From assembly GCA_027531255.1 (NCBI GenBank), contig JAPZRU010000014.1, positions 1 to 64,000 of the forward strand: a DNA stretch of 64,000 bases, read 5' to 3'. The notes under the pieces are model-generated. The model made no database searches and had not been told where the DNA came from. It worked only from the letters and a program-made list of their open reading frames with translations. Position 1 is the first letter of the stretch, and each line of letters begins with the position of its first letter. This document shows positions 1 through 64,000 of the stretch, piece after piece. This DNA comes from Steroidobacteraceae bacterium (GTDB lineage: Bacteria; Pseudomonadota; Gammaproteobacteria; Steroidobacterales; Steroidobacteraceae). Position numbers and translations under genes: made by a program.

Positions 1-102
1 CCGCCCCCCCCGGGCCCGCGCCGACCGCCCTCCGGGTTCCACCCGGGGGACCCCCGGGTTCCCACCGCCGGGGCGCCGGCCGGCGCCGCGACCATAATGA
101 AG
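1..102. other. Intergenic region downstream of rnpB
   Basis: No coding potential is evident. In related genomes the mraZ/division-cell-wall cluster lies beyond rnpB, but it is not in this window. The stretch holds an inverted repeat at 41-59 (ACCCGGGGG, one base, CCCCCGGGT) and a small hairpin at 32-46 (CCGGGT/ACCCGG). These could help end or process RNase P RNA, but neither is followed by a T-run in the rnpB direction. Confidence 0.5.
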
Positions 103-521
103 GAAGTCGGCCGATAAGCCGGGTTCTGTCGAGGACAACCATTCCTCTGGGATGCACGTCGCCGTGCACCTCGAGCGGCCTACCCGGAAACGCGCACGGG
201 CCGTGCGCTGCGGTTCGCCTCGTCCTCGCGGACGCGTCGTACCGCCCGTTTCCCTATTTGGCCTTGCTCCGGGCGGGGTTTGCCGTGCCGTTCCGGTTGC
301 CCGGACCGCGGTGCGCTCTTACCGCACCGTTTCACCCTTGCCAGCCCCGGACTCGCGTCCGGCGCTTCGGCGGTCTGCTCTCTGTTGCACTTTCCGTGGG
401 CTCACGCCCCCCAGGCGTTACCTGGCGCCCTGCCCTGTGGAGCCCGGACTTTCCTCCCCAGCCGCCGTGCCGTGCATTTCTGCCCGGACGCGACGCCTGC
501 AGCGGTTGCCTGGCCGACTTC
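103..521 (-). ncRNA. rnpB: RNase P RNA (M1 RNA, bacterial type A)
   Basis: This is the catalytic RNA of ribonuclease P, which trims the 5' leaders of pre-tRNAs. Read on the minus strand, the 5' end GAAGTCGGCC pairs with the 3' end GGCCGACTTC to form helix P1. The conserved core GAGGAAAGTCCGGGCTCC follows near the 5' end, then the AAAGTGCAACAGAGAGCAGAC block, and CCCGGCTTATCGG lies near the 3' end. The length of about 419 nt is normal for type A. The ends are set from the P1 pairing and from a promoter placed 7 bases upstream of position 521. It lies directly downstream of rsmI on the same strand, a common gammaproteobacterial arrangement. Confidence 0.95.
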
Positions 522-528
522 CGAGGGC

Positions 529-557
529 ACCATAGGCGCATGGGCAGGGAAGCTCAA
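529..557 (-). promoter_or_regulatory. Sigma-70 promoter of rnpB
   Basis: Minus-strand -35 TTGAGC (557-552) and -10 TATGGT (534-529) are separated by exactly 17 bases. The predicted first transcribed base is G521, 8 bases past the -10, which matches the 5' base of helix P1 of RNase P RNA. Confidence 0.8.
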
Positions 558-584
558 GCGTGTTTCGAGAAGGCCGGGCCTTCC

Positions 585-1469
585 TCAGCCCGGCTCGTCC
601 GGCTCGGCGCCCTGCGTACCGCGCAGTTCCAATGCCCGGCGGTAGACGGCGTTGCGCCGTGCGCCGGTCAGCTTCACCACGAGATCCACGGCGCGCGAGG
701 CCGGCAGTTCGTCCAGCAGGGCGGCGAGCAGCACTTCGGTGCCCGGGCCGCGGCCGGTCGCCTCGCCGGTGTCCGCCGCCTCCGGGGCGCCCTCGATCAC
801 GACCACCGCCTCGCCGCGCAACAGGTCGGCCTCGAGGGCCGCACGCGTCGCGAGCTCGCCGAGAGTGCCGTCGTAGGTGCTCTCGTGGAGCTTCGTCAGC
901 TCGCGCGCGACGAAGGCACGCCGAGTGGCGCCGAACCCCGCGGCGCAATCGTCCAGGAACTCACGCAGCCGGTGCGGGGCCTCGTAGAAGACGAGGGTGC
1001 GCGTCTCGGCCGACAGCGCGCGCAGCCGTTCCCTTCGCGCGCTCGGACGCGGCGGCAGGAAGCCCTCGAAGCAGAAGCGGTCCGTGGGCAGCCCGGCGAC
1101 GGCCAGCGCGGCGATCGCCGCGCAGGGCCCGGGCAGCGGCACGACCCGGATGCCCGCCGCGCGCACCGCGGCGACGAGCCGATAGCCGGGATCCGCGATC
1201 AGCGGCGTGCCAGCGTCGCTGACGAGCGCGACGCTCTGCCCGGCCTGCAGGCGCGCGAGCAGTTCGCGCACGCGCCCGGCCTCGTTGTGTTCGTGCAGCG
1301 AGACCAGCGGGCGCTCGATGCCGAAATGCGCCAGCAGCCGGCCCGAATGGCGCGTGTCCTCGGCGGCCACGCAATCGGCCGCGGCGAGCACCTCGCGCGC
1401 CCGGGGCGAGAGATCCCCGAGGTTGCCGATCGGCGTCGCGACGACGTACAGGGTTCCGGGTGCTGACAC
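585..1469 (-). CDS. rsmI: 16S rRNA (cytidine1402-2'-O)-methyltransferase RsmI
   Basis: 294 aa. RsmI uses SAM to 2'-O-methylate C1402 in the 16S rRNA decoding centre, alongside RsmH. The tetrapyrrole-methylase fold is clear: VATPIGNLGD near residue 10, AEDTRHSG near 37, SDAGTPLIADPG near 84, and PGPCAAIAAL near 113. The start is GTG at 1469, just downstream of a 12-base direct repeat (1457-1468 and 1471-1482). It is divergent from lpoA, 54 bases away, and upstream of rnpB on the same strand, the usual rsmI/lpoA/yraN setting. The length fits the family. Confidence 0.95.
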   Translation of the reverse strand: MSAPGTLYVVATPIGNLGDLSPRAREVLAAADCVAAEDTRHSGRLLAHFGIERPLVSLHEHNEAGRVRELLARLQAGQSVALVSDAGTPLIADPGYRLVAAVRAAGIRVVPLPGPCAAIAALAVAGLPTDRFCFEGFLPPRPSARRERLRALSAETRTLVFYEAPHRLREFLDDCAAGFGATRRAFVARELTKLHESTYDGTLGELATRAALEADLLRGEAVVVIEGAPEAADTGEATGRGPGTEVLLAALLDELPASRAVDLVVKLTGARRNAVYRRALELRGTQGAEPDEPG

Positions 1470-1482
1470 GCGGGTGCTGACA
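1457..1482. repeat. Tandem 12-base direct repeat over the rsmI start
   Basis: CGGGTGCTGACA occurs at 1457-1468 and again at 1471-1482, a 14-base period. The first copy covers codons 1-4 of rsmI and the second lies just upstream. It is probably a small local duplication. Confidence 0.6.
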
Positions 1483-1523
1483 GAATAGGCGGCGGGCGGA
1501 ATCCGCCGGGGAGGCGAGGAGCC

Positions 1524-3494
1524 ATGCTACCAGCCGGTCCAGTCGCCGCGCCGCGAGGCGCGGTACCCGCGAGGCATCGCGTTGGCGGGAGGGGCGCCCG
1601 AGGGCTGCCCGCCGTCGTCGCGCTCGCGGTCGTCCTCGGCTGCGCGCTCGCCGGGTGTACCACCGGGCCGAGCGCGAGGCCGGCCGGCACCGCGCAGGCG
1701 CCCGCGGCGAACGCCGAACGGCTCGCCCGCGAGGGCCAGCCGGCCGCGGCCGCCCAGTCCTGGGAGCAGGCGGCAGGCGCCGGCCGCCCGGAGACCCGGG
1801 CCGCCGCACTGACCAATGCGGTGCGGCAGTGGCTGGCCGCCGCGCGCCCCGCCGACGCGGAGCGCGTGCTCGCTCGGCTCGACACCGAGCATCCGGCGAA
1901 CGCCGCGCCGACCGCCGCGCCGCGGGCCCTGCTCCGCGCCGAGGTCGCGCTCGCCGCCGGACGGCCGGCCCGCGCGCTGGAGCAGCTGCGTGGCGCCGGC
2001 GATCCGCCGCCCGCCACGCTCGAGCCCGCCGCGTCGACGCTGCGTGCGCGCGCGCTGATCGCGCAGGGGCGCGTGGCCGACGGCGTTCGCGCCTTCGAGA
2101 CGGGAACGCGCGGGCAGGTGCGCACGGCGCTCGAGCCGCACCGCCGGGCGCTCTGGGACTCGCTGCGCGCGGCCGCGCTGCAGGGCCGCGACCTCGACGC
2201 GCCGCGCGGCGCCGATCCGGTGGTCATCGGCTGGCTCGAGCTCGCCCGAATCGCCGTCGCCGGCGCACGCAATCCCGCGGCAGTGCGGCCCCGGGCTGCC
2301 GCGTGGCGCAACCGCTATGCTTCGCATCCCGCCAACGGCACCATCCTCGACGGCATGCTGGCCGAAGCCGACCGCAGTCCCGCGCTGCCCGCGCGAGTCG
2401 CGCTGCTGCTGCCCCTGTCGGGGCGCATGGAACCCGCCGGCACGGCGCTGCGCGACGGCTTCATGGCGGCGTGGTACAGGGCGCAGCCGTCCGCGCGCCC
2501 CGAGCTGCGCGTGTACGACACGGGCACCGACGCCGCCGATGCCTACCGTCGCGCGGTGGCCGACGGGGCCGCGTTCGTCGTCGGCCCCCTCGCGAAGGAA
2601 GACGTGCAGGCGGTCGCACGCAGCGCGGATCCGCGCGTCGTCACGCTCGCGCTCAACGTGCTGCCGGACGGCGAGCCGGTGCCCCGCCGCTTCTACCAGT
2701 ACGCGCTCGCGCCGGAGGACGAGGCGCGCCAGGTGGCCGAGCGCCTCGTCGCGCAGGGGCTCCGCGTCGGTGCGGCGCTCGTGCCGTCCGGCGAGTGGGG
2801 CCGGCGCGTAGTCGGTGCGTTCGAAGCGGCGCTGCGCGAGGGCGGCGGCGTCGTGGTCGCCTCGCGGGCATACTCGTCGGGCACGTCCGACTTCTCGGAC
2901 GAGATCACGCAGGCGCTCGGCTTCGCCGACAGCGAACGGCGGTACCGGCAGCTCGTCGCGACCCTCGGCACGCCGCTGCAGTTCTCGCCCCGTCGTCGCG
3001 ACGACCTCCAGTTCCTGTTCGTGGCCGGCCAGCCGGTGCAGGGGCGCCTGATACGCCCGCAGCTGAAGTTCCACTTCGCGGGCGACCTGCCGGTCTACTC
3101 GATCTCCGACATCTACGACCCGAACCCGGCCGCGAACGAGGATCTCGACGGGCTGGTGTTCCCGGACATGCCATGGACGCTTGCGCAGGACCCGGACACG
3201 ACACAGCTGCGCGAGACCCTGGCCAGGACCTGGCCGCAGGCGGTCCGCCGGCGCGGACGCCTGTATGCGATGGGCTTCGACGCCTTCCGGCTGGTGGAGC
3301 ACCTCGAAACCGGCGAGCGCAGCGGCGACGCCACGGCGGCACCGGTCTCGACGCACGCCGGCGACCCGATCGCCGGACTGACGGGGCGGCTGACGGTCGG
3401 CCCCGACGGTCGCATCCGGCGCACGCTCGACTGGGCGGCGATCGGGCCGGACGGGCGGCCGCGGCCCTTGCCTTCGGTGGTCATCGCGCCCTGA
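1524..3494 (+). CDS. lpoA: LpoA, outer-membrane lipoprotein activator of PBP1A
   Basis: 656 aa, against about 680 in E. coli. LpoA is an outer-membrane lipoprotein that reaches through the periplasm to activate the peptidoglycan synthase PBP1A. A signal peptide ends in the lipobox LAGC, with the lipidated Cys at about residue 45. An Ala-rich helical repeat region follows (about 60-285), then a periplasmic-binding-protein-like domain beginning near VALLLPLSGRM (about residue 292) and running to the C terminus. It is divergent from rsmI and 10 bases before yraN, the conserved order. The start is ATG 1524; the n-region is long, so a later start is possible. Confidence 0.88.
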   Translation: MLPAGPVAAPRGAVPARHRVGGRGARGLPAVVALAVVLGCALAGCTTGPSARPAGTAQAPAANAERLAREGQPAAAAQSWEQAAGAGRPETRAAALTNAVRQWLAAARPADAERVLARLDTEHPANAAPTAAPRALLRAEVALAAGRPARALEQLRGAGDPPPATLEPAASTLRARALIAQGRVADGVRAFETGTRGQVRTALEPHRRALWDSLRAAALQGRDLDAPRGADPVVIGWLELARIAVAGARNPAAVRPRAAAWRNRYASHPANGTILDGMLAEADRSPALPARVALLLPLSGRMEPAGTALRDGFMAAWYRAQPSARPELRVYDTGTDAADAYRRAVADGAAFVVGPLAKEDVQAVARSADPRVVTLALNVLPDGEPVPRRFYQYALAPEDEARQVAERLVAQGLRVGAALVPSGEWGRRVVGAFEAALREGGGVVVASRAYSSGTSDFSDEITQALGFADSERRYRQLVATLGTPLQFSPRRRDDLQFLFVAGQPVQGRLIRPQLKFHFAGDLPVYSISDIYDPNPAANEDLDGLVFPDMPWTLAQDPDTTQLRETLARTWPQAVRRRGRLYAMGFDAFRLVEHLETGERSGDATAAPVSTHAGDPIAGLTGRLTVGPDGRIRRTLDWAAIGPDGRPRPLPSVVIAP

Positions 3495-3504
3495 CGCCGG
3501 ACCG

Positions 3505-3873
3505 ATGAAGCCGCCGGCCGCCCGGGATGCCGGGCCGCGGGTCGAGGCCGCGGCCCGCGACTGGCTCGAGGCGCGCGGCCTGCAGACGGTCGCCACCAAC
3601 TTCCGCTCGCGGCGAGGCGAACTCGACCTCGTGATGCGCGAAGGCACCGAGCTCGTGATCGTCGAAGTGCGCTACCGCGCAGGGCGCAGCCACGGCGGCG
3701 CGGCCGCCAGCGTGGACGCCCGCAAGCAGCGACGGCTGCTCGCCACGGCCGGTTGGCTGCTGGCGACGCGGCCCGCACTCGGCCGGCTGCGCATGCGCTT
3801 CGACGTGCTGGCTGCGAGCGGCGAACCGGAGGCGCCGGACTTCGAGTGGCTGCGGGACGCGTTTCGCGCATGA
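3505..3873 (+). CDS. yraN: YraN family protein (UPF0102), putative nuclease fold
   Basis: 122 aa, full length for the family. It is a small cytoplasmic protein with an endonuclease-like fold and no firmly established role. Diagnostic blocks are the N-terminal AARDWLEARGL, then TNFRSRRGELDLV (about residues 32-44) and VIVEVRYR, which carry the E/D residues of the nuclease-like core, and the KQRRLLATAGWLL helix. It starts 10 bases after lpoA and is probably cotranscribed with it. Confidence 0.9.
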   Translation: MKPPAARDAGPRVEAAARDWLEARGLQTVATNFRSRRGELDLVMREGTELVIVEVRYRAGRSHGGAAASVDARKQRRLLATAGWLLATRPALGRLRMRFDVLAASGEPEAPDFEWLRDAFRA

Positions 3874-3883
3874 GTCGCGCCCG

Positions 3884-3916
3884 CGTCGAACCCGGGTCGA
3901 ACCCGCGTCGAACCCG
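3884..3916 (+). repeat. Three tandem 11-mers between yraN and sspB
   Basis: CGTCGAACCCG (3884-3894), GGTCGAACCCG (3895-3905) and CGTCGAACCCG (3906-3916) sit in the gap between the convergent yraN and sspB. Only one base differs between units. No function is apparent. Confidence 0.7.
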
Positions 3917-3934
3917 GGCCACGCAGGGGTGGCG

Positions 3935-4381
3935 TTACTTGACGACCTTCAGCTGCGGGCGGCGCGGCTCGTCGCCGGGACCCGATCCGGTGGGCCGCGC
4001 GGGCGGTCCAGACGGGGGCCCGGACGGCGGCCCCGCGGGCGGCGGCGCCGCAGGCTCGTCGTCCGAGAAGATCATCCCCTGCCCCGTCTCGCGCGCGTAG
4101 ATGCCGAGCACGGCGACCACGGGCAGGCGCACCTCGAACGGCGTGCCGCCGAAACGCGCGCTGAAGCTCACGTAGTCGTTCTTGATCAGCAGGCCGGCAG
4201 TCGCCGAATAGCTGGCGTTCAGAACGATCTTGCCGTCGCGCACGTACTGGCGGGGCACGACCACCCCGTCGACGGCGGCGTCGACGACCAGGTGGGGAGT
4301 CTGGCCGTTATCCGTCATCCACTCGTGCATCGCCCGCAGGAGGTACGGGCGCCGGGACGTCGGGTGCTGGGGTGCGGCCAT
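3935..4381 (-). CDS. sspB: SspB, ClpXP adaptor (stringent starvation protein B)
   Basis: 148 aa. SspB tethers ssrA-tagged and other substrates to ClpX and speeds their degradation by ClpXP. The folded domain (about 10-105) has the family blocks RPYLLRAMHEW, TPHLVVDA, IVLNASYSAT and ISFSARFGG-like VSFSARFGG. A Pro/Gly-rich flexible linker follows (about 108-138). The last residues RPQLKVVK form the ClpX-binding XB motif, intact here. It lies downstream of petC on the same strand; the usual intervening sspA is missing. Confidence 0.93.
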   Translation of the reverse strand: MAAPQHPTSRRPYLLRAMHEWMTDNGQTPHLVVDAAVDGVVVPRQYVRDGKIVLNASYSATAGLLIKNDYVSFSARFGGTPFEVRLPVVAVLGIYARETGQGMIFSDDEPAAPPPAGPPSGPPSGPPARPTGSGPGDEPRRPQLKVVK

Positions 4382-4474
4382 GGGTCCTAGTATGGCCGCA
4401 GCCCGCGCGCCGGGGGGAGAGGTGGTCGTCCGGACCCGGCCCGCAAGCGCGCGGGCCGGGGACCGAGGCGACCG

Positions 4475-5242
4475 CTACTTCACGTCCCGCCAGTACTCGC
4501 GCTTCAGGAAGTACGCAAACGTCGTGAAAACCAGGAGGAACAGGATGACCCAGATGCCGAGCTTCTGGCGCTTGGCCTGGATCGGTTCGCCGACGTACTC
4601 GAGGAAGTTCACGGTGTCGCGTACGAACTCCTCGTACTGCGCCGGCGTGAGACTGCCCGGGACGCCCGCCTCGAACCGCTCGAACTCCTTGATCGCCGAC
4701 CCGTCAGGTGAGCTCTCGGTGCGGTACACCGCGTTCTGCACGCCCTGCAGGTGCGCCAGCACGTGCGGCATCGCGGTGCCGGGCAGCACGCGGTTGTCGA
4801 CGCCGTGCGGGCGCGACGGATCCGCGTAGTAGCTCATCAGGAACGTGTAGAGATAGTCGGGACCGCGCGAGCGCGCGATCAGCGACAGGTCCGGCGGCGC
4901 ATTGCCGAACCACTTCCGCCCGTCCTCGGGCTTCATCGCGTTCCTGATGGTGTCGTGGACGCTGCCGCCCTTCAGCATCAGGTTCGCCTTCAGTTCGCCC
5001 TCGGGGATGTCGAGGTCCTGGGCGATCCGGTTGTACCGCATGTACTGCGCGGTGTGGCAGCCCGCGCAGTAGTTCATGAAGTTGCGCGCGCCGCGCTGCA
5101 GCGACGGCAGGTTGTGGATGTCGTTGCCGGCGCGCATGAGCGGCACGTCGCCGCCGGCGCCCAGCGCCGCACCCGGCAGCGCCGCCGCGACCAGCAGGGT
5201 GCAGGCGTAGACGACTCGACGCACGACCGGATCAATGCGCAT
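4475..5242 (-). CDS. petC: Cytochrome c1, ubiquinol-cytochrome c reductase subunit
   Basis: 255 aa. This membrane-anchored c-type cytochrome of complex III takes electrons from the Rieske centre and passes them to soluble cytochrome c. It has a Sec signal peptide (about 1-29), the haem-binding CAGCH (about residues 61-65), a candidate Met ligand in PGTAMPHV, and a C-terminal membrane anchor (WVILFLLVFTTFAYFL). The start overlaps the end of petB by 11 bases, indicating translational coupling. Length is normal. Confidence 0.95.
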   Translation of the reverse strand: MRIDPVVRRVVYACTLLVAAALPGAALGAGGDVPLMRAGNDIHNLPSLQRGARNFMNYCAGCHTAQYMRYNRIAQDLDIPEGELKANLMLKGGSVHDTIRNAMKPEDGRKWFGNAPPDLSLIARSRGPDYLYTFLMSYYADPSRPHGVDNRVLPGTAMPHVLAHLQGVQNAVYRTESSPDGSAIKEFERFEAGVPGSLTPAQYEEFVRDTVNFLEYVGEPIQAKRQKLGIWVILFLLVFTTFAYFLKREYWRDVK

Positions 5243-6536
5243 GGTAGGTCACTCGCTCGGGAACCGGCTTCACCTTGTCGATGCGCGAGTACCACGGCAT
5301 CGCCAGGAAGAAGACGAAGTACAGGAACGTGAACAGCTGCGAGAACAGCGTGAAGAGCGGGGTCGCCGGCTGCAGGCCGAGGTAGCCGAGCGCGACGAAC
5401 GACACCACGAACATCGCGAGCATGCCCTTGTAGATCGGGCCGCGGTAGCGGACCGACCGCACCGGCGACTTGTCGAGCCACGGCAGGAAGAACAGCACCG
5501 CGATCGCGGCGAACATCACGATCACGCCCCAGACCTGCGTGCCGGCGAACGACGGAACGGCGCGGAGCATCGCGTAGAACGGCGTGAAGTACCACACCGG
5601 CACGATGTGCGCCGGCGTCAGCATCGGGTTGGCCGGATCGAAATTGGGTGCTTCGAGGAAGAGCCCGCCGAACGTCGGCGCGAAGAACACGATCGCGCAG
5701 AAGATCGTCAGGAAGATGCCGAGGCCGTAGATGTCCTTGACCGTGTAGTACGGGTGGAACGGGATGCCGTCCAGCGGGATGCCACGGGCGTCCTTCTTCT
5801 TCTTGATCTCGATGCCGTCGGGGTTGTTCGAGCCGACCTCGTGCAGCGCGAGGATGTGCGCCGCGACCAGCATCACGAGCACGAGCGGCAGCGCGATCAC
5901 GTGCAGCGCGAAGAAGCGGTTCAGCGTGATGTCGCTGATGTAGTAGTCGCCCTTGATCCACTGCTGCAGGTCCGCCCCGATGACGGGAATCGTGCCGAAC
6001 AGCGACACGATCACCTGCGCACCCCAGTAGGACATCTGGCCCCACGGCAGCAGGTAGCCCATGAAGGCCTCGGCCATCAGCACGAGGTAGATCAGCATGC
6101 CGAGGATCCACAGCAGCTCGCGCGGCGCGCGGTACGACCCGTACAGCAGCGCGCGGAACATGTGCAGGTAGACGACGACGAAGAACGCCGACGCACCGGT
6201 CGAGTGCAGGTAGCGGATCAGCCAGCCCCACTCGACGTCGCGCATGATGTACTCGACGGAGCCGAAGGCTTCCGCCGCCGACGGCTTGTAGCTCATCGTC
6301 AGGAAGATGCCGGTGACGATCTGGATCACCAGCACGAACAGCGCGAGCGAGCCGAACAGGTACCAGTTGTTGAAGTTCTTCGGCGCGTAGTACTCGGTGA
6401 CGTGTTCTTTCAGCATCTTCGCGGCCGGGAAGCGCGCGTTGATCCAGCCCCAGAGGCCGGACCCCGGCTCCTGCCGGACGTCGTCGATGCCGGGCGCGGC
6501 GGGCGCGCTCGAGGTCGTCACCGGATTGCTAGCCAT
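5232..6536 (-). CDS. petB: Cytochrome b, ubiquinol-cytochrome c reductase subunit
   Basis: 434 aa. This integral membrane core of complex III holds haems bL and bH and both quinone sites. Haem-ligand His pairs lie in the YLHSTGAS/YLHMFRALLYGSYR and LHVIALP/AAHILALHEVGSNNP helices. The Qo-site motif reads PVWY in place of the classical PEWY, a variant known in proteobacteria. The protein has an N-terminal extension before the amphipathic NFNNWYLFGSLAL segment and about eight membrane spans. It is downstream of petA with a 131-base gap and overlaps petC. Confidence 0.96.
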   Translation of the reverse strand: MASNPVTTSSAPAAPGIDDVRQEPGSGLWGWINARFPAAKMLKEHVTEYYAPKNFNNWYLFGSLALFVLVIQIVTGIFLTMSYKPSAAEAFGSVEYIMRDVEWGWLIRYLHSTGASAFFVVVYLHMFRALLYGSYRAPRELLWILGMLIYLVLMAEAFMGYLLPWGQMSYWGAQVIVSLFGTIPVIGADLQQWIKGDYYISDITLNRFFALHVIALPLVLVMLVAAHILALHEVGSNNPDGIEIKKKKDARGIPLDGIPFHPYYTVKDIYGLGIFLTIFCAIVFFAPTFGGLFLEAPNFDPANPMLTPAHIVPVWYFTPFYAMLRAVPSFAGTQVWGVIVMFAAIAVLFFLPWLDKSPVRSVRYRGPIYKGMLAMFVVSFVALGYLGLQPATPLFTLFSQLFTFLYFVFFLAMPWYSRIDKVKPVPERVTYHAH

Positions 6537-6667
6537 CTACTCCACTCCTTCCAATCCCGCCGCCGGACCGGCCTCTGCGGCTCGGGCCACAGGGGGTTCC
6601 GGCGGGAATGTCGATCGCATCGTCGAGCCCGGCGCCGCGGCCGCGACGCGCGCCTCGACCGTCGTGG

Positions 6668-7276
6668 TCAGGCCGCGGCCGCGCCTTCCGCCCCGACCAG
6701 CACGCGCGTGTCCGCGACCCACTGGTACGGCGGCACCGGCAGGTTCGACGGCGCCGGCACGCCGCTCCAGACGCGGCCGGCGAGGTCGAACTTCGAGCCG
6801 TGGCAGGGGCAGAAGAACCCGCCCGGCCAGTCCGCGGACACCGTCACGTCGTTCGGGGTGAACTTCGCGAGCGGCGAGCAGCCGAGGTGCGTGCAGACGC
6901 CGAGGACCACGAGGTACTCGGGCTTGACCGCCCGCGTCTCGTTCTTCGCGTACTCGGGCTGGTCGGATCCGTCGGAATTCGGATCGAGCAGGAACTGCTC
7001 GGCGGCCTTCAGCGTGGCGAGCATCCCGGGCGTGCGGCGCACGACCCACACCGGCTTGCCGCGCCACTCTACCTTCAGCATCGCGCCGGGCTCGAGCTTG
7101 CCGACGTCGACCTCGACCGGCGCGCCGAGCGCCTTGGCCCGCGCGCTGGGTTGCCAGGACGCGAGGAACGGCGCGGCGGCGAACGCGGCGCCGACGGCGC
7201 CCGTGGCGGCGGTGGCGGCGACGAGCAGCCGGCGCCGACCCTGATCAACCTGTTCCGTCATCGCCTGTTCCGTCAT
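6668..7276 (-). CDS. petA: Rieske iron-sulfur subunit of cytochrome bc1
   Basis: About 202 aa from the chosen start. It carries the 2Fe-2S cluster that oxidises ubiquinol at the Qo site. A Tat-type N terminus (RRRLL then a hydrophobic span) is followed by the Rieske domain with CTHLGC and CPCHGS cluster motifs. ATG 7276 is chosen because GGGG lies 8 bases upstream; the open frame runs further up to 7435, but that extension is Arg-rich and unlike the family. A second ATG at 7261 repeats the same first codons (MTEQ twice). First gene of petABC. Confidence 0.93.
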   Translation of the reverse strand: MTEQAMTEQVDQGRRRLLVAATAATGAVGAAFAAAPFLASWQPSARAKALGAPVEVDVGKLEPGAMLKVEWRGKPVWVVRRTPGMLATLKAAEQFLLDPNSDGSDQPEYAKNETRAVKPEYLVVLGVCTHLGCSPLAKFTPNDVTVSADWPGGFFCPCHGSKFDLAGRVWSGVPAPSNLPVPPYQWVADTRVLVGAEGAAAA

Positions 7277-7417
7277 CGAGAGAACCCCTGTGGAACCGCA
7301 CCGGAACCGGGCTCCGGGGGCGGGAAACCGTGCCGAACCGATCGACGGTACGCGAGCCGCGAGGCGGCGCCGGCGACCGCGCGGGCGGCACCGTTTCGCG
7401 ACGTCGAGGGATTCCGC

Positions 7418-7423
7418 ATTATA
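7418..7423 (-). promoter_or_regulatory. Candidate -10 box for petABC
   Basis: A perfect TATAAT lies on the minus strand about 140 bases upstream of the petA ATG, in the petA-degS divergent gap. The hexamer 17 bases further upstream (CTGCTG) is a poor -35, so the promoter may need an activator. Confidence 0.45.
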
Positions 7424-7486
7424 CACACGTTGCACCGCGGCAGCAGACCGGCAGCCCCGCCGTCGCCGCGTGAAGCGCGTGGCTCC

Positions 7487-8701
7487 TTGCCCTCCCTCCG
7501 TCGCATCGCCGTCTTCCTCTCACCGTGGATCGCGCTCGGCCTCGCGATCGCACTGCTGGCCGTCTATTTCAATCCCGGACTGCTGCCCTCGCGCGCACCG
7601 GCCCCGGATGCGCCGGACGGCACGCCGGCGCTCGAGCCGGTGCCGACGGCCGCGACCGGCGCGCCGAGCCCCACCGACGTCGCGAGCGGGACGACCGACG
7701 CGCGCGCGACGCCCGTCGCCCCGGGCGCGCCGGGCCCGCGCAGCTACGCGGACGCGGTCGCGAAGGCGGCGCCGGCGGTCGTGAACATCTCGACGCGCCG
7801 GGTCGTCCTGGAACGCCAGCTCCCGGAGCGCTGGGCGCCGTTCTTTCCCGACCTGCCCGAGTTCCGGCGGCGGGAGGACCGCAGCCTCGGCTCGGGCGTG
7901 ATCCTGGACACCGCGGGCTTCGTCGCGACGAACTATCACGTGATAGGCGGCGCGCAGGAGATCGTCGTGCAGCTCCGCGACGGCCGCAGCGCACCGGCAC
8001 GCCTCGTCGGCAGCGACCCCGACACCGACCTCGCGATCCTGAAGATCGACCTGCCGGACCTCCCGGCGATCGCGCTCGGCCGGTCCGACGCGCTGCAGGT
8101 CGGCGACGTCGTGCTGGCGATCGGCAACTCGCTCGGGCTCGGCCAGACCGTCACCCAGGGCATCGTCAGCGCCACGGGCCGCAACCAGCTCGGCATCCTG
8201 CTGTTCGAGAACTTCATCCAGACGGATGCCGCGATCAACCAGGGCAACTCGGGCGGCGCGCTCGTCACCGCGAGGGGCGAACTGGTCGGCATCAACACGG
8301 CGGTGCTGTCGCGCGAACTCGGCATCGAGGGGGTCGGCTTCGCGATCCCGGTCAACCTCGTGCGCGGGGTGGCCGCCGAGATCCGCTCGAAGGGCCGCGT
8401 CGTGCGCGGCTGGTCCGGGTTCCACGTGCGCACGCTGCCGCCGGGGCTCGTGGACGAAGCCGGTGCGCCGCTGCGCGGCGTGCAGATCGTGGGGTTCTAC
8501 GCGGGCAGCCCCGCGCCCGGCGCGGGGCTCGCGCGGGGCGACCTGCTGACGACGCTGGACGGCCAGGAGATCACCGACGCGCCGTCGTTCCTGCGGACGA
8601 TCGCCGGGCGGGCGCCCGGCTCGGAACTGCGGCTGGCGGGCATCCGGCCGAACCGGGGCAGGTTCGAGGTGCGAGTGCCGGTCGCGGAGCGGCCGCGATA
8701 G
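7487..8701 (+). CDS. DegS/AlgW-type periplasmic serine protease (HtrA family, one PDZ)
   Basis: 404 aa from TTG 7487. Such proteases are inner-membrane anchored and cut the anti-sigma factor RseA/MucA when their PDZ domain binds unfolded porin tails, releasing sigma-E/AlgU. An N-terminal signal anchor (WIALGLAIALLAVYF) is followed by an A/P/T-rich linker. The trypsin-like domain has triad His in TNYHVIGG, Asp in DPDTDLAIL and Ser in QGNSGGAL. One PDZ domain sits at the C terminus (about 300-400), which separates it from two-PDZ DegP. No ATG or GTG fits; TTG 7487 gives the family-like MPSLRR start, and an upstream TTG at 7430 is also in frame. Confidence 0.88.
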   Translation: MPSLRRIAVFLSPWIALGLAIALLAVYFNPGLLPSRAPAPDAPDGTPALEPVPTAATGAPSPTDVASGTTDARATPVAPGAPGPRSYADAVAKAAPAVVNISTRRVVLERQLPERWAPFFPDLPEFRRREDRSLGSGVILDTAGFVATNYHVIGGAQEIVVQLRDGRSAPARLVGSDPDTDLAILKIDLPDLPAIALGRSDALQVGDVVLAIGNSLGLGQTVTQGIVSATGRNQLGILLFENFIQTDAAINQGNSGGALVTARGELVGINTAVLSRELGIEGVGFAIPVNLVRGVAAEIRSKGRVVRGWSGFHVRTLPPGLVDEAGAPLRGVQIVGFYAGSPAPGAGLARGDLLTTLDGQEITDAPSFLRTIAGRAPGSELRLAGIRPNRGRFEVRVPVAERPR

Positions 8702-8775
8702 AGCGCGGCAGCTTCGTTCGGCGTGGACGGAAACGGGACGGCCGCGATTCTCGCAGGCGAGACTGGGCACGGCCC

Positions 8776-10038
<1,263 letters not shown>

Positions 10039-10284
10039 CTACTCCCCGCCCTGCGCCGCGTACTCCGCGGGCGTCAGCGCCTCGATCGACAGCGCGTGGA
10101 TCTCGCGGCCGACGGCGTGGCCGAGCGTGCCGTAGACGAGCTGGTGGCGCGCGATCGCGCGCTTGCCCTCGAACTGCGCCGCGACGACGAGCGCCTCGAA
10201 GTGCGTGTCGTCGTCCGAGCGCACGACGGCGCGGCTGCCGGGCAGCGCGGCCTCGATCTGGGCGCGAATCTGGTCGGGGGTCAT
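10039..10284 (-). CDS. ibaG: BolA/IbaG family protein
   Basis: 81 aa. BolA-like proteins pair with monothiol glutaredoxins in Fe-S cluster trafficking and respond to acid or envelope stress. The sequence shows the BolA core: an N-terminal helix (TPDQIRAQIEAALPG), HFEALVVAAQFEGK, then RHQLVYGTLG with the conserved His, and IHALSIEALTPAEY at the end. ATG 10284 gives the normal IbaG length. It sits just upstream of murA, the usual partner, and is divergent from kdsD. A TACACT box at 10334-10329 could be its -10. Confidence 0.93.
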   Translation of the reverse strand: MTPDQIRAQIEAALPGSRAVVRSDDDTHFEALVVAAQFEGKRAIARHQLVYGTLGHAVGREIHALSIEALTPAEYAAQGGE

Positions 10285-10415
10285 GGGAACCTGCGGGTGG
10301 GGCACGCCGCGGAGGCGGCGCGGCGCGCAGTGTAGAGAATCGCCCCCGGAGCGAACAGCGCCGCCCGGGGCCCGGGCCGGCGGCCGCGGGCCCGCGTTGC
10401 TATGATTTCGGTCCC

Positions 10416-11441
10416 ATGCGCCAGCCCTCCGCCCCCCAGGCCGCCCCGGCCGTCGCCGCCGCCCCCTCGCCCGACGAGTCGGACGTCGTCGCGCTCGGCC
10501 GCCGCGCGCTGGGCGTCGAGGCCGCAGCCGTCGCCGCGCTCGGCGCGCGGCTCGACGGCGCGTTCGCCCGCGCCTGCCGGCTCGCACTCGCCTGCCGCGG
10601 CCGCGTGGTCGTCACCGGCATGGGCAAGTCGGGCCACGTCGGCGCGAAGATCGCGGCGACGCTGGCGAGCACCGGCACGCCGGCGTTCTTCCTGCATCCG
10701 GCCGAGGCGAGCCACGGCGACATCGGCATGCTGACGCGCGACGATCTCGTGCTCGCGCTGTCGAACTCCGGCGAGACCGCCGAGATCGTCTGCCTCGTGC
10801 CGCCGTTCAAGCGGCTCGGCCTGCCGCTCGTCGCGATGACCGGCAACCCGGGCTCCACGCTGGCGCGCACCGCCGACGTGCACCTCGACGTCAGCGTGCC
10901 CGCCGAGGCCTGCCCGCTGAACCTCGCGCCGACCGCCAGCACGACCGCGACGCTCGCGATGGGCGACGCGTTCGCCGTGACGCTGCTCGAACTCCGCGGC
11001 TTCACCGCGGAGGACTTCGCGCGCTCGCATCCGGGCGGCAGCCTCGGGCGCCGGCTGCTCGTGCACGTGCGCGACGTGATGCACGCCGGCGACGACATCC
11101 CGCGCGTCGCGCCCGACGCGACCGTCGGCGCCGGCCTGCTCGAGATGAGCCGCAAGGGCCTCGGGCTCACGACGATCGTCGACGCGGACGGGCGCCTGCT
11201 CGGCGTGTTCACCGACGGCGACCTCCGCCGCGCGCTCGACCGCCGGCTCGACGTGCACGCCACGCGGATGGCCGACGTGATGACGCCGGGCGGCAAGACC
11301 GTCGCGCCGGAGCTGCTCGCGCAGGCCGCGGTGCTGCTGATGGAGCGCCACGCGATCACCGCGATCCCGGCCGTCGACGCGGAGCGCCGCGTGGTCGGCG
11401 TCGTCACCGTCCACGACCTCCTGCGCGCCGGTGTGATGTGA
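10416..11441 (+). CDS. kdsD: D-arabinose 5-phosphate isomerase KdsD
   Basis: 341 aa. KdsD converts D-ribulose 5-phosphate to D-arabinose 5-phosphate, the first step to Kdo for LPS. An SIS domain (about 30-180) has GMGKSGHVGAKIAATLAS and the HPAEASHGDIGML active-site block, followed by SHPGGSLGRRL and two CBS domains (about 210-335). A TATGAT box at 10401-10406 lies only 10 bases before the ATG, so the transcript may have almost no leader. First gene of kdsD-kdsC-lptC-lptA-lptB; its stop overlaps the kdsC start. Confidence 0.95.
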   Translation: MRQPSAPQAAPAVAAAPSPDESDVVALGRRALGVEAAAVAALGARLDGAFARACRLALACRGRVVVTGMGKSGHVGAKIAATLASTGTPAFFLHPAEASHGDIGMLTRDDLVLALSNSGETAEIVCLVPPFKRLGLPLVAMTGNPGSTLARTADVHLDVSVPAEACPLNLAPTASTTATLAMGDAFAVTLLELRGFTAEDFARSHPGGSLGRRLLVHVRDVMHAGDDIPRVAPDATVGAGLLEMSRKGLGLTTIVDADGRLLGVFTDGDLRRALDRRLDVHATRMADVMTPGGKTVAPELLAQAAVLLMERHAITAIPAVDAERRVVGVVTVHDLLRAGVM

Positions 11442-11926
11442 GGCCGCGCTTTCCCACCGGCCTCCGCCTGCTCGTGCTCGACGTCGACGGCGTGCTGACC
11501 GACGGCCGCCTGTGGTTCGGGCCGGACGGCGAGGAGCTGAAGGTCTTCCACGTGCGCGACGGCTTCGGGATCAAGGCCGTGCAGCGCGCCGGCCTCGAGG
11601 TGGGCGTGATCTCGGGCCGCCGGTCGGCCGCGGTCGAGCGCCGCTGCGCGGAGCTCGGCGTCCGCCACCTGCGCCAGGGCTGCGAGGACAAGGTCGCCGC
11701 GCTGCGCGAGCTGCTCGCGCTCACCGGCATCGCGCCGGAACACGCGGTCGCGATCGGCGACGACTCGCCGGACCTGCCCGTGCTCGCGATCGTCGGCCTG
11801 CCGGTCGCGGTGGCCGACGCGCATCCGGACGTGCGTGCGGCCGCACGCTACGTGACGCAGCTGCCGGGCGGGCACGGCGCCGTACGCGAAGTGTGCGACC
11901 TGCTCGTCGAGGCCGCGGGCCAGTGA
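11438..11926 (+). CDS. kdsC: 3-deoxy-D-manno-octulosonate 8-phosphate phosphatase KdsC
   Basis: 162 aa, slightly shorter than E. coli KdsC (188). A HAD-superfamily phosphatase that removes phosphate from Kdo 8-phosphate. Motif I is DVDGVLTDG with the nucleophile Asp near residue 15, motif II is the Ser of ISGR, and motif III/IV is GDDSPDLPVL. It starts with GTG in a GTGA overlap with the kdsD stop and ends in another GTGA overlap with lptC, so translation is coupled along the operon. Confidence 0.94.
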   Translation: MRPRFPTGLRLLVLDVDGVLTDGRLWFGPDGEELKVFHVRDGFGIKAVQRAGLEVGVISGRRSAAVERRCAELGVRHLRQGCEDKVAALRELLALTGIAPEHAVAIGDDSPDLPVLAIVGLPVAVADAHPDVRAAARYVTQLPGGHGAVREVCDLLVEAAGQ

Positions 11927-12498
11927 GACTCGCCGCCCGGCTGCCCGGCCCCGTGGTGCTGGTCTTCATGATCGGACTGGCCGTCGGCTCGTGGTGGCTC
12001 GCGAACCGCGAACGCGAGCGCGCGGACCTCACCGCCGACGCACCCGACGCGACTCCCGCCTACTATCTGCGCGGCGCCGTGCTCGAGCAGACCGACGCCA
12101 CCGGGCGAGTCGAGATCCGCGTCACCGCGGACCGCGCGGTGCAGGACCCGGCCTCGCGCAACGTCCGGCTCGAGACGCTGCGCGTCGACTACTTCCTCGC
12201 CACGCCGGCGCGCACGTGGGTGATGACCGCCGCGGAAGGCACCCTGCCGCGCGAAGGGCGTATCGTGCTGCTCGCCGGCGACGTGCGCCTGCAGGGCAGC
12301 GAGACGGGCCGCGGCGAGCAGGCGACGATCCGCACCGAACGGCTGCGCTTGGATATCGACCGCAGCCTCGCGACCACCGACGCGCCGGTGCGCATGGAAC
12401 TCGCCCGGCACGCGCTGACCGCACGCGGTCTCGAAGCCGACTTGAAGGCCGACCGCGTGCAACTAGAATCCGAGGTCAATGGACGCTTCACGCCGTAG
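11923..12498 (+). CDS. lptC: LptC, LPS export system inner-membrane anchored protein
   Basis: 191 aa. LptC takes LPS from LptB2FG and hands it to LptA across the periplasm. One N-terminal membrane segment (VVLVFMIGLAVGSWWLA) precedes a beta-jellyroll domain with YYLRGAVLEQTDATGRVEIRVTADRA. It starts with GTG in a GTGA overlap with kdsC; longer open frames upstream are only shadows of kdsC. It overlaps lptA by 20 bases. Confidence 0.92.
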   Translation: MRLAARLPGPVVLVFMIGLAVGSWWLANRERERADLTADAPDATPAYYLRGAVLEQTDATGRVEIRVTADRAVQDPASRNVRLETLRVDYFLATPARTWVMTAAEGTLPREGRIVLLAGDVRLQGSETGRGEQATIRTERLRLDIDRSLATTDAPVRMELARHALTARGLEADLKADRVQLESEVNGRFTP

Positions 12499-13264
12499 CC
12501 GTGCCGGGCGCGCCGCCCCGACCGCCGCGACCGGCGCGGAGCCCCGCGAGGTCGCGTCGCCCGCGTGGCCGCGCGCGCTGGCCGCCACCGTCGCACTCGC
12601 CGCCGCGTGCGCGGCGGGCACGCCGCGCGATGCGGTCGCCGCCGCGCCCCAGATCCAGCCGGATCGCCCGATCACGCTGGACGCCCGCTCGTCGGACTTC
12701 GACTACAGGCGCGGCACGCTGGTATTCCGCGGCGTGCGCATCGCGCAGGGCCCGCTGTCCGTAGAGGCGGACGGTGCGACCGCAACCGGCCTCGACTTCG
12801 CCGACAGCCGGTGGAGCTTCCGCGGCAACGTGCGGATCACCGTCGAGGGCGGCGCGCTCGCGAGCGACGCCGCCGACGTCGTCTTCGTCGACAACGAGCT
12901 CTCGACCGCGACGATCACCGGCCGCCCGGCCACGTTCGAGCAGAAGCGCGAGGACGGCGTGGCACGCGGGCGCGCGGAACGCATCGAGTACCGCTTCGAC
13001 CAGGGCACCGTGCGCCTCGCCGGCAGCGCGTGGCTCTCCGACGGGCCGAACGAGATCCGCGGCCGCACGCTCGTCTACAGCATGACGGACAAGCGCGTGC
13101 TGGCGGCGGCCGCCGAGCAGGGCGACGAGCGCGTGCGCATCACCATCAACCCGAAGAGCCCGCCGGGCGCCGCGCCGAAGGCGGGCAGGCCCGCCGACCC
13201 GAAGGCACCGGCGCCCGCGGAGCCGGGCGCCACCGCGAAGCCGGCACCGGACGCGCGCCCGTGA
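12479..13264 (+). CDS. lptA: LptA, periplasmic LPS-bridge protein
   Basis: 261 aa, longer than E. coli LptA (185). LptA forms the periplasmic jellyroll bridge that carries LPS from LptC to LptD. A long N terminus with a hydrophobic signal ([24 protein letters not shown]) leads to the OstA domain (about 60-220: [20 protein letters not shown], then [12 protein letters not shown] and [15 protein letters not shown]). The last about 40 residues are a Pro/Ala/Lys-rich tail, an unusual extension. It ends in a GTGA overlap with lptB. Confidence 0.88.
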
Positions 13265-13986
13265 CCCGCCTGGTCGCCTCGAACCTCGCGAAGACCTACA
13301 AGTCGCGCACCGTGGTGCGCGACCTCTCGCTCGAGGTCGCCGCCGGCGAAGTCGTCGGCCTGCTCGGCCCGAACGGCGCGGGCAAGACCACCGCCTTCTA
13401 CATGATCGTCGGGCTCGTGCCCTGCGACGGCGGCAGCATCGTGCTCGGCGACCGCGACGTCACCCGCCTGCCGATGCACCGCCGCGCGCGACTCGGGCTC
13501 GGCTACCTGCCGCAGGAGGCCTCGGTGTTCCGGCGGCTCAGCGTGGCCGACAACGTCCGCGCGATCCTCGAGACCCGCGACGACCTCGACGCGGACGCGC
13601 GCGAGGACCGCCTCGAAGCGCTGCTGGACGAGTTGCACATCGGCCACATCCGCGACGGACTCGGCCAGAGCCTGTCGGGCGGCGAGCGCCGGCGGGTCGA
13701 GATCGCGCGGGCGCTGGCCGCGGACCCCCGCTTCGTCCTGCTCGACGAGCCGTTCGCCGGCGTCGATCCGCTGTCCGTGACCGACATCCAGAAGATCATC
13801 GAACACCTGCGCAGCCGCGGCATCGGCGTCCTGATCACCGATCACAACGTGCGGGAAACCCTTGGAATCTGCAGCCGCGCCTACATCGTGAACCAGGGTG
13901 CCGTGATCGCCTCCGGATCCGCAGCCGAGATCCTTGCCAACCCTCAGGTCCGTGAGGTGTACTTGGGTCAGGACTTCCGGATGTGA
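13261..13986 (+). CDS. lptB: LptB, ATPase of the LPS export ABC transporter
   Basis: 241 aa, normal length. LptB is the cytoplasmic ATPase that powers LPS extraction with LptF and LptG. Walker A is GPNGAGKTT (about 35-43), the signature is SLSGGERRR, Walker B is [12 protein letters not shown], and the switch His is in [10 protein letters not shown]. It starts with GTG (GTGA overlap with lptA). lptF/lptG are not in the window. rpoN follows after a 139-base gap. Confidence 0.96.
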
Positions 13987-14125
13987 ACGCGCCTCGGGTG
14001 TCGAGGCTCCCGGTTCCCGCGCTGGTTCGCGTGCCGGCCTCGAAGTCCCCCAGCCTGCCCCCGACGGTCTCGGCGCGAGTGCAGTCAGGCCCCAGTCCCA
14101 GTTCTCCCGGCGGTCCCCGGTCCCG

Positions 14126-15613
14126 ATGCTGAAACCCGCGCTCCAGCTCCGCCTCGGCCAGCAGCTGACGATGACGCCCCAGCTGCAGCAGGCGATCCGC
14201 CTGCTGCAGCTGCCGGCGCTCGACCTGCAGCAGCAGATCCGCGAGGCGCTCGAGCAGAACGTGATGCTCGAGGCCGAGGACGACGCGGATCCCGCGCTCG
14301 GGCAGACCGAGTCCCTGTCCGAGGCCGTGCCGGCCGAGGACCGGCTCGACGACCGGATGGAGAATGCCGGCGCCGACGCGCAGGCCGCGAGCGCCGAGGA
14401 CACCCGCACCGACGAGCCCAACGTCGAGATCGGCGAGGACCACTGGGACGACGGCCCGGCGGCCGCCACGTCGGACGCGCCGTGGTCCGGCGACGACGAC
14501 CGCGCGCAGGAGTTCGCGGACGCCTCCGGCGCGACGCTGAAGGAACACCTGCTCTGGCAGCTCGAGCTCGCGCGCCTCGGCGATCGCGAGGTCGCGATCG
14601 GCCGCGCGATCGTCGACGCGATCAACGACGACGGCTACGTCGTCGATACGCTGGACGAGATCCGCGAGGTGCTGAAGCCGGAGCTCGACGTCTCGATCGC
14701 CGAGATCGAGGCGGTGCTCAGGCACGTGCAGGCCTTCGATCCCGTCGGCGTCGGCGCGCGCTCGGTCGGCGAGTGCATCGAGCTCCAGCTCGCGCAGCTC
14801 GCGCAGGACACGCCGGGGCTCGAGGCCGCGTTCGCGATCGCGCGCCAGCACCTGGACCTCGTGGCCACCCAGCAGTTCGCGCTGCTGCGGCGGCAGATGC
14901 GCCTCGACGAGGACGAGCTCGAACGCGCGCTCGCGCTCGTGCGTTCCTGCCATCCGCGCCCGGGCTCGACGATCCAGCCGAGCACCCCGGAGTACGTGGT
15001 GCCCGACGTGTTCGTCCGCCGCGGCGACCACGGCTGGCTGGTGGAGCTGAACGCCGGCGCCCTGCCGCGCGTGCGGCTGAACCACGGCTACGCGGGCCTC
15101 GTCACCCGCGCCGCGGACCACGCGGTGCTGCGCACCCAGCTGCAGGAGGCCCGCTGGCTGCTGCGGTCGCTCGAGATCCGCAACGACACGCTGCTCAAGG
15201 TGGCCCGCTGCATCGTGCAGCGGCAGGCCGCCTTCCTCGACCAGGGCGACGAGGCCATGCAGCCGATGGTGCTGCGCGACGTCGCGGAGGCCGTCGAGAT
15301 GCACGAATCGACCATTTCGCGGGTCACCACGGGCAAGTACATGCACACCCCGCGGGGCGTGTACGAGTTCCGCTACTTCTTCTCGAGCCACGTCGCGAGT
15401 TCGGATGGTACGGAGATGTCCTCCACCGCGATCCGCGCCAAGATCAGGAAGCTGGTGGCGGCGGAGGACCCGTCGAGTCCGCTGTCCGACAGCCGGATCG
15501 CCGAACTGCTGGCCGCCGACGGCGTGCAGGTGGCGCGGCGGACCGTGGCCAAGTACCGGGAGGCGATGAACATAGCGCCTTCCAGCGAGCGCCGGCGCGC
15601 CCCGGCGCGCTGA
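14126..15613 (+). CDS. rpoN: RNA polymerase sigma-54 factor RpoN
   Basis: 495 aa. RpoN directs RNA polymerase to -24/-12 promoters that need AAA+ enhancer-binding proteins. Region I is the Gln/Leu-rich LQLRLGQQLTMTPQLQQAI start, region II is acidic (about 50-130), and region III ends with the RpoN box ARRTVAKYRE. The ATG at 14126 gives the canonical MLKPALQLRL start; the open frame upstream is not conserved. Its place between lptB and hpf is the standard gammaproteobacterial order. Confidence 0.96.
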   Translation: MLKPALQLRLGQQLTMTPQLQQAIRLLQLPALDLQQQIREALEQNVMLEAEDDADPALGQTESLSEAVPAEDRLDDRMENAGADAQAASAEDTRTDEPNVEIGEDHWDDGPAAATSDAPWSGDDDRAQEFADASGATLKEHLLWQLELARLGDREVAIGRAIVDAINDDGYVVDTLDEIREVLKPELDVSIAEIEAVLRHVQAFDPVGVGARSVGECIELQLAQLAQDTPGLEAAFAIARQHLDLVATQQFALLRRQMRLDEDELERALALVRSCHPRPGSTIQPSTPEYVVPDVFVRRGDHGWLVELNAGALPRVRLNHGYAGLVTRAADHAVLRTQLQEARWLLRSLEIRNDTLLKVARCIVQRQAAFLDQGDEAMQPMVLRDVAEAVEMHESTISRVTTGKYMHTPRGVYEFRYFFSSHVASSDGTEMSSTAIRAKIRKLVAAEDPSSPLSDSRIAELLAADGVQVARRTVAKYREAMNIAPSSERRRAPAR

Positions 15614-15775
15614 GTCGCCTGCAGGCATCGGCTTCATCAGGGCACGGGAGGACCCCGACGGCACTCACCGACCAGCACTGGCGTTCCCACGAGGCCGACC
15701 CCCGGACGAGAAGGCCGTCACGGACTTTCCACGGGCGGTGAGGCACTACAACGACGGGTACGAAGGAGACGATCT

Positions 15776-16096
15776 ATGCAGCTCACTCTCACGGGTCACC
15801 ACCTGGAAATCACTCCGGCGCTCCGGAGCTACGTCGAGAAGAAGCTGGACCGCATCGTGCGGCACTTCGACCAGCTGATCGACGTTCACTGCGTGCTGAC
15901 CGTCGAGAAGCTGGACCACAAGGCCGAAGCGACTCTCAAGGTGAGCGGCGGCACCCTCCACGCCGACGCCGTCGACGGCAACATGTACGCCGCGATCGAC
16001 GCACTGGTCGACAAGCTCGACCGGCGCGTGAAGAAGCACAAGGAGAAGAAGACCGACCATCACGCCGCCGAGGTGGTGCGCGCCCGCTCGCTGTAG
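15776..16096 (+). CDS. hpf: Ribosome hibernation-promoting factor HPF, short form
   Basis: 106 aa, the short form. HPF binds the 30S A/P-site region in stationary phase and promotes 100S ribosome dimers. The domain runs from MQLTLTGHHLEITPALRSYVEKKLDRIVRHF-like sequence to AIDALVDKLDRRVKKHKEK; only the N-terminal beta-alpha domain is present, with no long C-terminal dimerisation domain. GGAG lies about 8 bases upstream of the ATG. It follows rpoN by 162 bases. Confidence 0.94.
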   Translation: MQLTLTGHHLEITPALRSYVEKKLDRIVRHFDQLIDVHCVLTVEKLDHKAEATLKVSGGTLHADAVDGNMYAAIDALVDKLDRRVKKHKEKKTDHHAAEVVRARSL

Positions 16097-16275
16097 CGCG
16101 CGACCGCGAGGCACTTTCGCCCCGGCCCGGGGCGCCGCCCGACCGTCCTGTACGGCGGGCGCCGGGCCCGGGCGCGCATGCCGCCACGCGAGGCCCTGCC
16201 CGCCTCGCGCCCGTAGCGTGCAACCCTTAACATCGGCAGCGCCGTCGCCTCGACGGCCGCCGGACTCTCGGACCC

Positions 16276-17142
16276 ATGCGCCTGATCGTACTCAGCGGCC
16301 TGTCGGGCTCGGGCAAGAGCGTCGCGCTCAACATGCTCGAGGATCTCGGCTGGTACTGCGTGGACAACATGCCCGCGGGCCTCGTGAACGCGTTCATCTC
16401 GCACACCGTCCGCTCGCGCGAGGCCACCTACCAGCGCGCCGCCGTCGGGCTGGACGCGCGGAACGAGCCCTCCGAGATCGTCGGCGTGCCCCGGCAGGTG
16501 GCCGAGCTGCGCCGCAGCGGCATCGCCTGCGAGATCATCTACCTGCACGCGGACGAGTCGGTGCTGCTGCGGCGGTACGGCGAGACGCGCCGTCGCCATC
16601 CGCTCGCCCGGCCCGGGATGGACCTGCGCACCGCGATCGAGGCGGAGCGCCGGCTGCTCGAGCCGATCACGTACGCCGCGGACCTCGTGATCGACAGCTC
16701 GCGGCTCAGCGTCCACGAGCTCCGCGAGCTGATCCGCGGCCGCGTCGAGCAGCGGCGCGACGGGCGGCTGTCGATCATGTTCGAGTCCTTCGGCTTCAAG
16801 CACGGCATCCCGGCCGACGCGGACTTCGTGTTCGACGCCCGCACGCTCCCGAATCCCTACTGGGAGCCCGCGCTCGCCGCGCTGACCGGCCGCGACGCCG
16901 CCGTGATCGAATTCCTCGAGTCGCACCCGCAGGTGCGCGAGTACTACGAGGACGTCCGCGCGTTCCTCGAGAAGCGCGTGCCGGAGTACCTGCGCAACAA
17001 CCGCGGCTACCTCACCGTCGCGATCGGCTGCACCGGCGGGCAGCACCGCTCCGTGTACCTCGTCGATCGCCTCGCGGCGCACTTCGGCGAGCGCTTTCCG
17101 CAGGTGCTCGCGCGCCACGGCTCGCTGGCCGAGCGCCACTGA
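16276..17142 (+). CDS. rapZ: RNase adapter protein RapZ
   Basis: 288 aa. RapZ is a nucleotide-binding protein that, in enterics, guides RNase E to sRNA GlmZ and so controls GlmS and amino-sugar supply. The P-loop is GLSGSGKS (8-15). The C-terminal domain carries the CTGGQHRSVY block that contributes the regulatory site. It follows hpf with a 179-base gap where ptsN (and hprK in some lineages) usually lies. A palindromic repeat begins 2 bases after its stop and may serve as terminator. Confidence 0.95.
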   Translation: MRLIVLSGLSGSGKSVALNMLEDLGWYCVDNMPAGLVNAFISHTVRSREATYQRAAVGLDARNEPSEIVGVPRQVAELRRSGIACEIIYLHADESVLLRRYGETRRRHPLARPGMDLRTAIEAERRLLEPITYAADLVIDSSRLSVHELRELIRGRVEQRRDGRLSIMFESFGFKHGIPADADFVFDARTLPNPYWEPALAALTGRDAAVIEFLESHPQVREYYEDVRAFLEKRVPEYLRNNRGYLTVAIGCTGGQHRSVYLVDRLAAHFGERFPQVLARHGSLAERH

Positions 17143-17144
17143 GC

Positions 17145-17172
17145 GGAAAGAAGGGGGCAGTCCCCTCTTTCC
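17145..17172. repeat. Palindromic repeat copy 1 (GGGG-loop-CCCC type)
   Basis: Left arm GGAAAGA (145-151), bulged A152, GGGG (153-156), loop GCAGT (157-161), CCCC (162-165) and right arm TCTTTCC (166-172), all offset from 17000. It lies 2 bases after the rapZ stop. The same layout (stem, one left-arm bulge, GGGG, 5-base loop, CCCC) recurs at 17208 and 54250. It can form a terminator-like hairpin but resembles a REP-type dispersed repeat. Confidence 0.7.
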
Positions 17173-17207
17173 ACCACGCGGTCGTCGCGGCGCGCGCCCG
17201 CAGCGCG

Positions 17208-17233
17208 GAAAAATGGGGACTGACCCCTTTTTC
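17208..17233. repeat. Palindromic repeat copy 2 (GGGG-loop-CCCC type)
   Basis: Left arm GAAAAA (208-213), bulged T214, GGGG, loop ACTGA (219-223), CCCC and right arm TTTTTC (228-233), offset from 17000. The T-run after the stem makes it a plausible intrinsic terminator ahead of mgtE. It is 35 bases after copy 1 in the same rapZ-mgtE gap. Confidence 0.7.
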
Positions 17234-17277
17234 GCTTTCGCTACACTCCGCGCGCGCATCCCCCAGGAACGACGCCC

Positions 17278-18687
17278 GTGGCCACCGCCCCCACTCCGAC
17301 GCCGCGCACGCGGACCGCACCGGCGAAGCCGGCGCGGGCGGAGTCGCTCGCGGGCGCCGAGAGCCGGCTCGCGCAACTGCGCACGGCCCTCGACCAGGGC
17401 ACGATGCGCCAGGCCCACCGGATGGTGAACTCGATCCACCCGGCCGAGATCGCCTTCCTCCTCGAGTCGCTGCCGCCCGCGAAGCGCGAGGTGGTCTGGG
17501 AGTTCGTCGACCCCGACCTCGAGGGCGACGTGCTGCTCGAACTGCACGAGGACGTGCGCGCCGAGCTGATCGGCGGCATGGACGCCCAGGAACTGGTCGC
17601 CGCCACCGAGGGCATGGAGGTCGACGACCTCGCCGACCTGTTCGCGGACCTGCCCGAGACCGTCGTGCAGCAGGTGCTGCGCTCGATGGACCACCAGGAC
17701 CGCGAGCGCCTGAAGACGGTGCTGGCGTACGGCGAGGACACGGCCGGCGGACTGATGAACACGGACACCGTGTCCGTGCGCCCGGACGTGACGCTCGAGG
17801 TCGTGCTCCGCTACCTGCGGATGCGCGGCGAGCTCCCCGACCGCACCGACGCGCTCTACGTCGTGAACCGCCACGACGAGTACCTGGGCGCGCTGCCGAT
17901 CACGCGGCTGCTGACCGAGGAGCCGGACCGGACGGTCGCCGAGGCGATGGACTCCGGCGTGGCCGGGATCGCACCGGAGCTGCCGGCCGCGGAGGTCGCC
18001 GCGCTGTTCCAGAACCGCGACCTCGTGTCCGCGCCCGTCGTCGGCCAGGACGGCCGCCTGCTCGGCCGCATCACGATCGACGACGTGGTCGACGTGATCC
18101 GCGGCGAGGCCGAGCACCCGCTGCTCGGCCTCGCCGGCCTCGACGAGGAGGAGGACGTCTACGCGGGCGTCGCGAAGAGCACGCGCCGGCGCGCGATCTG
18201 GCTCGGCATCAACCTCGCGACCGCGTTCCTCGCGAGCGCCGTGGTCGGGCAGTTCGAGGCGACCATCGAGAAGGTGGTCGCGCTCGCGGTGCTGATGCCG
18301 ATCGTCGCCAGCATGGGCGGCATCGCCGGCACGCAGACGGTGACGCTGATCATCCGCGCGCTGGCCCTCGGCCAGGTGCAGAAGGACAGCGCGCGCTGGC
18401 TGCTCTGGAAGGAGCTCGCGGTCGGCGCGCTGAACGGCGTGCTGTGGGCGGCGGTGGTCGGGGTCGTCACCCTCGCGTGGTTCCGGGAGTGGTCGATCGC
18501 CGCGATCATCTTCTTCGCGATGCTGATCAACCTGGTGGTCGCCGCGCTGTCGGGCGTGCTGATCCCGCTCGCGCTGAAACGCATGCGCATCGACCCCGCG
18601 CTCGCGAGCGGCGTGATCCTGACGACCTTCACCGACGTGGTCGGCTTCGCGGCCCTGCTCGGGCTCGGCGCGATCTTCCTGACCTGA
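17278..18687 (+). CDS. mgtE: MgtE family magnesium transporter
   Basis: 469 aa. MgtE is a Mg2+ channel gated by cytosolic Mg2+. It has the acidic N domain (about 20-140, repeats such as MDAQELVAATEGMEVDDLADLFADLPE), two CBS domains (about 140-265), the plug helix, and a five-span pore (about 290-469) with MPIVASMGGIAGTQT, the conserved filter segment. GTG 17278 starts the gene; the next in-frame ATG would cut into the N domain. A TACACT box at 17242-17247 may be the -10. Confidence 0.93.
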   Translation: MATAPTPTPRTRTAPAKPARAESLAGAESRLAQLRTALDQGTMRQAHRMVNSIHPAEIAFLLESLPPAKREVVWEFVDPDLEGDVLLELHEDVRAELIGGMDAQELVAATEGMEVDDLADLFADLPETVVQQVLRSMDHQDRERLKTVLAYGEDTAGGLMNTDTVSVRPDVTLEVVLRYLRMRGELPDRTDALYVVNRHDEYLGALPITRLLTEEPDRTVAEAMDSGVAGIAPELPAAEVAALFQNRDLVSAPVVGQDGRLLGRITIDDVVDVIRGEAEHPLLGLAGLDEEEDVYAGVAKSTRRRAIWLGINLATAFLASAVVGQFEATIEKVVALAVLMPIVASMGGIAGTQTVTLIIRALALGQVQKDSARWLLWKELAVGALNGVLWAAVVGVVTLAWFREWSIAAIIFFAMLINLVVAALSGVLIPLALKRMRIDPALASGVILTTFTDVVGFAALLGLGAIFLT

Positions 18688-18746
18688 GCGGCGGCGCGGG
18701 CCGCGCGCACCGCCACGCCGCGCACGCCGGTCGGCCAACGGCGCGC

Positions 18747-20003
18747 TCAGGCCGACGCGACGCGGCGCGGATCGACGGTCGCGACGGGCCGCTCCAGCCC
18801 GAGGAACTCGACCAGCTCGTCGCGTCGAGCCATCGCGTCCGCATGGCCGAGCGCGATCAGCTCGCGCGTGTAGGCGCCCTCGAACAGCATGTAGCTCAGG
18901 AGCGTGCGGCCGCCGGGATTCGCGGCGCCCATCGTGCGCAGCAGCGTGCGCAGGGCCCGCGGCACGGCATGCGCGTGGCGCTCGGCGATCGGGCCGAAGT
19001 CGGCGCTCGGCATGATCTGCAGCGCGTCCACGCGGCGCAGCCCGCCCGCGGCGTGGCCGGCCGCGTCGATCAGCAGGTTGTCGCGGCGCAGCCGGTCGAG
19101 GTCCGACTGGATGCCGTCCATGAACAGCGTGTCGAGCATGAAGCCGAAGATCTGGCCCAGGCTCGGACCAGCGACGCCGCCACCGCCCGCGACCTCCGGC
19201 ACCGCGCGGGCGCCCGCCGCGCGGATGCCGACGATCAGCAGCCGGTCGGCACCGAGGTTGATCGCCGGCGACAGCGGCGAGAGCTGGCGCATCGCGCCGT
19301 CGCCGTACCAGTCGGCGCCCTCGCCCTCGCCCATCCGCACCGCGGGGAACAGGAACGGCACCGCGGCGCTCGCCATCAGGTGCTCGTGCGTCAGCGTCGC
19401 GGGCTGGCCGAGCCGCCACGCATGGAGCCACGGCGCGGTCGCGCGCGAGCACTCGAAGAAGGCGACCGAGAGCGCGCTGCGGTAGGCGGTCGCGTTGAGC
19501 GCGAGGGCGTCGAGGTTGCCCGCGTCGAGGCCGGCGCGGATCGCGGCGAAGTCGACGTGCCGCGCGAGCGTGGCGCGCAGCGGCGCGACGTCGAACACCG
19601 ACGCCGGCGGCGATGCCAGGCGGCCTCCAGAGAGCAGCGCGGAGAGCCAGCGGGCGCCCGACCGCAGCATGCTCGCGGTGTCCGCACGGAACACCTGGCC
19701 GACGTGGAAGTTGCGCCAGAAGCGCTCGAGGCTGGTCGCGCCCAGCCGGTAGCGGGACGCGTAAGCCGCGATCGAAGCGGCGATGATCGCGCCGGCGGAC
19801 GTGCCCGAGATCACGCGGAACGGGATCGGTGCGTCGCGCGGCAGCAGGTCCGCGATCGCGCGGAGCACTCCCACCTGGTATGCGCCGCGCGCCCCGCCGC
19901 CGGGCAGCACCAGGCCGACGCGGGGCGCGCCGCCGGGCGCGCGCGACGCGTGAGGCCCGATGCCGCGCGGGCCGGGAACCGCGCCCGAATCCAGGGGTCT
20001 CAA
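18747..20003 (-). CDS. Patatin-like phospholipase family protein
   Basis: 418 aa. Patatin-fold enzymes are Ser-Asp dyad lipid acyl hydrolases. The oxyanion motif is LPGGGARGAY (about 33-42), the nucleophile elbow is GTSAG with Ser69, and the catalytic Asp is in YGDGAMRQL (about 235-243). There is no N-terminal signal peptide or C-terminal barrel, so it looks cytoplasmic or peripheral, like RssA-type proteins but longer. It runs opposite to mgtE and is divergent from bcp. Substrate unknown. Confidence 0.85.
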   Translation of the reverse strand: MRPLDSGAVPGPRGIGPHASRAPGGAPRVGLVLPGGGARGAYQVGVLRAIADLLPRDAPIPFRVISGTSAGAIIAASIAAYASRYRLGATSLERFWRNFHVGQVFRADTASMLRSGARWLSALLSGGRLASPPASVFDVAPLRATLARHVDFAAIRAGLDAGNLDALALNATAYRSALSVAFFECSRATAPWLHAWRLGQPATLTHEHLMASAAVPFLFPAVRMGEGEGADWYGDGAMRQLSPLSPAINLGADRLLIVGIRAAGARAVPEVAGGGGVAGPSLGQIFGFMLDTLFMDGIQSDLDRLRRDNLLIDAAGHAAGGLRRVDALQIMPSADFGPIAERHAHAVPRALRTLLRTMGAANPGGRTLLSYMLFEGAYTRELIALGHADAMARRDELVEFLGLERPVATVDPRRVASA

Positions 20004-20106
20004 GGCAGGCGAACTCGTGGTGGCAGGCCGGTCCGGCGCCCCGTGTCATTATGCCGGGTCCGGCCGTACCCTGAACCGAGCGCCGCCTCACACCCCGGAG
20101 ACCGCC

Positions 20107-20736
20107 ATGCCGACGTCCGCCCGTTCGAAGCCCCGCCGCGCGCCGCAGGCCCACGGTGCCCGCGTCGCGACCGCCGGGTTCGCCCGCGTCCCGCGCCTCG
20201 CGTGGCCGCTGCTGCTCGCCGCGCTGCTGGCGTTCGCGGTACCGGCCGTCGCGAACGCGCCGGCCGTCGGCCAGCCGGCGCCGGCGTTCAAGCTGCAGGA
20301 CCAGCAGGGCAAGTGGCACACGCTGGAGCAGTACCGCGGGCGCTGGGTGGTGCTGTACTTCTACCCGAAGGACAACACCCCGGGCTGCACGACGCAGGCC
20401 TGCGAGCTCCGCGACAACATCTTCGCGTTCCGCCAGGCCAACGCGCAGATCCTCGGCGTCAGCGTCGACGACGTGGCGTCGAAGAAGAAGTTCGCCGAGG
20501 AACACAGCCTGCCGTTCCCGGTGCTCGCGGACCCGACCAAGCGGACCGCGAAGACCTACGGGGTGCTGACGCGCTTCATGGGCATCATGGAACTCGCGCA
20601 GCGCGACACCTTCCTGATCGACCCGCAGGGCCGCATCGCGAAGCACTGGTCGAAGGTGGACCCGAAGGGCCACTCGGAGATGGTGCTCGCGGAACTGAAG
20701 TCCCGCCAGGCGAACGCGAAGCCGGCCGCCGGCTGA
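20107..20736 (+). CDS. bcp: Peroxiredoxin, BCP/PrxQ type, with signal peptide
   Basis: 209 aa. BCP peroxiredoxins reduce H2O2 and organic hydroperoxides with thioredoxin as donor. The AhpC-TSA domain starts at APAVGQPAPAFKLQDQQG, with peroxidatic Cys94 in TPGCTT and resolving Cys99 five residues on, the classic BCP spacing. Unlike cytosolic BCP (about 155 aa) it has about 50 extra N-terminal residues with a hydrophobic core and ANA cleavage-like site, so it is probably exported. A strong hairpin follows the stop. Confidence 0.88.
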   Translation: MPTSARSKPRRAPQAHGARVATAGFARVPRLAWPLLLAALLAFAVPAVANAPAVGQPAPAFKLQDQQGKWHTLEQYRGRWVVLYFYPKDNTPGCTTQACELRDNIFAFRQANAQILGVSVDDVASKKKFAEEHSLPFPVLADPTKRTAKTYGVLTRFMGIMELAQRDTFLIDPQGRIAKHWSKVDPKGHSEMVLAELKSRQANAKPAAG

Positions 20737-20775
20737 GTCCGGCGCCGGCGCGGACTCCGCGCCCGCCATCCGCGC

Positions 20776-20805
20776 GAACGCCGCCTCCGGGCGGCGTTCG
20801 CATTT
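20776..20805 (+). terminator. Hairpin after bcp
   Basis: GAACGCCGCC (20776-20785), loop TCCG, GGCGGCGTTC (20790-20799), a perfect 10-bp stem followed by GCATTT. Likely intrinsic terminator of bcp. Confidence 0.7.
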
Positions 20806-20856
20806 CGGACCAGCGGAACCGAGCGCGCCTCGCGCGTGTTGCGTCCCGGTCAATAC

Positions 20857-20872
20857 TTCCACTATTCTGGAA
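20857..20872. promoter_or_regulatory. Candidate ArsR operator
   Basis: TTCCA, 6 bases, TGGAA (TTCCACTATTCTGGAA) lies immediately upstream of the arsR GTG and overlaps the likely promoter and ribosome-binding zone. ArsR repressors bind such short inverted repeats and autoregulate. Confidence 0.5.
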
Positions 20873-20874
20873 TC

Positions 20875-21219
20875 GTGAAAAGCAAGGACGCCGTCGAGGC
20901 GCTCGCCGCGCTGGCCCAGGACTCGCGACTCGCGGTCTACCGCCTGCTCGTCAAGCGCGGGCCCAAGGGCTATCCCGCCGGGGAGATCGCCGAACGGCTC
21001 GACATCCCGGCGCCCACGCTCTCGTTCCACCTGAAGGCGCTCGCGCAGGCGGGCCTCGTGAACCTCCGCAGGGAGGGGCGCTTCGTCCACTACAGCGCGA
21101 ACTTCGTGCGCATGAACGCGCTCGTCGCGTTCCTCACCGAGAACTGCTGCAGCCTCGCCGACGCGTGCGAACCGGCGTGTGCGCCGGCGCGGTCGGCGGC
21201 CGGGGGCAGGCAACCGTGA
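20875..21219 (+). CDS. arsR: ArsR/SmtB family metalloregulator
   Basis: 114 aa from GTG 20875. This winged-helix repressor should release DNA when arsenite or antimonite binds. The core LAALAQDSRLAVYRLLVKRGPKGYPAGEIAERLDIPAPTLSFHLKAL-like domain is typical of the branch with Cys outside the classical alpha-3 site: CC at NCCSL and C at ADACEPAC near the C terminus (about residues 96-107). Those Cys are the probable metal ligands. An open frame to 20836 exists, but GTG 20875 gives the usual MKSKDAVEALAAL start. First gene of an arsenic operon. Confidence 0.9.
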   Translation: MKSKDAVEALAALAQDSRLAVYRLLVKRGPKGYPAGEIAERLDIPAPTLSFHLKALAQAGLVNLRREGRFVHYSANFVRMNALVAFLTENCCSLADACEPACAPARSAAGGRQP

Positions 21220-21332
21220 CGATCCGCGCGGCCTCGGCCACCGACGCGCGGCTGCTGATGCGTCGCGCCCAGTCCCGAGCGCCCGAGCCCCGCCGAGTCC
21301 CGAATCCCGCCCTCCTTCGGAGCGATCGATGA
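21216..21332 (+). pseudogene. 38-codon bridging frame, possible GNAT (ArsN-like) remnant
   Basis: A short frame starts with GTG in a GTGA overlap with the arsR stop and ends with TGA inside an ATGA overlap with the arsC start, so it exactly bridges the two genes. Its first residues, TIRAASATDARLL, look like the start of a GNAT acetyltransferase, and arsN-type GNATs occur in ars operons. After about 15 codons the sequence becomes Arg/Pro-rich low-complexity DNA. I read it as the truncated start of a lost acetyltransferase gene that may now only couple translation. No function is shown. Confidence 0.4.
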
Positions 21333-21823
21333 CCGACCGTCCCTTCCAGGTACTGTTCCTCTGCACCGGCAACTCCGCGCGCAGCATCCTCTCGGAGGCG
21401 ATCCTGAACGAGAAGGGCCGCGGCCGCTTCGTCGCGCACAGCGCGGGCAGCCATCCGAGCGGCCGAGTGAACCCGTTCGCGCTCGACCTGCTGCGGCGGA
21501 TGGGCTGGAGGACCGACGGCCTGCGCAGCAAGTCGTGGGACGAGTTCGCGGCGCCCGGCGCGCCGCACCTCGACTTCGTGTTCACCGTCTGCGACAACGC
21601 GGCCGGCGAGATCTGCCCCGTGTGGCTCGGCCAGCCGATGACGGCGCACTGGGGAATTCCCGACCCGGCGGCGGTCGACGGCAGCGACGTCGACAAGACG
21701 CAGGCCTTCCGCGACGCGTTCCGCGTGCTCGAGCGCCGCATCGACCTGTTCACGGCGCTGCCGATCGCCTCGCTCGACCGGCTGGCGCTGACGAACAGGG
21801 TCCGCGAGATCGGCCGGAGCTGA
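21329..21823 (+). CDS. arsC: Arsenate reductase, thioredoxin-coupled (LMW-PTP fold)
   Basis: 164 aa. It reduces arsenate to arsenite for export, using a Cys relay and thioredoxin. The P-loop is CTGNSARS with nucleophile Cys12; Cys88 (FTVCDN) and Cys96 (EICPVW) form the relay, so all three redox cysteines are present. The fold is the low-molecular-weight tyrosine phosphatase type, not the glutaredoxin-coupled type. The start ATG overlaps the stop of the bridging frame; acr3 begins 4 bases after its stop. Confidence 0.93.
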   Translation: MTDRPFQVLFLCTGNSARSILSEAILNEKGRGRFVAHSAGSHPSGRVNPFALDLLRRMGWRTDGLRSKSWDEFAAPGAPHLDFVFTVCDNAAGEICPVWLGQPMTAHWGIPDPAAVDGSDVDKTQAFRDAFRVLERRIDLFTALPIASLDRLALTNRVREIGRS

Positions 21824-21827
21824 GGCC

Positions 21828-22901
21828 ATGTCCACGTTCGAGCGCTACCTCACGCTCTGGGTCGCGGCCTGCATCGTCGTCGGCATCGCGCTGGGGCACT
21901 ACTTCCCGGGTGCGTTCCAGGCGATCGGCGGGCTCGAGTTCGCGAAGGTGAACCTGCCCGTCGCCGGGCTGGTCTGGCTGATGATCATCCCGATGCTGAT
22001 GAAGATCGACTTCGCCGCGCTCGGCGGGGTCGGCCGGCACTGGCGCGGCATCGGCGTGACGCTGTTCGTGAACTGGGCGGTCAAGCCGTTCTCGATGGCG
22101 CTGCTCGGCTGGCTGTTCGTAGGCTGGCTCTTCAGGCCGTACCTGCCGGAGGACCAGATCGAGTCGTACATCGCGGGACTGATCCTGCTGGCGGCCGCGC
22201 CCTGCACCGCGATGGTGTTCGTCTGGAGCAACCTGACCAACGGCGAGCCGCACTTCACGCTGTCGCAGGTGGCGTTGAACGACACCATCATGGTGTTCGC
22301 GTTCGCGCCGCTCGTGGGGTTGCTGCTCGGGCTCGCGGCGATCACGGTGCCGTGGGACACGCTGGTGCTGTCCGTCGTTCTCTACATCGTCGTGCCGGTC
22401 GGCATCGCGCAGTTCCTGCGCCGTCGGCTGCTCGCCGGCGGGGGGCCCGAGCGGCTGGCCGCGGCGCTGCGCACGCTCGGGCCGGTCAGCATCGTGGCGC
22501 TGCTCGCGACGCTCGTGCTGCTGTTCGGCTTCCAGGGCGAGCAGATCCTCGCGCAGCCGCTGGTGATCGCGCTCCTCGCGGTGCCGATCCTGATCCAGGT
22601 CTACTTCAACGCCGGGCTCGCCTACTGGCTGAACCGCGCGACCGGCGAGGCGCACTGCGTCGCCGGGCCGTCGGCGCTGATCGGCGCGAGCAATTTCTTC
22701 GAGCTCGCGGTCGCCGCGGCGATCGCGCTGTTCGGCTTCGAGTCCGGTGCCGCGCTCGCAACCGTAGTCGGCGTGCTGATCGAGGTCCCGGTGATGCTGA
22801 CGGTCGTGCGGATCGTGAACCGCACGAAGGGCTGGTACGAGCGTTCGCCGCGGGTCGCGCGGGGTCCTGCGCCTCGACCGGCTCACGACCCGGGCCGCTA
22901 G
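21828..22901 (+). CDS. ACR3-family arsenite efflux transporter
   Basis: 357 aa, about ten membrane segments. It exports arsenite produced by ArsC across the inner membrane. Family marks are the N-terminal YLTLWVAACIVVGIALG, the conserved Cys in LLAAAPCTAMVFVWSNLTNG, GDPNYTL-like GEPHFTLSQVALND, and SALIGASNFFELAVAAAIALFG. It ends the arsR-arsC-acr3 operon. A soluble tail of about 25 residues follows the last span. The family is often named arsB or acr3 in databases. Confidence 0.95.
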   Translation: MSTFERYLTLWVAACIVVGIALGHYFPGAFQAIGGLEFAKVNLPVAGLVWLMIIPMLMKIDFAALGGVGRHWRGIGVTLFVNWAVKPFSMALLGWLFVGWLFRPYLPEDQIESYIAGLILLAAAPCTAMVFVWSNLTNGEPHFTLSQVALNDTIMVFAFAPLVGLLLGLAAITVPWDTLVLSVVLYIVVPVGIAQFLRRRLLAGGGPERLAAALRTLGPVSIVALLATLVLLFGFQGEQILAQPLVIALLAVPILIQVYFNAGLAYWLNRATGEAHCVAGPSALIGASNFFELAVAAAIALFGFESGAALATVVGVLIEVPVMLTVVRIVNRTKGWYERSPRVARGPAPRPAHDPGR

Positions 22902-22992
22902 GGCGCGCGGCTGCGTCGCGGGCGGCCCGCCGTCCACCACGCGCGGCGATCCACTACTATCGCCGACGTCTTCGACTCCGGACGCCACGACG

Positions 22993-24558
22993 ATGGCCAC
23001 TGCCGCGACGACTCCTGCGGACATCTTCAGCCGGCTGGTCGGCGCGGAACACGTGCGCCTCGACGAGGCTTCCCGCAGCTACTTCGCTCGCGACATCTTC
23101 TACTGGCCGGACGCGACGCTGCCCGAGGCCGTCGTCGCGCCCGGCGGCGTGGACGAACTGTCCGCCGTGCTGTGCGAAGCCGCCGCCGCCGGGCTCGCGG
23201 TGGTACCGCGCGGCGGCGGCATGTCGTACACCGGCGGGTACGTGCCCCATGGGGCACCCGCCATCGTGCTCGATCTCCGGCGCCTCGCCCGGATCCGCGC
23301 CGTGGATCCCGACGACGGCTACGTACTGATCGAAGCCGGCGCGACCTGGGCGGCGTTGCGCGATGCGGTCGAGCCCCACGGGCTGCGGGCCCGCTATTCG
23401 GCGCCCTACTCCGGCAACTTCTCGACGATCGGAGGCGCACTCGCCCAGGGCACGCCGGACGACGCCTCGGGCGTACTCGGACTCGAAGTCGTGCTGGCGG
23501 ATGGCGGACGGGTCCGCACCGGCACGTTCGGGATCGAGCCGCACGCCGTGCCGTTCCTGCGCGGCTTCGGGCCGGACCTGACCGGCCTGTTCCTCGCGGA
23601 CGGCGGCACGCTCGGCATCAAGACGGCGGTCGCGCTGGCGCTGGAACCGAAGCCGCGCGCCGTCGGCTACGCCTCGTTCGCGTTCGAGACCTGCGAGGCG
23701 ATGGTCCGCGCGATGATTGCGTGCGGCCGCGCCCGCCTGCCCGGCAAGGCGATGGGGCTGGACCCGCGCAAGAGCCAGAACGCCCCGAAGGTGGGCTTCC
23801 GCGACGCGATCCAGACGCTCGCGACAGTCGCGCTCGCGAAACCGACCGTCACCGGCGGTCTGCGCGACGCGCTCGGAATGGCGGCCGCCGGCCGCAATTT
23901 CATGGAAGGCGTGCAGTGGTCGATGCACGTTACCGTCGAGGGTGTCGGGGAACGGAGCGTCGACGAGGCGCTGGCCGCCTGGCGCGAACTCTGCGCAGGC
24001 GCCGGGGCCGGCCACGGCGAGGGCCGCGAGATCCCGAACCTGCTGCCGATGGCGCTCGCCGCTTCGCCGTTCTCGGTGCGCGGCTTCCTCGGGCCACAGG
24101 GCGAGCGCTGGGTGCCGACGAACGCGCTGCTCCCCTACTCGGCCGCCGAGCGCGCGGCGACGCGCGTGCAGCAGTACTTCGACTCGCGCCGCGCCGAGAT
24201 GGAGCGCCACGGGATGTGGCACTCCTGCATCCTCGCTGCGCGGCCGGGCTTCCTGCTGATCGAGCCCTCGTTCTACTGGCCGGACGAGATCTCGAGGCTG
24301 CACGCCGATCACCTCGACGCGGCCAGCGCCGCGAAGTTCGCGCAGCTTCCCCCGGACCCCGCGGCGCGCGCGTTCGCGATCGAGCTGCGCGCCGGCCTGA
24401 TCCGCACGCTCGAGGATTGCGGCAGCGCGCACGTGCAGCTCGCAAAGGCGTACGGCTACCGTTCGCGGCTGGAGCCCGGCGCGCGCGCGACGATCGACCG
24501 GATCAAGCGCGCGCTCGATCCGGAGGGACGGCTGAACCCGGGCAATCTCGAGCGCTGA
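22993..24558 (+). CDS. FAD-binding oxidoreductase (FAD-linked oxidase family)
   Basis: 521 aa. The PCMH-type FAD domain has VPRGGGMSYTGGYVP (about 71-85), the pyrophosphate-binding block, and FSTIGGALAQG further on. The C-terminal substrate domain ends in DPEGRLNPGNL, as in D-lactate/glycolate oxidase-type proteins. No Fe-S domain, signal peptide or berberine-type Cys is obvious, so substrate and acceptor are unknown. It follows acr3 by 91 bases on the same strand and could be cotranscribed, but nothing ties it to arsenic. Confidence 0.85.
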   Translation: MATAATTPADIFSRLVGAEHVRLDEASRSYFARDIFYWPDATLPEAVVAPGGVDELSAVLCEAAAAGLAVVPRGGGMSYTGGYVPHGAPAIVLDLRRLARIRAVDPDDGYVLIEAGATWAALRDAVEPHGLRARYSAPYSGNFSTIGGALAQGTPDDASGVLGLEVVLADGGRVRTGTFGIEPHAVPFLRGFGPDLTGLFLADGGTLGIKTAVALALEPKPRAVGYASFAFETCEAMVRAMIACGRARLPGKAMGLDPRKSQNAPKVGFRDAIQTLATVALAKPTVTGGLRDALGMAAAGRNFMEGVQWSMHVTVEGVGERSVDEALAAWRELCAGAGAGHGEGREIPNLLPMALAASPFSVRGFLGPQGERWVPTNALLPYSAAERAATRVQQYFDSRRAEMERHGMWHSCILAARPGFLLIEPSFYWPDEISRLHADHLDAASAAKFAQLPPDPAARAFAIELRAGLIRTLEDCGSAHVQLAKAYGYRSRLEPGARATIDRIKRALDPEGRLNPGNLER

Positions 24559-24781
24559 GGTCTGCGGCGCACCGCCAGCGTCACGTGGCGTCGAGGAACC
24601 CGCGCAGCACCGGCTGCTCGACGAGCGGGGCCCGCTCGCGCAGCCGCCGTTCTCGGCCGCGCATTCCGGCATGCAGCACCGGTGGTGGAGCTGGCCGTAG
24701 CGCATCTCCACGTAGCCGCGCCGTAGGCGCGGCCCGCGGGTCGGATCGTCCCGCGTTACCATCCGGCCTCTCCGGCGCCCG
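24559..24781. other. Gap between convergent genes with a small hairpin
   Basis: No intact gene is visible. GCCGCGCC, GTA, GGCGCGGC (24715-24733) forms an 8-bp hairpin reminiscent of short REP-like elements. On the minus strand a short frame ending near 24582 (ERAPLVEQPVLRGFLDAT) looks like a protein C terminus, but nothing upstream supports a gene. Confidence 0.4.
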
Positions 24782-25966
24782 CTACTTCGCGTTCAGCGCG
24801 CGCATCGCGCGGTCGATGCCTTCCAGCGTCAGCGGATACATCCGGTCCTCGAGCAGCTCGCGCGTGAGCTTCACGCTCGGCACCCAGGGCCAGCGGTCCT
24901 CGGGCTCCGGGTTCAGCCAGACGTTCTTCGGGTAGGCCTGACGCAGGCGCTGCATCCAGACGGAGCCCGCCTCTTCGTTCCAGTGCTCGACGCTGCCGCC
25001 CGGCTGGATGATCTCGTACGGGCCCATCGTCGCGTCGCCGACGAACACCAGACGGTAGTCCGGCCCGTAGGTGCGCATCACCTGCGTGGTCGGGATTCGC
25101 TCGGCGTGCCGGCGGCGGTTGTCCTTCCAGACCGTCTCGTAGACGAAGTTGTGGAAGTAGTAGTACTCGAGGTGCTTGAACTCGGTGCGCGCGGCCGCGA
25201 ACAGCTCCTGGCAGACCTTCACGTGGTCGTCCATCGAACCGCCGACGTCGAGGAACAGCAGCACCTTCACCGCGTTGTGCCGCTCGGGCTGGAGCTTGAG
25301 GTCCAGCATGCCGCCGTTGCGCGCGGTCGCGTCGATCGTGCCGTCGAGGTCGAGCTGGTCGGCCGCGCCTTCGCGGGCGAACTTCCGCAGGCGGCGGAGC
25401 GCGAGCTTGACGTTCCGGGTGCCGAGCTCGGCCGTGTCGTCGAGGTTCCTGAACTCGCGGCGGTCCCAGACCTTCACGGCGCGACGGTGACGCGAGCCTT
25501 CCTGCCCGATCCGCACGCCTTCCGGGTTGTAGCCGTGGGCACCGAACGGCGAGCGCCCGGCCGTGCCGATCATCCGGTTGCCGCCCTGGTGGCGCCCCTT
25601 CTGCTCCTCGAGACGCTCCTTCAGCGCCTGCATCAGCGCCTCGAAGCCGCCCAGCGACTCGATCTTCTTCCGCTCCTCCTCGGACAGCGACAGCTCGGCC
25701 TGCCGGCGCAGCCACTCGGCCGGGATCTCCTTCCCGAACAGCGCCTCGAACGCGTCCTGCAGGCCCTGGAAGTGCGCCGCGAACACGCGGTCGTAGCGGT
25801 CGTAGTGGCGCTCGTCCTTGACCAGGATCGTGCGGCCGAGCGCATAGAACTCGTCCACGGAGTAGTCCGCGAGGCCGGCCTTCAGCGCTTCCTGCAGGGC
25901 GAGGAACTCCGTGAGGCCCACCGGCAGCCCGGCCTCGCGCAGCATCAGGAAGAACCGGATCAGCAT
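24782..25966 (-). CDS. vWA-domain protein, CoxE-like, partner of MoxR ATPase
   Basis: 394 aa. MoxR ATPases and vWA proteins usually act as paired chaperones for assembly of other complexes. The N-terminal half is helical (FLALQEALKAGL) with a charged, Gln/Lys-rich middle (about 95-130). The vWA domain begins near VKVLLFLDVGGSM; the metal-site motif reads D-V-G-G-S (D240-S244), with Gly where the classical MIDAS has its first Ser. It starts 31 bases after the MoxR gene and is its operon partner. Client unknown; no cox or nor genes are near. Confidence 0.85.
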   Translation of the reverse strand: MLIRFFLMLREAGLPVGLTEFLALQEALKAGLADYSVDEFYALGRTILVKDERHYDRYDRVFAAHFQGLQDAFEALFGKEIPAEWLRRQAELSLSEEERKKIESLGGFEALMQALKERLEEQKGRHQGGNRMIGTAGRSPFGAHGYNPEGVRIGQEGSRHRRAVKVWDRREFRNLDDTAELGTRNVKLALRRLRKFAREGAADQLDLDGTIDATARNGGMLDLKLQPERHNAVKVLLFLDVGGSMDDHVKVCQELFAAARTEFKHLEYYYFHNFVYETVWKDNRRRHAERIPTTQVMRTYGPDYRLVFVGDATMGPYEIIQPGGSVEHWNEEAGSVWMQRLRQAYPKNVWLNPEPEDRWPWVPSVKLTRELLEDRMYPLTLEGIDRAMRALNAK

Positions 25967-25997
25967 CGGGTCGTCCGCGCCCGCCTGCCCGCGCGGC

Positions 25998-26849
25998 CTA
26001 GCGGTTCGCCCGGCGGTTCAGGAACACCAGCTGCTCGAACAGGTGCACGTCCTGCTCGTTCTTCAGCAGTGCGCCGTACAGCGGCGGGATTGCGCTCTTG
26101 CCGTCGGCGGCACGCAGCGCCTCCGGGGGCACGTCCTCGGCGAGCAGCAGCTTCAGCCAGTCGAGGAGTTCGCTGGTCGAGGGCTTCTTCTTGAGGCCCG
26201 GCATCTCGCGGATCTTGTAGAACGACTCCAGCGCCTCCTTCAGCAGTTCCTGCTTCAGGCGCGGGAAGTGCACCTCGACGATGCGGCGCATCGTCTCCTC
26301 GTCCGGGAAGCGGATGTAGTGGAAGAAGCAGCGGCGCAGGAACGCGTCCGGCAGCTCCTTCTCGTTGTTGCTGGTGATCACGATGATCGGCCGGTGCCGG
26401 GCCTGCACGAGCTCGCGCGTCTCGTAGACGTAGAACTCCATCCGGTCGAGCTCGCGCAGCAGGTCGTTCGGGAACTCGATGTCCGCCTTGTCGATCTCGT
26501 CGATGAGGAGGACCGGCTGCACCTCGGACTCGAAGGCCTCCCAGAGCCGGCCCTTCACGATGTAGTTGCGGATGTCGTGGACGCGCGCGTCGCCGAGCTG
26601 GGAGTCCCGCAGCCGCGAGACGGCGTCGTACTCGTAGAGCCCCTGCTGAGCCTTGGTGGTGGACTTGACGTGCCACTCGTACAGCGGGCGCTCGAGCGAG
26701 CGAGCGATCTCCTGCGCGAGCTGGGTCTTGCCGGTGCCGGGCTCGCCCTTGATCAGCAGCGGGCGGGCGAGCGTGACCGCCGCGTTGACGGCGGTCTTCA
26801 GGTCGTCGGTGGCGACGTACCGGTCGGTGCCGGTGAAGCGGGTGGTCAT
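25998..26849 (-). CDS. MoxR-family AAA+ ATPase
   Basis: 283 aa. It is a hexameric AAA+ ATPase expected to remodel or activate a target with the downstream vWA protein. Walker A is GEPGTGKT (35-42), Walker B is VLLIDEIDKAD, sensor 1 is VITSNNEKELPDAFLRRC with the Arg-finger region following. Length is typical. It is the first gene of a two-gene unit and lies 115 bases downstream of the TBDT on the same strand. NorQ/CbbQ-type sequence is an alternative, but no norD/cbbO is present. Confidence 0.88.
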   Translation of the reverse strand: MTTRFTGTDRYVATDDLKTAVNAAVTLARPLLIKGEPGTGKTQLAQEIARSLERPLYEWHVKSTTKAQQGLYEYDAVSRLRDSQLGDARVHDIRNYIVKGRLWEAFESEVQPVLLIDEIDKADIEFPNDLLRELDRMEFYVYETRELVQARHRPIIVITSNNEKELPDAFLRRCFFHYIRFPDEETMRRIVEVHFPRLKQELLKEALESFYKIREMPGLKKKPSTSELLDWLKLLLAEDVPPEALRAADGKSAIPPLYGALLKNEQDVHLFEQLVFLNRRANR

Positions 26850-26964
26850 GTCCGGGCCCTGGCGAGAGGAGGCCCGGCCATTCTACGTCAGGTTCGCGCC
26901 CCGGCCGGCGGTCGAGGGGGATGCACCGCGACCGGCCGGCACGCTGGCCCGAACGGAGGGCGCG

Positions 26965-29781
26965 TCAGAACTTGTAGCTGACGTCGACCGCGAACGAGGT
27001 GCCGATCGTCTGCTCGATGCGGGTGACGTCGCCCTGGCGGATCTCGAGCTTCTCGTCGAGGATATTCTGCGCGCGGAAGCGCACGGTCATCGGCTCGATC
27101 GGAAACCAGCTCCACGTCAGGTCGACCGAGTTGAACGGCTGCTCGAACGCGTCCGGCTGCCCGCTGCGACCCGCGAAGAACAGACGCTCGCCGAAGAAGG
27201 CGTAGCCGAGCGTCGCCGTGTGCTTGCCGTTCGGCGCGTCGAAGCCGAGCTGCAGGTTGGCGACGTACGGCGAGTGCTGCGTCAGGCGGCGCTCGTTGCT
27301 CGTCAGGTCGGTGCCGGCGGCCTGCCCGACCGTGAGCGTCGAATCGCTGAGCGTCAGGTTGCCCTGGACGAAGAACGGCTCGGTCCAGCCGCCGTCGGTC
27401 AGGAAGCCGAGGCTCTTCAGCGTCTCGAACTCGATGCCGTAGACCTCGCCGGACTCGGCGTTGATGAAGCCGAGCTGCGTGTTGTCCTCGGTGCCCGCCG
27501 CTTCGATCGTCTCGATCGGATCCTGGATGTCCTTGTAGAACAGCGACACGGTGAAGTTGTCACCGCTGTCGAAGAACCACTCGCCGCGGATGTCGAAGTT
27601 CTGCAGCTCCGAGGTGCGCAGACGCGGATTGCCGGTGATGCGCGACTCCGTCAGCGGGTCGATGAACGTCGCGTCCGCGACCTCGCGAAGGTCCGGCCGC
27701 GCGATCGTCTGGCTCCAGCCGAAGCGCAGCTGGAAGTTCTCGGCCCAGAAGCCCGGCCGGATGTAGGTGACCGACAACGCCGGGTAGTAGTCGTCGTCGG
27801 AGGTGGCGAGCGTCTGGAGCTGGTTCAGCGGCACGCGGATCTTGCCGACCGTCGCGTCGAACTGCAGCGGATCCACCGGCACCGATACGCGCGAGAAGTC
27901 CTCGTAGCGCACGCCGCCCGACAAGCGCCAGGTCTCGCCGAGCTTGAGATCGCCCTTGATCCAGCCGGCCTCGATGATCTCGCCGGCGATGTACGACTCG
28001 GTGCCGATGCCGCCGGTCTGCAGCTCGAAGCGGTTCGCCGGGTTGCCGACGTTGGCGTCCGAGAACACCGTGCCCGGCGTGCCGTTGAGGAACGCGCCGG
28101 ACGTGGTCGTGCCGAGGCCGAACTGCAGCTGCGTGTAGCCGCGGCCCTTCTCGTAGTAGTCCTGGCCGCCCGAGAGCTCCAGCACGTTGTTGCCGAACTC
28201 GAACGCGCGCGTCAGGCGCCACCCGGAGCTGTTGACCTCGTCGTCGAGCTCGCTGAAGCGGTAGTCCGCCGAGGTCCGCGACGGACGGATGCCGGTGGAC
28301 AGCACCTGACGCGTGGCCGGATCGATGCGGTCGATGCCGGAGATCGTGACCTCGCTCGGCAGGTCCGTGCGCGCCCGGGCGTTCGACCAGTACCAGTTGA
28401 AGCGCAGGCCCTCCAGCAGGTCGAGCGGCAGCCAGCCGTGGCCGCGGCTCTCGAGCAGCGTCCGGGTCGCCGGGCCGAGCGTGTGCGAGCCGGTCAGCTG
28501 CACCACCGTGAGCCCGCGCTCCTCGAAACGCAGCCGGTAGTTGCGCAGCTGGTTGCCCGACTCCGGCCGGAAGTTGACGTTGAACCCGGTCGTGATCGAC
28601 GCGTCGTCCTCGGTGTTCCGGAGGTAGATCAGGTTCAGACCGATCGTCTGCTCTTCGGCGAAGTCGAGGCCGAGCGCGAGCGAGCCCGTGATCACCGCCT
28701 GCTCGGTGGTCCGGCGCGTGGTGTCGACGTCGAGCGTCGGCTCGGCGAACGAGCGCAGCACGCGCTCGCGGTTGCGCCACTGGCGCTCGTACTCGCCGAG
28801 CGCCAGGAAGCCGAAACGGAAGCTGTCGTCCTGCCCGAAGTACCAGCTGTTGCCGACCGTGAGTTCGCCGCCGACGTCGGGGGACAGCGACTTGTCCGTC
28901 ACGTCGAGGTTGCGCTTCAGGCTCAGCGCGAGATTGCGGTTCGCGATCTCCGCGTCGAGCTGCGACACGTTCCCGCCCGCCCGGATCAGTTCGTTCAGGA
29001 TGCCGTTGATGCCGATGTTGCCGCGATAGGCCTGGATGCCGCTCGCCAGCGCGCCGGGCAGCGCGCGCGTGCCGTCGTCCTCGCCCCACTTGTCGTTGCC
29101 GCCGCCGGCGTAGGTGAGGCCGTCGTCGGCGCTCTCGGTGTTCCAGCCGCTCGCGATCTGCAGGCCGAGCGTGAACTCCTCGGGGATCGTGCGGGTGCGG
29201 ATGTCGACGTTGCCGCCGCCGAAGGCCGCCGGCTGGTCCGGCGAGTAGCCCTTCTGGATCGACAGCGACTGCACGATCTCCGCCGGGAACAGGTCCAGCG
29301 GGATCACGTTGCGCGTCAGGTCCGGCGACGGCACGAACGCGCCGTTCAGCGTCGTGCTCGAGTAGCGCTCGCCGAGGCCGCGGATGTAGATGAACTGGTC
29401 GCCGACCAGCGTGACGCCGGGCAGGCGCCGCAGCGCCGTCGACACCGTGCTGTCGCCGACGCGGCCGATCTGCTCGGCGCTGACGAGGTCGGCGACCACG
29501 TCCTGGTCGATGCGCTCCTGCAGCACCGCCTCGGCGGCCGAGCGCTGGCGCGCGGTGACCACGACTTCGCCGAGCGTGTCCTCGCCGGCCGTGCCCTCGG
29601 TGGCGGTCGCGGTCTGATCGGCCGACTCGTCGGCCGCGGCAGCGGTCCGCTCCGGGACCGGCGCTTCCGCGGACACGCGCGCGCCGACCGGCGGCTCCTG
29701 CGCGAACGCGGGGCCGGCGCCCACCGCGCCAAGGCCCAGCAGCGCGATGCGGATCGCCCCGCGCAGATCGATCGTGTTCAT
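26965..29781 (-). CDS. TonB-dependent outer-membrane receptor
   Basis: 938 aa. It is a 22-strand outer-membrane beta-barrel importer driven by TonB. A signal peptide ends near AFA-QE (residue 27), then a disordered acidic stretch, a TonB-box-like EVVVTA, the plug (about 85-220, VVADLVSAEQIGRVGDSTVSTAL onward and the IRGLGERYSSTTLNG block), and the barrel to a C-terminal Phe (DVSYKF). The plug resembles large receptors outside the classical siderophore type. It follows the beta-helix lipoprotein with a 99-base gap containing a perfect 12-bp hairpin; GAGGGG sits 7 bases before the ATG. Phosphate control is inferred from the Pho box upstream of the pair. Substrate unknown. Confidence 0.92.
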   Translation of the reverse strand: MNTIDLRGAIRIALLGLGAVGAGPAFAQEPPVGARVSAEAPVPERTAAAADESADQTATATEGTAGEDTLGEVVVTARQRSAAEAVLQERIDQDVVADLVSAEQIGRVGDSTVSTALRRLPGVTLVGDQFIYIRGLGERYSSTTLNGAFVPSPDLTRNVIPLDLFPAEIVQSLSIQKGYSPDQPAAFGGGNVDIRTRTIPEEFTLGLQIASGWNTESADDGLTYAGGGNDKWGEDDGTRALPGALASGIQAYRGNIGINGILNELIRAGGNVSQLDAEIANRNLALSLKRNLDVTDKSLSPDVGGELTVGNSWYFGQDDSFRFGFLALGEYERQWRNRERVLRSFAEPTLDVDTTRRTTEQAVITGSLALGLDFAEEQTIGLNLIYLRNTEDDASITTGFNVNFRPESGNQLRNYRLRFEERGLTVVQLTGSHTLGPATRTLLESRGHGWLPLDLLEGLRFNWYWSNARARTDLPSEVTISGIDRIDPATRQVLSTGIRPSRTSADYRFSELDDEVNSSGWRLTRAFEFGNNVLELSGGQDYYEKGRGYTQLQFGLGTTTSGAFLNGTPGTVFSDANVGNPANRFELQTGGIGTESYIAGEIIEAGWIKGDLKLGETWRLSGGVRYEDFSRVSVPVDPLQFDATVGKIRVPLNQLQTLATSDDDYYPALSVTYIRPGFWAENFQLRFGWSQTIARPDLREVADATFIDPLTESRITGNPRLRTSELQNFDIRGEWFFDSGDNFTVSLFYKDIQDPIETIEAAGTEDNTQLGFINAESGEVYGIEFETLKSLGFLTDGGWTEPFFVQGNLTLSDSTLTVGQAAGTDLTSNERRLTQHSPYVANLQLGFDAPNGKHTATLGYAFFGERLFFAGRSGQPDAFEQPFNSVDLTWSWFPIEPMTVRFRAQNILDEKLEIRQGDVTRIEQTIGTSFAVDVSYKF

Positions 29782-29799
29782 CGACGTTCCCCTCTTGCA

Positions 29800-29839
29800 G
29801 GACGGCGCGGGTCCCCGAGATCGCGGGCCCGCGCCGTCC
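29800..29839 (-). promoter_or_regulatory. Intercistronic hairpin between lipoprotein and TBDT genes
   Basis: GGACGGCGCGGG (29800-29811) and CCCGCGCCGTCC (29828-29839) pair perfectly over 12 bp around a 16-base loop. It sits after the lipoprotein stop and ends 18 bases before the TBDT start. No T-run follows, so it more likely protects the upstream message or sets the ratio of the two products than fully terminates. Confidence 0.55.
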
Positions 29840-29880
29840 GGCTCATCCCGACGCTGGCGTGCAGACGGACCGGGTTCCGA

Positions 29881-31512
29881 TCACTGCGCGAACCAGAGCG
29901 GGGCATCCGCGTTCGCCGCGCGCAGGCCGAAGGCCCACGGCGTCGTCCAGTCGAGGGTCTGGGTGACCGCGCCGATCTGCGACGGCAGGCCGGAGCCGGT
30001 GAAGAGCGCGGCGGCGGGGCTGCCCGCGGTGATCTGCGCGATCGGCGTGCGCGTGTAGAAGGTGCGGTTCGCCGGCGTCGTGCTGGTCGCGCCCTCGAGC
30101 AGGTTCAGAGTCGACAGCGCCGGGGTGGTCGTCGGCGACAGCAGCTGGTTGCGGACGTTGAACGTGGCCGTGCCCTGGCCACGCAGCCAGAGGTCCGCCG
30201 CCTGCCCGCCGATGGCCGGGCTGGTCACCAGCGTCTCACCGCAGGCGAACACGGTGTTGGTCACGCGGGTGGTGCCGGCATTCGCGCCGCTCACCGTCTG
30301 GTCCGACTCGAGGATCAGGCAGGGATTGTTCGGCGTACCCGCGTTGACCGTGTCGCCGTACGGGGTGAAGAAGATGCTGTTGTTCAGCTCGATCTGGCCG
30401 CCGAGGCGGACGATCGCGCCGCGCGAGAGGCCATGCGTGCCGAGCGGCTGCGCCGACATGATGCAGGTCATGTTGTTGACGACCGGGCGCGTGACCGGCG
30501 TCGTCGGGGTCGCCGCGCTGAAGCGGCCGCTGCCGACGTTGTCCAGCTCGATGCAGTGGTTGCCTTCCGTGCGCCACTGGATCACGAGCGCGTTCGTGAT
30601 CGTGCCGTTGTAGCCGTCGGTGAAGTCCAGCGCGTCGTCGCGGACGTACAGCGCGATCAGGTTGCGCGCGTTCACCGAGCCGCCGAAGAACTCGAAGCCG
30701 TCGTCGAACGTGCTGTAGACCTGCACGTTCTCGAGCGTGGTGCCCGAACCGACCGCATTGAACGTGATGCCGTTCAGTTCGTCGTTCGGGGCGACCTCGA
30801 AGCCGGTGTGCTTCACGATCACGAACCGCAGCGTGCCCGAGTTGTCCGCGGCGTCGTTGCCGCCGTAGTTCGACGGCTGGCCCTCGGAGAGCACGTGGCA
30901 CGCGTTCGACGTGCGCTGCGCATCGGTGCAGTTGCTCGTGATGCCGTTGCCGTTGATCACGATGCCGCCCCACTGCGACACGTCGTTCGCGCCGGCCGTG
31001 TTGCTGACGGCGTCCGCGAAGCTCGTGAAGACGATGGGCTGCGAGGCGGTGCCGTTGGCGTTCAGGCGCGAGCCGCGGTTGACCAGCACGTAGTCCGCGG
31101 AATCCGCGAACGCCAGCGTGTTGCCGGGTTCGATCGTCAGCGTCGGGCCGGTGCCGCTGGCGGGCGCCGCACCGGTGTTCACGTTGCGGCCGACGACCAC
31201 GCTGTCCTGGAAGATGTGAACGCCGCCGCTCGACAGCGTCGGGATCGTGACGTTGACCGCGAGGGGGTTGTTGAGACCGACGAACTGCGACGAGTAGGTG
31301 CAGTTGCGGCCGTCGTAGTTGCCACGCCGCACCTCGCTGCCGCCCGCGACCTGGTACGAGGCGCAGGGATTCACGCTGCCGCCCGTGCCGCCGCCGCCGC
31401 CGGTGCTGACGGAGTTGTCCACCGTCGAGACGTTGAGATCGATGCCGCCGCCGCTGCACGCCGTGAGGGCCGCGAGGATCGCTCCGCTCAGGAGCAGCTG
31501 TTGGGTCTTCAT
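29881..31512 (-). CDS. Secreted beta-helix-like lipoprotein paired with TBDT
   Basis: 543 aa. A lipoprotein signal peptide (lipobox LTAC, Cys19) is followed by a Gly-rich linker. The rest is low-complexity beta-repeat sequence with many Asn/Gly/Thr turns (GGIVINGNG, DNSGTLRFVIVKHTG, LENVQVYSTFDDGFEFFGGSVNARN, ARNLIALYVRDDALDFTDGYNG), typical of a right-handed parallel beta-helix. Conserved Asp pairs in the turns could bind metal or ligand. I do not recognise a named family or enzyme activity. It is the first gene behind a Pho box and is followed by the TBDT, suggesting a surface or periplasmic binding partner. Confidence 0.75.
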   Translation of the reverse strand: MKTQQLLLSGAILAALTACSGGGIDLNVSTVDNSVSTGGGGGTGGSVNPCASYQVAGGSEVRRGNYDGRNCTYSSQFVGLNNPLAVNVTIPTLSSGGVHIFQDSVVVGRNVNTGAAPASGTGPTLTIEPGNTLAFADSADYVLVNRGSRLNANGTASQPIVFTSFADAVSNTAGANDVSQWGGIVINGNGITSNCTDAQRTSNACHVLSEGQPSNYGGNDAADNSGTLRFVIVKHTGFEVAPNDELNGITFNAVGSGTTLENVQVYSTFDDGFEFFGGSVNARNLIALYVRDDALDFTDGYNGTITNALVIQWRTEGNHCIELDNVGSGRFSAATPTTPVTRPVVNNMTCIMSAQPLGTHGLSRGAIVRLGGQIELNNSIFFTPYGDTVNAGTPNNPCLILESDQTVSGANAGTTRVTNTVFACGETLVTSPAIGGQAADLWLRGQGTATFNVRNQLLSPTTTPALSTLNLLEGATSTTPANRTFYTRTPIAQITAGSPAAALFTGSGLPSQIGAVTQTLDWTTPWAFGLRAANADAPLWFAQ

Positions 31513-31847
31513 CCGGGAATCTCCGCCTGCGCTAGGGACTGACGTCGGAGTGACGTCGGGGCGACGCGGGAGCCGCAGGGTCCCCTGCTCCCGGCGTCAC
31601 ATCGCTTCGTAGGCGGCGCAAGTTAGGCGGGACGCATGACGCGGACGTGACACGAATGTGGCAGCGGGATGACAACGGAGCGCCCGAACACGCCTGCGGC
31701 GGCGCCGCACCCGGTCGGCTCGAGCCGAAACCGGCGCAAACGCGCTCCCGCGACGATCGCAGGACCCCGGCGCGTCGCGCGTTGTGTCAGAAACTTTTCA
31801 GAGTGCGTTCGGTGTTCGACGCAAGTAGCTGACGCCGTGAGAGATGC
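31513..31847. other. 335-base regulatory gap upstream of the lipoprotein gene
   Basis: It holds a Pho box (31636-31675), a weak -10 (31625-31620) and the left arm of a 15-bp inverted repeat at the acylase end. No coding sequence is seen. Confidence 0.7.
31620..31675 (-). promoter_or_regulatory. Pho box (four PhoB heptamers) and -10 of lipoprotein-TBDT unit
   Basis: On the minus strand four heptamers sit at an exact 11-bp pitch: TTGTCAT (31675-31669), CTGCCAC (31664-31658), GTGTCAC (31653-31647) and GCGTCAT (31642-31636), each separated by 4 bases. The PhoB consensus is CTGTCAT with N4 spacing. A TAACTT box (31625-31620) lies 10 bases after the last heptamer, where PhoB-dependent promoters keep their -10. 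The predicted leader is about 100 nt. Confidence 0.8.
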
Positions 31848-31861
31848 TCACGGCGTCAGCT
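31827..31861. repeat. Perfect 15-bp inverted repeat at the acylase stop
   Basis: AGCTGACGCCGTGAG (31827-31841), loop AGATG, CTCACGGCGTCAGCT (31847-31861). The right arm contains the acylase stop codon (31850-31848). A terminator role is likely, although no T-run follows on the minus strand. Confidence 0.75.
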
Positions 31862-34232
31862 CGAGGCGATGCACGCCGGCGCCCGGCAGGAACGGCGTCG
31901 CCTCGCCGCGCTCCCAGGCCGCATGCCACGAGCGATGGAACGGCGACAGCGGGTGACCACTCTGCCCGCCCGGCATGTGGAACACGCTCTCGCCTTCGCG
32001 TCCGACGAGGATCGCGAATCGCTCGGACGCGCCGAAGCTGCGGCCCTGCACGCGCGGCATGTCGTTGTCGCCGGGCAGCGCCGTGGCCGGCATGTCGAGC
32101 CAGCGGTCGACGAACGGCAGCGCCGCCGAGAGCGGGTGCGCGATGCGCGTCGTGTTCCACGCGCCCCAGGTGCAGGTATCGAGTTGCGGGCACTGCTCGC
32201 CGAGCGTGTCGAGCGCGCCGTCGAGCGAGGCGAGCAGGAACGCGCGCCAGTCCGCGTGGCCCGGCGGCAGCAGGTGCGCAGGCTGCTCCGCGACGAGCCG
32301 CCAGAGCGGCCCCTCGAACGACGGCGGGATACGAAGGCGCAGCTGCGGCGCGGCGGTGCGCGCGGGCGCGACGAGTGCATAGAACGCGCGGCGCTGCACT
32401 TCGGAGCGGAACGTCCGCACGAGCCGATAGGCCGGATCGTCCACTGCGGCACGCCCGGTCCACGCCGCGAGCAGCCGGCGCGCCTCCGCGCGGGCGGCGT
32501 TTTCGCCGGCCGCACGCTCGTCCAGCAGCGCGACCAGCAGGTCCTTCCAGCGTGCGAGGAACAGCGCGCGGTCGTCGAGCAGCACGCGCAGCGCCTCCGC
32601 GGTGCCCTGCGCGTCGCCCGCGGCGCGCAGGCCGTCGGCGATCTGCCGCGAACGCGCGCCACGGTCGTAGCCGCCGTCGCCGAGAACGGCGAGCGCCTCC
32701 CCGCCCACGACACGGGAATTCGCGGTCCAGATCTGCCCGTCCGCCGGGTCGACGAGCGTCGGGCGCCGCTCGGGCGCGAGCCAGCCGTCGAAGCCGACGT
32801 CCGGCGCAGTCGAGGGCCGCGGCACGGCGCCGTCGCCGCGGCGCGCCGGCAACCGGCCGATCACCGTCCACGCGATGCGGCCGCTCGCGTCGCCGACGAC
32901 GAAGTTCTGGCCCGGGATGCCCGCGCGCGCGGCGATCGCGAGCGCGGCGTCGAGATCCGGCGCGGTCTCGAGTCGCATCAGCTCGAGGTTCACGGCTTCC
33001 GGGCGGTGCGCCGTCCAGGCCAGCGCGAGCGGCCGACCGCGGTGGTCCTCACCGACGATCGGACCCCAGCGCGTGGACCGCACCTCGAGTTCCACGGGCG
33101 CGGCGCCGCTCACCTCGATGGTCTCGCGCACCGTCGCGTATGGCTGCGGGCCGTCCGCCGCAAGGTAGCGACGCGCGTCCGTGGGGTCCGGCTCGACGAT
33201 CACGAAGTCGGCGAAGTCGGCGTAGCTGTTGGTGAACGCCCAGGCGATCCGCCCGGTGCTGCCGGCGACCAGCGCGGGCGCGCCCGGCAGCGTGACGCCC
33301 GTGACGTCGACGACGGTTGCGCCGGCCGCCACCTGCCGCAGCCGGGCGTGATACCAGGTGTTCGGCACGCGCAGCCCGAGGTGCATGTCGTTCACGACCA
33401 TCGCGGTGCCGCTGGCCGTGCGGCGCCCCGCGATCGCCCAGTTGTTGCTGCCGAGCGGCGAGCGCTCGCGCGCGGCGTAAGGGGGCGGCGCGAACTCGAG
33501 GGACCCCAACCGGCGCAGGTCGTACTCGTCGGCGGTCGGCACCCGCGGCGGCGCGCTGGTCGTGCCGTCGAGCGCCGCGTCCCATTCCGGTGCGGGCGCG
33601 TACAGGAACTGCGCGACCGCCGGCGGCAGAGTGTCGGCGAACAGGCCGCGCTGGCGTTCGTGACGCTGGTCGCCGCGCTGCAGGTCGACGAACATCGCGA
33701 AGATCACGAGCAGCGAGTCCTCGGGCGCCCACGGCTCGGGCGTCGCGCGCAGCAGCCAGTACTCCCACGGGTGCGTGCCGAGCGAGGCGAGGCCGGCGTT
33801 CGCACCGCGAGCATAGGCGTCGACCACCGCGCGGTCCTCCGCAGGGGCCTTCGCGAGCGCCTCGCGGGCCACCGCACGGAACCGGTGCACGCGCAGGTCG
33901 CGATCCACATCGAGCGTGGCAGGCCCGAGCAGCGCGGCGAGTTCGCCGGCCGCCGCGCGCCGCAGCAGGTCCATCTGGAACCAGCGGTCCTGCGCGTGCG
34001 CGTAGCCGAGGGCGTACGCGAGGTCCGCGCGCGTCGCCGCGGTCAGCGTGACGGAGCCACGCACGTCGCGCTCGAGGGTGGCGGGCGCGGCGAGCCCCGC
34101 CGCGACCACGCGACCGTCGAGCGGCGGCAGGCTCGTGCGCAGGACGGTGCCGGTGCCGACCACCGCGGCCACCAGCAGGGCGACCACGAGCACTCCGAGC
34201 CCGAGCAGCGTACGCGAGACCCAGCGGCGCAT
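31848..34232 (-). CDS. Penicillin acylase family N-terminal-nucleophile hydrolase
   Basis: 794 aa. The family hydrolyses amide bonds of acyl side chains: penicillins, cephalosporins or acyl-homoserine lactones. A hydrophobic N terminus (LLGLGVLVVALLVAAVVG) acts as signal or anchor. The alpha chain spans about 35-260; self-cleavage should occur at G261/S262 in LGSNNWAIAG, giving the nucleophile Ser262 of the beta chain. FTNSYADFADF and the Asn of GDASGRIAW-type strands also fit. It resembles periplasmic AHL acylases (PvdQ/QuiP) in layout, but the substrate cannot be told from sequence. Single gene, upstream of the Pho-box gap. Confidence 0.88.
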   Translation of the reverse strand: MRRWVSRTLLGLGVLVVALLVAAVVGTGTVLRTSLPPLDGRVVAAGLAAPATLERDVRGSVTLTAATRADLAYALGYAHAQDRWFQMDLLRRAAAGELAALLGPATLDVDRDLRVHRFRAVAREALAKAPAEDRAVVDAYARGANAGLASLGTHPWEYWLLRATPEPWAPEDSLLVIFAMFVDLQRGDQRHERQRGLFADTLPPAVAQFLYAPAPEWDAALDGTTSAPPRVPTADEYDLRRLGSLEFAPPPYAARERSPLGSNNWAIAGRRTASGTAMVVNDMHLGLRVPNTWYHARLRQVAAGATVVDVTGVTLPGAPALVAGSTGRIAWAFTNSYADFADFVIVEPDPTDARRYLAADGPQPYATVRETIEVSGAAPVELEVRSTRWGPIVGEDHRGRPLALAWTAHRPEAVNLELMRLETAPDLDAALAIAARAGIPGQNFVVGDASGRIAWTVIGRLPARRGDGAVPRPSTAPDVGFDGWLAPERRPTLVDPADGQIWTANSRVVGGEALAVLGDGGYDRGARSRQIADGLRAAGDAQGTAEALRVLLDDRALFLARWKDLLVALLDERAAGENAARAEARRLLAAWTGRAAVDDPAYRLVRTFRSEVQRRAFYALVAPARTAAPQLRLRIPPSFEGPLWRLVAEQPAHLLPPGHADWRAFLLASLDGALDTLGEQCPQLDTCTWGAWNTTRIAHPLSAALPFVDRWLDMPATALPGDNDMPRVQGRSFGASERFAILVGREGESVFHMPGGQSGHPLSPFHRSWHAAWERGEATPFLPGAGVHRLELTP

Positions 34233-34358
34233 CGGCGGCCTCCCTCGGCAAGGCGCGCATCGTCGCCCGCGGGCCGCGCGAACGGCAAGCAGTCCCGCGC
34301 GCCGCTGCGCCCGCCTCGCACGAATCGTGGAGCGCGGGGCGGCCCCTCAACCGCGGAG

Positions 34359-34856
34359 ACGACTACTAAGCTCGTCTCGCCGAACGACGACGAGGTCGAG
34401 GGCTGGCGGCACTACGACGGCGGCGACCGCTTCCCGGCCGACGTGCGGCTCACGGAGGCGAGCCCGGCCGACTTCGACGCGCTGCTGCTCCCGGGCGGCG
34501 TCGCGAAGCCCGACCAGCTGCGGATGAACCCGCAGGCGGTCGATTCCGTGCGCGCGTTCTTCGACGCGGGCAAGCCGGTCGCCGCGATCTGCCACGGGCC
34601 GTGGACGCTGATCGAGGCGCAGGCCGTCCGCGGCCGCACGCTGACCTCGTGGCCGTCGCTGCGCACGGACCTCGAGAACGCCGGCGCGCACTGGGTGGAC
34701 GAGCCGGTCGTCGCGGACCAGGGACTGGTCACCAGCCGCAACCCCGAGGACATCCCCGCCTTCAGCGCGACGGTGCTCGAGGAGCTCGCGGAGGGAACGA
34801 ATCGGGCCAGGGTCGAGACCGGCACGATGGGCGACGTGCCGGCGTCGGCGCACTGA
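34359..34856 (+). pseudogene. 5'-truncated PfpI/DJ-1 family gene
   Basis: The readable frame starts abruptly at TTKLVSPNDDEVEGW and continues through DYDALLLPGG-like FDALLLPGGVAKPDQLR, the catalytic AICHGPW with nucleophile Cys, LTSWPSLRTDLENAGAHWVDE and DQGLVTSRNPEDIPAF to a normal C terminus. The family (YhbO/PfpI-type deglycase or chaperone, about 180 aa) has about 35-45 further N-terminal residues that are missing. No start codon lies near the break; the first in-frame ATG is deep inside. The lost part would lie toward the acylase gene, so a rearrangement at about 34355 is likely. Confidence 0.8.
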
Positions 34857-35123
34857 AGACGGTAGCCGCGCAGCGCTCGCCGCGAGGGTCGTGGCAACAA
34901 CTTCTGGCGCCGCGGTAGGCAGGGGGCCGGATGGCATGCACATCGTCGGATAACTTGACACTCGCAGCGATCCATTCGCGCCTGTGGCGATGCCCTTCGA
35001 GGCGCTTCAACTGCTTGCGACCTTTGGCATGGGCTTTGCAACGCAGCACTGGGTGCAGCGAGGCGCAGCCGGCCGGGTCGCGGATACCGTGCCGTTTCGT
35101 CGACCGGTTCAGGAGTCAGTTAA
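34857..35123. other. Gap between pfpI remnant and PEP-CTERM gene
   Basis: No supported gene. The stretch 34930-35120 is visibly less GC-rich than its surroundings. A minus-strand frame (about 35049-34860, with KGRKQLKRLEGHRHRREW) reads protein-like but has no recognised family. TTGACA at 34955 has no -10 partner. AGGAG at 35111-35115 is a good ribosome-binding site for the next gene. Confidence 0.4.
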
Positions 35124-35162
35124 AAGCCCAGAACGACCATCGGCCTGGTAGCCATCTGCCTG

Positions 35163-36032
35163 TTGGCGCTATCGACATCGACGACTTCGGCAGCCGTGCT
35201 GTCCGTCGCAGTGACGCGCGACAGCAGCATGCCGCAGGCGCTTTTCGACGCAGGCACACTCGAGTTCGACGACGAGGACGCCTCCGACTTGGCCGGCGAG
35301 GCGGCGACCGCCACGGGGGAGTACGGCACGGCCACCGCGATCACGTCGCAGGGCGTGAACGGGATCGCGGCATCCAACACCAAGGCGGTCGACGACGAGG
35401 GCCTGCGGCAGACGTCGATCGGCGGGCCTTTCGCAATCGCGCTGTCGGTGTGGACGGACACCTTCACGATCACGAATGGCAGCGGCCCCGGGACGCTCGC
35501 GATCAGCAGCACGATCACGGGGACGTTCGGCGACGAATTCGGCGCCGATGGCCTCTACGCCTTGTTCAGGAACCTCGACCCCGATCTGCTGAGGGAGCTC
35601 CAGGATGATCCGATCGGCTTCCTGAACGGCCTGACGGATTCGGAGTTCGACGTTACCGAGAATGCGGTGCTCTTCCTGTGGCAGGGCGTTCCCGCACCGG
35701 GAACCGGCGAGGACTCGCCTTTCGTCGCAGTGGCGCCGGGCAGCCAGTTCGGCGGCGTACTCACCGGGACCCTCGCCTTCGCCTACGACACGCCGTTCAC
35801 GCTGACCAGCCTCTTCTACGGCGGCGCCAGCGACCTCGGTTCGATCAGCTCGCTGAACTCGGCACGGTTCGGCATCACGGCGCCGGACGGCGCGACGATC
35901 CTGACCGGGAGCAACTTCGAGTACGACGACGCCGCCGCGGTCCCGGAACCGGGCACGTTGGCCTTGCTCGCGCTCGGTCTTGGTGGCCTGGCGGTGCGTG
36001 TGCGGCGCGCCAAGGCACTCACCACGGCGTAG
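35163..36032 (+). CDS. PEP-CTERM sorting domain protein
   Basis: 289 aa from TTG 35163. The C terminus has the PEP-CTERM sorting signal: AVPEPGT, a hydrophobic span, then VRVRRAK, recognised by exosortase EpsH/XrtA in EPS-producing bacteria. The body is Thr/Gly/Asp-rich and secreted-looking, without a known enzyme domain. The signal peptide in the same frame begins upstream of TTG 35163 (PRTTIGLVAICLLALSTSTTSAA from about 35127), yet between the in-frame TAA at 35121 and 35163 there is no ATG, GTG or TTG. AGGAG at 35111 points to a start at 35121-35124 that now reads TAA AAG. The start may be mutated or mis-sequenced. No exosortase in the window. Confidence 0.75.
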   Translation: MALSTSTTSAAVLSVAVTRDSSMPQALFDAGTLEFDDEDASDLAGEAATATGEYGTATAITSQGVNGIAASNTKAVDDEGLRQTSIGGPFAIALSVWTDTFTITNGSGPGTLAISSTITGTFGDEFGADGLYALFRNLDPDLLRELQDDPIGFLNGLTDSEFDVTENAVLFLWQGVPAPGTGEDSPFVAVAPGSQFGGVLTGTLAFAYDTPFTLTSLFYGGASDLGSISSLNSARFGITAPDGATILTGSNFEYDDAAAVPEPGTLALLALGLGGLAVRVRRAKALTTA

Positions 36033-36047
36033 CGCGGCTCGGAACGC

Positions 36048-36080
36048 ACGGGCGGCCGCTCCCGCGGGCCGCCCGTTTCC
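36048..36080 (+). terminator. Hairpin after the PEP-CTERM gene
   Basis: ACGGGCGGCC (36048-36057), 9-base loop, GGCCGCCCGT (36067-36076), then TTCC. Perfect 10-bp stem between convergent genes; may stop transcripts from both sides. Confidence 0.6.
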
Positions 36081-36172
36081 GACGAATTGAACCCTGCGGG
36101 AACGAGTCGCCCACCGTGACAGGAGAGCCACGACGCGGGCGACCGGGGGGTGTGGCGTGGAAGCAGCGCGCC

Positions 36173-37612
36173 CTACGCCTGCACCTCGAGGATCTTCATC
36201 GAGTTCGTGCCGCCCTGGACGCCGGTCAACTCGCCCTTGGTGACGATGATCAGGTCGCCGCGCCGGCAGAGCCCCAGCTCCACCAGCAGGTGAAAGATCG
36301 ACGGGTAGAGGATGTTCGGGTCGGTGTGCGTGACGTCGAACGCGACCGGATACACGCCGCGGTAGAGCGTGACACGGCGGCGCGTCGCCTCGTGGCGCGT
36401 GAACGCGTAGATCGGGATGTCGGAGCGGATGCGCGACATCCAGAGCGGCGTCGAGCCCGACTCCGTCAGCGCGACGATCGCCTTCACGTCCATGTGGTTC
36501 GCCGTGTACATCACGGCCATCGCAATCGCCTGGTCCTTGCTGCCGAACTGCTCGTCGGAGCGCTGGCGCAGGCGCTGGAACTCCAGCTGGTAGTGCTCCG
36601 CGCCCTCGATCACCGAGGCCATCGCCTCGACGGCCTTCAGCGGGTACTTGCCCACGGCGCTCTCGGCCGAGAGCATCACCGCGTCGGTGCCGTCCAGCAC
36701 CGCGTTCGAGACGTCCGAGACCTCGGCGCGCGTCGGCACCGGGTTCTGGATCATCGACTCCATCATCTGGGTCGCGGTGATCACGACCCGGTACTTCTGG
36801 CGGGCCGCCCGGATGATCCGCTTCTGCAGGCCGGTGAGGCCGGCGTAGCCGACCTCGACCGCGAGGTCGCCGCGCGCGACCATCACCGCGTCGCTCGCGA
36901 CCACGATGTCGTCGAGGTGACGGATCGCTTCGGCGCGCTCGATCTTCGCGACCGTGCGGGCGACGCCGCCGGCCCTGCGTACCAGCTCGCGCGCCTCGTT
37001 CATGTCCTCGGCGCTCTTCGGAAACGACACCGCGAGGTAGTCGAGGTCGAGCTCCGCGGCGAACTTGATGTCCTCGCGGTCCTTGTCCGTGAGCGCGCCG
37101 GCCGAGAGTCCGCCGCCGCGGCGGTTCAGGCCCTTGTTGTTCGACAGCTCGCCACCGGTCGTCACCGTGGTGACGACCCGCGGGCCGTGCACGTGGTCGA
37201 CCGTGAGCACGATCAGGCCGTCGTTCAGCAGCAGCACGTCGCCCGGGTGCACGTCCTGCGGCAGCGCCTTGTAGGCACAGCCGACCGCATCCTGGTCGCC
37301 GGCGTTCGGGTCGAGCGAGACGTCGAGCGTGAAGCGCTCGCCCTCGCGGAGCGTCACCACGCCGTCGCGGAAGCGGTCGATCCGGATCTTGGGGCCGCTC
37401 AGGTCGCCGAGGATGCCGACGTAGCGGCCGACGCTCTCGGCGGCGTCGCGCACGAGCTTCACGCGGCGCGCGTGGTCCTCGAAGCGACCGTGCGAGAAGT
37501 TGACGCGCACGACGTCGACGCCGGCGCGGATCAGGTCGGCGAGGACCTGGCGGTCGTCCGTCGCCGGGCCGAGCGTGGCGACGATCTTCGTGCGCCGCGG
37601 AGCAGGTACCAT
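36173..37612 (-). CDS. pyk: Pyruvate kinase
   Basis: 479 aa. Converts PEP and ADP to pyruvate and ATP. Blocks are RRTKIVATLGPA (7-18), the substrate-binding NFSHG, the active-site DLAVEVGYAGLTGLQKRII, the signature-like IERAEAIRHLDDIV region, and the barrel MMESMIQNPVPTRAEVSDVSNAVLDGTDAVMLSAESA-type segment. The C-terminal regulatory domain is complete. It starts 4 bases after pgk and ends the tkt-gapA-pgk-pyk run. Confidence 0.97.
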   Translation of the reverse strand: MVPAPRRTKIVATLGPATDDRQVLADLIRAGVDVVRVNFSHGRFEDHARRVKLVRDAAESVGRYVGILGDLSGPKIRIDRFRDGVVTLREGERFTLDVSLDPNAGDQDAVGCAYKALPQDVHPGDVLLLNDGLIVLTVDHVHGPRVVTTVTTGGELSNNKGLNRRGGGLSAGALTDKDREDIKFAAELDLDYLAVSFPKSAEDMNEARELVRRAGGVARTVAKIERAEAIRHLDDIVVASDAVMVARGDLAVEVGYAGLTGLQKRIIRAARQKYRVVITATQMMESMIQNPVPTRAEVSDVSNAVLDGTDAVMLSAESAVGKYPLKAVEAMASVIEGAEHYQLEFQRLRQRSDEQFGSKDQAIAMAVMYTANHMDVKAIVALTESGSTPLWMSRIRSDIPIYAFTRHEATRRRVTLYRGVYPVAFDVTHTDPNILYPSIFHLLVELGLCRRGDLIIVTKGELTGVQGGTNSMKILEVQA

Positions 37613-37616
37613 CCGG

Positions 37617-38810
37617 TCAGCCTTGCCGGTTCGCCGCGCGGGCCTCTAGCATCGCGACCGCGGGAAGCGTGTTGCCCTCGACGAACTCGAGGAACGCGCC
37701 GCCGCCGGTCGAGATGTACGAGATGCCGTCCTCGACGCGGTACTTCTCGATCGCGGCCAGCGTGTCGCCGCCGCCGGCGAGCGAGAAGGCCTTCGAGCGG
37801 GCGATCGCGTTCGCGAGCGTCTTCGTGCCCTCGCCGAACTGGTCGAACTCGAACACGCCGACCGGGCCGTTCCAGATCACCGTGCCGGCCTGCTCGATGA
37901 TGCGGGACAGGCGCTCGGCGGTGTCCGGCCCGATGTCGAGGATCATCTCGTCTGCGCCGACGTCCGCCACGGACTTCACGTCGGCCTCGGCCCTGGCCGA
38001 GAACTCCTTCCCGACGACGACGTCGGTCGGCAGCGGGATCTCGGTGCCCTTGGCCGCGGCCTGCGCCAGCAGCCGCTTCGCGATGTCGGTCATGTCCGCC
38101 TCGACGAGGCTCCTGCCGACCGGCAGCCCCTGCGCCAGCAGGAAGGTGTTGGCGATGCCGCCGCCGACGATCAGCTGGTCCACGCGCGCGAGCAGCGCCT
38201 CGAGCACCGTGAGCTTGGTCGACACCTTCGAGCCCGCCACGATCGCGACCAGCGGCCGCTTCGGCTTCTCCAGCGCGGTCTCGAGCGCGACCAGCTCGTT
38301 CACGAGCAGCGGGCCCGCGCAGGCGACCGGGGCGTACTTGCCGACGCCGTGCGTGCTGGCCTCGGCGCGGTGCGCGGTGCCGAAGGCATCCATCACGTAG
38401 ACGTCGCAGAGCGCTGCCATCTGGCGCGCGAGTTCTTCCCTGTCCTTCTTCTCGCCCTCGTTGAAGCGCACGTTCTCGAGCAGCACGGCCTCGCCGGCGG
38501 CCGGGGCGACGTCCGCGCCCGACAGCCAGTCCTTCACGAGCGGCACCTTGCGGCCCAGCAGTTCGGACAGGCGCGTCGCGACCGGCGCGAGCGAGAACTC
38601 GTCCGCCGGCCTGCCTTCCTCCGGGCGGCCGAGGTGCGACATCAGCAGCACGCGCGCGCCGGCGTCCAGCGCCATCCGGATCGTGGGCAACGAGGCGCGG
38701 ATGCGCGCGTCGCTGGTGACCACGCCGTCCGCGACGGGGACGTTCAGGTCCTCGCGGATCAGCACGCGCTTGCCCTTCAGGTCCAGGTCCTGCATCCGGA
38801 TGACTTTCAT
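37617..38810 (-). CDS. pgk: Phosphoglycerate kinase
   Basis: 397 aa from ATG 38810. Interconverts 1,3-bisphosphoglycerate/ADP and 3-phosphoglycerate/ATP. Blocks are [36 protein letters not shown], the hinge [15 protein letters not shown], and the nucleotide site [12 protein letters not shown] with STGGGAFLE. An in-frame GTG at 38822 exists, but GGAGG sits 5 bases before ATG 38810 and the family starts here. It lies 13 bases after gapA. Confidence 0.96.
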
Positions 38811-38823
38811 GCCTGCCTCCACG

Positions 38824-39837
38824 TCAGCCCGCGCGGCTCCAGGCCAGCGTGGTGTCGAGCATGCGGTTCGAGAAGCCCCACTCGTTGTCGTACCACGCGC
38901 ACACCTTCACGGTGGTGCCGTCGATGACCTTCGTCAGCGTGGCGTCGTACGTGGACGAGGCCGGGTCGTGGTTGAAGTCCACCGACACCAGCGGCCCGTC
39001 GCTGTACGCGAGCACGCCCTTCAGGGCGCCCGTCGAGGCTTCCTTCAGGATCGCGTTGATCTCCTCGATCGTGGTCGCGCGCTTCGCGACGAACGTGAGG
39101 TCGACCAGCGAGACGTTGATGGTCGGCACGCGGACCGCGAAGCCGTCGAGCTTGCCCTTCAGTTCCGGCAGCACGAGACCGACCGCGGCCGCGGCGCCGG
39201 TCTTGGTCGGGATCATCGACTGCGTGGCGGACCGCGCGCGGCGGAGGTCCTTGTGGAACACGTCGGTCAGCACCTGGTCGTTCGTGTAGGCGTGGATCGT
39301 CGTCATGATGCCGTTCACGACGCCGATCTTCTCGTGCAGCGGCTTGACCAGCGGCGCGAGGCAGTTGGTCGTGCACGAGGCGTTCGAGATGACGGTCATG
39401 TCCTTCCGGAGCGTCTGGTGGTTGACGCCGTAGACGATCGTCGCGTCGACGCCGCCCTCGGCGGGCGCCGAGATGACGACCTTCTTCGCGCCGCCTTCCA
39501 GGTGCTTCGCGGCCTTCTCCTTGTTGGCGAACAGGCCCGTGCACTCGAACACGTACTCGACGCCGAGCTGGCCCCACGGGAGCTTCGACGGATCGCGCTC
39601 GGCGAGCACGCGGATCTTGTCCCCGTTGACGATCATGCAGTCGCCGTCGACCGAGACCTCGCCCGGGAACTTGCCGTGCGCCGTGTCGTAGCGAGTCAGG
39701 TGGGCGTTGGTCTGCGCGTCGCCGAGGTCGTTGATCGCGACGATCTGGATCTCGCCGGTGCGGTTGGCCTCGTAGAGCGCCCGCAGCACGTTGCGACCGA
39801 TGCGGCCGTAGCCGTTGATACCCACCTTGATGGCCAT
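38824..39837 (-). CDS. gapA: Glyceraldehyde-3-phosphate dehydrogenase, type I
   Basis: 337 aa. NAD(P)-dependent phosphorylating GAPDH. The Rossmann motif [15 protein letters not shown] opens the protein, the catalytic Cys is in [13 protein letters not shown], the His in HAYTNDQ, and [13 protein letters not shown] is at the C terminus. The adenine-binding loop carries INDLGD, where Asp favours NAD. ATG 39837 gives the family start MAIKVGING. Located 68 bases after tkt, as in many Calvin-cycle or glycolytic clusters. Confidence 0.97.
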
Positions 39838-39905
39838 GTCGTTACCTACCTCTCGTTGTGACTCTTCTGCGCACCGGACCCGCCGACCGCGGCGGGCGCC
39901 GCGAA

Positions 39906-41903
39906 TCAGCCGCCGAGCACCGCGCGGGCGCGCTCGACCACGCGCTCCGCCGTGAAGCCGAAGTGGCGGAACAGGTCCTTCGCCGGCGCCGAGGCGCCGA
40001 AGCGGTCCAGGCCGATCACGCGGTCGAGCGTGCCGACGTAGCGGCACCACCAGTCCGGCGAGCCGGCTTCGATCGCGAGGCGGGGCACGCCGGGCGGCAG
40101 CACCGCGTCGCGCCAGTCCTGCGGCTGGCGATCGTAGACTTCCGGGCACGGCATCGACACGACGCGGACGCGCCGGCCCGCTGCAGCGAGCGCCTTTTGC
40201 GCGTCGACGGCAAGCGCGACCTCGGAGCCCGTGGCGATCAGCACGAGTTCCGGCGCGCCGTCGGCCTCGACGAGCACGTAGCCGCCGCGGCGCGCCGCCG
40301 CGACCTGCTCGGACGTGCGCGGCTGCGCGGGCAGCGCCTGGCGGGTCAGCACGAGCGCCGTCGGGCCGTTGCGACGCTCGATCGCGTCCGCCCACGCGAC
40401 GTGCGTCTCGAGCGCGTCGCACGGCCGCCAGAGCGTCATGCCCGGGATCAGCCGCAGGCTCGCGAGGTGCTCGACCGGCTGGTGCGTGGGGCCGTCCTCG
40501 CCGAGGCCGATCGAGTCGTGCGTGTAGACGAGCACCGTCGGCACCTGCATCAGGCAGGCCATGCGCACGGCGTTGCGCGCGTAGTCCGAGAACACGAGGA
40601 ACGTGCCGCCGTAAGGCTGGAAGCCGCCGTGCAGCGCGAGGCCGTTCAGGCCCGCGGTCATGCCGAACTCGCGGACGCCCCAGTAGACGTAGTTGCCTGA
40701 CGCGTCCGCGGCCGTGACGCCCTTCGAGTCCCTGCGGTTGGTGTTGTTCGAGCCGGTGAGGTCCGCCGAGCCGCCCAGCAGTTCGGGCAGGCTCGGGCCG
40801 AACGCGTTGAGCGCCGCCTGCGAGGCCTGGCGCGTGGCGACGGCGCCGGCGGAGGACTGCACCTTCGCGAGGGTTTCCTGCAGCAGCTGCGGCCAGTTCG
40901 CCGGCAGGTGGCCGCGCATGCGGCGCTCGAACTCGGAGGCGAGCTCCGGGTAGAGCTTGCGGTACTCCTTGTACGTGCGCTGCCACCTGGCTTCCGCGCG
41001 CTTGCCCTTGGCGCGGGCATCCCACGCGTCGCGGATCTCCTGCGGCACCACGAAAGGCTCGTGCGGCCACTCGAGGCGCTCGCGGGCCGCCTTCACCTCG
41101 TCCGCGCCGAGCGGCGCGCCGTGCGTGGCCTCGGTGCCCTGCTTGTTCGGCGCGCCCCAGCCGATGATCGTCTTGCAGCAGATCAGCGTCGGCTTCGCGG
41201 TTTCCCTGCGGGCCTTCCTGATCGCGCGCATCAGCTGCCCCGCGTCGTGCCCGTCGACGTTCCGGATCACCTGCCAGCCGTAGGATTCGAAGCGCTTCGG
41301 CGTGTCGTCCGTGAACCAGCCGTGCACCTCGCCGTCGATCGAGATGCCGTTGTCGTCGTAGAACACGATCAACTTGCCGAGGCCGAGCGTGCCCGCGAGC
41401 GAGCAGGCCTCGTGCGAGACGCCCTCCATCAGGCAGCCGTCGCCGGCGAACACGTAGGTGTAGTGGTCGACCAGCGCGAGGTCCGGCCGGTTGAACTGCG
41501 CCGCCAGGATCTTCTCGGCGAGCGCCATGCCGACCGCGTTCGCGAGCCCCTGGCCGAGCGGCCCGGTGGTGGTCTCGATGCCGAGGTGCGGCTCGCGCTC
41601 CGGGTGACCGGCGGTGTGCGAACCGAGCTGGCGGAAACGCTTCAGCTCGTCGATCGACAGCGGGTAGCCGGCCAGGTGCAGCAGCGAGTAGAGGAGCATC
41701 GAGCCGTGGCCGTTCGACAGCACGAAGCGGTCCCGATCGAACCAGGCCGGGTTCCCCGGGTTGTGCTTCAGGAAGTCGCGCCAGAGCACTTCCGCGATGT
41801 CCGCCATGCCCATCGGCATGCCGGGGTGGCCCGAGTTCGCCTGCTGGACCGCGTCCATCGAGAGCGCGCGGATGGCGTTGGCAAGCGGGCGACGGTTCTG
41901 CAT
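39906..41903 (-). CDS. tkt: Transketolase
   Basis: 665 aa from ATG 41903. The thiamine-pyrophosphate enzyme of the pentose phosphate pathway and Calvin cycle. Marks are [21 protein letters not shown] at the N terminus, the TPP/metal-binding [16 protein letters not shown], the [10 protein letters not shown] loop and the pyrimidine-domain [18 protein letters not shown]. The frame runs open to 42017, but the leader there is not transketolase-like. First gene of the tkt-gapA-pgk-pyk run, divergent from metK. Confidence 0.97.
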
Positions 41904-42008
41904 GCGGGGGAGTCCTGGGTCGGGGCGTGGGCGGAGCCCTGGCGGGCCCGAGGAAGCCGCGCATTTTCCCTTACGGCCCCTCGACGGGGCAATGGTCGAG
42001 GCCTCCTG

Positions 42009-42014
42009 TATACT
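42009..42014 (+). promoter_or_regulatory. Candidate -10 box for metK
   Basis: TATACT lies 37 bases before the metK ATG. No good -35 is seen at 16-18 bases upstream. Confidence 0.35.
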
Positions 42015-42051
42015 CACGGGTTTCCAATCACTCCGCGGGGCTCAGATCCGG

Positions 42052-43233
42052 ATGGCTTCCCAGTCTGTGAAGAACGGCGCGAACTCCTACCTGTTCACCT
42101 CCGAGTCGGTGTCCGAGGGCCATCCGGACAAGGTCGCCGACCAGATCTCCGACGCCGTGCTCGACTCCATCCTCGCGCAGGACCAGAAGGCACGCGTGGC
42201 GTGCGAGACGCTCGTGAAGACCGGCTGCGTGATCGTCGCCGGCGAAGTCACCACCTCCGCGTGGGTCGACCTCGAGGCGCTGGTGCGCCGCACCGTCCTC
42301 GAGATCGGCTACGACAGCTCCGACATGGGCTTCGACGGCGCGAGCTGCGCGGTGATCAACATCATCGGCAAGCAGTCTCCCGACATCGCGCAGGGCGTCG
42401 ACCGCAAGGACCCGCGCAAGCAGGGCGCCGGCGACCAGGGCCTGATGTTCGGCTACGCGACCAACGAGACCGACGTGCTGATGCCCGCGCCGATCACCTA
42501 CGCGCACCGGCTCGTGAAGAAGCAGGCACAGGTCAGGAAGAGCGGCAGGCTCCAGTGGCTGCGGCCGGACGCGAAGAGCCAGATCACCTTCCGCTACGAG
42601 CACGACCGCCCGGTCGGCATCGAGGCGGTCGTGCTGTCGACGCAGCACGCGCCGGAGGTCTCGCAGAAGAAGCTCCGCGAGGGCGTGATGGAGGAGATCA
42701 TCCTCCCGGTGCTGCCGAAGAAGTGGCTCGACAGGAAGACGAAGTTCCACATCAACCCGACCGGCAAGTTCGTGATCGGCGGGCCGGTGGGCGACTGCGG
42801 CCTGACCGGCCGCAAGATCATCGTCGACAGCTACGGCGGTTTCGCCCGCCACGGCGGCGGCGCGTTCTCCGGCAAGGATCCGTCGAAGGTCGACCGCTCG
42901 GCCGCGTACGCCGCGCGCTACGTCGCCAAGAACATCGTCGCCGCGGGGCTCGCGGAGCGCTGCGAGGTGCAGGTCTCCTACGCGATCGGCGTCGCCGAGC
43001 CGACCTCGGTGATGGTCGAGACCTTCGGCACCTCGAAACTGTCGCGCGAGCAGCTGACGAAGCTCGTGCGCGCGAACTTCGACCTGACGCCGTACGGCCT
43101 GCGCGAGATGCTGGACCTCGCCCGCCCGATCTACGAGGCGACCGCCGCCTACGGCCACTTCGGCCGCGAGGAGCCGGAGTTCAGCTGGGAGCGCACCGAC
43201 AAGGCCAAGGCACTCAAGGCCGCGGCCCGCTGA
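42052..43233 (+). CDS. metK: S-adenosylmethionine synthetase
   Basis: 393 aa. Makes SAM from methionine and ATP. Signatures are [21 protein letters not shown] (ATP/methionine site), [31 protein letters not shown] with the catalytic Lys and the P-loop-like segment, and a normal C terminus. The frame is open upstream to 41761; ATG 42052 gives the family start. A strong hairpin follows the stop and ahcY comes next, forming a methylation-cycle pair. Confidence 0.97.
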
Positions 43234-43245
43234 GCCGACATCCCG

Positions 43246-43273
43246 GCACGGCGGTCGCGTGACCGCCGTGCTT
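43246..43273 (+). terminator. Hairpin after metK
   Basis: GCACGGCGGTC (43246-43256), loop GCGT, GACCGCCGTGC (43261-43271), then TT. Perfect 11-bp stem 12 bases after the stop; probable terminator, although the T-run is short. Confidence 0.65.
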
Positions 43274-43444
43274 GCGGGCTCGCACGCGCGCGGCATACTG
43301 CCGGCGAATCCGCGGGCCCTGGACCGGCGAACGGCCGGACGGGAACGAGCCCGGCGCGCCCGGGACGGACAGGATCGACACGCGGCCCTCCCGGGGTCCG
43401 CCGGAGCAGAACCCGCGGGGATCACACCCCCCGCCCATCCGACC

Positions 43445-43525
43445 GCCCGAGGGGCGCTGCAGCAGACCGGCAGGGGCCGGCACTGTCAGGCTCGGGACGA
43501 CCGGACGACTCGACAACGGCGCCCG
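43445..43525 (+). promoter_or_regulatory. SAH riboswitch upstream of ahcY
   Basis: This RNA senses S-adenosylhomocysteine and turns on SAH recycling. The layout matches the family: CCCGAG (43446-43451) pairs with CTCGGG (43491-43496) as P1; CCGGC (43467-43471) pairs with GCCGG (43476-43480) in an inner hairpin; GGGCGC (43452-43457) pairs with GCGCCC (43519-43524) as the pseudoknot or P4. The GGGGCGCTGCAGC core and the AACGGCGCCC tail are hallmark sequences. It ends 26 bases before the ahcY start. The rest of the 318-base metK-ahcY gap holds only the metK hairpin. Confidence 0.9.
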
Positions 43526-43551
43526 TTCCATCCATCACCTGGAGTGAACGC

Positions 43552-44967
43552 ATGAACGCCGTAGTGAAGCTGAAGAACGACTTCCACGTCGCCGATCTCA
43601 AGCTGGCCGCCTGGGGCCGCAAGGAGATCACGATCGCCGAGACCGAGATGCCCGGCCTGATGGCCGTCCGCGAGGAATACGCGGCGCGCCAGCCGCTGAA
43701 GGGTGCGCGCATCGCCGGCTCCCTGCACATGACGATCCAGACCGCCGTGCTGATCGAGACGCTGAAGGCGCTCGGCGCGGACGTGCGCTGGGCCTCGTGC
43801 AACATCTACTCGACCCAGGACCACGCCGCCGCGGCGATCGTCGATGCCGGCACGCCGGTGTTCGCCTACAAGGGCGAGAGCCTCGAGGAGTACTGGGAGT
43901 TCACGCACCGGATCTTCGACTGGGCCGACGGCGGCACGCCGAACATGATCCTCGACGACGGCGGCGACGCGACGCTGCTTGTCCACCTCGGCCTCAAGGC
44001 GGAGGGCGATCCGTCCGTGATCGCGAACCCGACCAACGAGGAGGAGACCGCGCTCTACGCCTCGATCGCCAAGCGCCTGAAGACCAGGCCCGGCTACTAC
44101 GCGGCGATCGCGAAGAACATCCAGGGCGTCACGGAAGAGACGACCACGGGCGTGCACCGCCTGTACGAGATGCAGAACAAGGGCACGCTGCTGTTCCCGG
44201 CGATCAACGTCAACGACTCGGTCACGAAGTCGAAGTTCGACAACCTGTACGGCTGCCGCGAGTCGCTGGTCGACGCGATCAAGCGCGCGACCGACGTCAT
44301 GATCGCCGGCAAGGTCGCGGTGGTCTGCGGCTACGGCGACGTCGGCAAGGGCTCGGCGGAGGCGCTGAAGGCGCTGTCCGCGCAGGTGTGGGTGACCGAG
44401 ATCGACCCGATCTGCGCGCTGCAGGCGGCGATGGACGGCTACCGGGTCGTGACGATGGACTACGCGGCCGACAAGGCCGACATCTTCGTCACCGCCACCG
44501 GCAACCTGCACGTGGTCGACTACGGCCACATGAGCCGGATGAAGCACAACGCGATCGTCTGCAACATCGGCCACTTCGACAGCGAGATCGACATCGCGAG
44601 CCTCGTCGAGAAGTGCAGGTGGGACGAGATCAAGCCGCAGGTCGACCACGTCGAGTTCCCGGACGGCAAGCGGATCATCGTGCTGGCCAAGGGCCGTCTC
44701 GTGAACCTCGGCTGTGCGACCGGCCACCCGTCGTTCGTGATGTCGAACTCGTTCTCGAACCAGACGCTCGCGCAGATCGAGCTGTGGACGAACCGTTCGA
44801 AGTACGAGCACAGGGTCTACACGCTGCCGAAGCACCTCGACGAGCACGTCGCGCGCCTGCACCTGAAGCAGATCGGCGCCGAGCTCACCATGCTCTCGCC
44901 GAAGCAGGCGGCCTACATCGGCGTGAAGGTCGAGGGACCCTACAAGCCGGAGCATTATCGTTATTGA
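43552..44967 (+). CDS. ahcY: S-adenosylhomocysteine hydrolase
   Basis: 471 aa. Cleaves SAH to adenosine and homocysteine with bound NAD. Signatures are [40 protein letters not shown], the NAD-binding [33 protein letters not shown] and the C-terminal [21 protein letters not shown] lies 7 bases before the ATG. Expression is under the SAH riboswitch just upstream. metF or metH, frequent neighbours, are absent. Confidence 0.98.
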
Positions 44968-44993
44968 TCGGCGTCGCCTGCCGGCGCGCCGAT

Positions 44994-45024
44994 CCTCGAA
45001 TCGCGGCGCAGCCGCGATTCGAGG
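44994..45024 (+). terminator. Hairpin after ahcY
   Basis: CCTCGAATCGCGGC (44994-45007), loop GCA, GCCGCGATTCGAGG (45011-45024), perfect 14-bp stem 27 bases after the ahcY stop; no T-run. Confidence 0.6.
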
Positions 45025-45106
45025 CTGAAGGGCCCGGTCGGACGCGTCGCCCGGGCATGATGCGACGAGGTCTCGGAACGGCGGTCCGGGAAAGCGCGGG
45101 AAACGG

Positions 45107-45135
45107 GGGGTCTGCGGTGACGCAGGCCCCTTTTT
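45107..45135 (+). terminator. Intrinsic terminator
   Basis: GGGGTCTGCG (45107-45116), loop GTGA, CGCAGGCCCC (45121-45130), then TTTTT. Ten-bp stem with one T-G pair and a clear T-run. Confidence 0.8.
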
Positions 45136-45365
45136 CGTTCGGGGATGGTTTCGTGACGCCTCGCGCGGGTTCGCGTGGGGCCGGCGCAACGGACGGCGCG
45201 CCGCCGGCGGCGCGGAACCGTCGAGGGGCGCAAGTGTGCGGTCGCTCACGCAACGCCCCGCTCCCGCATGATCGGGATCACCTCCGGGCACTTTCCCCGG
45301 GGTCTATGCTCCAACCCCTCGGAGCGGCTCCATGCGGCCGGAAACGCGTCACGGAACGACCCCAC

Positions 45366-46178
45366 GTGCGTCCACTGCGCCTAGTCCAGTTCACCGACCT
45401 GCACCTCTACGGGGCGATGGACGGCCGCCTGCGCGGCGTCGAGGTGCTGGCGACGCTGCGGGCGACCCTCGCGGCCGCCGCAGCCGACCTCGACCGATGT
45501 GACGCGGTGCTGCTGACCGGCGACCTCGTGCAGGACGATCCCGCGGGCTACGCCCACGTACAGGCGCTGTTCGGCGACTCTCCCGTGCCGGTCTACTGCC
45601 TGCCCGGCAACCACGACGAACCCGGCCCGATGCGCGCCGCGCTCGCGGCGGCGCCGTTCCGCCTCAACGCGGTCGGCACCCACGGCGCGTGGCAACTGGT
45701 GATGCTCGATTCCTGCCTGCACGGGGAGGCCGGGGGCCGGCTCGCCGCGTCGGAGCTGCGGCGGCTGGATGCCGCGCTCGCGGCGGCGCCCGATCGCCAC
45801 GCGCTCGTCTGCCTGCACCACCACCCGGTGCCGATGGCGAGCCGGTGGCTCGACACGGTCGGCCTCGACAACGCGCCCGAATTCTTCGACGTGCTCGACT
45901 CGCATCCGCAGGTGCGCGGCGTCCTCTGGGGCCACGTGCACCAGGTCTTCGACTCGGAACGCCGCGGCGTGCGCCTGCTCGGCACGCCGTCGACCTGCGC
46001 GCAGTTCAAGCCGCGCGCCGCCGGATTCGCCGTCGACCAGCGTCCGCCGGCCTACCGGTGGCTCGACCTGTATCCGGACGGCCGCATCGAGACCGCCGTC
46101 GAGTGGGTCGCGACGGCGACGCCGCAGGCGGTGGACGAAGCCGAGCCTGCACGCGAACGCCGGGCCTCCGTGCGCTGA
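45366..46178 (+). CDS. cpdA: Calcineurin-like metallophosphoesterase, CpdA-like cAMP phosphodiesterase
   Basis: 270 aa from GTG 45366. Family members hydrolyse 3',5'-cAMP with two metal ions. All metal motifs are present: DLH in [20 protein letters not shown], the His cluster CLHHHPV, and GHVHQVF. The length matches E. coli CpdA (275). An in-frame ATG at 45306 would add 20 atypical residues; GTG 45366 is preferred and has GGAA upstream. Substrate is by family similarity only. Confidence 0.85.
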
Positions 46179-46285
46179 AGCGGGCCCGCGTCAGCGAACC
46201 CGCGTGGGCCCCGGTGCGCGAGTCCCAGAGCCGCCACGCGTCGAACCTCGGCCCCGACGACGGCGAACGGGCGCCTCGCGCCGGC

Positions 46286-46450
46286 TCAGACCTCGACCAT
46301 CTCGAAGTCCGCCTTCGACGCGCCGCAGTCCGGGCAGTTCCAGTCCGCCGGCACGTCGGCCCAGCGCGTGCCCGGCGGCAGACCGCGGTCGGGGTCGCCA
46401 CGCGCTTCGTCGTACACGTAGCCGCAGATCACGCAGATCCAGGTCTTCAT
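46286..46450 (-). CDS. rubA: Rubredoxin
   Basis: 54 aa. A small one-iron electron carrier, often serving alkane hydroxylases or oxidative stress enzymes. It starts [15 protein letters not shown] and ends [16 protein letters not shown]; both CxxC pairs (CVIC and CPDC) and the [14 protein letters not shown] segment are intact. It is divergent from hemL, whose start is 42 bases away, a conserved arrangement in pseudomonads and relatives. Confidence 0.96.
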
Positions 46451-46491
46451 TTAGTCTCGCGGGCGATAAACTGCCGGTCCGGAGGTATCCC

Positions 46492-47775
46492 GTGCCGACG
46501 TCCCGCGAACTGTACCAAGAAGCCGCCCGCTACATCCCCGGTGGCGTCAACTCGCCCGTCCGCGCCTTCCGCGGCGTGGGCGGCGAACCCGTGTTCTTCG
46601 CGAAGGCCAAGGGCCCGCACGTCTGGTCCGCGGAGGGCACGAAGTACGTCGACTACGTCGGCTCCTGGGGCCCGGCGATCCTGGGTCACGCGGACGACGA
46701 CGTGATCCGCGCGGTGCAGGAGCGCGCCGCCGACGGCCTGTCGTTCGGCGCGCCCACCGCGCTCGAGACCGAGGTCGCGAAGAAGATCATCGAACTCGTG
46801 CCCTCGATCGAGCTGGTGCGCATGTGCAGTTCCGGCACCGAGGCGACGATGAGCGCGATCCGCCTCGCGCGCGGGTACACGGGGCGCGACAAGATCGTGA
46901 AGTTCGAGGGCTGCTACCACGGCCACTCGGACTCGCTGCTCGTGAAGGCGGGCTCGGGCCTGCTGACGCTCGGCGTGCCGAGCTCGCCGGGCGTGCCGAA
47001 GGGGCTCGCGGACCACACGATCACGCTCGGTTTCAACGACGTCGCGCAGGTGCGCGAAACCTTCGCCGGGGTGGGCGAGCAGATCGCCTGCGTGATCGTC
47101 GAACCGGTCGCCGGCAACATGAACTGCATCCCGCCGGTGCCGGGCTTCCTCGAAGCGCTGCGCGAGGAATGCACCAGGCACGGCGCGGTGCTGATCTTCG
47201 ACGAAGTGATGACGGGCTTCCGCGTCGCGCCCGGCGGGGTGCAGCAGCTCTACGGCATCCGGCCGGACCTCACGACGCTCGGCAAGGTCATCGGCGGCGG
47301 CATGCCGGTCGGTGCGTTCGGCGGCAGGCGGGAGATCATGGAGCGCATCGCGCCGCTCGGCCCCGTGTACCAGGCCGGCACGCTGTCGGGGAACCCGGTC
47401 GCGATGGCGGCCGGCCTCGTCACGCTGACGAAGCTGTCGCGGCCCGGGTTCCACGCGAAGCTCGCCGGCATCACGGACCGTCTCGTCGGGGGCCTGAAGC
47501 AGGCGGCGGCGGCGGCCGGCGTACCGCTCGCCACCAACCACGTCTGCGGCATGTTCGGCTTCTTCTTCACGGCTTCGCCACAGGTCACGAGCTACGCCGC
47601 GGCGACCGCGTGCGACGTCGAGCGCTTCAAGCGCTTCTTCCACGCGATGCTGGACGAGGGCGTCTACCTCGCGCCGTCCGCGTTCGAGGCGGGCTTCGTC
47701 TCGATCACCCACGGCGACGCGGAGCTCGAGCACACCGTCGCGGCCGCGGAGCGCGCCTTCCGCAAGGCGGCCTGA
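46492..47775 (+). CDS. hemL: Glutamate-1-semialdehyde 2,1-aminomutase
   Basis: 427 aa. PLP enzyme making 5-aminolevulinate in the C5 haem pathway. It starts at GTG 46492, with a perfect GGAGG 6 bases upstream. Signatures are [66 protein letters not shown] and the PLP Lys in [18 protein letters not shown]. Long open frame upstream belongs to the cpdA region and is not part of it. Confidence 0.97.
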
Positions 47776-47830
47776 CGCGGCGCGGTGCGCAGCTGCGGCG
47801 CCGTGAGCGGCCGCAGCGCCGGGTGCAGCC

Positions 47831-48871
47831 TCAGCGCCGCGCGCGCATCTCGATCAGCTCGCGGTACGCGGCCAGCGTCTCGGCCGCGACGCGATCGAGG
47901 TGGTAGGCGCCGAGGTCGGGCCGCATCCGCGCGGGCCGTGCCGCCGCCAGTTCGCGCAGCGCCGTGCTCATCGCGTCGACGTCGTCGATCGGCACGAGGC
48001 GGCCGGGGAACCTGCGCAGCACCTCGGACGGGCCCTGCGTCGCGGTCGCGAGCACCGGCGTGCCGGCGTCCAGCGCCTCGAACAGCACGCGCCCGAGCGG
48101 CTCGCTGCGCGACGGGCTCACGAACAGGTCGAAGGCCTGGTAGCACGCCTTGACGTCGTTGCGGAACCCGGTGAAGCGCGCCCGGCCGCCCGCCAGCCGC
48201 TCGAGCCGAGAGCGCTCGCGGCCGTCGCCCACGATCGCGAGCTTCGCCTGCGGCAGGTTCGCCGCGACGAAAGCGCGGACCAGGGTATCGAAGCCCTTCG
48301 ACTTCGCGAGGCGCCCGACGCCGCCGACCAGGAAATCACCCGGGCCGGCCCCGAGTTCGGAACGCAGCTGCGCGACGGCCTCGGCGGAGAGGCGCGGGGC
48401 CGGCACCAGCGACTCGTTGATCTCGAACACGCGGCCGCGGTAGGTGGCGAGGTCCTTCTTCTGCCACTGCGCGATGACGATCAGGCCGTCCATCGCGAGG
48501 AAGTGCGGGCCGTTGACCCACATGTGCAGCGTGGCGATCGTCGGGCAAGGCGGCGGGCGCTCGGCGAGCAGGCGCGTGGACTTCCGCAGGTGCCCGTGGA
48601 CGACTTCGGGCCCGAACTCGTCGATCGCGCGCGCGACGCCGCGCGCCGAGAACCAGCCGTTGACCTCGACGACGCGCACGCGCGGGTCGAGATGGTCGCG
48701 GATGCTCGCGCCGCTGCGCGCCCGATGCCCGCGCCTCACGACGAGGCACACCTCGTGCTCGCCCACGTGCGCGTTGCACATCTCGGCCGTCGCACGCTCG
48801 GTGCCGGCGAAGCCCTTCGACAGGCAGATGTGGAGTATCCGCAAGCGCCCCGCGCTCCCGTGCGACCGCAC
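47831..48871 (-). CDS. Glycosyltransferase family 4 protein
   Basis: 346 aa. A GT-B fold transferase, probably for a cell-surface glycan. The N-terminal domain begins LRILHICLSKGFAGTERA with the acceptor-side Gly loop; the C-terminal domain has FLVGGVGRLAKSKGFDTLVRAF, LAIVGDGRERSRLERL and the EX7E block SPSRSEPLGRVLFEALDAGTPVLAT. No O-antigen or LPS-core cluster surrounds it, though it could act on the LPS core. Starts with GTG 48871. It is convergent with hemL (55 bases). Confidence 0.85.
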   Translation of the reverse strand: MRSHGSAGRLRILHICLSKGFAGTERATAEMCNAHVGEHEVCLVVRRGHRARSGASIRDHLDPRVRVVEVNGWFSARGVARAIDEFGPEVVHGHLRKSTRLLAERPPPCPTIATLHMWVNGPHFLAMDGLIVIAQWQKKDLATYRGRVFEINESLVPAPRLSAEAVAQLRSELGAGPGDFLVGGVGRLAKSKGFDTLVRAFVAANLPQAKLAIVGDGRERSRLERLAGGRARFTGFRNDVKACYQAFDLFVSPSRSEPLGRVLFEALDAGTPVLATATQGPSEVLRRFPGRLVPIDDVDAMSTALRELAAARPARMRPDLGAYHLDRVAAETLAAYRELIEMRARR

Positions 48872-48938
48872 GCGCCCCGTGACGGCCCATAAGGTACCAG
48901 AGGGTCGAGGGCACGGAGCCCGGACGCGACCTCGGGCC

Positions 48939-49376
48939 TCAGCCGACCGGTGCCGGTGGCGCGAGGCGCCCGTGCCGCTCCAGCCGGCTGCGGACGCCGG
49001 TGCGGGTGCGACCGAGCGCCGTGGCGATCGCCTCGAGATCCTCGCGGGCGTCGAAGGCCTCCAGCAGCCGCGCGTCGTCGGACGCGGACCACGGCTTGCC
49101 GACGTTCGGCGGCAGCCGCGCGCGGCGTGCCCGCTGCCGCTCGAGCGACTGCAGCGCCACCGCCCCCTCCGCGAGGCTCGCGCGGACCGCTGGCAGGTTC
49201 CACGCGGCGTCGGCGCGGAGCGACGAGCCGTTCAGGGGATGCAGGCCTGCCGCCAGTGCCTGCAGCACCGCGGCGGCCTCGCCCGGGGCGGCGTGCGGAT
49301 CCCGGGCGGAATCGGTGGCGAGATCGGCAGCCGATTCGCCGGCGAACACGGGCGGCGTGGCGCGTGGGTCTTCCAT
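48939..49376 (-). CDS. Small protein with SANT/Myb-like C-terminal domain
   Basis: 145 aa. The N-terminal 90 residues are Ala-rich and helical with no known domain. The C-terminal part (about 90-140) reads PPNVGKPWSASDDARLLEAF, then DLEAIATALGRTRTGVRSRL, the Trp-start, acidic first helix and HTH-like third helix of SANT/Myb-type DNA-binding domains. Similar domains occur in uncharacterised bacterial proteins. It could bind DNA, but no target is visible. It stands alone 67 bases upstream of the glycosyltransferase. Confidence 0.6.
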   Translation of the reverse strand: MEDPRATPPVFAGESAADLATDSARDPHAAPGEAAAVLQALAAGLHPLNGSSLRADAAWNLPAVRASLAEGAVALQSLERQRARRARLPPNVGKPWSASDDARLLEAFDAREDLEAIATALGRTRTGVRSRLERHGRLAPPAPVG

Positions 49377-49593
49377 GACGTTCTCCTGGCGTAGACGGCT
49401 CCGGTGCGGAGCCCGCTGCCAGACTGCTCGCGGCGCTGCCGGGAGGCGAGCCGCGAATCCCCCGCGTCCGGGGCGTTTCGCCGCCTCCTCCGGTTGCGAT
49501 GCGCCGGGGCCCGCCGCGTCGCCTCGCGCGGTCGCACGGTTCGCCAGGCCGCGCCGTTTGCGAGGCCGCGCGCGCTCGCGTACCGTCCCCTCG

Positions 49594-50514
49594 ATGCGCG
49601 CCTACGCCGCCTTCCTCGCCGCCATCGCCGGCACCCTCCTGCTCACCGCGCTCGTCGCCTATCCCGTCTATGCGGGACTGCATGCGCTGCAGCCCGAGTG
49701 GGCGTTCCACAAGATCGCCTCGCGCCTGTGGCAGCTGCTGATGCTCGGCGCGGTGATCGTCGTCGTCTGGCGGCTGCGCCTCGGGACGAAGCGCGACTGG
49801 GGCTACGGCGTGCCGCGGCCCGCGTGGCTGCGGCAGTTCGGGATCGGCCTCGCGCTCGGGCTCGCGACGATGCTGCCGGTGACGCTGACGATGATCGGCC
49901 TCGGCGTGCGGCCGCTGCGACCCGAACTGTCGCTCGAACTGCTGACGGGCGCGTTCTTCGCGGGGCTCGCGTCGGGGCTCGCGGTCGGCTTCGTCGAGGA
50001 AACCTTCTTCCGCGGCCTGCTGCAGGGCGCCGTGATGCGCGAGACCCGGCGGCCCGCCATCGCACTGGTGGCGGTCGCGGTGCTGTACTCCGCGCTGCAC
50101 TTCCTCGATCGCGTACGCATCCCGCACGAACAGGTGGACTGGGGCTCCGGCCTCGTGCTGCTCGGCGGAGTGCTCGGCAAGTTCGCGGCGTTCGGCACGA
50201 TCGTCGACGCGTTCCTGTGTCTCGTCGCGGTCGGGCTCGTGCTCGGTGTCGTCACCTGGTGGAGCGGCAGCATCGCGCTGGCGGTGGGCCTGCACGCGGG
50301 CTGGGTGTGGATGATGCGCACCACCGTCGGCGTGACGGCGGCCGACGAGTCCTCGCCGCTCGCGTGGACGATCAGCGAATCGACCGGCTACACGGGCTGG
50401 CTCGTGCTCGGGTGGACGCTGGTGGTGCTGGCCGCGCTGCCGTGGGTACGCCGGCGCTGGCCCGCGGCGTTCGACGACGCTTCGCGGGCCGCTACTCGCC
50501 CGGCAGGCGGATGA
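49594..50514 (+). CDS. CPBP-family intramembrane glutamic endopeptidase
   Basis: 306 aa, eight or so membrane segments. CPBP (Abi/CAAX) proteases cleave within membranes. The catalytic motif EExxxR is present as VEETFFRG (E135, E136, R140), the second His-containing motif is SALHFLDR, and the third is AVGLHAGW. A first in-frame ATG at 49594 fits; upstream frame is open but unlike protein. It overlaps the convergent LON gene by 23 bases. Substrate unknown. Confidence 0.88.
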   Translation: MRAYAAFLAAIAGTLLLTALVAYPVYAGLHALQPEWAFHKIASRLWQLLMLGAVIVVVWRLRLGTKRDWGYGVPRPAWLRQFGIGLALGLATMLPVTLTMIGLGVRPLRPELSLELLTGAFFAGLASGLAVGFVEETFFRGLLQGAVMRETRRPAIALVAVAVLYSALHFLDRVRIPHEQVDWGSGLVLLGGVLGKFAAFGTIVDAFLCLVAVGLVLGVVTWWSGSIALAVGLHAGWVWMMRTTVGVTAADESSPLAWTISESTGYTGWLVLGWTLVVLAALPWVRRRWPAAFDDASRAATRPAGG

Positions 50515-51082
50515 TCGGCGCGAGCGTGCGCAGGCGCTCCAGCGGATCCACCGCCTCGAGCAGGGCCTGGCGCGCCGGCGGCTCGAGCGGCGAGAGCTCG
50601 GCGATCCGGTTGGCGACCCAGCCCGCGTCGTCGTAGTGCGGCTCGACGAACGAATAGGCGTCGCCGAGCCGCGGCAGGGCCTTGCGGATCACCGTCCCGA
50701 GATGGGCGCAATCCTGCGGCACCGGCAGGCCCGGATCCGGCGGCAGGTCCTCGACCTCGCCGACGTTGAGACCGTCCTGCTGCCGCCACGCGCGCAGCAG
50801 CCGGAAGCGCTGCTGCCCGAGGCAGGTCAGGCCGAGCAGGCCGTCGTCGAGCTGGTAGAAGTCGACGATCTTCGCTTCCGTGCCGATCGCGGCGGTCGCG
50901 ACCTGCGAGCTGCCGGCCTCGCGGCCCTGCTGCAGCAGGACGACGCCGAAGCCCGTCAGTTCCTTCATGCAGCGCCCGACCATGTCGACGTACCGCGGCT
51001 CGAAGATGCGCAGCGTCAGCGGGCCGCCGGGAAACAGCACGGTGCCGAGCGGGAACAGGGGCAGCGTGCGGGTCGTCGTCAC
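50492..51082 (-). CDS. LON N-terminal substrate-binding domain protein
   Basis: 196 aa from GTG 51082. Stand-alone LON-domain proteins lack the ATPase and protease parts of Lon; their role is unclear, perhaps substrate recognition. The domain opens LPLFPLGTVLFPGGPLTLRIFEPRY and continues GFGVVLLQ, IGTEAKIVDFYQLDDG, RFRLL. It starts in a GTGA overlap with the mpl stop, so it is coupled to mpl. Confidence 0.88.
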   Translation of the reverse strand: MTTTRTLPLFPLGTVLFPGGPLTLRIFEPRYVDMVGRCMKELTGFGVVLLQQGREAGSSQVATAAIGTEAKIVDFYQLDDGLLGLTCLGQQRFRLLRAWRQQDGLNVGEVEDLPPDPGLPVPQDCAHLGTVIRKALPRLGDAYSFVEPHYDDAGWVANRIAELSPLEPPARQALLEAVDPLERLRTLAPIIRLPGE

Positions 51083-52518
51083 GAGCCCTGCCCCAGTGCG
51101 GCGAGCAGCTTCGCGTGCAGCCCGCCGAAGGCACCGTTGCTCATCACGAGCACGTGATCGCCCGGTCGCGCGTCGCGCGCGAGCCGCTCGACCAGGGTGT
51201 CGACGTCGCCGGCGAGTTCGGCGCGGTCGCCGAGCGGCCGCGCCGCGCTCTCGAGGTCCCAGCCGAGGTCCGTCGGCCGGTAGAAGTAGGTGCGATCGGC
51301 GGCGGCCAGCGAACCCGCCAGCGTGTCCTTGTGGACGCCGAGCTTCATCGTGTTCGAGCGCGGCTCGAGCACCGCGAGGATCCGTGCCTCGCCGACGCGC
51401 CGGCGGAGCCCGTCGAGCGTCGTCGCGATCGCGGTCGGGTGGTGCGCGAAGTCGTCGTAGACGGTCACTCCGCGCACCGTGCCCCGCACTTCCATGCGCC
51501 GCCGCACGTTGCGGAACGAGCCCAGCGCCTCGAGCGCGACGCCGGGATCGACGCCCACGTGGCGCGCGGCCAGCAGCGCCGCCAGCGCGTTCTCGGCGTT
51601 GTGTGCGCCGATCAGGTCCCAGCGCGCGCCGCCGATCCGGCTCGCGCCCTGCCAGACCTCGAACTCGGACCAGTCCGGCACGACCGCGCGCACGTGCCAG
51701 TCGGCGCCCGGCTCGCGGCCGAAGCGCTCGACGGGCGTCCAGCAGCCGAGCTGCAGCGTGGCCGCGAGTTCGGGGTCGGCGCCGTTGACGACGAGGCGCC
51801 CCTGCCCCGGCACCGTGCGGACGAACTGGTGGAACATGCGACGCAGGCTCGGCATGTCCGGGTAGATGTCGGCGTGGTCGTACTCGAGATTGTTCAGGAT
51901 CGCGGTACGCGGCCGGTAGTGCACGAACTTGGCGCGCTTGTCGAAGAACGCGGTGTCGTACTCGTCGGCCTCGACCACGAACACGGGGCGACCGCCGGTC
52001 GCCGCGAGCGCGGCGGCCGCGGGCGCGCCCGGGCGCGACGGGTGGTCGCCGAGCGGCGCGGACGCGCCGCCGAGCCGCGCGGAGACTCCGAAATTGCCGG
52101 GGATCCCGCCGATCAGGAAGCCGGGCGCGAGACCCGCACGCTCGAGGATCCACGCCAGCAGGCTCGAGGTCGTGGTCTTGCCGTGCGTGCCCGACACCGC
52201 GAGCACCCAGCGGTCCTGCAGGACGTGCCGCGCGAGCCACTCGGGCCCCGAGGCGTAAGGCAGGCCGCGATCGAGGACGGCCTCGATCAGCGGATTGCCG
52301 CGGCTCATCACGTTGCCGACGACGACGACGTCCGGCGCGGGGTCGAGCTGCGCGGGATCCCAGCCTTCGGTCAGCGCGATGCCGAGCGCCTCGAGCTGCG
52401 TACTCATCGGCGGGTAGACGTTCCTGTCCGACCCGGTGACCCGGTGACCGGCCTCGCGCGCCAGCGCGGCGATGCCGCCCATGAACGTGCCGCAGATGCC
52501 GAGGATGTGGACGTGCAT
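51079..52518 (-). CDS. mpl: UDP-N-acetylmuramate:L-alanyl-gamma-D-glutamyl-meso-diaminopimelate ligase
   Basis: 479 aa. Mpl joins recycled murein tripeptide to UDP-MurNAc, bypassing MurC-E. Mur-ligase marks are ILGICGTFMGG (Rossmann, about 5-15), the P-loop SGTHGKTTT, VVEADEYDTAFFDKR, ILNNLEYDHADIY with Mpl-specific residues, GAHNAENALAA and the C-terminal VYDDFAHHPTAI. ATG 52518 overlaps the stop of the upstream membrane-protein gene by one base (TGATG). Confidence 0.95.
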   Translation of the reverse strand: MHVHILGICGTFMGGIAALAREAGHRVTGSDRNVYPPMSTQLEALGIALTEGWDPAQLDPAPDVVVVGNVMSRGNPLIEAVLDRGLPYASGPEWLARHVLQDRWVLAVSGTHGKTTTSSLLAWILERAGLAPGFLIGGIPGNFGVSARLGGASAPLGDHPSRPGAPAAAALAATGGRPVFVVEADEYDTAFFDKRAKFVHYRPRTAILNNLEYDHADIYPDMPSLRRMFHQFVRTVPGQGRLVVNGADPELAATLQLGCWTPVERFGREPGADWHVRAVVPDWSEFEVWQGASRIGGARWDLIGAHNAENALAALLAARHVGVDPGVALEALGSFRNVRRRMEVRGTVRGVTVYDDFAHHPTAIATTLDGLRRRVGEARILAVLEPRSNTMKLGVHKDTLAGSLAAADRTYFYRPTDLGWDLESAARPLGDRAELAGDVDTLVERLARDARPGDHVLVMSNGAFGGLHAKLLAALGQGS

Positions 52519-53036
52519 CAGCCCCCGCCCCCGGCGGGCGAGAACTGCTCGAGCACCGCGTAGCTCAGCAGGAAGTAGGTCATCGACACCGCCATGCCCA
52601 GCAGCAGCGGCCCGTCCAGCGCCTGGCGCACGACGTGGCCGATCACGAACAGGTACCAGACCAGCAGCGGGAGGGTCGCGAGCGCGAGCAGCGTCTCGAC
52701 CGGCCCACCGCCGGTGGTACCGCCGACCGCGAGCAGCGCGAGCAGCGGCAACGACAGCAGCAGGCTCGTGCCGAGCACCGCGCAGAGCGTCTGCAGGTAG
52801 CGGTTGGTGCGCCGGCCGATCGCGAGCACCACGTAGAACACCAGGGCCGTGAAGCCGAGGTCCGCGAACGCGCGGAGCCAGGCCTGCTCGGGACCGTCCA
52901 CCATCCACGCCTGCAGCGCGGAGACCGTCGCGTAGGCGACGGCGAGGAGCGCGAGGAGCACTCCCGACGCCGGCACGTCGCGCGGGCCGCGCCGCCACAG
53001 CGCGATGTCCCAGAAAACCTTGAAGAGTTCGAGCAT
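52518..53036 (-). CDS. Hypothetical inner-membrane protein, about five spans
   Basis: 172 aa from ATG 53036. It begins LELFKVFWDIALWRRGPRDVP, an amphipathic start, then about five hydrophobic segments separated by short loops, with a Gly-rich end. It resembles the Yip1-type family of small membrane proteins but I cannot name it. Open frame upstream (to 53273) is Arg-rich and not likely coded. It is joined to mpl by a TGATG overlap, so a role near cell-wall recycling is only a guess. Confidence 0.65.
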   Translation of the reverse strand: MLELFKVFWDIALWRRGPRDVPASGVLLALLAVAYATVSALQAWMVDGPEQAWLRAFADLGFTALVFYVVLAIGRRTNRYLQTLCAVLGTSLLLSLPLLALLAVGGTTGGGPVETLLALATLPLLVWYLFVIGHVVRQALDGPLLLGMAVSMTYFLLSYAVLEQFSPAGGGG

Positions 53037-53175
53037 CGCTCCGTGAACTTCCGAGCGAGGCGCTCCGCCCCGTATGATGCGCCGCGCATTGTAACCGCGG
53101 ACCCGTCCGCCCGTCGGCCGCGATCGGCGGCGATCGGCGGCGGCCGGCCGCACCGCTGCCGCTCTCCGAGGCCGA

Positions 53176-54258
53176 ATGCTGGTCGCCGATTCAGACTCCC
53201 TGGCGCTCGCCTGCGACTCGCTGGCCAGGCTGCCGCGCTTCGCGCTCGACACCGAGTTCGTGCGCGAACGCACCTACGCGGCCGAACTCGCGCTCGTGCA
53301 GCTGGGTGGCGCCGAGCGCGTGCACCTCGTCGATCCGCTCGCCGGTGCCGATCTGGCGCCGCTCGTCGAGCTGCTCGGCAATCCCGGCCGCACCAAGGTG
53401 CTGCACGCCGGCCGGCAGGACCTCGAGGTGCTGCTGCCGCTGACCGGCGCGCCGGCCGCGCCCGTGCTGGACACGCAGGTCGCCGCCGCTCTGCTCGGCA
53501 TGCCGGCGCAGATCGGCTACGGGGATCTCGTGAATCGCGAACTCGGCGTGGCGCTCGCGAAGGGCCAGGCGCGCACGGACTGGTCGCGCCGGCCGCTCTC
53601 CCCGGCGCAGCTGGAGTACGCGGCCGACGACGTGCGCTACCTGCTGCCGCTCGCGGAGCGCCTCGAGGAACGGCTCGCGGCGCGCGGGCGCCTCGCGTGG
53701 CTCGCCGAGGAATGCGCGGCGCTGGCGGACCCGCAACTCTACCGCGTCGATCCCGAAGCCGCGTGGCAGCGCTTCAAGGGCATCGAGTCGCTGCCGCCGC
53801 CGGAGCAGCTGCGCCTGCGGGCACTCGCGCGCTGGCGCGAGGCGCGTGCGCAGCGCCGCAACCTGCCGCGAGCCTGGGTGCTCGCCGACGACGCGGCGCG
53901 CGAGATCGCCCGGGTCGCACCCCGCGACGTGGCGGCGATCAAGTCGCTGCGCGTGATGCCCGACGGCGCGGTGGACAAGCTGGGGGGCGAGATCCTCGAC
54001 GCGCTCGCGCAGGCCGCGCGCGACTCCGCCGACGGGCTGGTGCAGCGGCTCGAGGGACGCCCCACGCCCGAGGAACAGGCCCGCGCGAAGCGACTGACCG
54101 AGGAACTGCGGCGGGTCGCGCAGGCGGTCGAGATCGCGCCCGAGGTGCTGGCGACGCAGCGCGACCTCAAGAAGCTGGCGCGCGGCGAACGCGACGTCGC
54201 CTCGCTGCGCGGCTGGCGCCGCGAGGTCATCGGAGCGGCGCTGCTGCGGGCGCTTTGA
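53176..54258 (+). CDS. rnd: Ribonuclease D
   Basis: 360 aa. A 3'-5' exoribonuclease of the DEDD family that matures tRNA and other small RNAs. ExoI is FALDTEFVRERTY (D and E), ExoII is VLHAGRQDLEVLL (D), ExoIII is LEYAADDVRYLL (Y and D), and two HRDC domains follow (about 205-360). The gene's final codons GCG CTT TGA lie inside the 54250-54291 palindrome shared with convergent adk. Confidence 0.94.
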   Translation: MLVADSDSLALACDSLARLPRFALDTEFVRERTYAAELALVQLGGAERVHLVDPLAGADLAPLVELLGNPGRTKVLHAGRQDLEVLLPLTGAPAAPVLDTQVAAALLGMPAQIGYGDLVNRELGVALAKGQARTDWSRRPLSPAQLEYAADDVRYLLPLAERLEERLAARGRLAWLAEECAALADPQLYRVDPEAAWQRFKGIESLPPPEQLRLRALARWREARAQRRNLPRAWVLADDAAREIARVAPRDVAAIKSLRVMPDGAVDKLGGEILDALAQAARDSADGLVQRLEGRPTPEEQARAKRLTEELRRVAQAVEIAPEVLATQRDLKKLARGERDVASLRGWRREVIGAALLRAL

Positions 54259-54291
54259 GAAAAAGGGGTCGGACCCCTTTTCTCAAAGCGC
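54250..54291. repeat. Palindromic repeat copy 3 spanning rnd and adk stops
   Basis: GCGCTTTGAG (54250-54259), AAAA, bulged A264, GGGG (54265-54268), loop TCGGA, CCCC (54274-54277), TTTT, CTCAAAGCGC (54282-54291). The stem is 18 bp plus the bulge. Both convergent genes end GCG CTT TGA within its arms. A-run before and T-run after the GC core make it a two-way intrinsic terminator. Confidence 0.85.
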
Positions 54292-54927
54292 GGCGACGAG
54301 CCGCGCCGTGACCGCGTCGATGTCGCCTTCCGCGTCCACCGCGCGCAGCAGCCCGCGCGCACGGTAGTAGTCCACGAGCGGCGCGGTCTGCGCCTGGTAC
54401 ACGTCGAGGCGCTTGCCGATCGTCGCCTCGCTGTCGTCCAGGCGCTGGAAGAGGTCCGGCGCGTCGCACTGGCCACCGCACGGCGGGGGCACGCTCGGCG
54501 GCGCGGTGTAGACGTTGAACACGCGCTGGCACTTGCGGCAGGTGCGCCGGCCCGTGAGCCGCCTGAAGAGCTGATCGCGATCGACGTCCATCAGCACCAC
54601 CGCGTTCAGCGGCGTGCCGAGTTCGGCGAGCAGCGCCGCAAGGCCGTCGGCCTGCGCGACCGTGCGCGGGAAGCCGTCGAGGATGAAGCCACGCGCGGCG
54701 TCCGGCTGGGCGAGACGCTCGCGGATGATGCCGAGCATCGTCGCGTCGTCGACGAGGTTGCCGGCGTCCATGATCGCCTTGGCCCGCTTGCCGAGCTCGG
54801 TGCCCGCCGCGACGGCGGCGCGCAGCAGATCGCCGGTGGAGATCTGCGGGATGCCGAAACGGTCGATCAGGCGCTGGGCCTGGGTGCCCTTGCCCGACCC
54901 GGGCGCCCCCAACAGCACGATGCGCAT
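54283..54927 (-). CDS. adk: Adenylate kinase
   Basis: 214 aa, long-type with a lid. Balances ATP, ADP and AMP. P-loop is GAPGSGKGT (8-16), the AMP-binding ISTGDLLR, FILDGFPRTVAQA, and the lid with CRKC and a later CGGQC, suggesting a structural zinc as in Gram-positive and some proteobacterial enzymes. ATG 54927. Its last codons lie in the rnd-adk palindrome. It is divergent from the PPi-phosphofructokinase gene. Confidence 0.96.
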   Translation of the reverse strand: MRIVLLGAPGSGKGTQAQRLIDRFGIPQISTGDLLRAAVAAGTELGKRAKAIMDAGNLVDDATMLGIIRERLAQPDAARGFILDGFPRTVAQADGLAALLAELGTPLNAVVLMDVDRDQLFRRLTGRRTCRKCQRVFNVYTAPPSVPPPCGGQCDAPDLFQRLDDSEATIGKRLDVYQAQTAPLVDYYRARGLLRAVDAEGDIDAVTARLVAAL

Positions 54928-55068
54928 TCTTGTCGGTCTCCAGGCGGCCCGGGGACCGCAGCGAAGGCCGGTATGCTGCCCGCCGTCCGCCGAAGCGTCA
55001 AACCGCGGAATCCGCGGATCCCGGCGTTCGGCTATCCTCCCGCCCGTCCACGGGTACGAGGATCCGCC

Positions 55069-56343
55069 ATGCCCAAGCGTCCGCCCAAGCGCAACGCCTT
55101 CTACGCCCAGTCGGGCGGCGTCACCGCCGTGATCAACGCCTCCGCCTGCGGCGTGATCGAGGCCTGCCGCAAGCACTCGACGCGCATCGGCAAGCTCTAC
55201 GCGGGGCGCCACGGCATCGTCGGCGCGCTGACGGAAGACCTGATCGACACCTCGAAGGAGACGCCGGCGGCGATCCGCCAGCTCAGGCACACGCCGGCCG
55301 GCGCGTTCGGTTCGGCGCGCTACAAGCTGAAGAGCATCGAGCAGGACCGCGCGAAGTACGAGCGCCTGATCGAGGTGTTCCGCGCGCACGACATCGGCTA
55401 CTTCTTCTACAACGGCGGCAACGACTCGATGGACACCGCGCACAAGGTGTCGATGATCGGCGCGGAGCTCGGGTACCCGATCGTCTGCGTCGGCGTGCCG
55501 AAGACGGTCGACAACGACCTGCCGATCACGGACACCTGCCCGGGCTTCGGCTCGGTGGCGAAGTACGTCGCGATCTCGACGCGCGAGGCCGCGCTCGACG
55601 TCGCCAGCATGGCGAAGACCTCGACGAAGGTGTTCATCCTCGAGGTGATGGGCCGGCACGCCGGCTGGATCGCCGCGGCCGGCGGCCTCGCGGGCCGCAA
55701 GGCCTGGGACGCGCCGCAGGTGATCCTGTTCCCCGAGGTCACGTTCGACCGCGAGAAGTTCCTCGGCCGCGTGAAGGACAGCGTGACGCGGAACGGCTAC
55801 TGCGTCGTGGTCGCCTCGGAAGGCGTGAAGGACGCGGGCGGCAAGTTCCTCGCGGATGCGGGCACGAAGGACGCTTTCGGCCACACGCAGCTCGGCGGGG
55901 TCGGCCCGGAGCTCGCGCGCATCGTCAAGGACGGCCTCGGCTACAAGTACCACTGGGCCGTCGCCGACTACCTGCAGCGCGCCGCCCGCCACGTGGCGTC
56001 GAAGACCGACGTGGACCAGGCCTACGCCGTCGGTCGCGCGGCCGTCGAGTTCGCGCTGCAGGGCATGAACTCGGTGATGCCGGTGATCGTACGGAAATCG
56101 TCCAGGCCGTACCGCTGGACCATCGCGGCCGCGCCGCTCGAGAAGATCGCGAATGTCGAGAAGAAGGTGCCGCGCACGTACATCACGCCGGACGGCTTCG
56201 GCATCACGGCCGCGTGCCGCCGCTACCTCGAGCCGCTGATCGCCGGCGAGGACCCGCCGCCGTACCGCGACGGGCTGCCCGTGTACGTGCAGCTCAGGAA
56301 CGCGCCGGTGAAGCGGAGGCTCGCGACGAACTTCACGGTATAA
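55069..56343 (+). CDS. pfp: Pyrophosphate-dependent 6-phosphofructokinase
   Basis: 424 aa, typical for the PPi class and longer than ATP-PfkA (320). It reversibly phosphorylates fructose 6-phosphate using PPi. The YAQSGGVTAVINAS nucleotide-region replaces the ATP P-loop; FFYNGGNDSMDTAHK has D where ATP enzymes have the second Gly, and PKTVDNDLPITD carries the Lys that marks PPi use. MGRHAGWIA and EGVKDAGGK follow. ATG 55069. It is followed by the H+-PPase gene with a 219-base gap. Confidence 0.93.
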   Translation: MPKRPPKRNAFYAQSGGVTAVINASACGVIEACRKHSTRIGKLYAGRHGIVGALTEDLIDTSKETPAAIRQLRHTPAGAFGSARYKLKSIEQDRAKYERLIEVFRAHDIGYFFYNGGNDSMDTAHKVSMIGAELGYPIVCVGVPKTVDNDLPITDTCPGFGSVAKYVAISTREAALDVASMAKTSTKVFILEVMGRHAGWIAAAGGLAGRKAWDAPQVILFPEVTFDREKFLGRVKDSVTRNGYCVVVASEGVKDAGGKFLADAGTKDAFGHTQLGGVGPELARIVKDGLGYKYHWAVADYLQRAARHVASKTDVDQAYAVGRAAVEFALQGMNSVMPVIVRKSSRPYRWTIAAAPLEKIANVEKKVPRTYITPDGFGITAACRRYLEPLIAGEDPPPYRDGLPVYVQLRNAPVKRRLATNFTV

Positions 56344-56562
56344 TCGGCCGCCCTTTTTGGGCTGCCCCGGAAAACGTTGGCGGCTCAGGCACTTAGATAG
56401 CCAATGGCCACCGATTCGCCGGCCCGGGCCGGCGGTCGGGAGCGCATGCGGTACCGCCCGCATGAACTCCGGCCCGGCTGTCGTGCCCGCACGACGCGTG
56501 CCCGGTCGAGAACGACTGCCAGATCGAACAACTACCTGACCACTGCGAGGGGAGAACTCCGA

Positions 56563-58656
56563 ATGACCGGCCTGACGACTGACACGGCCTTGCTGCTCGC
56601 GATCGGCGCGGGCGTTCTGGCGATCCTCTACGGCATCGCCTCGTCCCGATGGATCCTCGCGCAGCCGGCCGGCAGCGAGCGGATGCAGGAGATCGCCGCG
56701 GCGATCCAGGCGGGCGCGAAGGCGTATCTCGATCGCCAGTACTCGACGATCGCGATCGTCGGCGTGGTGCTGACCGTGCTGCTGTGGGTGTTCCTCGGCT
56801 GGTACACGGCGGTCGGCTTCATCGTCGGCGCCGTGCTGTCCGGCGCGGCCGGCTACATCGGCATGAACGTGTCCGTGCGCGCGAACGTGCGCACGGCGCA
56901 CGCCGCGAGCCTGGGCCTCAACCCCGCGCTGCAGGTCGCGTTCCGCGGCGGTGCCATCACCGGCATGCTGGTGGTCGGCCTCGGCCTGATCGGCGTCGCC
57001 GCCTACTACATGGTCGTCGAGCCGATGATCGGCGTCGACGACACGCTGCGCGGCCTCGTGGGCCTCGCGTTCGGCGGTTCGCTGATCTCGATCTTCGCGC
57101 GTCTCGGCGGCGGCATCTTCACCAAGGGCGCGGACGTCGGCGCCGACCTCGTCGGCAAGGTCGAGGCCGGCATCCCGGAAGACGACCCGCGCAACCCCGC
57201 GGTGATCGCGGACAACGTCGGCGACAACGTCGGCGACTGCGCCGGCATGGCGGCGGACCTGTTCGAGACCTACGCGGTCACGATCGTCGCGACGATGCTG
57301 CTCGGCGGCCTGCTGCTCGCGAACCTGCCGGGCGTGCCGGAAGGCGCGGGCGTCACCTACCCGCTCGTGCTCGGCGCGGTGTCGATCATCGCCTCGATCG
57401 TCGGCACGTTCTTCGTGTCGGTGAAGGACGGCGGCAAGATCATGCCGGCGCTGTATCGCGGCGTGATCGTCTCGGGCGTGATCTCGGCGGTCGCGTTCTA
57501 CCCGATCACCACCGCGATGCTGGGCGAGGCGGGCCTCAACTTCTTCTTCTGCGCGCTGGTCGGCCTCGCGCTGACGGCGGCGATGATCTGGATCACCGAG
57601 TACTACACCGCGACCGAGTACGCGCCGGTGCGGCACGTCGCGAGCGCCTCGCAGACGGGCCACGCGACCAACATCATCGCGGGCCTCGGCGTGTCGATGC
57701 GCTCGACCGCGTGGCCGGTGATCTTCGTCTGCCTCGCGATCTGGGCGACCTACCAGCTCGGCGAGGCGGCGGTCGACGGCGGCGGCCTGTACGGCATCGC
57801 CGTGGCCGCGACCGCGATGCTGTCGATGGCCGGCATGATCGTGGCGCTCGACGCCTACGGCCCGATCACCGACAACGGTGGCGGCATCGCCGAGATGAGC
57901 GGCCTGCCGAAGGAAGTGCGCACCATCACCGACGCGCTCGACGCGGTCGGCAACACCACGAAGGCGGTGACCAAGGGCTACGCGATCGCGTCGGCGGGCC
58001 TCGCGGCGCTCGTGCTGTTCGCCGACTACACCTACAAGCTCGCGGACTACGGCAAGCTGGGCGAAGGCATGCTGGTCGAGGGCTTCGAGCTCGCCGATCC
58101 GGCGGTGATCATCGGCCTGTTCATCGGCGGCCTGATCCCCTACCTGTTCGGCGCGATGGCGATGGAAGCCGTCGGCCGCGCGGCGGGCTCGGTCGTCAAC
58201 GAGGTGCGCCGCCAGTTCCGCGAGATCCCCGGCATCATGGAAGGCCGCGCGAAGCCCGACTACTCGCGCGCGGTGGACATGGTGACGAAGGCGGCGATCA
58301 AGGAAATGATCGTGCCCTCGCTGCTGCCGATCCTCGTGCCGATCGCGCTGGCCTTCGTGATGAACTTCCTGATGGGCCCCGGCGCCGGCATCCGCGCGCT
58401 CGGCGGCATGCTGATCGGCACGATCGTCACGGGCCTGTTCGTCGCGATCTCGATGTGCACGGGCGGCGGCGCCTGGGACAACGCGAAGAAGTACATCGAG
58501 GAAGGCAACCACGGCGGCAAGGGCTCGGACGCGCACAAGGCGGCCGTGACCGGCGACACCGTCGGCGACCCGTACAAGGACACGGCGGGTCCGGCGATCA
58601 ACCCGCTGATCAAGATCATCAACATCGTCGCGCTGCTGCTCGTGCCGCTGCTGTAA
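56563..58656 (+). CDS. hppA: Membrane H+-translocating pyrophosphatase, K+-independent type
   Basis: 697 aa, about 16 spans. Pumps protons with the energy of PPi, or makes PPi from the proton gradient. Catalytic [13 protein letters not shown] and [13 protein letters not shown] are intact, as is the C-terminal [11 protein letters not shown]. The K+-dependence switch reads GNTTKAVT: Lys then Thr three residues on, the K+-independent pattern. GAGGGGAGAA precedes ATG 56563. Lies behind pfp, a functional pair in PPi metabolism. A strong hairpin follows. Confidence 0.96.
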
Positions 58657-58681
58657 GGGCGGCCGGTACGGTTTCGACGCG

Positions 58682-58709
58682 GGAAGGGGCGCCTCGGCGC
58701 CCCTTCCTC
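58682..58709 (+). terminator. Terminator after hppA
   Basis: GGAAGGGGCGCC (58682-58693), loop TC, GGCGCCCCTTCC (58696-58707), then TCGTTCT. Perfect 12-bp stem. Confidence 0.75.
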
Positions 58710-58850
58710 GTTCTGCGCGCGCGGCACGCGCCACCCGCAGATGCGCAGCCGCCGGTTCCGCCCGACTGCGTCGTGGCCGCCGCCGGCGCTGCGTGTTTCC
58801 ACGAAGCGCCCCGCCACGCCGCCGCGCAGACTGCCGGCAGGACGCCCGCC

Positions 58851-59510
58851 ATGCCCGCCCACCTTCGCGCCATTCTCTGGCTCGCGAGCCTGCTCGCCGC
58901 GAGCGCCCTGCCCGTGTTCCTGCTGCTGGCGGAACCCGTGCGGCACACCGGGCCCTGGTGGGCCTTCGCGCTGGCGCTCGGCTACGCCGGCATCGCCGTC
59001 ATGGGCCTGCAGTTCCTGCTGACCTCCCGCGTGCGCTGGGTGGTGCGCCCGCTCGGCCTCGAGGCGCTCTACCAGTTCCACCGCTGGCTCGCGCTCGTCG
59101 CCTTCGCGCTGCTGACGCTGCATGCGGCCGTCGTGGCATGGCGCCAGCCGGCGCTCGTCGGCTTCGACGGCTGGCCACCGCTGCATGTCACGGCCGGCAT
59201 CGCCGGGTGGCTCGGCTACGGCGTGCTGGTCGTCACCTCGCTGTGGGGACGCCAGTTCGGGATCGGCTACCGCGCCTGGCGGCAACTGCACGCGGGCGGC
59301 GCGGCCCTGGCCTTCGGCGCCGGTCTCTGGCACGCGTGGGAGAGCGGCCGCTTCGTCGACACGCCGGGCAAGCGCCTCGTGTTCGCCGCCAGCGTGGCCG
59401 CGTGGTTCCTGCTGCTGGCCTGGGTGCGCGTGCTCCGGCCCGCGCTGCTCGCGCGGCGCGCGGGGCGTCAAGTCGCCGGCTGCAGCGGCTCGGGCCGCGC
59501 GATCACGTAG
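58851..59510 (+). CDS. Ferric-reductase-like transmembrane domain protein, C-terminally truncated
   Basis: 219 aa, about six spans. The membrane domain is that of ferric reductase/NOX-like haem b proteins, with His-containing LYQFHRWLALVAFALLTLHA and ARQLHAGGA-type WRQLHAGGAALAFGAGLWHAW. Family members normally continue with an FAD- and NAD-binding reductase domain after the RVLRPALLARR end; here the frame stops soon after, inside the 3' end of the convergent GGDEF/EAL gene (43-base overlap). It is probably a truncated or degrading gene, or relies on a separate reductase. Confidence 0.7.
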   Translation: MPAHLRAILWLASLLAASALPVFLLLAEPVRHTGPWWAFALALGYAGIAVMGLQFLLTSRVRWVVRPLGLEALYQFHRWLALVAFALLTLHAAVVAWRQPALVGFDGWPPLHVTAGIAGWLGYGVLVVTSLWGRQFGIGYRAWRQLHAGGAALAFGAGLWHAWESGRFVDTPGKRLVFAASVAAWFLLLAWVRVLRPALLARRAGRQVAGCSGSGRAIT

Positions 59511-61654
59511 CCCTGCAGGTAGTCCACGCCCATCCGGCGCGCCGCCTCGAGCGAGGCGGAGTCCTCGACCTGTTCCGCCACGACCTTGAAGTCGAGCGTC
59601 CGCGCGAGCTTGATCATCGCGGACACCATCGCCTGGTTGACCGTGTCGCGCTCCAGGTCGCGCATGTAGGTGCCGTCGATCTTCAGGTAGTCGAGCCCGA
59701 GCGTCTTCAGGTTCGCGAACGAGCCGAGACCGTTGCCGAAGTCGTCCAGCGCGAAGCGGCAGCCCATGCCGTGCAGCACGCCGATGAAGCGGCGCGCGTG
59801 TTCGAGGTTCGCGACCACGCTCGCCTCCGTGACCTCGAAGCAGACCTGCGCGGGCACCACGCCGGTGTGGTCCAGGCAGTCCACGACGAACTCGAGGAAC
59901 TGCGCATCGCCGAGCGTCTGGCCAGAGATGTTGATCGAGAGCGAGCGCCCGGCGGCGAGTCGGATCGCGCCGCGGCCCAGCGCGGCCAGCGCCGTCTGCA
60001 CGACCCAGCGGTCGACGAGCGCCATCAGGCGGTAGCGCTCCGCGGCCGCCAGGAAGTCGCCGGGCAGGATCGTCGTGCCGTCCTCGTTCGCGAGGCGCAC
60101 CAGCACCTCGAGGGCGGGACCGGTGGTCTCCTGCGTCGAGGCCGCGACGATCGGCTGCGTGTAGAGCACGAAGCGGCCCTCGCGCAGCGCCGACTGCAGG
60201 CGCTGCAGCCAATGGATCTCGCCGCGGTGGCGCGCCACGGCCTCGTCCCGCGCGGAGTAGACGTGCACGCGACCCTGGCCCTGGCTCTTGGCGACGTAGC
60301 ACGCGGAGTCGGCGGCCTGCATCACGTCCTCCAGGCCGCCGCTCTCGCGGCCGATCTCGACGAGGCCGATCGACACGCCGATCGCGAAGATCTTGTCCTT
60401 CCACACGAAGCGGTAGTCGCGGATCGCGGTGGCGACGTCCTCGGCGATCTGGATCGCCTTCTCGAGCGGGCAGCCGACCAGCAGCATCGCGAATTCGTCG
60501 CCGCCGATGCGCGCCACGGTGTCGCTGTCGCGCACCGCGTCCTTCACGAGACCCGCCACCTCGCGCAGCATGTTGTCGCCGGCCATGTGGCCGCTGGTGT
60601 CGTTGACCGTCTTGAAGCGGTCGAGATCGAGGTAGCAGAGCACGTGGCTCTGCCCGCCCGCGCGCGCGGCCTCGATCGAGTCGAGCAGGCGCCGCTCGAA
60701 CTCGCGGCGGTTCACGAGGCCGGTCAGCGCGTCGTGGCTGGCCTGGTAGGACATCTGGCGCGTGATGCCGCGGAGCTCGGTGACGTCGTGCAGCAGCACG
60801 ACGCTGCCGGTGATTTCGCCCGCGTCCGTACGCAGCGGCGCCGCGGTGACCTCGACGCTGCGCTCGGCGCCGTCCGGGCGCGCAAGCAGCACCGCGCGGC
60901 GGCCGAGCGTCACCGCCTGGCCCGCGGACAGGCACTGACGCACGGGATCCGCGAGCGCCTTGCGGTCGGCCTCGTCCACGACCGTGACGACCTCGGCGAA
61001 CACGCGCCCGGAGACCTCGCCGGCGGTAGTGCCGAGCAGCTGCTCGGCGGCCCGGTTCACGTAGTCGATGCGGCCGTAGGTGTCCGTCGTGACGAGTCCG
61101 TCGCCGATCGAGTCGAGGGTGGACTGGGCGCGCGAGCGCGCCGGGTGGGCGCCGGCGCGGCCGACCATCTCGACCGCGGTGTAGAGCACCGCCGGTTCGC
61201 CCTGCCAGGCGCTCGCGCGCGCCGTGAACTCGAGGCGCGTGACCTGGCCGTGCGCGTCCGCAACCTCGACCTCGAAGCGCTCGGGGGCCGGCTCGCGGGC
61301 CAGCACGCGCCGCACGTTGGCCTCGACGAGACCGGCGTACTCCGGGGTGACGAACTGCTGCAGGGGGCGACCGACCAGCGACGCGGGCTCGACGCCGAGC
61401 AGCGTGGCGAACCGCGCGTTCGCGAACACGACGGCGTCGCGGTGCACGACCACCGCCTCGCGGACCGAATCGACCAGCTGGTGGAAAAGGGCGTCGGGGT
61501 CGGCCGGCGGCGCATCGACGCGCGCCTCGAGTTCCGCGAGCGCGGTGCGTGCGCGGGCGCGCCAGGCCACGGCGAGCGCGGCGGCGATTCCTGCGAGGCC
61601 GCAGGCGATCAGCGCCGCGGCCAGCCATCCGGAAGACGATCCGGTCAACGGCAC
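59468..61654 (-). CDS. PAS-GGDEF-EAL cyclic-di-GMP signalling protein
   Basis: 728 aa. One N-terminal membrane span (about 10-29), two PAS domains (about 57-165 and 175-295), GGDEF (about 305-465) with intact RIGGDEFAML and DLDRFKTVND, and an EAL domain (about 480-725). The EAL motif reads EVLVRL; INISGQTL, the DDFGNGLGSF loop, LDYLKIDGTYM and EQVED are present, so phosphodiesterase activity is plausible. Whether both domains work, or GGDEF acts as a GTP-sensing regulator, cannot be told. It is convergent with and overlaps the truncated ferric-reductase gene. Confidence 0.9.
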   Translation of the reverse strand: MPLTGSSSGWLAAALIACGLAGIAAALAVAWRARARTALAELEARVDAPPADPDALFHQLVDSVREAVVVHRDAVVFANARFATLLGVEPASLVGRPLQQFVTPEYAGLVEANVRRVLAREPAPERFEVEVADAHGQVTRLEFTARASAWQGEPAVLYTAVEMVGRAGAHPARSRAQSTLDSIGDGLVTTDTYGRIDYVNRAAEQLLGTTAGEVSGRVFAEVVTVVDEADRKALADPVRQCLSAGQAVTLGRRAVLLARPDGAERSVEVTAAPLRTDAGEITGSVVLLHDVTELRGITRQMSYQASHDALTGLVNRREFERRLLDSIEAARAGGQSHVLCYLDLDRFKTVNDTSGHMAGDNMLREVAGLVKDAVRDSDTVARIGGDEFAMLLVGCPLEKAIQIAEDVATAIRDYRFVWKDKIFAIGVSIGLVEIGRESGGLEDVMQAADSACYVAKSQGQGRVHVYSARDEAVARHRGEIHWLQRLQSALREGRFVLYTQPIVAASTQETTGPALEVLVRLANEDGTTILPGDFLAAAERYRLMALVDRWVVQTALAALGRGAIRLAAGRSLSINISGQTLGDAQFLEFVVDCLDHTGVVPAQVCFEVTEASVVANLEHARRFIGVLHGMGCRFALDDFGNGLGSFANLKTLGLDYLKIDGTYMRDLERDTVNQAMVSAMIKLARTLDFKVVAEQVEDSASLEAARRMGVDYLQGYVIARPEPLQPAT

Positions 61655-61913
61655 CTTCCCTAGAGCACTTCCCGACGGGCGAAGTGCGCGTCGATCCCCG
61701 TAGGCGAGGATATCCGAGCGGTCGGCGGAGACCGCCCGGATTCACCATAATGAGCGGGGCGCGCGGGCTTTCCGTCCTTGTCCGCCCTGTCGAAACTCCG
61801 TACCCTTCCGGCACTTTTTTCCACGGCCGCATCGGCTTGCAGGCGTCTCGCCCCGCCGCGCGGCGCCGTCTGCCCGGCCCTCGCCCCCCCCCGCACCCGT
61901 CGAAACACCGAGC
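61655..61913. other. Divergent promoter region, EAL gene and pcm
   Basis: 259 bases with no gene. CATAAT at 61746 (plus) and TATGGT at 61749-61744 (minus) are weak -10 candidates without good -35 boxes. Confidence 0.4.
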
Positions 61914-62576
61914 ATGGACATCGAAGCCGCCCGCCAGCAGATGATCGAGCAGCAGATCCGCGCGTGGGAGGTGCTGGATCCCCGCGTTCTCGAAGCGCTC
62001 GCACGGGTGCCCCGCGAGGAATTCGCGCCCGCGGCCTACCGCGAGGTGGCCTTCGCCGACACCCAGATCCCCCTGCCCTGCGGCCAGTCGATGCTGGCGC
62101 CGAAGCTCGAGGGGCGCATCCTGCAGGCGCTCGAGCTCGTGCCCGGGAACGAGGTGCTGGAGATCGGCACCGGGAGCGGCTTCTTCGCCGCCTGTCTCGT
62201 GGAACTCGGGGGCCACGTGCGCTCGCTCGAGATCCACCCGGAACTCGCGGAGCTCGGGCGCGCCAACCTGCGGGCCAACGGCTACGCCAGCGTCGCGGTC
62301 GAGACGGCCGACGCGCTCGCATGGGCCCCGCAGGCGGCCGCCGGCCGCGGCTACGACGTGATCGTGCTGACCGCCTCGCTCCCGGTCTACGACGCGCGGT
62401 TCGAGAAGCTGCTGGCGCCGGGCGGTCGGCTGTTCGCCGTGGTGGGCCAGGGCAGCGCGATGGAAGCCCTGCTCGTCACGCGCGCCGCGGGCACCCAGTT
62501 CGCCCGCACGGAGCTGTTCGAGACGTCGATCGCCCCCCTGGTCGGCGCGCCGCGGCCTTCGCCGTTCGTGTTCTGA
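61914..62576 (+). CDS. pcm: Protein-L-isoaspartate O-methyltransferase family protein
   Basis: 220 aa. Family members repair isoaspartyl residues with SAM, but the tolC-linked branch differs from canonical Pcm and its true substrate is uncertain. The start MDIEAARQQMIEQQIRAWEVLD and the FADTQIPLPCGQSMLAP block are hallmarks of that branch; the SAM motif is VLEIGTGSGFFAACL (81-95). First gene of pcm-rhodanese-tolC, a conserved order in pseudomonads. Confidence 0.9.
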   Translation: MDIEAARQQMIEQQIRAWEVLDPRVLEALARVPREEFAPAAYREVAFADTQIPLPCGQSMLAPKLEGRILQALELVPGNEVLEIGTGSGFFAACLVELGGHVRSLEIHPELAELGRANLRANGYASVAVETADALAWAPQAAAGRGYDVIVLTASLPVYDARFEKLLAPGGRLFAVVGQGSAMEALLVTRAAGTQFARTELFETSIAPLVGAPRPSPFVF

Positions 62577-62606
62577 AACGCCTGCCCCTCCACCCCGGGG
62601 AACGCC

Positions 62607-62927
62607 ATGGTCCGCGAAATCGCCCCCGCCGAGTTCGTCGCCCGCCGCGAACGCGGCGAACCGCTGCTCCTGCTCGACGTACGGGAGCCCTGGGAACTCG
62701 AGATCGCGAGCGTCCCGGGTATCGTGCACATCCCGATGGCAAAGGTGCCGGACCGCCTGGGCGAACTCGACCGCGCGACGGAGATCGTCGTGCTGTGCCG
62801 GTCGGGCGGCCGCAGCCTCCAGGTGGCTCGTTTCCTCGAGTCGCAGGGCTTCGGCTCGGTCGCGAACCTCACGGGTGGAATCCTGGCGTGGGGGCGGGAC
62901 GTCGATCCCTCGCTGCGCGCCTACTGA
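62607..62927 (+). CDS. Single-domain rhodanese (GlpE-like)
   Basis: 106 aa. A sulfurtransferase or regulatory rhodanese. The active loop is CRSGGRS with Cys64, and LLLDVREPWE and GIVHIPM are typical. It lies 30 bases after pcm and 95 bases before tolC; its link to TolC is by position only. Confidence 0.9.
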   Translation: MVREIAPAEFVARRERGEPLLLLDVREPWELEIASVPGIVHIPMAKVPDRLGELDRATEIVVLCRSGGRSLQVARFLESQGFGSVANLTGGILAWGRDVDPSLRAY

Positions 62928-63022
62928 AACGGGCCTCGACGGGCGGGCGAAGCTCTCTCCGGTGGCCCGGAGGCGGCGCTGATATGCTGCAATACGACAC
63001 CAGAACATCTGGTGGTCAACCG

Positions 63023-64000
63023 ATGGGACTCCGTCGAATGAAGCCGACTCGTTCCGCGTCCTTCGTCGTCCGCGCCACCCTGACCGGCCTGCTGGCAGCC
63101 TCCCCGCCGGGCCTCGCGGCGGCGGCGGACCTCGCCGAGGTCTACCAGCGAGCGCTGCGCAACGACCCGCAGCTGCGCGAGGCCGAAGCGCTGCGCCTCG
63201 CGGCCCGCGAGGCACGGCCGCAGGCGCTCGCGAGCCTGCTGCCGCAGCTGTCCGCGAGCGGCGGTTACGAACAGAGCGAGAACGACGGGAACCGCCTCGA
63301 GTTCGACGCCACCGGCAACGCGGCGCCGTTCGCCTCGGCCTCGGACCTCGACGTGCGCACCTGGCAGGTGCAGCTGCGCCAGACGATCTTCCGCTGGGAC
63401 CAGTTCGCGACCTTCCGCCGCGCCGGCGTCGAGGTCGCGCAGGCGGAAGTCGACTTCCGCGCCGCGCAGCAGGACGTGATCCTGCGCACCGCGCAGGCCT
63501 ACTTCAACGTGCTCGCCGCGCGCGACACGCTCGACGCCGCGGAAGCCGCGGCCGAAGCGATCTCGCGCCAGCTCGAGCAGGCCGAGAAGCGCTTCGAGGT
63601 CGGGTTGATCGCGATCACCGACGTGCAGGAGGCGAAGGCTGCCGCCGACCAGGCGAACGCCACCGTGATCGGTGCCAAGCGCGCGCTCGCGACCGCGCGC
63701 GAGCAGCTGCGCGAACTCACCGGCGACGCCTTCGACGAGCTCGAGAAGCCGGGCGACGACATGCCGCTGGTCTCCCCGGATCCCGCCAGCGAGGACGACT
63801 GGGTGAAGGCCGCGCTGGACCAGAACCTGCGGCTGCAGTCCTCGCGTCTCGCGGCCGAGATCGCGCGCGAGAACATCGCGGTCGCCCGCGGCGGACACCT
63901 CCCGACGCTCGACCTGGTGGTGGGCCGCAGCAGCTTCGAGCAGGACGGCGACAGCACTACGCCGCGCGGCACGTTCACGACCGACACCTCGAACGACGAG
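63023..64000 (+). CDS. tolC: TolC-family outer-membrane channel protein, 5' part
   Basis: Runs off the window end; 326 codons are seen. TolC forms the outer-membrane and periplasmic tunnel for type I secretion and RND efflux. A signal peptide (RATLTGLLAASPPGLAAAA) is followed by LAEVYQRALRNDPQLREAEA, the family start, and coiled-coil repeats (QQDVILRTAQAYFNVLAARDTL, RFEVGLIAITDVQEAKAAAD). ATG 63023 has GGTGG 7 bases upstream; ATG 63038 in the same frame is equally possible. Third gene after pcm and rhodanese. Confidence 0.92.
   Translation, partial: MGLRRMKPTRSASFVVRATLTGLLAASPPGLAAAADLAEVYQRALRNDPQLREAEALRLAAREARPQALASLLPQLSASGGYEQSENDGNRLEFDATGNAAPFASASDLDVRTWQVQLRQTIFRWDQFATFRRAGVEVAQAEVDFRAAQQDVILRTAQAYFNVLAARDTLDAAEAAAEAISRQLEQAEKRFEVGLIAITDVQEAKAAADQANATVIGAKRALATAREQLRELTGDAFDELEKPGDDMPLVSPDPASEDDWVKAALDQNLRLQSSRLAAEIARENIAVARGGHLPTLDLVVGRSSFEQDGDSTTPRGTFTTDTSNDE

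Follow-up and report, generated by a model that had tools for sequence, protein, structure and literature searches.

In Caulobacter, the lipoprotein ElpS (CC0170) is made on phosphate starvation, anchored at the cell surface and then released in a manner dependent on type II secretion, and its gene is followed by those of the receptor CC0171 and of gspC (PMC2996285). CC0171 was described as constitutive and independently regulated in C. crescentus (data not shown there; PMC2996285), so that co-induction of the receptor with the lipoprotein is not assured. Overproduction of ElpS raised the alkaline phosphatase activity of the supernatant and the purified protein had none; phosphatase activity did not change when elpS was lost (PMC2996285), and this last result leaves the family's function weakly established. 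The PhoB regulon of C. crescentus includes type II secretion and various TonB-dependent receptors (PMC11208175).

In Flavobacterium johnsoniae, the lipoproteins FI and FII and their adjacent receptors were strongly up-regulated on phosphate depletion, with tabulated transcript changes of 14.47 and 12.50 for one pair and of 9.91 and 8.02 for the other; one lipoprotein-receptor pair of this species adjoins phoBR, and the authors related the lipoproteins both to ElpS and to the polygalacturonase fold (PMC8115612). PhoB promoters contain at least two direct CTGTCAT repeats of 7+4 bp, which replace the -35 element near the -10 (PMC2648988, PMC4971064).

The window analysed here, a 64-kb stretch of DNA from a bacterium of the Steroidobacteraceae, also has a lipoprotein gene followed directly by a receptor gene, as in the ElpS-CC0171 pair. 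The features of this locus are as follows:

31675-31636, minus strand: Pho box of four 7-bp PhoB heptamers at 11-bp pitch, the best three-unit match genome-wide
31675-31669, minus strand: heptamer 1, TTGTCAT
31664-31658, minus strand: heptamer 2, CTGCCAC
31653-31647, minus strand: heptamer 3, GTGTCAC
31642-31636, minus strand: heptamer 4, GCGTCAT
31635-31626, minus strand: 10-nt spacer between the last heptamer and the hexamer
31625-31620, minus strand: -10-like hexamer TAACTT, 10 bp past the last heptamer, an offset kept in relatives
31512-29881, minus strand: gene for a 543-residue outer-membrane lipoprotein of an ElpS-like family (lipobox, alignment, tree and model)
29839-29800, minus strand: GC-rich intercistronic hairpin, strong and with no T-tract, in the 99-bp gap
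29781-26965, minus strand: second gene of the unit, for a 938-residue TonB-dependent receptor with Plug and β-barrel domains (Pfam PF07715/PF00593)

Pho-type repeats were also found upstream in most of the ElpS-type Caulobacteraceae loci sampled. The window protein differs from ElpS in its clade, which is gammaproteobacterial, separate and well supported. No link to type II secretion genes was seen either, since no match to gspD was detected in the window and the gspD of this genome lies on contig C25. The lipoprotein was therefore classified as ElpS-like and not as ElpS. FI, FII and FIII of Flavobacterium with their receptors (PUSIII, PUSIV) are likewise lipoprotein-receptor pairs with a β-helix-type model (PMC8115612), but they belong to Bacteroidota, which have other secretion machinery, and their kinship to the window pair comes from PMC8115612 and from weak tblastn matches in plasmid records of Bacteroidota. 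In the plasmid records listed, the lipoproteins were annotated as hypothetical proteins or were not annotated. The earlier note on this DNA had stated that the uptake module carries no known phosphate-acquisition name. Its reading of the regulation is right, but the type of system is already known from Caulobacter and Flavobacterium, homologous pairs having been published as ElpS/CC0171 (PMC2996285) and as FI/FII with their receptors (PMC8115612).

Sequence and rank of the Pho box

Read on the minus strand with its linkers, the Pho box is TTGTCAT-cccg-CTGCCAC-attc-GTGTCAC-gtcc-GCGTCAT (31675-31636), an arrangement of tandem CTGTCAT-like 7-bp repeats and 4-bp linkers typical of a PhoB-dependent promoter. 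The four minus-strand heptamers at an exact 11-bp pitch had been reported in the earlier note with coordinates that were correct to the base, and the -10 claimed at a distance of 10 bases was found as well, although the hexamer itself is weak, with 3 of 6 matches to TATAAT. TAACTT is nevertheless credible as a -10 because its position is conserved in relatives, and the box occupies the place of a -35 element with this -10 close downstream. Scans of positions 26700-32000 detected no σ70 promoter and no terminator; the lack of a σ70 match at the Pho box is expected if PhoB stands in for the -35 element. In comparison with the pstS-type Pho box, the one in the window has four repeats instead of the minimal two, and GC-rich linkers.

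The box is located in the 335 bp that separate the end of an acylase gene (31848-34232, same strand) from the lipoprotein start at 31512. As proposed before, it is directly upstream of the lipoprotein-receptor unit, whose genes share one strand, and because the acylase gene is on this strand too, no divergent gene competes for the Pho box. The acylase (minus strand) belongs to the penicillin-amidase family and gave a weak PvdQ match, below the cut-off. We also observed weak repeats (GCGTCGC, ACGTCAC and ACGTCAG) at 11-bp pitch in the predicted 5' leader (31539-31567, minus strand), which may be due to chance.

When both strands were scanned with weights taken from the E. coli consensus CTGTCAT, the Pho box was the top two-, three- and four-unit site of the window; its three-unit score was 18.4, compared with 13.6 for the best site elsewhere in the window, and none of 200 shuffled versions of the upstream region (0/200) reached its score. 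At the level of the 4.2-Mb genome, the two-unit pattern TGTCAY-N5-TGTCAY, with one mismatch at most, occurred at 8 places and the reversed pattern, used as control, at 3. The 8 places were three registers of the Pho box, one pstS promoter and four positions inside coding frames. When as many as three mismatches were allowed, the three-unit pattern occurred at 3 places and its reversed control at 0; these were overlapping registers of the Pho box (1 and 2 mismatches) and one place in a coding frame (3 mismatches), so that by this measure the lipoprotein Pho box exceeds that of pstS. Rather than ranking no better than random intergenic DNA, the site was the genome's best three-unit match.

PhoB is encoded in the same genome (TIGR02154, 349 bits against a cut-off of 296.2) by a gene beside pst genes, and several OmpR-type regulators scoring below the PhoB cut-off are encoded as well. 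The pstS promoter consists of TTGTCATCTTTCTGTAAT, then GATCCGCGGC, then TTAACT, with the same geometry as at the lipoprotein box. A second pstS of the genome carries TTGTCACATCCGCGTAAC, and weaker heptamer repeats are present upstream of phoB. Two neighbouring pstS-like genes, each one with its own Pho box, were seen at about 10758-15258 of contig C25 (G000; L023), where they are preceded by phoB.

Conservation of the Pho box and of the neighbouring genes

Lipoprotein homologues were drawn from relatives, from named genomes and from the family of Phenylobacterium, and the upstream regions of 103 distinct homologues were scored using three heptamers and a threshold of at least 15. With a pitch of 11, 58 of the 103 regions reached the threshold, compared with 0, 4, 0 and 3 at pitches of 9, 10, 12 and 13, respectively; such counts are not independent because the sequences are related, a relatedness that the pitch and offset controls share. 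The other 45 homologues, members from Microbulbifer included, were below the threshold. The dinucleotide TA was found at an offset of 10 past the last heptamer in 32 of the 58 boxed homologues (8 or fewer at any other offset), and TAnnnT was placed exactly there in 26 (4 or fewer at any other offset). Box, pitch and -10 spacing were all conserved upstream of homologues in many genera. The commonest heptamer number among the boxed homologues was four (31/58). The earlier note had considered four heptamers strong and two normal; four is the usual number in this family, and the repeat number was no longer taken to make the site exceptional.

Among control genes of the same loci (n = 557), 5.7% scored at least 15 at pitch 11. 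Ten of the high-scoring controls were identified, nine being PstS-family, DUF3450, gspC, phoB or porin genes (phoB confirmed by the cut-off) and one an amino acid permease gene; the nine are plausibly members of the Pho regulon, and the 5.7% was not kept as a mere background rate since nine of the ten identified high scorers were of Pho-regulon type.

The neighbourhood of the lipoprotein gene contained phoB, over the cut-off, in L040, L046, L085 and L111. PstS-family genes were present in 16 relative loci, some of them directly upstream of the lipoprotein gene, DUF3450 homologues in 22, gspC homologues in 13 and gspD in 7. Several Alteromonadales loci had a Pho box in front of their DUF3450 gene, and some of the gspC genes had one of their own. 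The order lipoprotein-receptor-gspC-gspD was seen in Caulobacteraceae, Maricaulis and Sphingomonas and equals that of the published elpS locus. In one relative (L105:11285-14032), a DUF3450 gene and then two frames that looked ExbB-like by eye adjoin the lipoprotein-receptor pair. In other loci, mainly of Woeseiaceae and their relatives (L058, L059, L064, L065 and L037), a PhoB-like regulator below the cut-off is encoded directly upstream of the lipoprotein.

The lipoprotein, its receptor and the gap between their genes

The window protein has a lipoprotein signal with the lipobox LTAC, whose cysteine (Cys19) is invariant in the alignment of homologues. No Pfam or NCBIfam family, SusD included, was found for it, and a PDB sequence search with its profile gave no match at E up to 1. 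An AlphaFold2 model (pTM 0.83, mean pLDDT 74) was mostly β-strand and aligned in VIA-align with β-helix proteins at Z 17-22, many at similar Z, among them pectate lyases, alginate epimerases/lyases and polygalacturonases (Z 17-21); Foldseek gave no match for the model at E <= 0.001. The predicted fold is a right-handed parallel β-helix, an assignment of fold class only. In joining a TonB-dependent receptor to a surface lipoprotein the window pair resembles SusCD, but its lipoprotein is β-rich with a β-helix-like model and is not of the SusD family, so that the pair was not classified as a SusCD importer.

Homology to the Caulobacteraceae ElpS-type lipoproteins, whose loci were recognised by gene order, was found. 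The profile matched these proteins with E down to 1e-159, but it was built from the window protein together with 13 relatives, and kinship of the window protein itself therefore rests on the alignment and on pairwise matches to the same clade. When aligned, the window protein was approximately 30% identical to ElpS-type relatives, and the tree separated its gammaproteobacterial clade from the Caulobacter-type clade with a support of 100/100. Homologues of about 870-970 and of 1350-1420 residues were seen in Alteromonadales, Maricaulales and others (L085, L104, L111 and L117, for example), and these are perhaps tandem copies of the domain.

In 100 of 107 loci from Alpha- and Gammaproteobacteria, the lipoprotein gene was followed directly, on its own strand, by a receptor homologue, as in the window, where 99 bp lie between the two genes. 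Among the seven exceptions, the receptor gene was upstream in two and four loci ended at or soon after the lipoprotein gene. A PDB sequence search with the receptor gave no match at E up to 0.001. In none of 96 loci did the receptor gene have a Pho box of its own immediately ahead of it, which suggests that a single promoter serves the two genes, and the gap in the window contained no promoter-like or terminator-like match. Gaps between the two genes were structured (z < -2) in 38 of 78 relatives compared with 30 of 210 control gaps, and such gaps may set unequal levels of lipoprotein and receptor. The window's own gap was unexceptional (z -1.2 to -1.8); its hairpin could lower the share of transcription that continues into the receptor gene.

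Proposed function and alternatives

The genome rank of the site, its pstS-like geometry, the PhoB gene and the conservation of the box in homologues together make control of the lipoprotein-receptor unit by PhoB, as the earlier note had proposed, a well supported prediction from sequence. We infer that PhoB binds the box and induces the unit in the Steroidobacteraceae host, and we presume the co-transcription of the two genes, the surface location and joint action of their products, the nature of the substrate and the following mechanism. Under phosphate starvation, PhoR would phosphorylate PhoB, which would fill the tandem heptamers and recruit RNA polymerase to the lipoprotein gene, and transcription would run on through the intercistronic gap into the TonB-dependent receptor gene. 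On the cell surface, the lipid-anchored β-helix lipoprotein would bind or process a phosphorus-containing substrate, and the receptor would import the substrate or its products. That the unit encodes a PhoB-induced surface β-helix lipoprotein and TonB receptor capturing and importing a phosphorus source seems probable to us (about 0.78). The pair may also be, although we put this somewhat below even odds, a proteobacterial two-part importer of phosphorus across the outer membrane, analogous to SusCD, with a β-helix capture lipoprotein and, in some lineages, with PhoB-controlled DUF3450-ExbB energising genes of its own.

Two alternatives concern the box itself. The weakness of TAACTT is all that would favour chance repeats in GC-rich intergenic DNA, an explanation that the genome-wide uniqueness of the site, the result of the 200 shuffles and the pitch and spacing conserved in relatives make extremely improbable. 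Binding of the repeats by another regulator of the OmpR family instead of PhoB would be compatible with the several OmpR-type regulators of this genome below the PhoB cut-off and with the PhoB-like regulator, also below it, next to the lipoprotein gene in some Woeseiaceae; it appears very unlikely, however, given that heptamers and -10 spacing match those of the genome's pstS promoter and that relatives of the unit adjoin phoB and PstS-family genes.

Other alternatives accept the box and differ in what the lipoprotein does. Its main role could be the one proposed for ElpS, in which the released protein activates an extracellular phosphatase or serves as its scaffold; the receptor would then be a mere neighbour or have other cargo. 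The phosphatase activity gained in the supernatant on ElpS overproduction, with purified ElpS inactive, and the independent regulation reported for CC0171 (PMC2996285) agree with this, but the receptor follows on the same strand in 100 of the 107 loci, paired induction was measured in Flavobacterium (PMC8115612), and the Pho-boxed DUF3450-ExbB genes of several Alteromonadales suggest that TonB-driven import is part of the job; we give a role as phosphatase activator roughly one chance in four. Slightly less likely still, the lipoprotein would bind or cleave polysaccharide, freeing the phosphorus of phosphorylated glycans or cell walls, with the receptor importing the fragments. The same idea has been raised for FI and FII (PMC8115612), and pectate lyases, alginate epimerases/lyases and polygalacturonases are among the matches of the model (Z 17-21). 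However, a common β-helix does not reveal function, Foldseek gave no match at E <= 0.001, and no carbohydrate-active gene was noticed near the unit. The reading of a PhoB-induced lipoprotein and receptor that capture and import a phosphorus source is the one that we prefer.

A family with no Pfam or NCBIfam entry is now linked, in Alpha- and Gammaproteobacteria, to PhoB promoters, to a TonB-dependent receptor of its own and, at some loci, to phoB, PstS-family and ExbB genes. Lipoprotein, receptor and multi-repeat Pho box together provide a signature for annotation, and the scattered observations made at low phosphate in Caulobacter and Flavobacterium become one question, that is, which phosphorus compound is captured and imported. 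If the pair is indeed a two-part importer, PhoB would control one more path through the outer membrane in addition to the porins.
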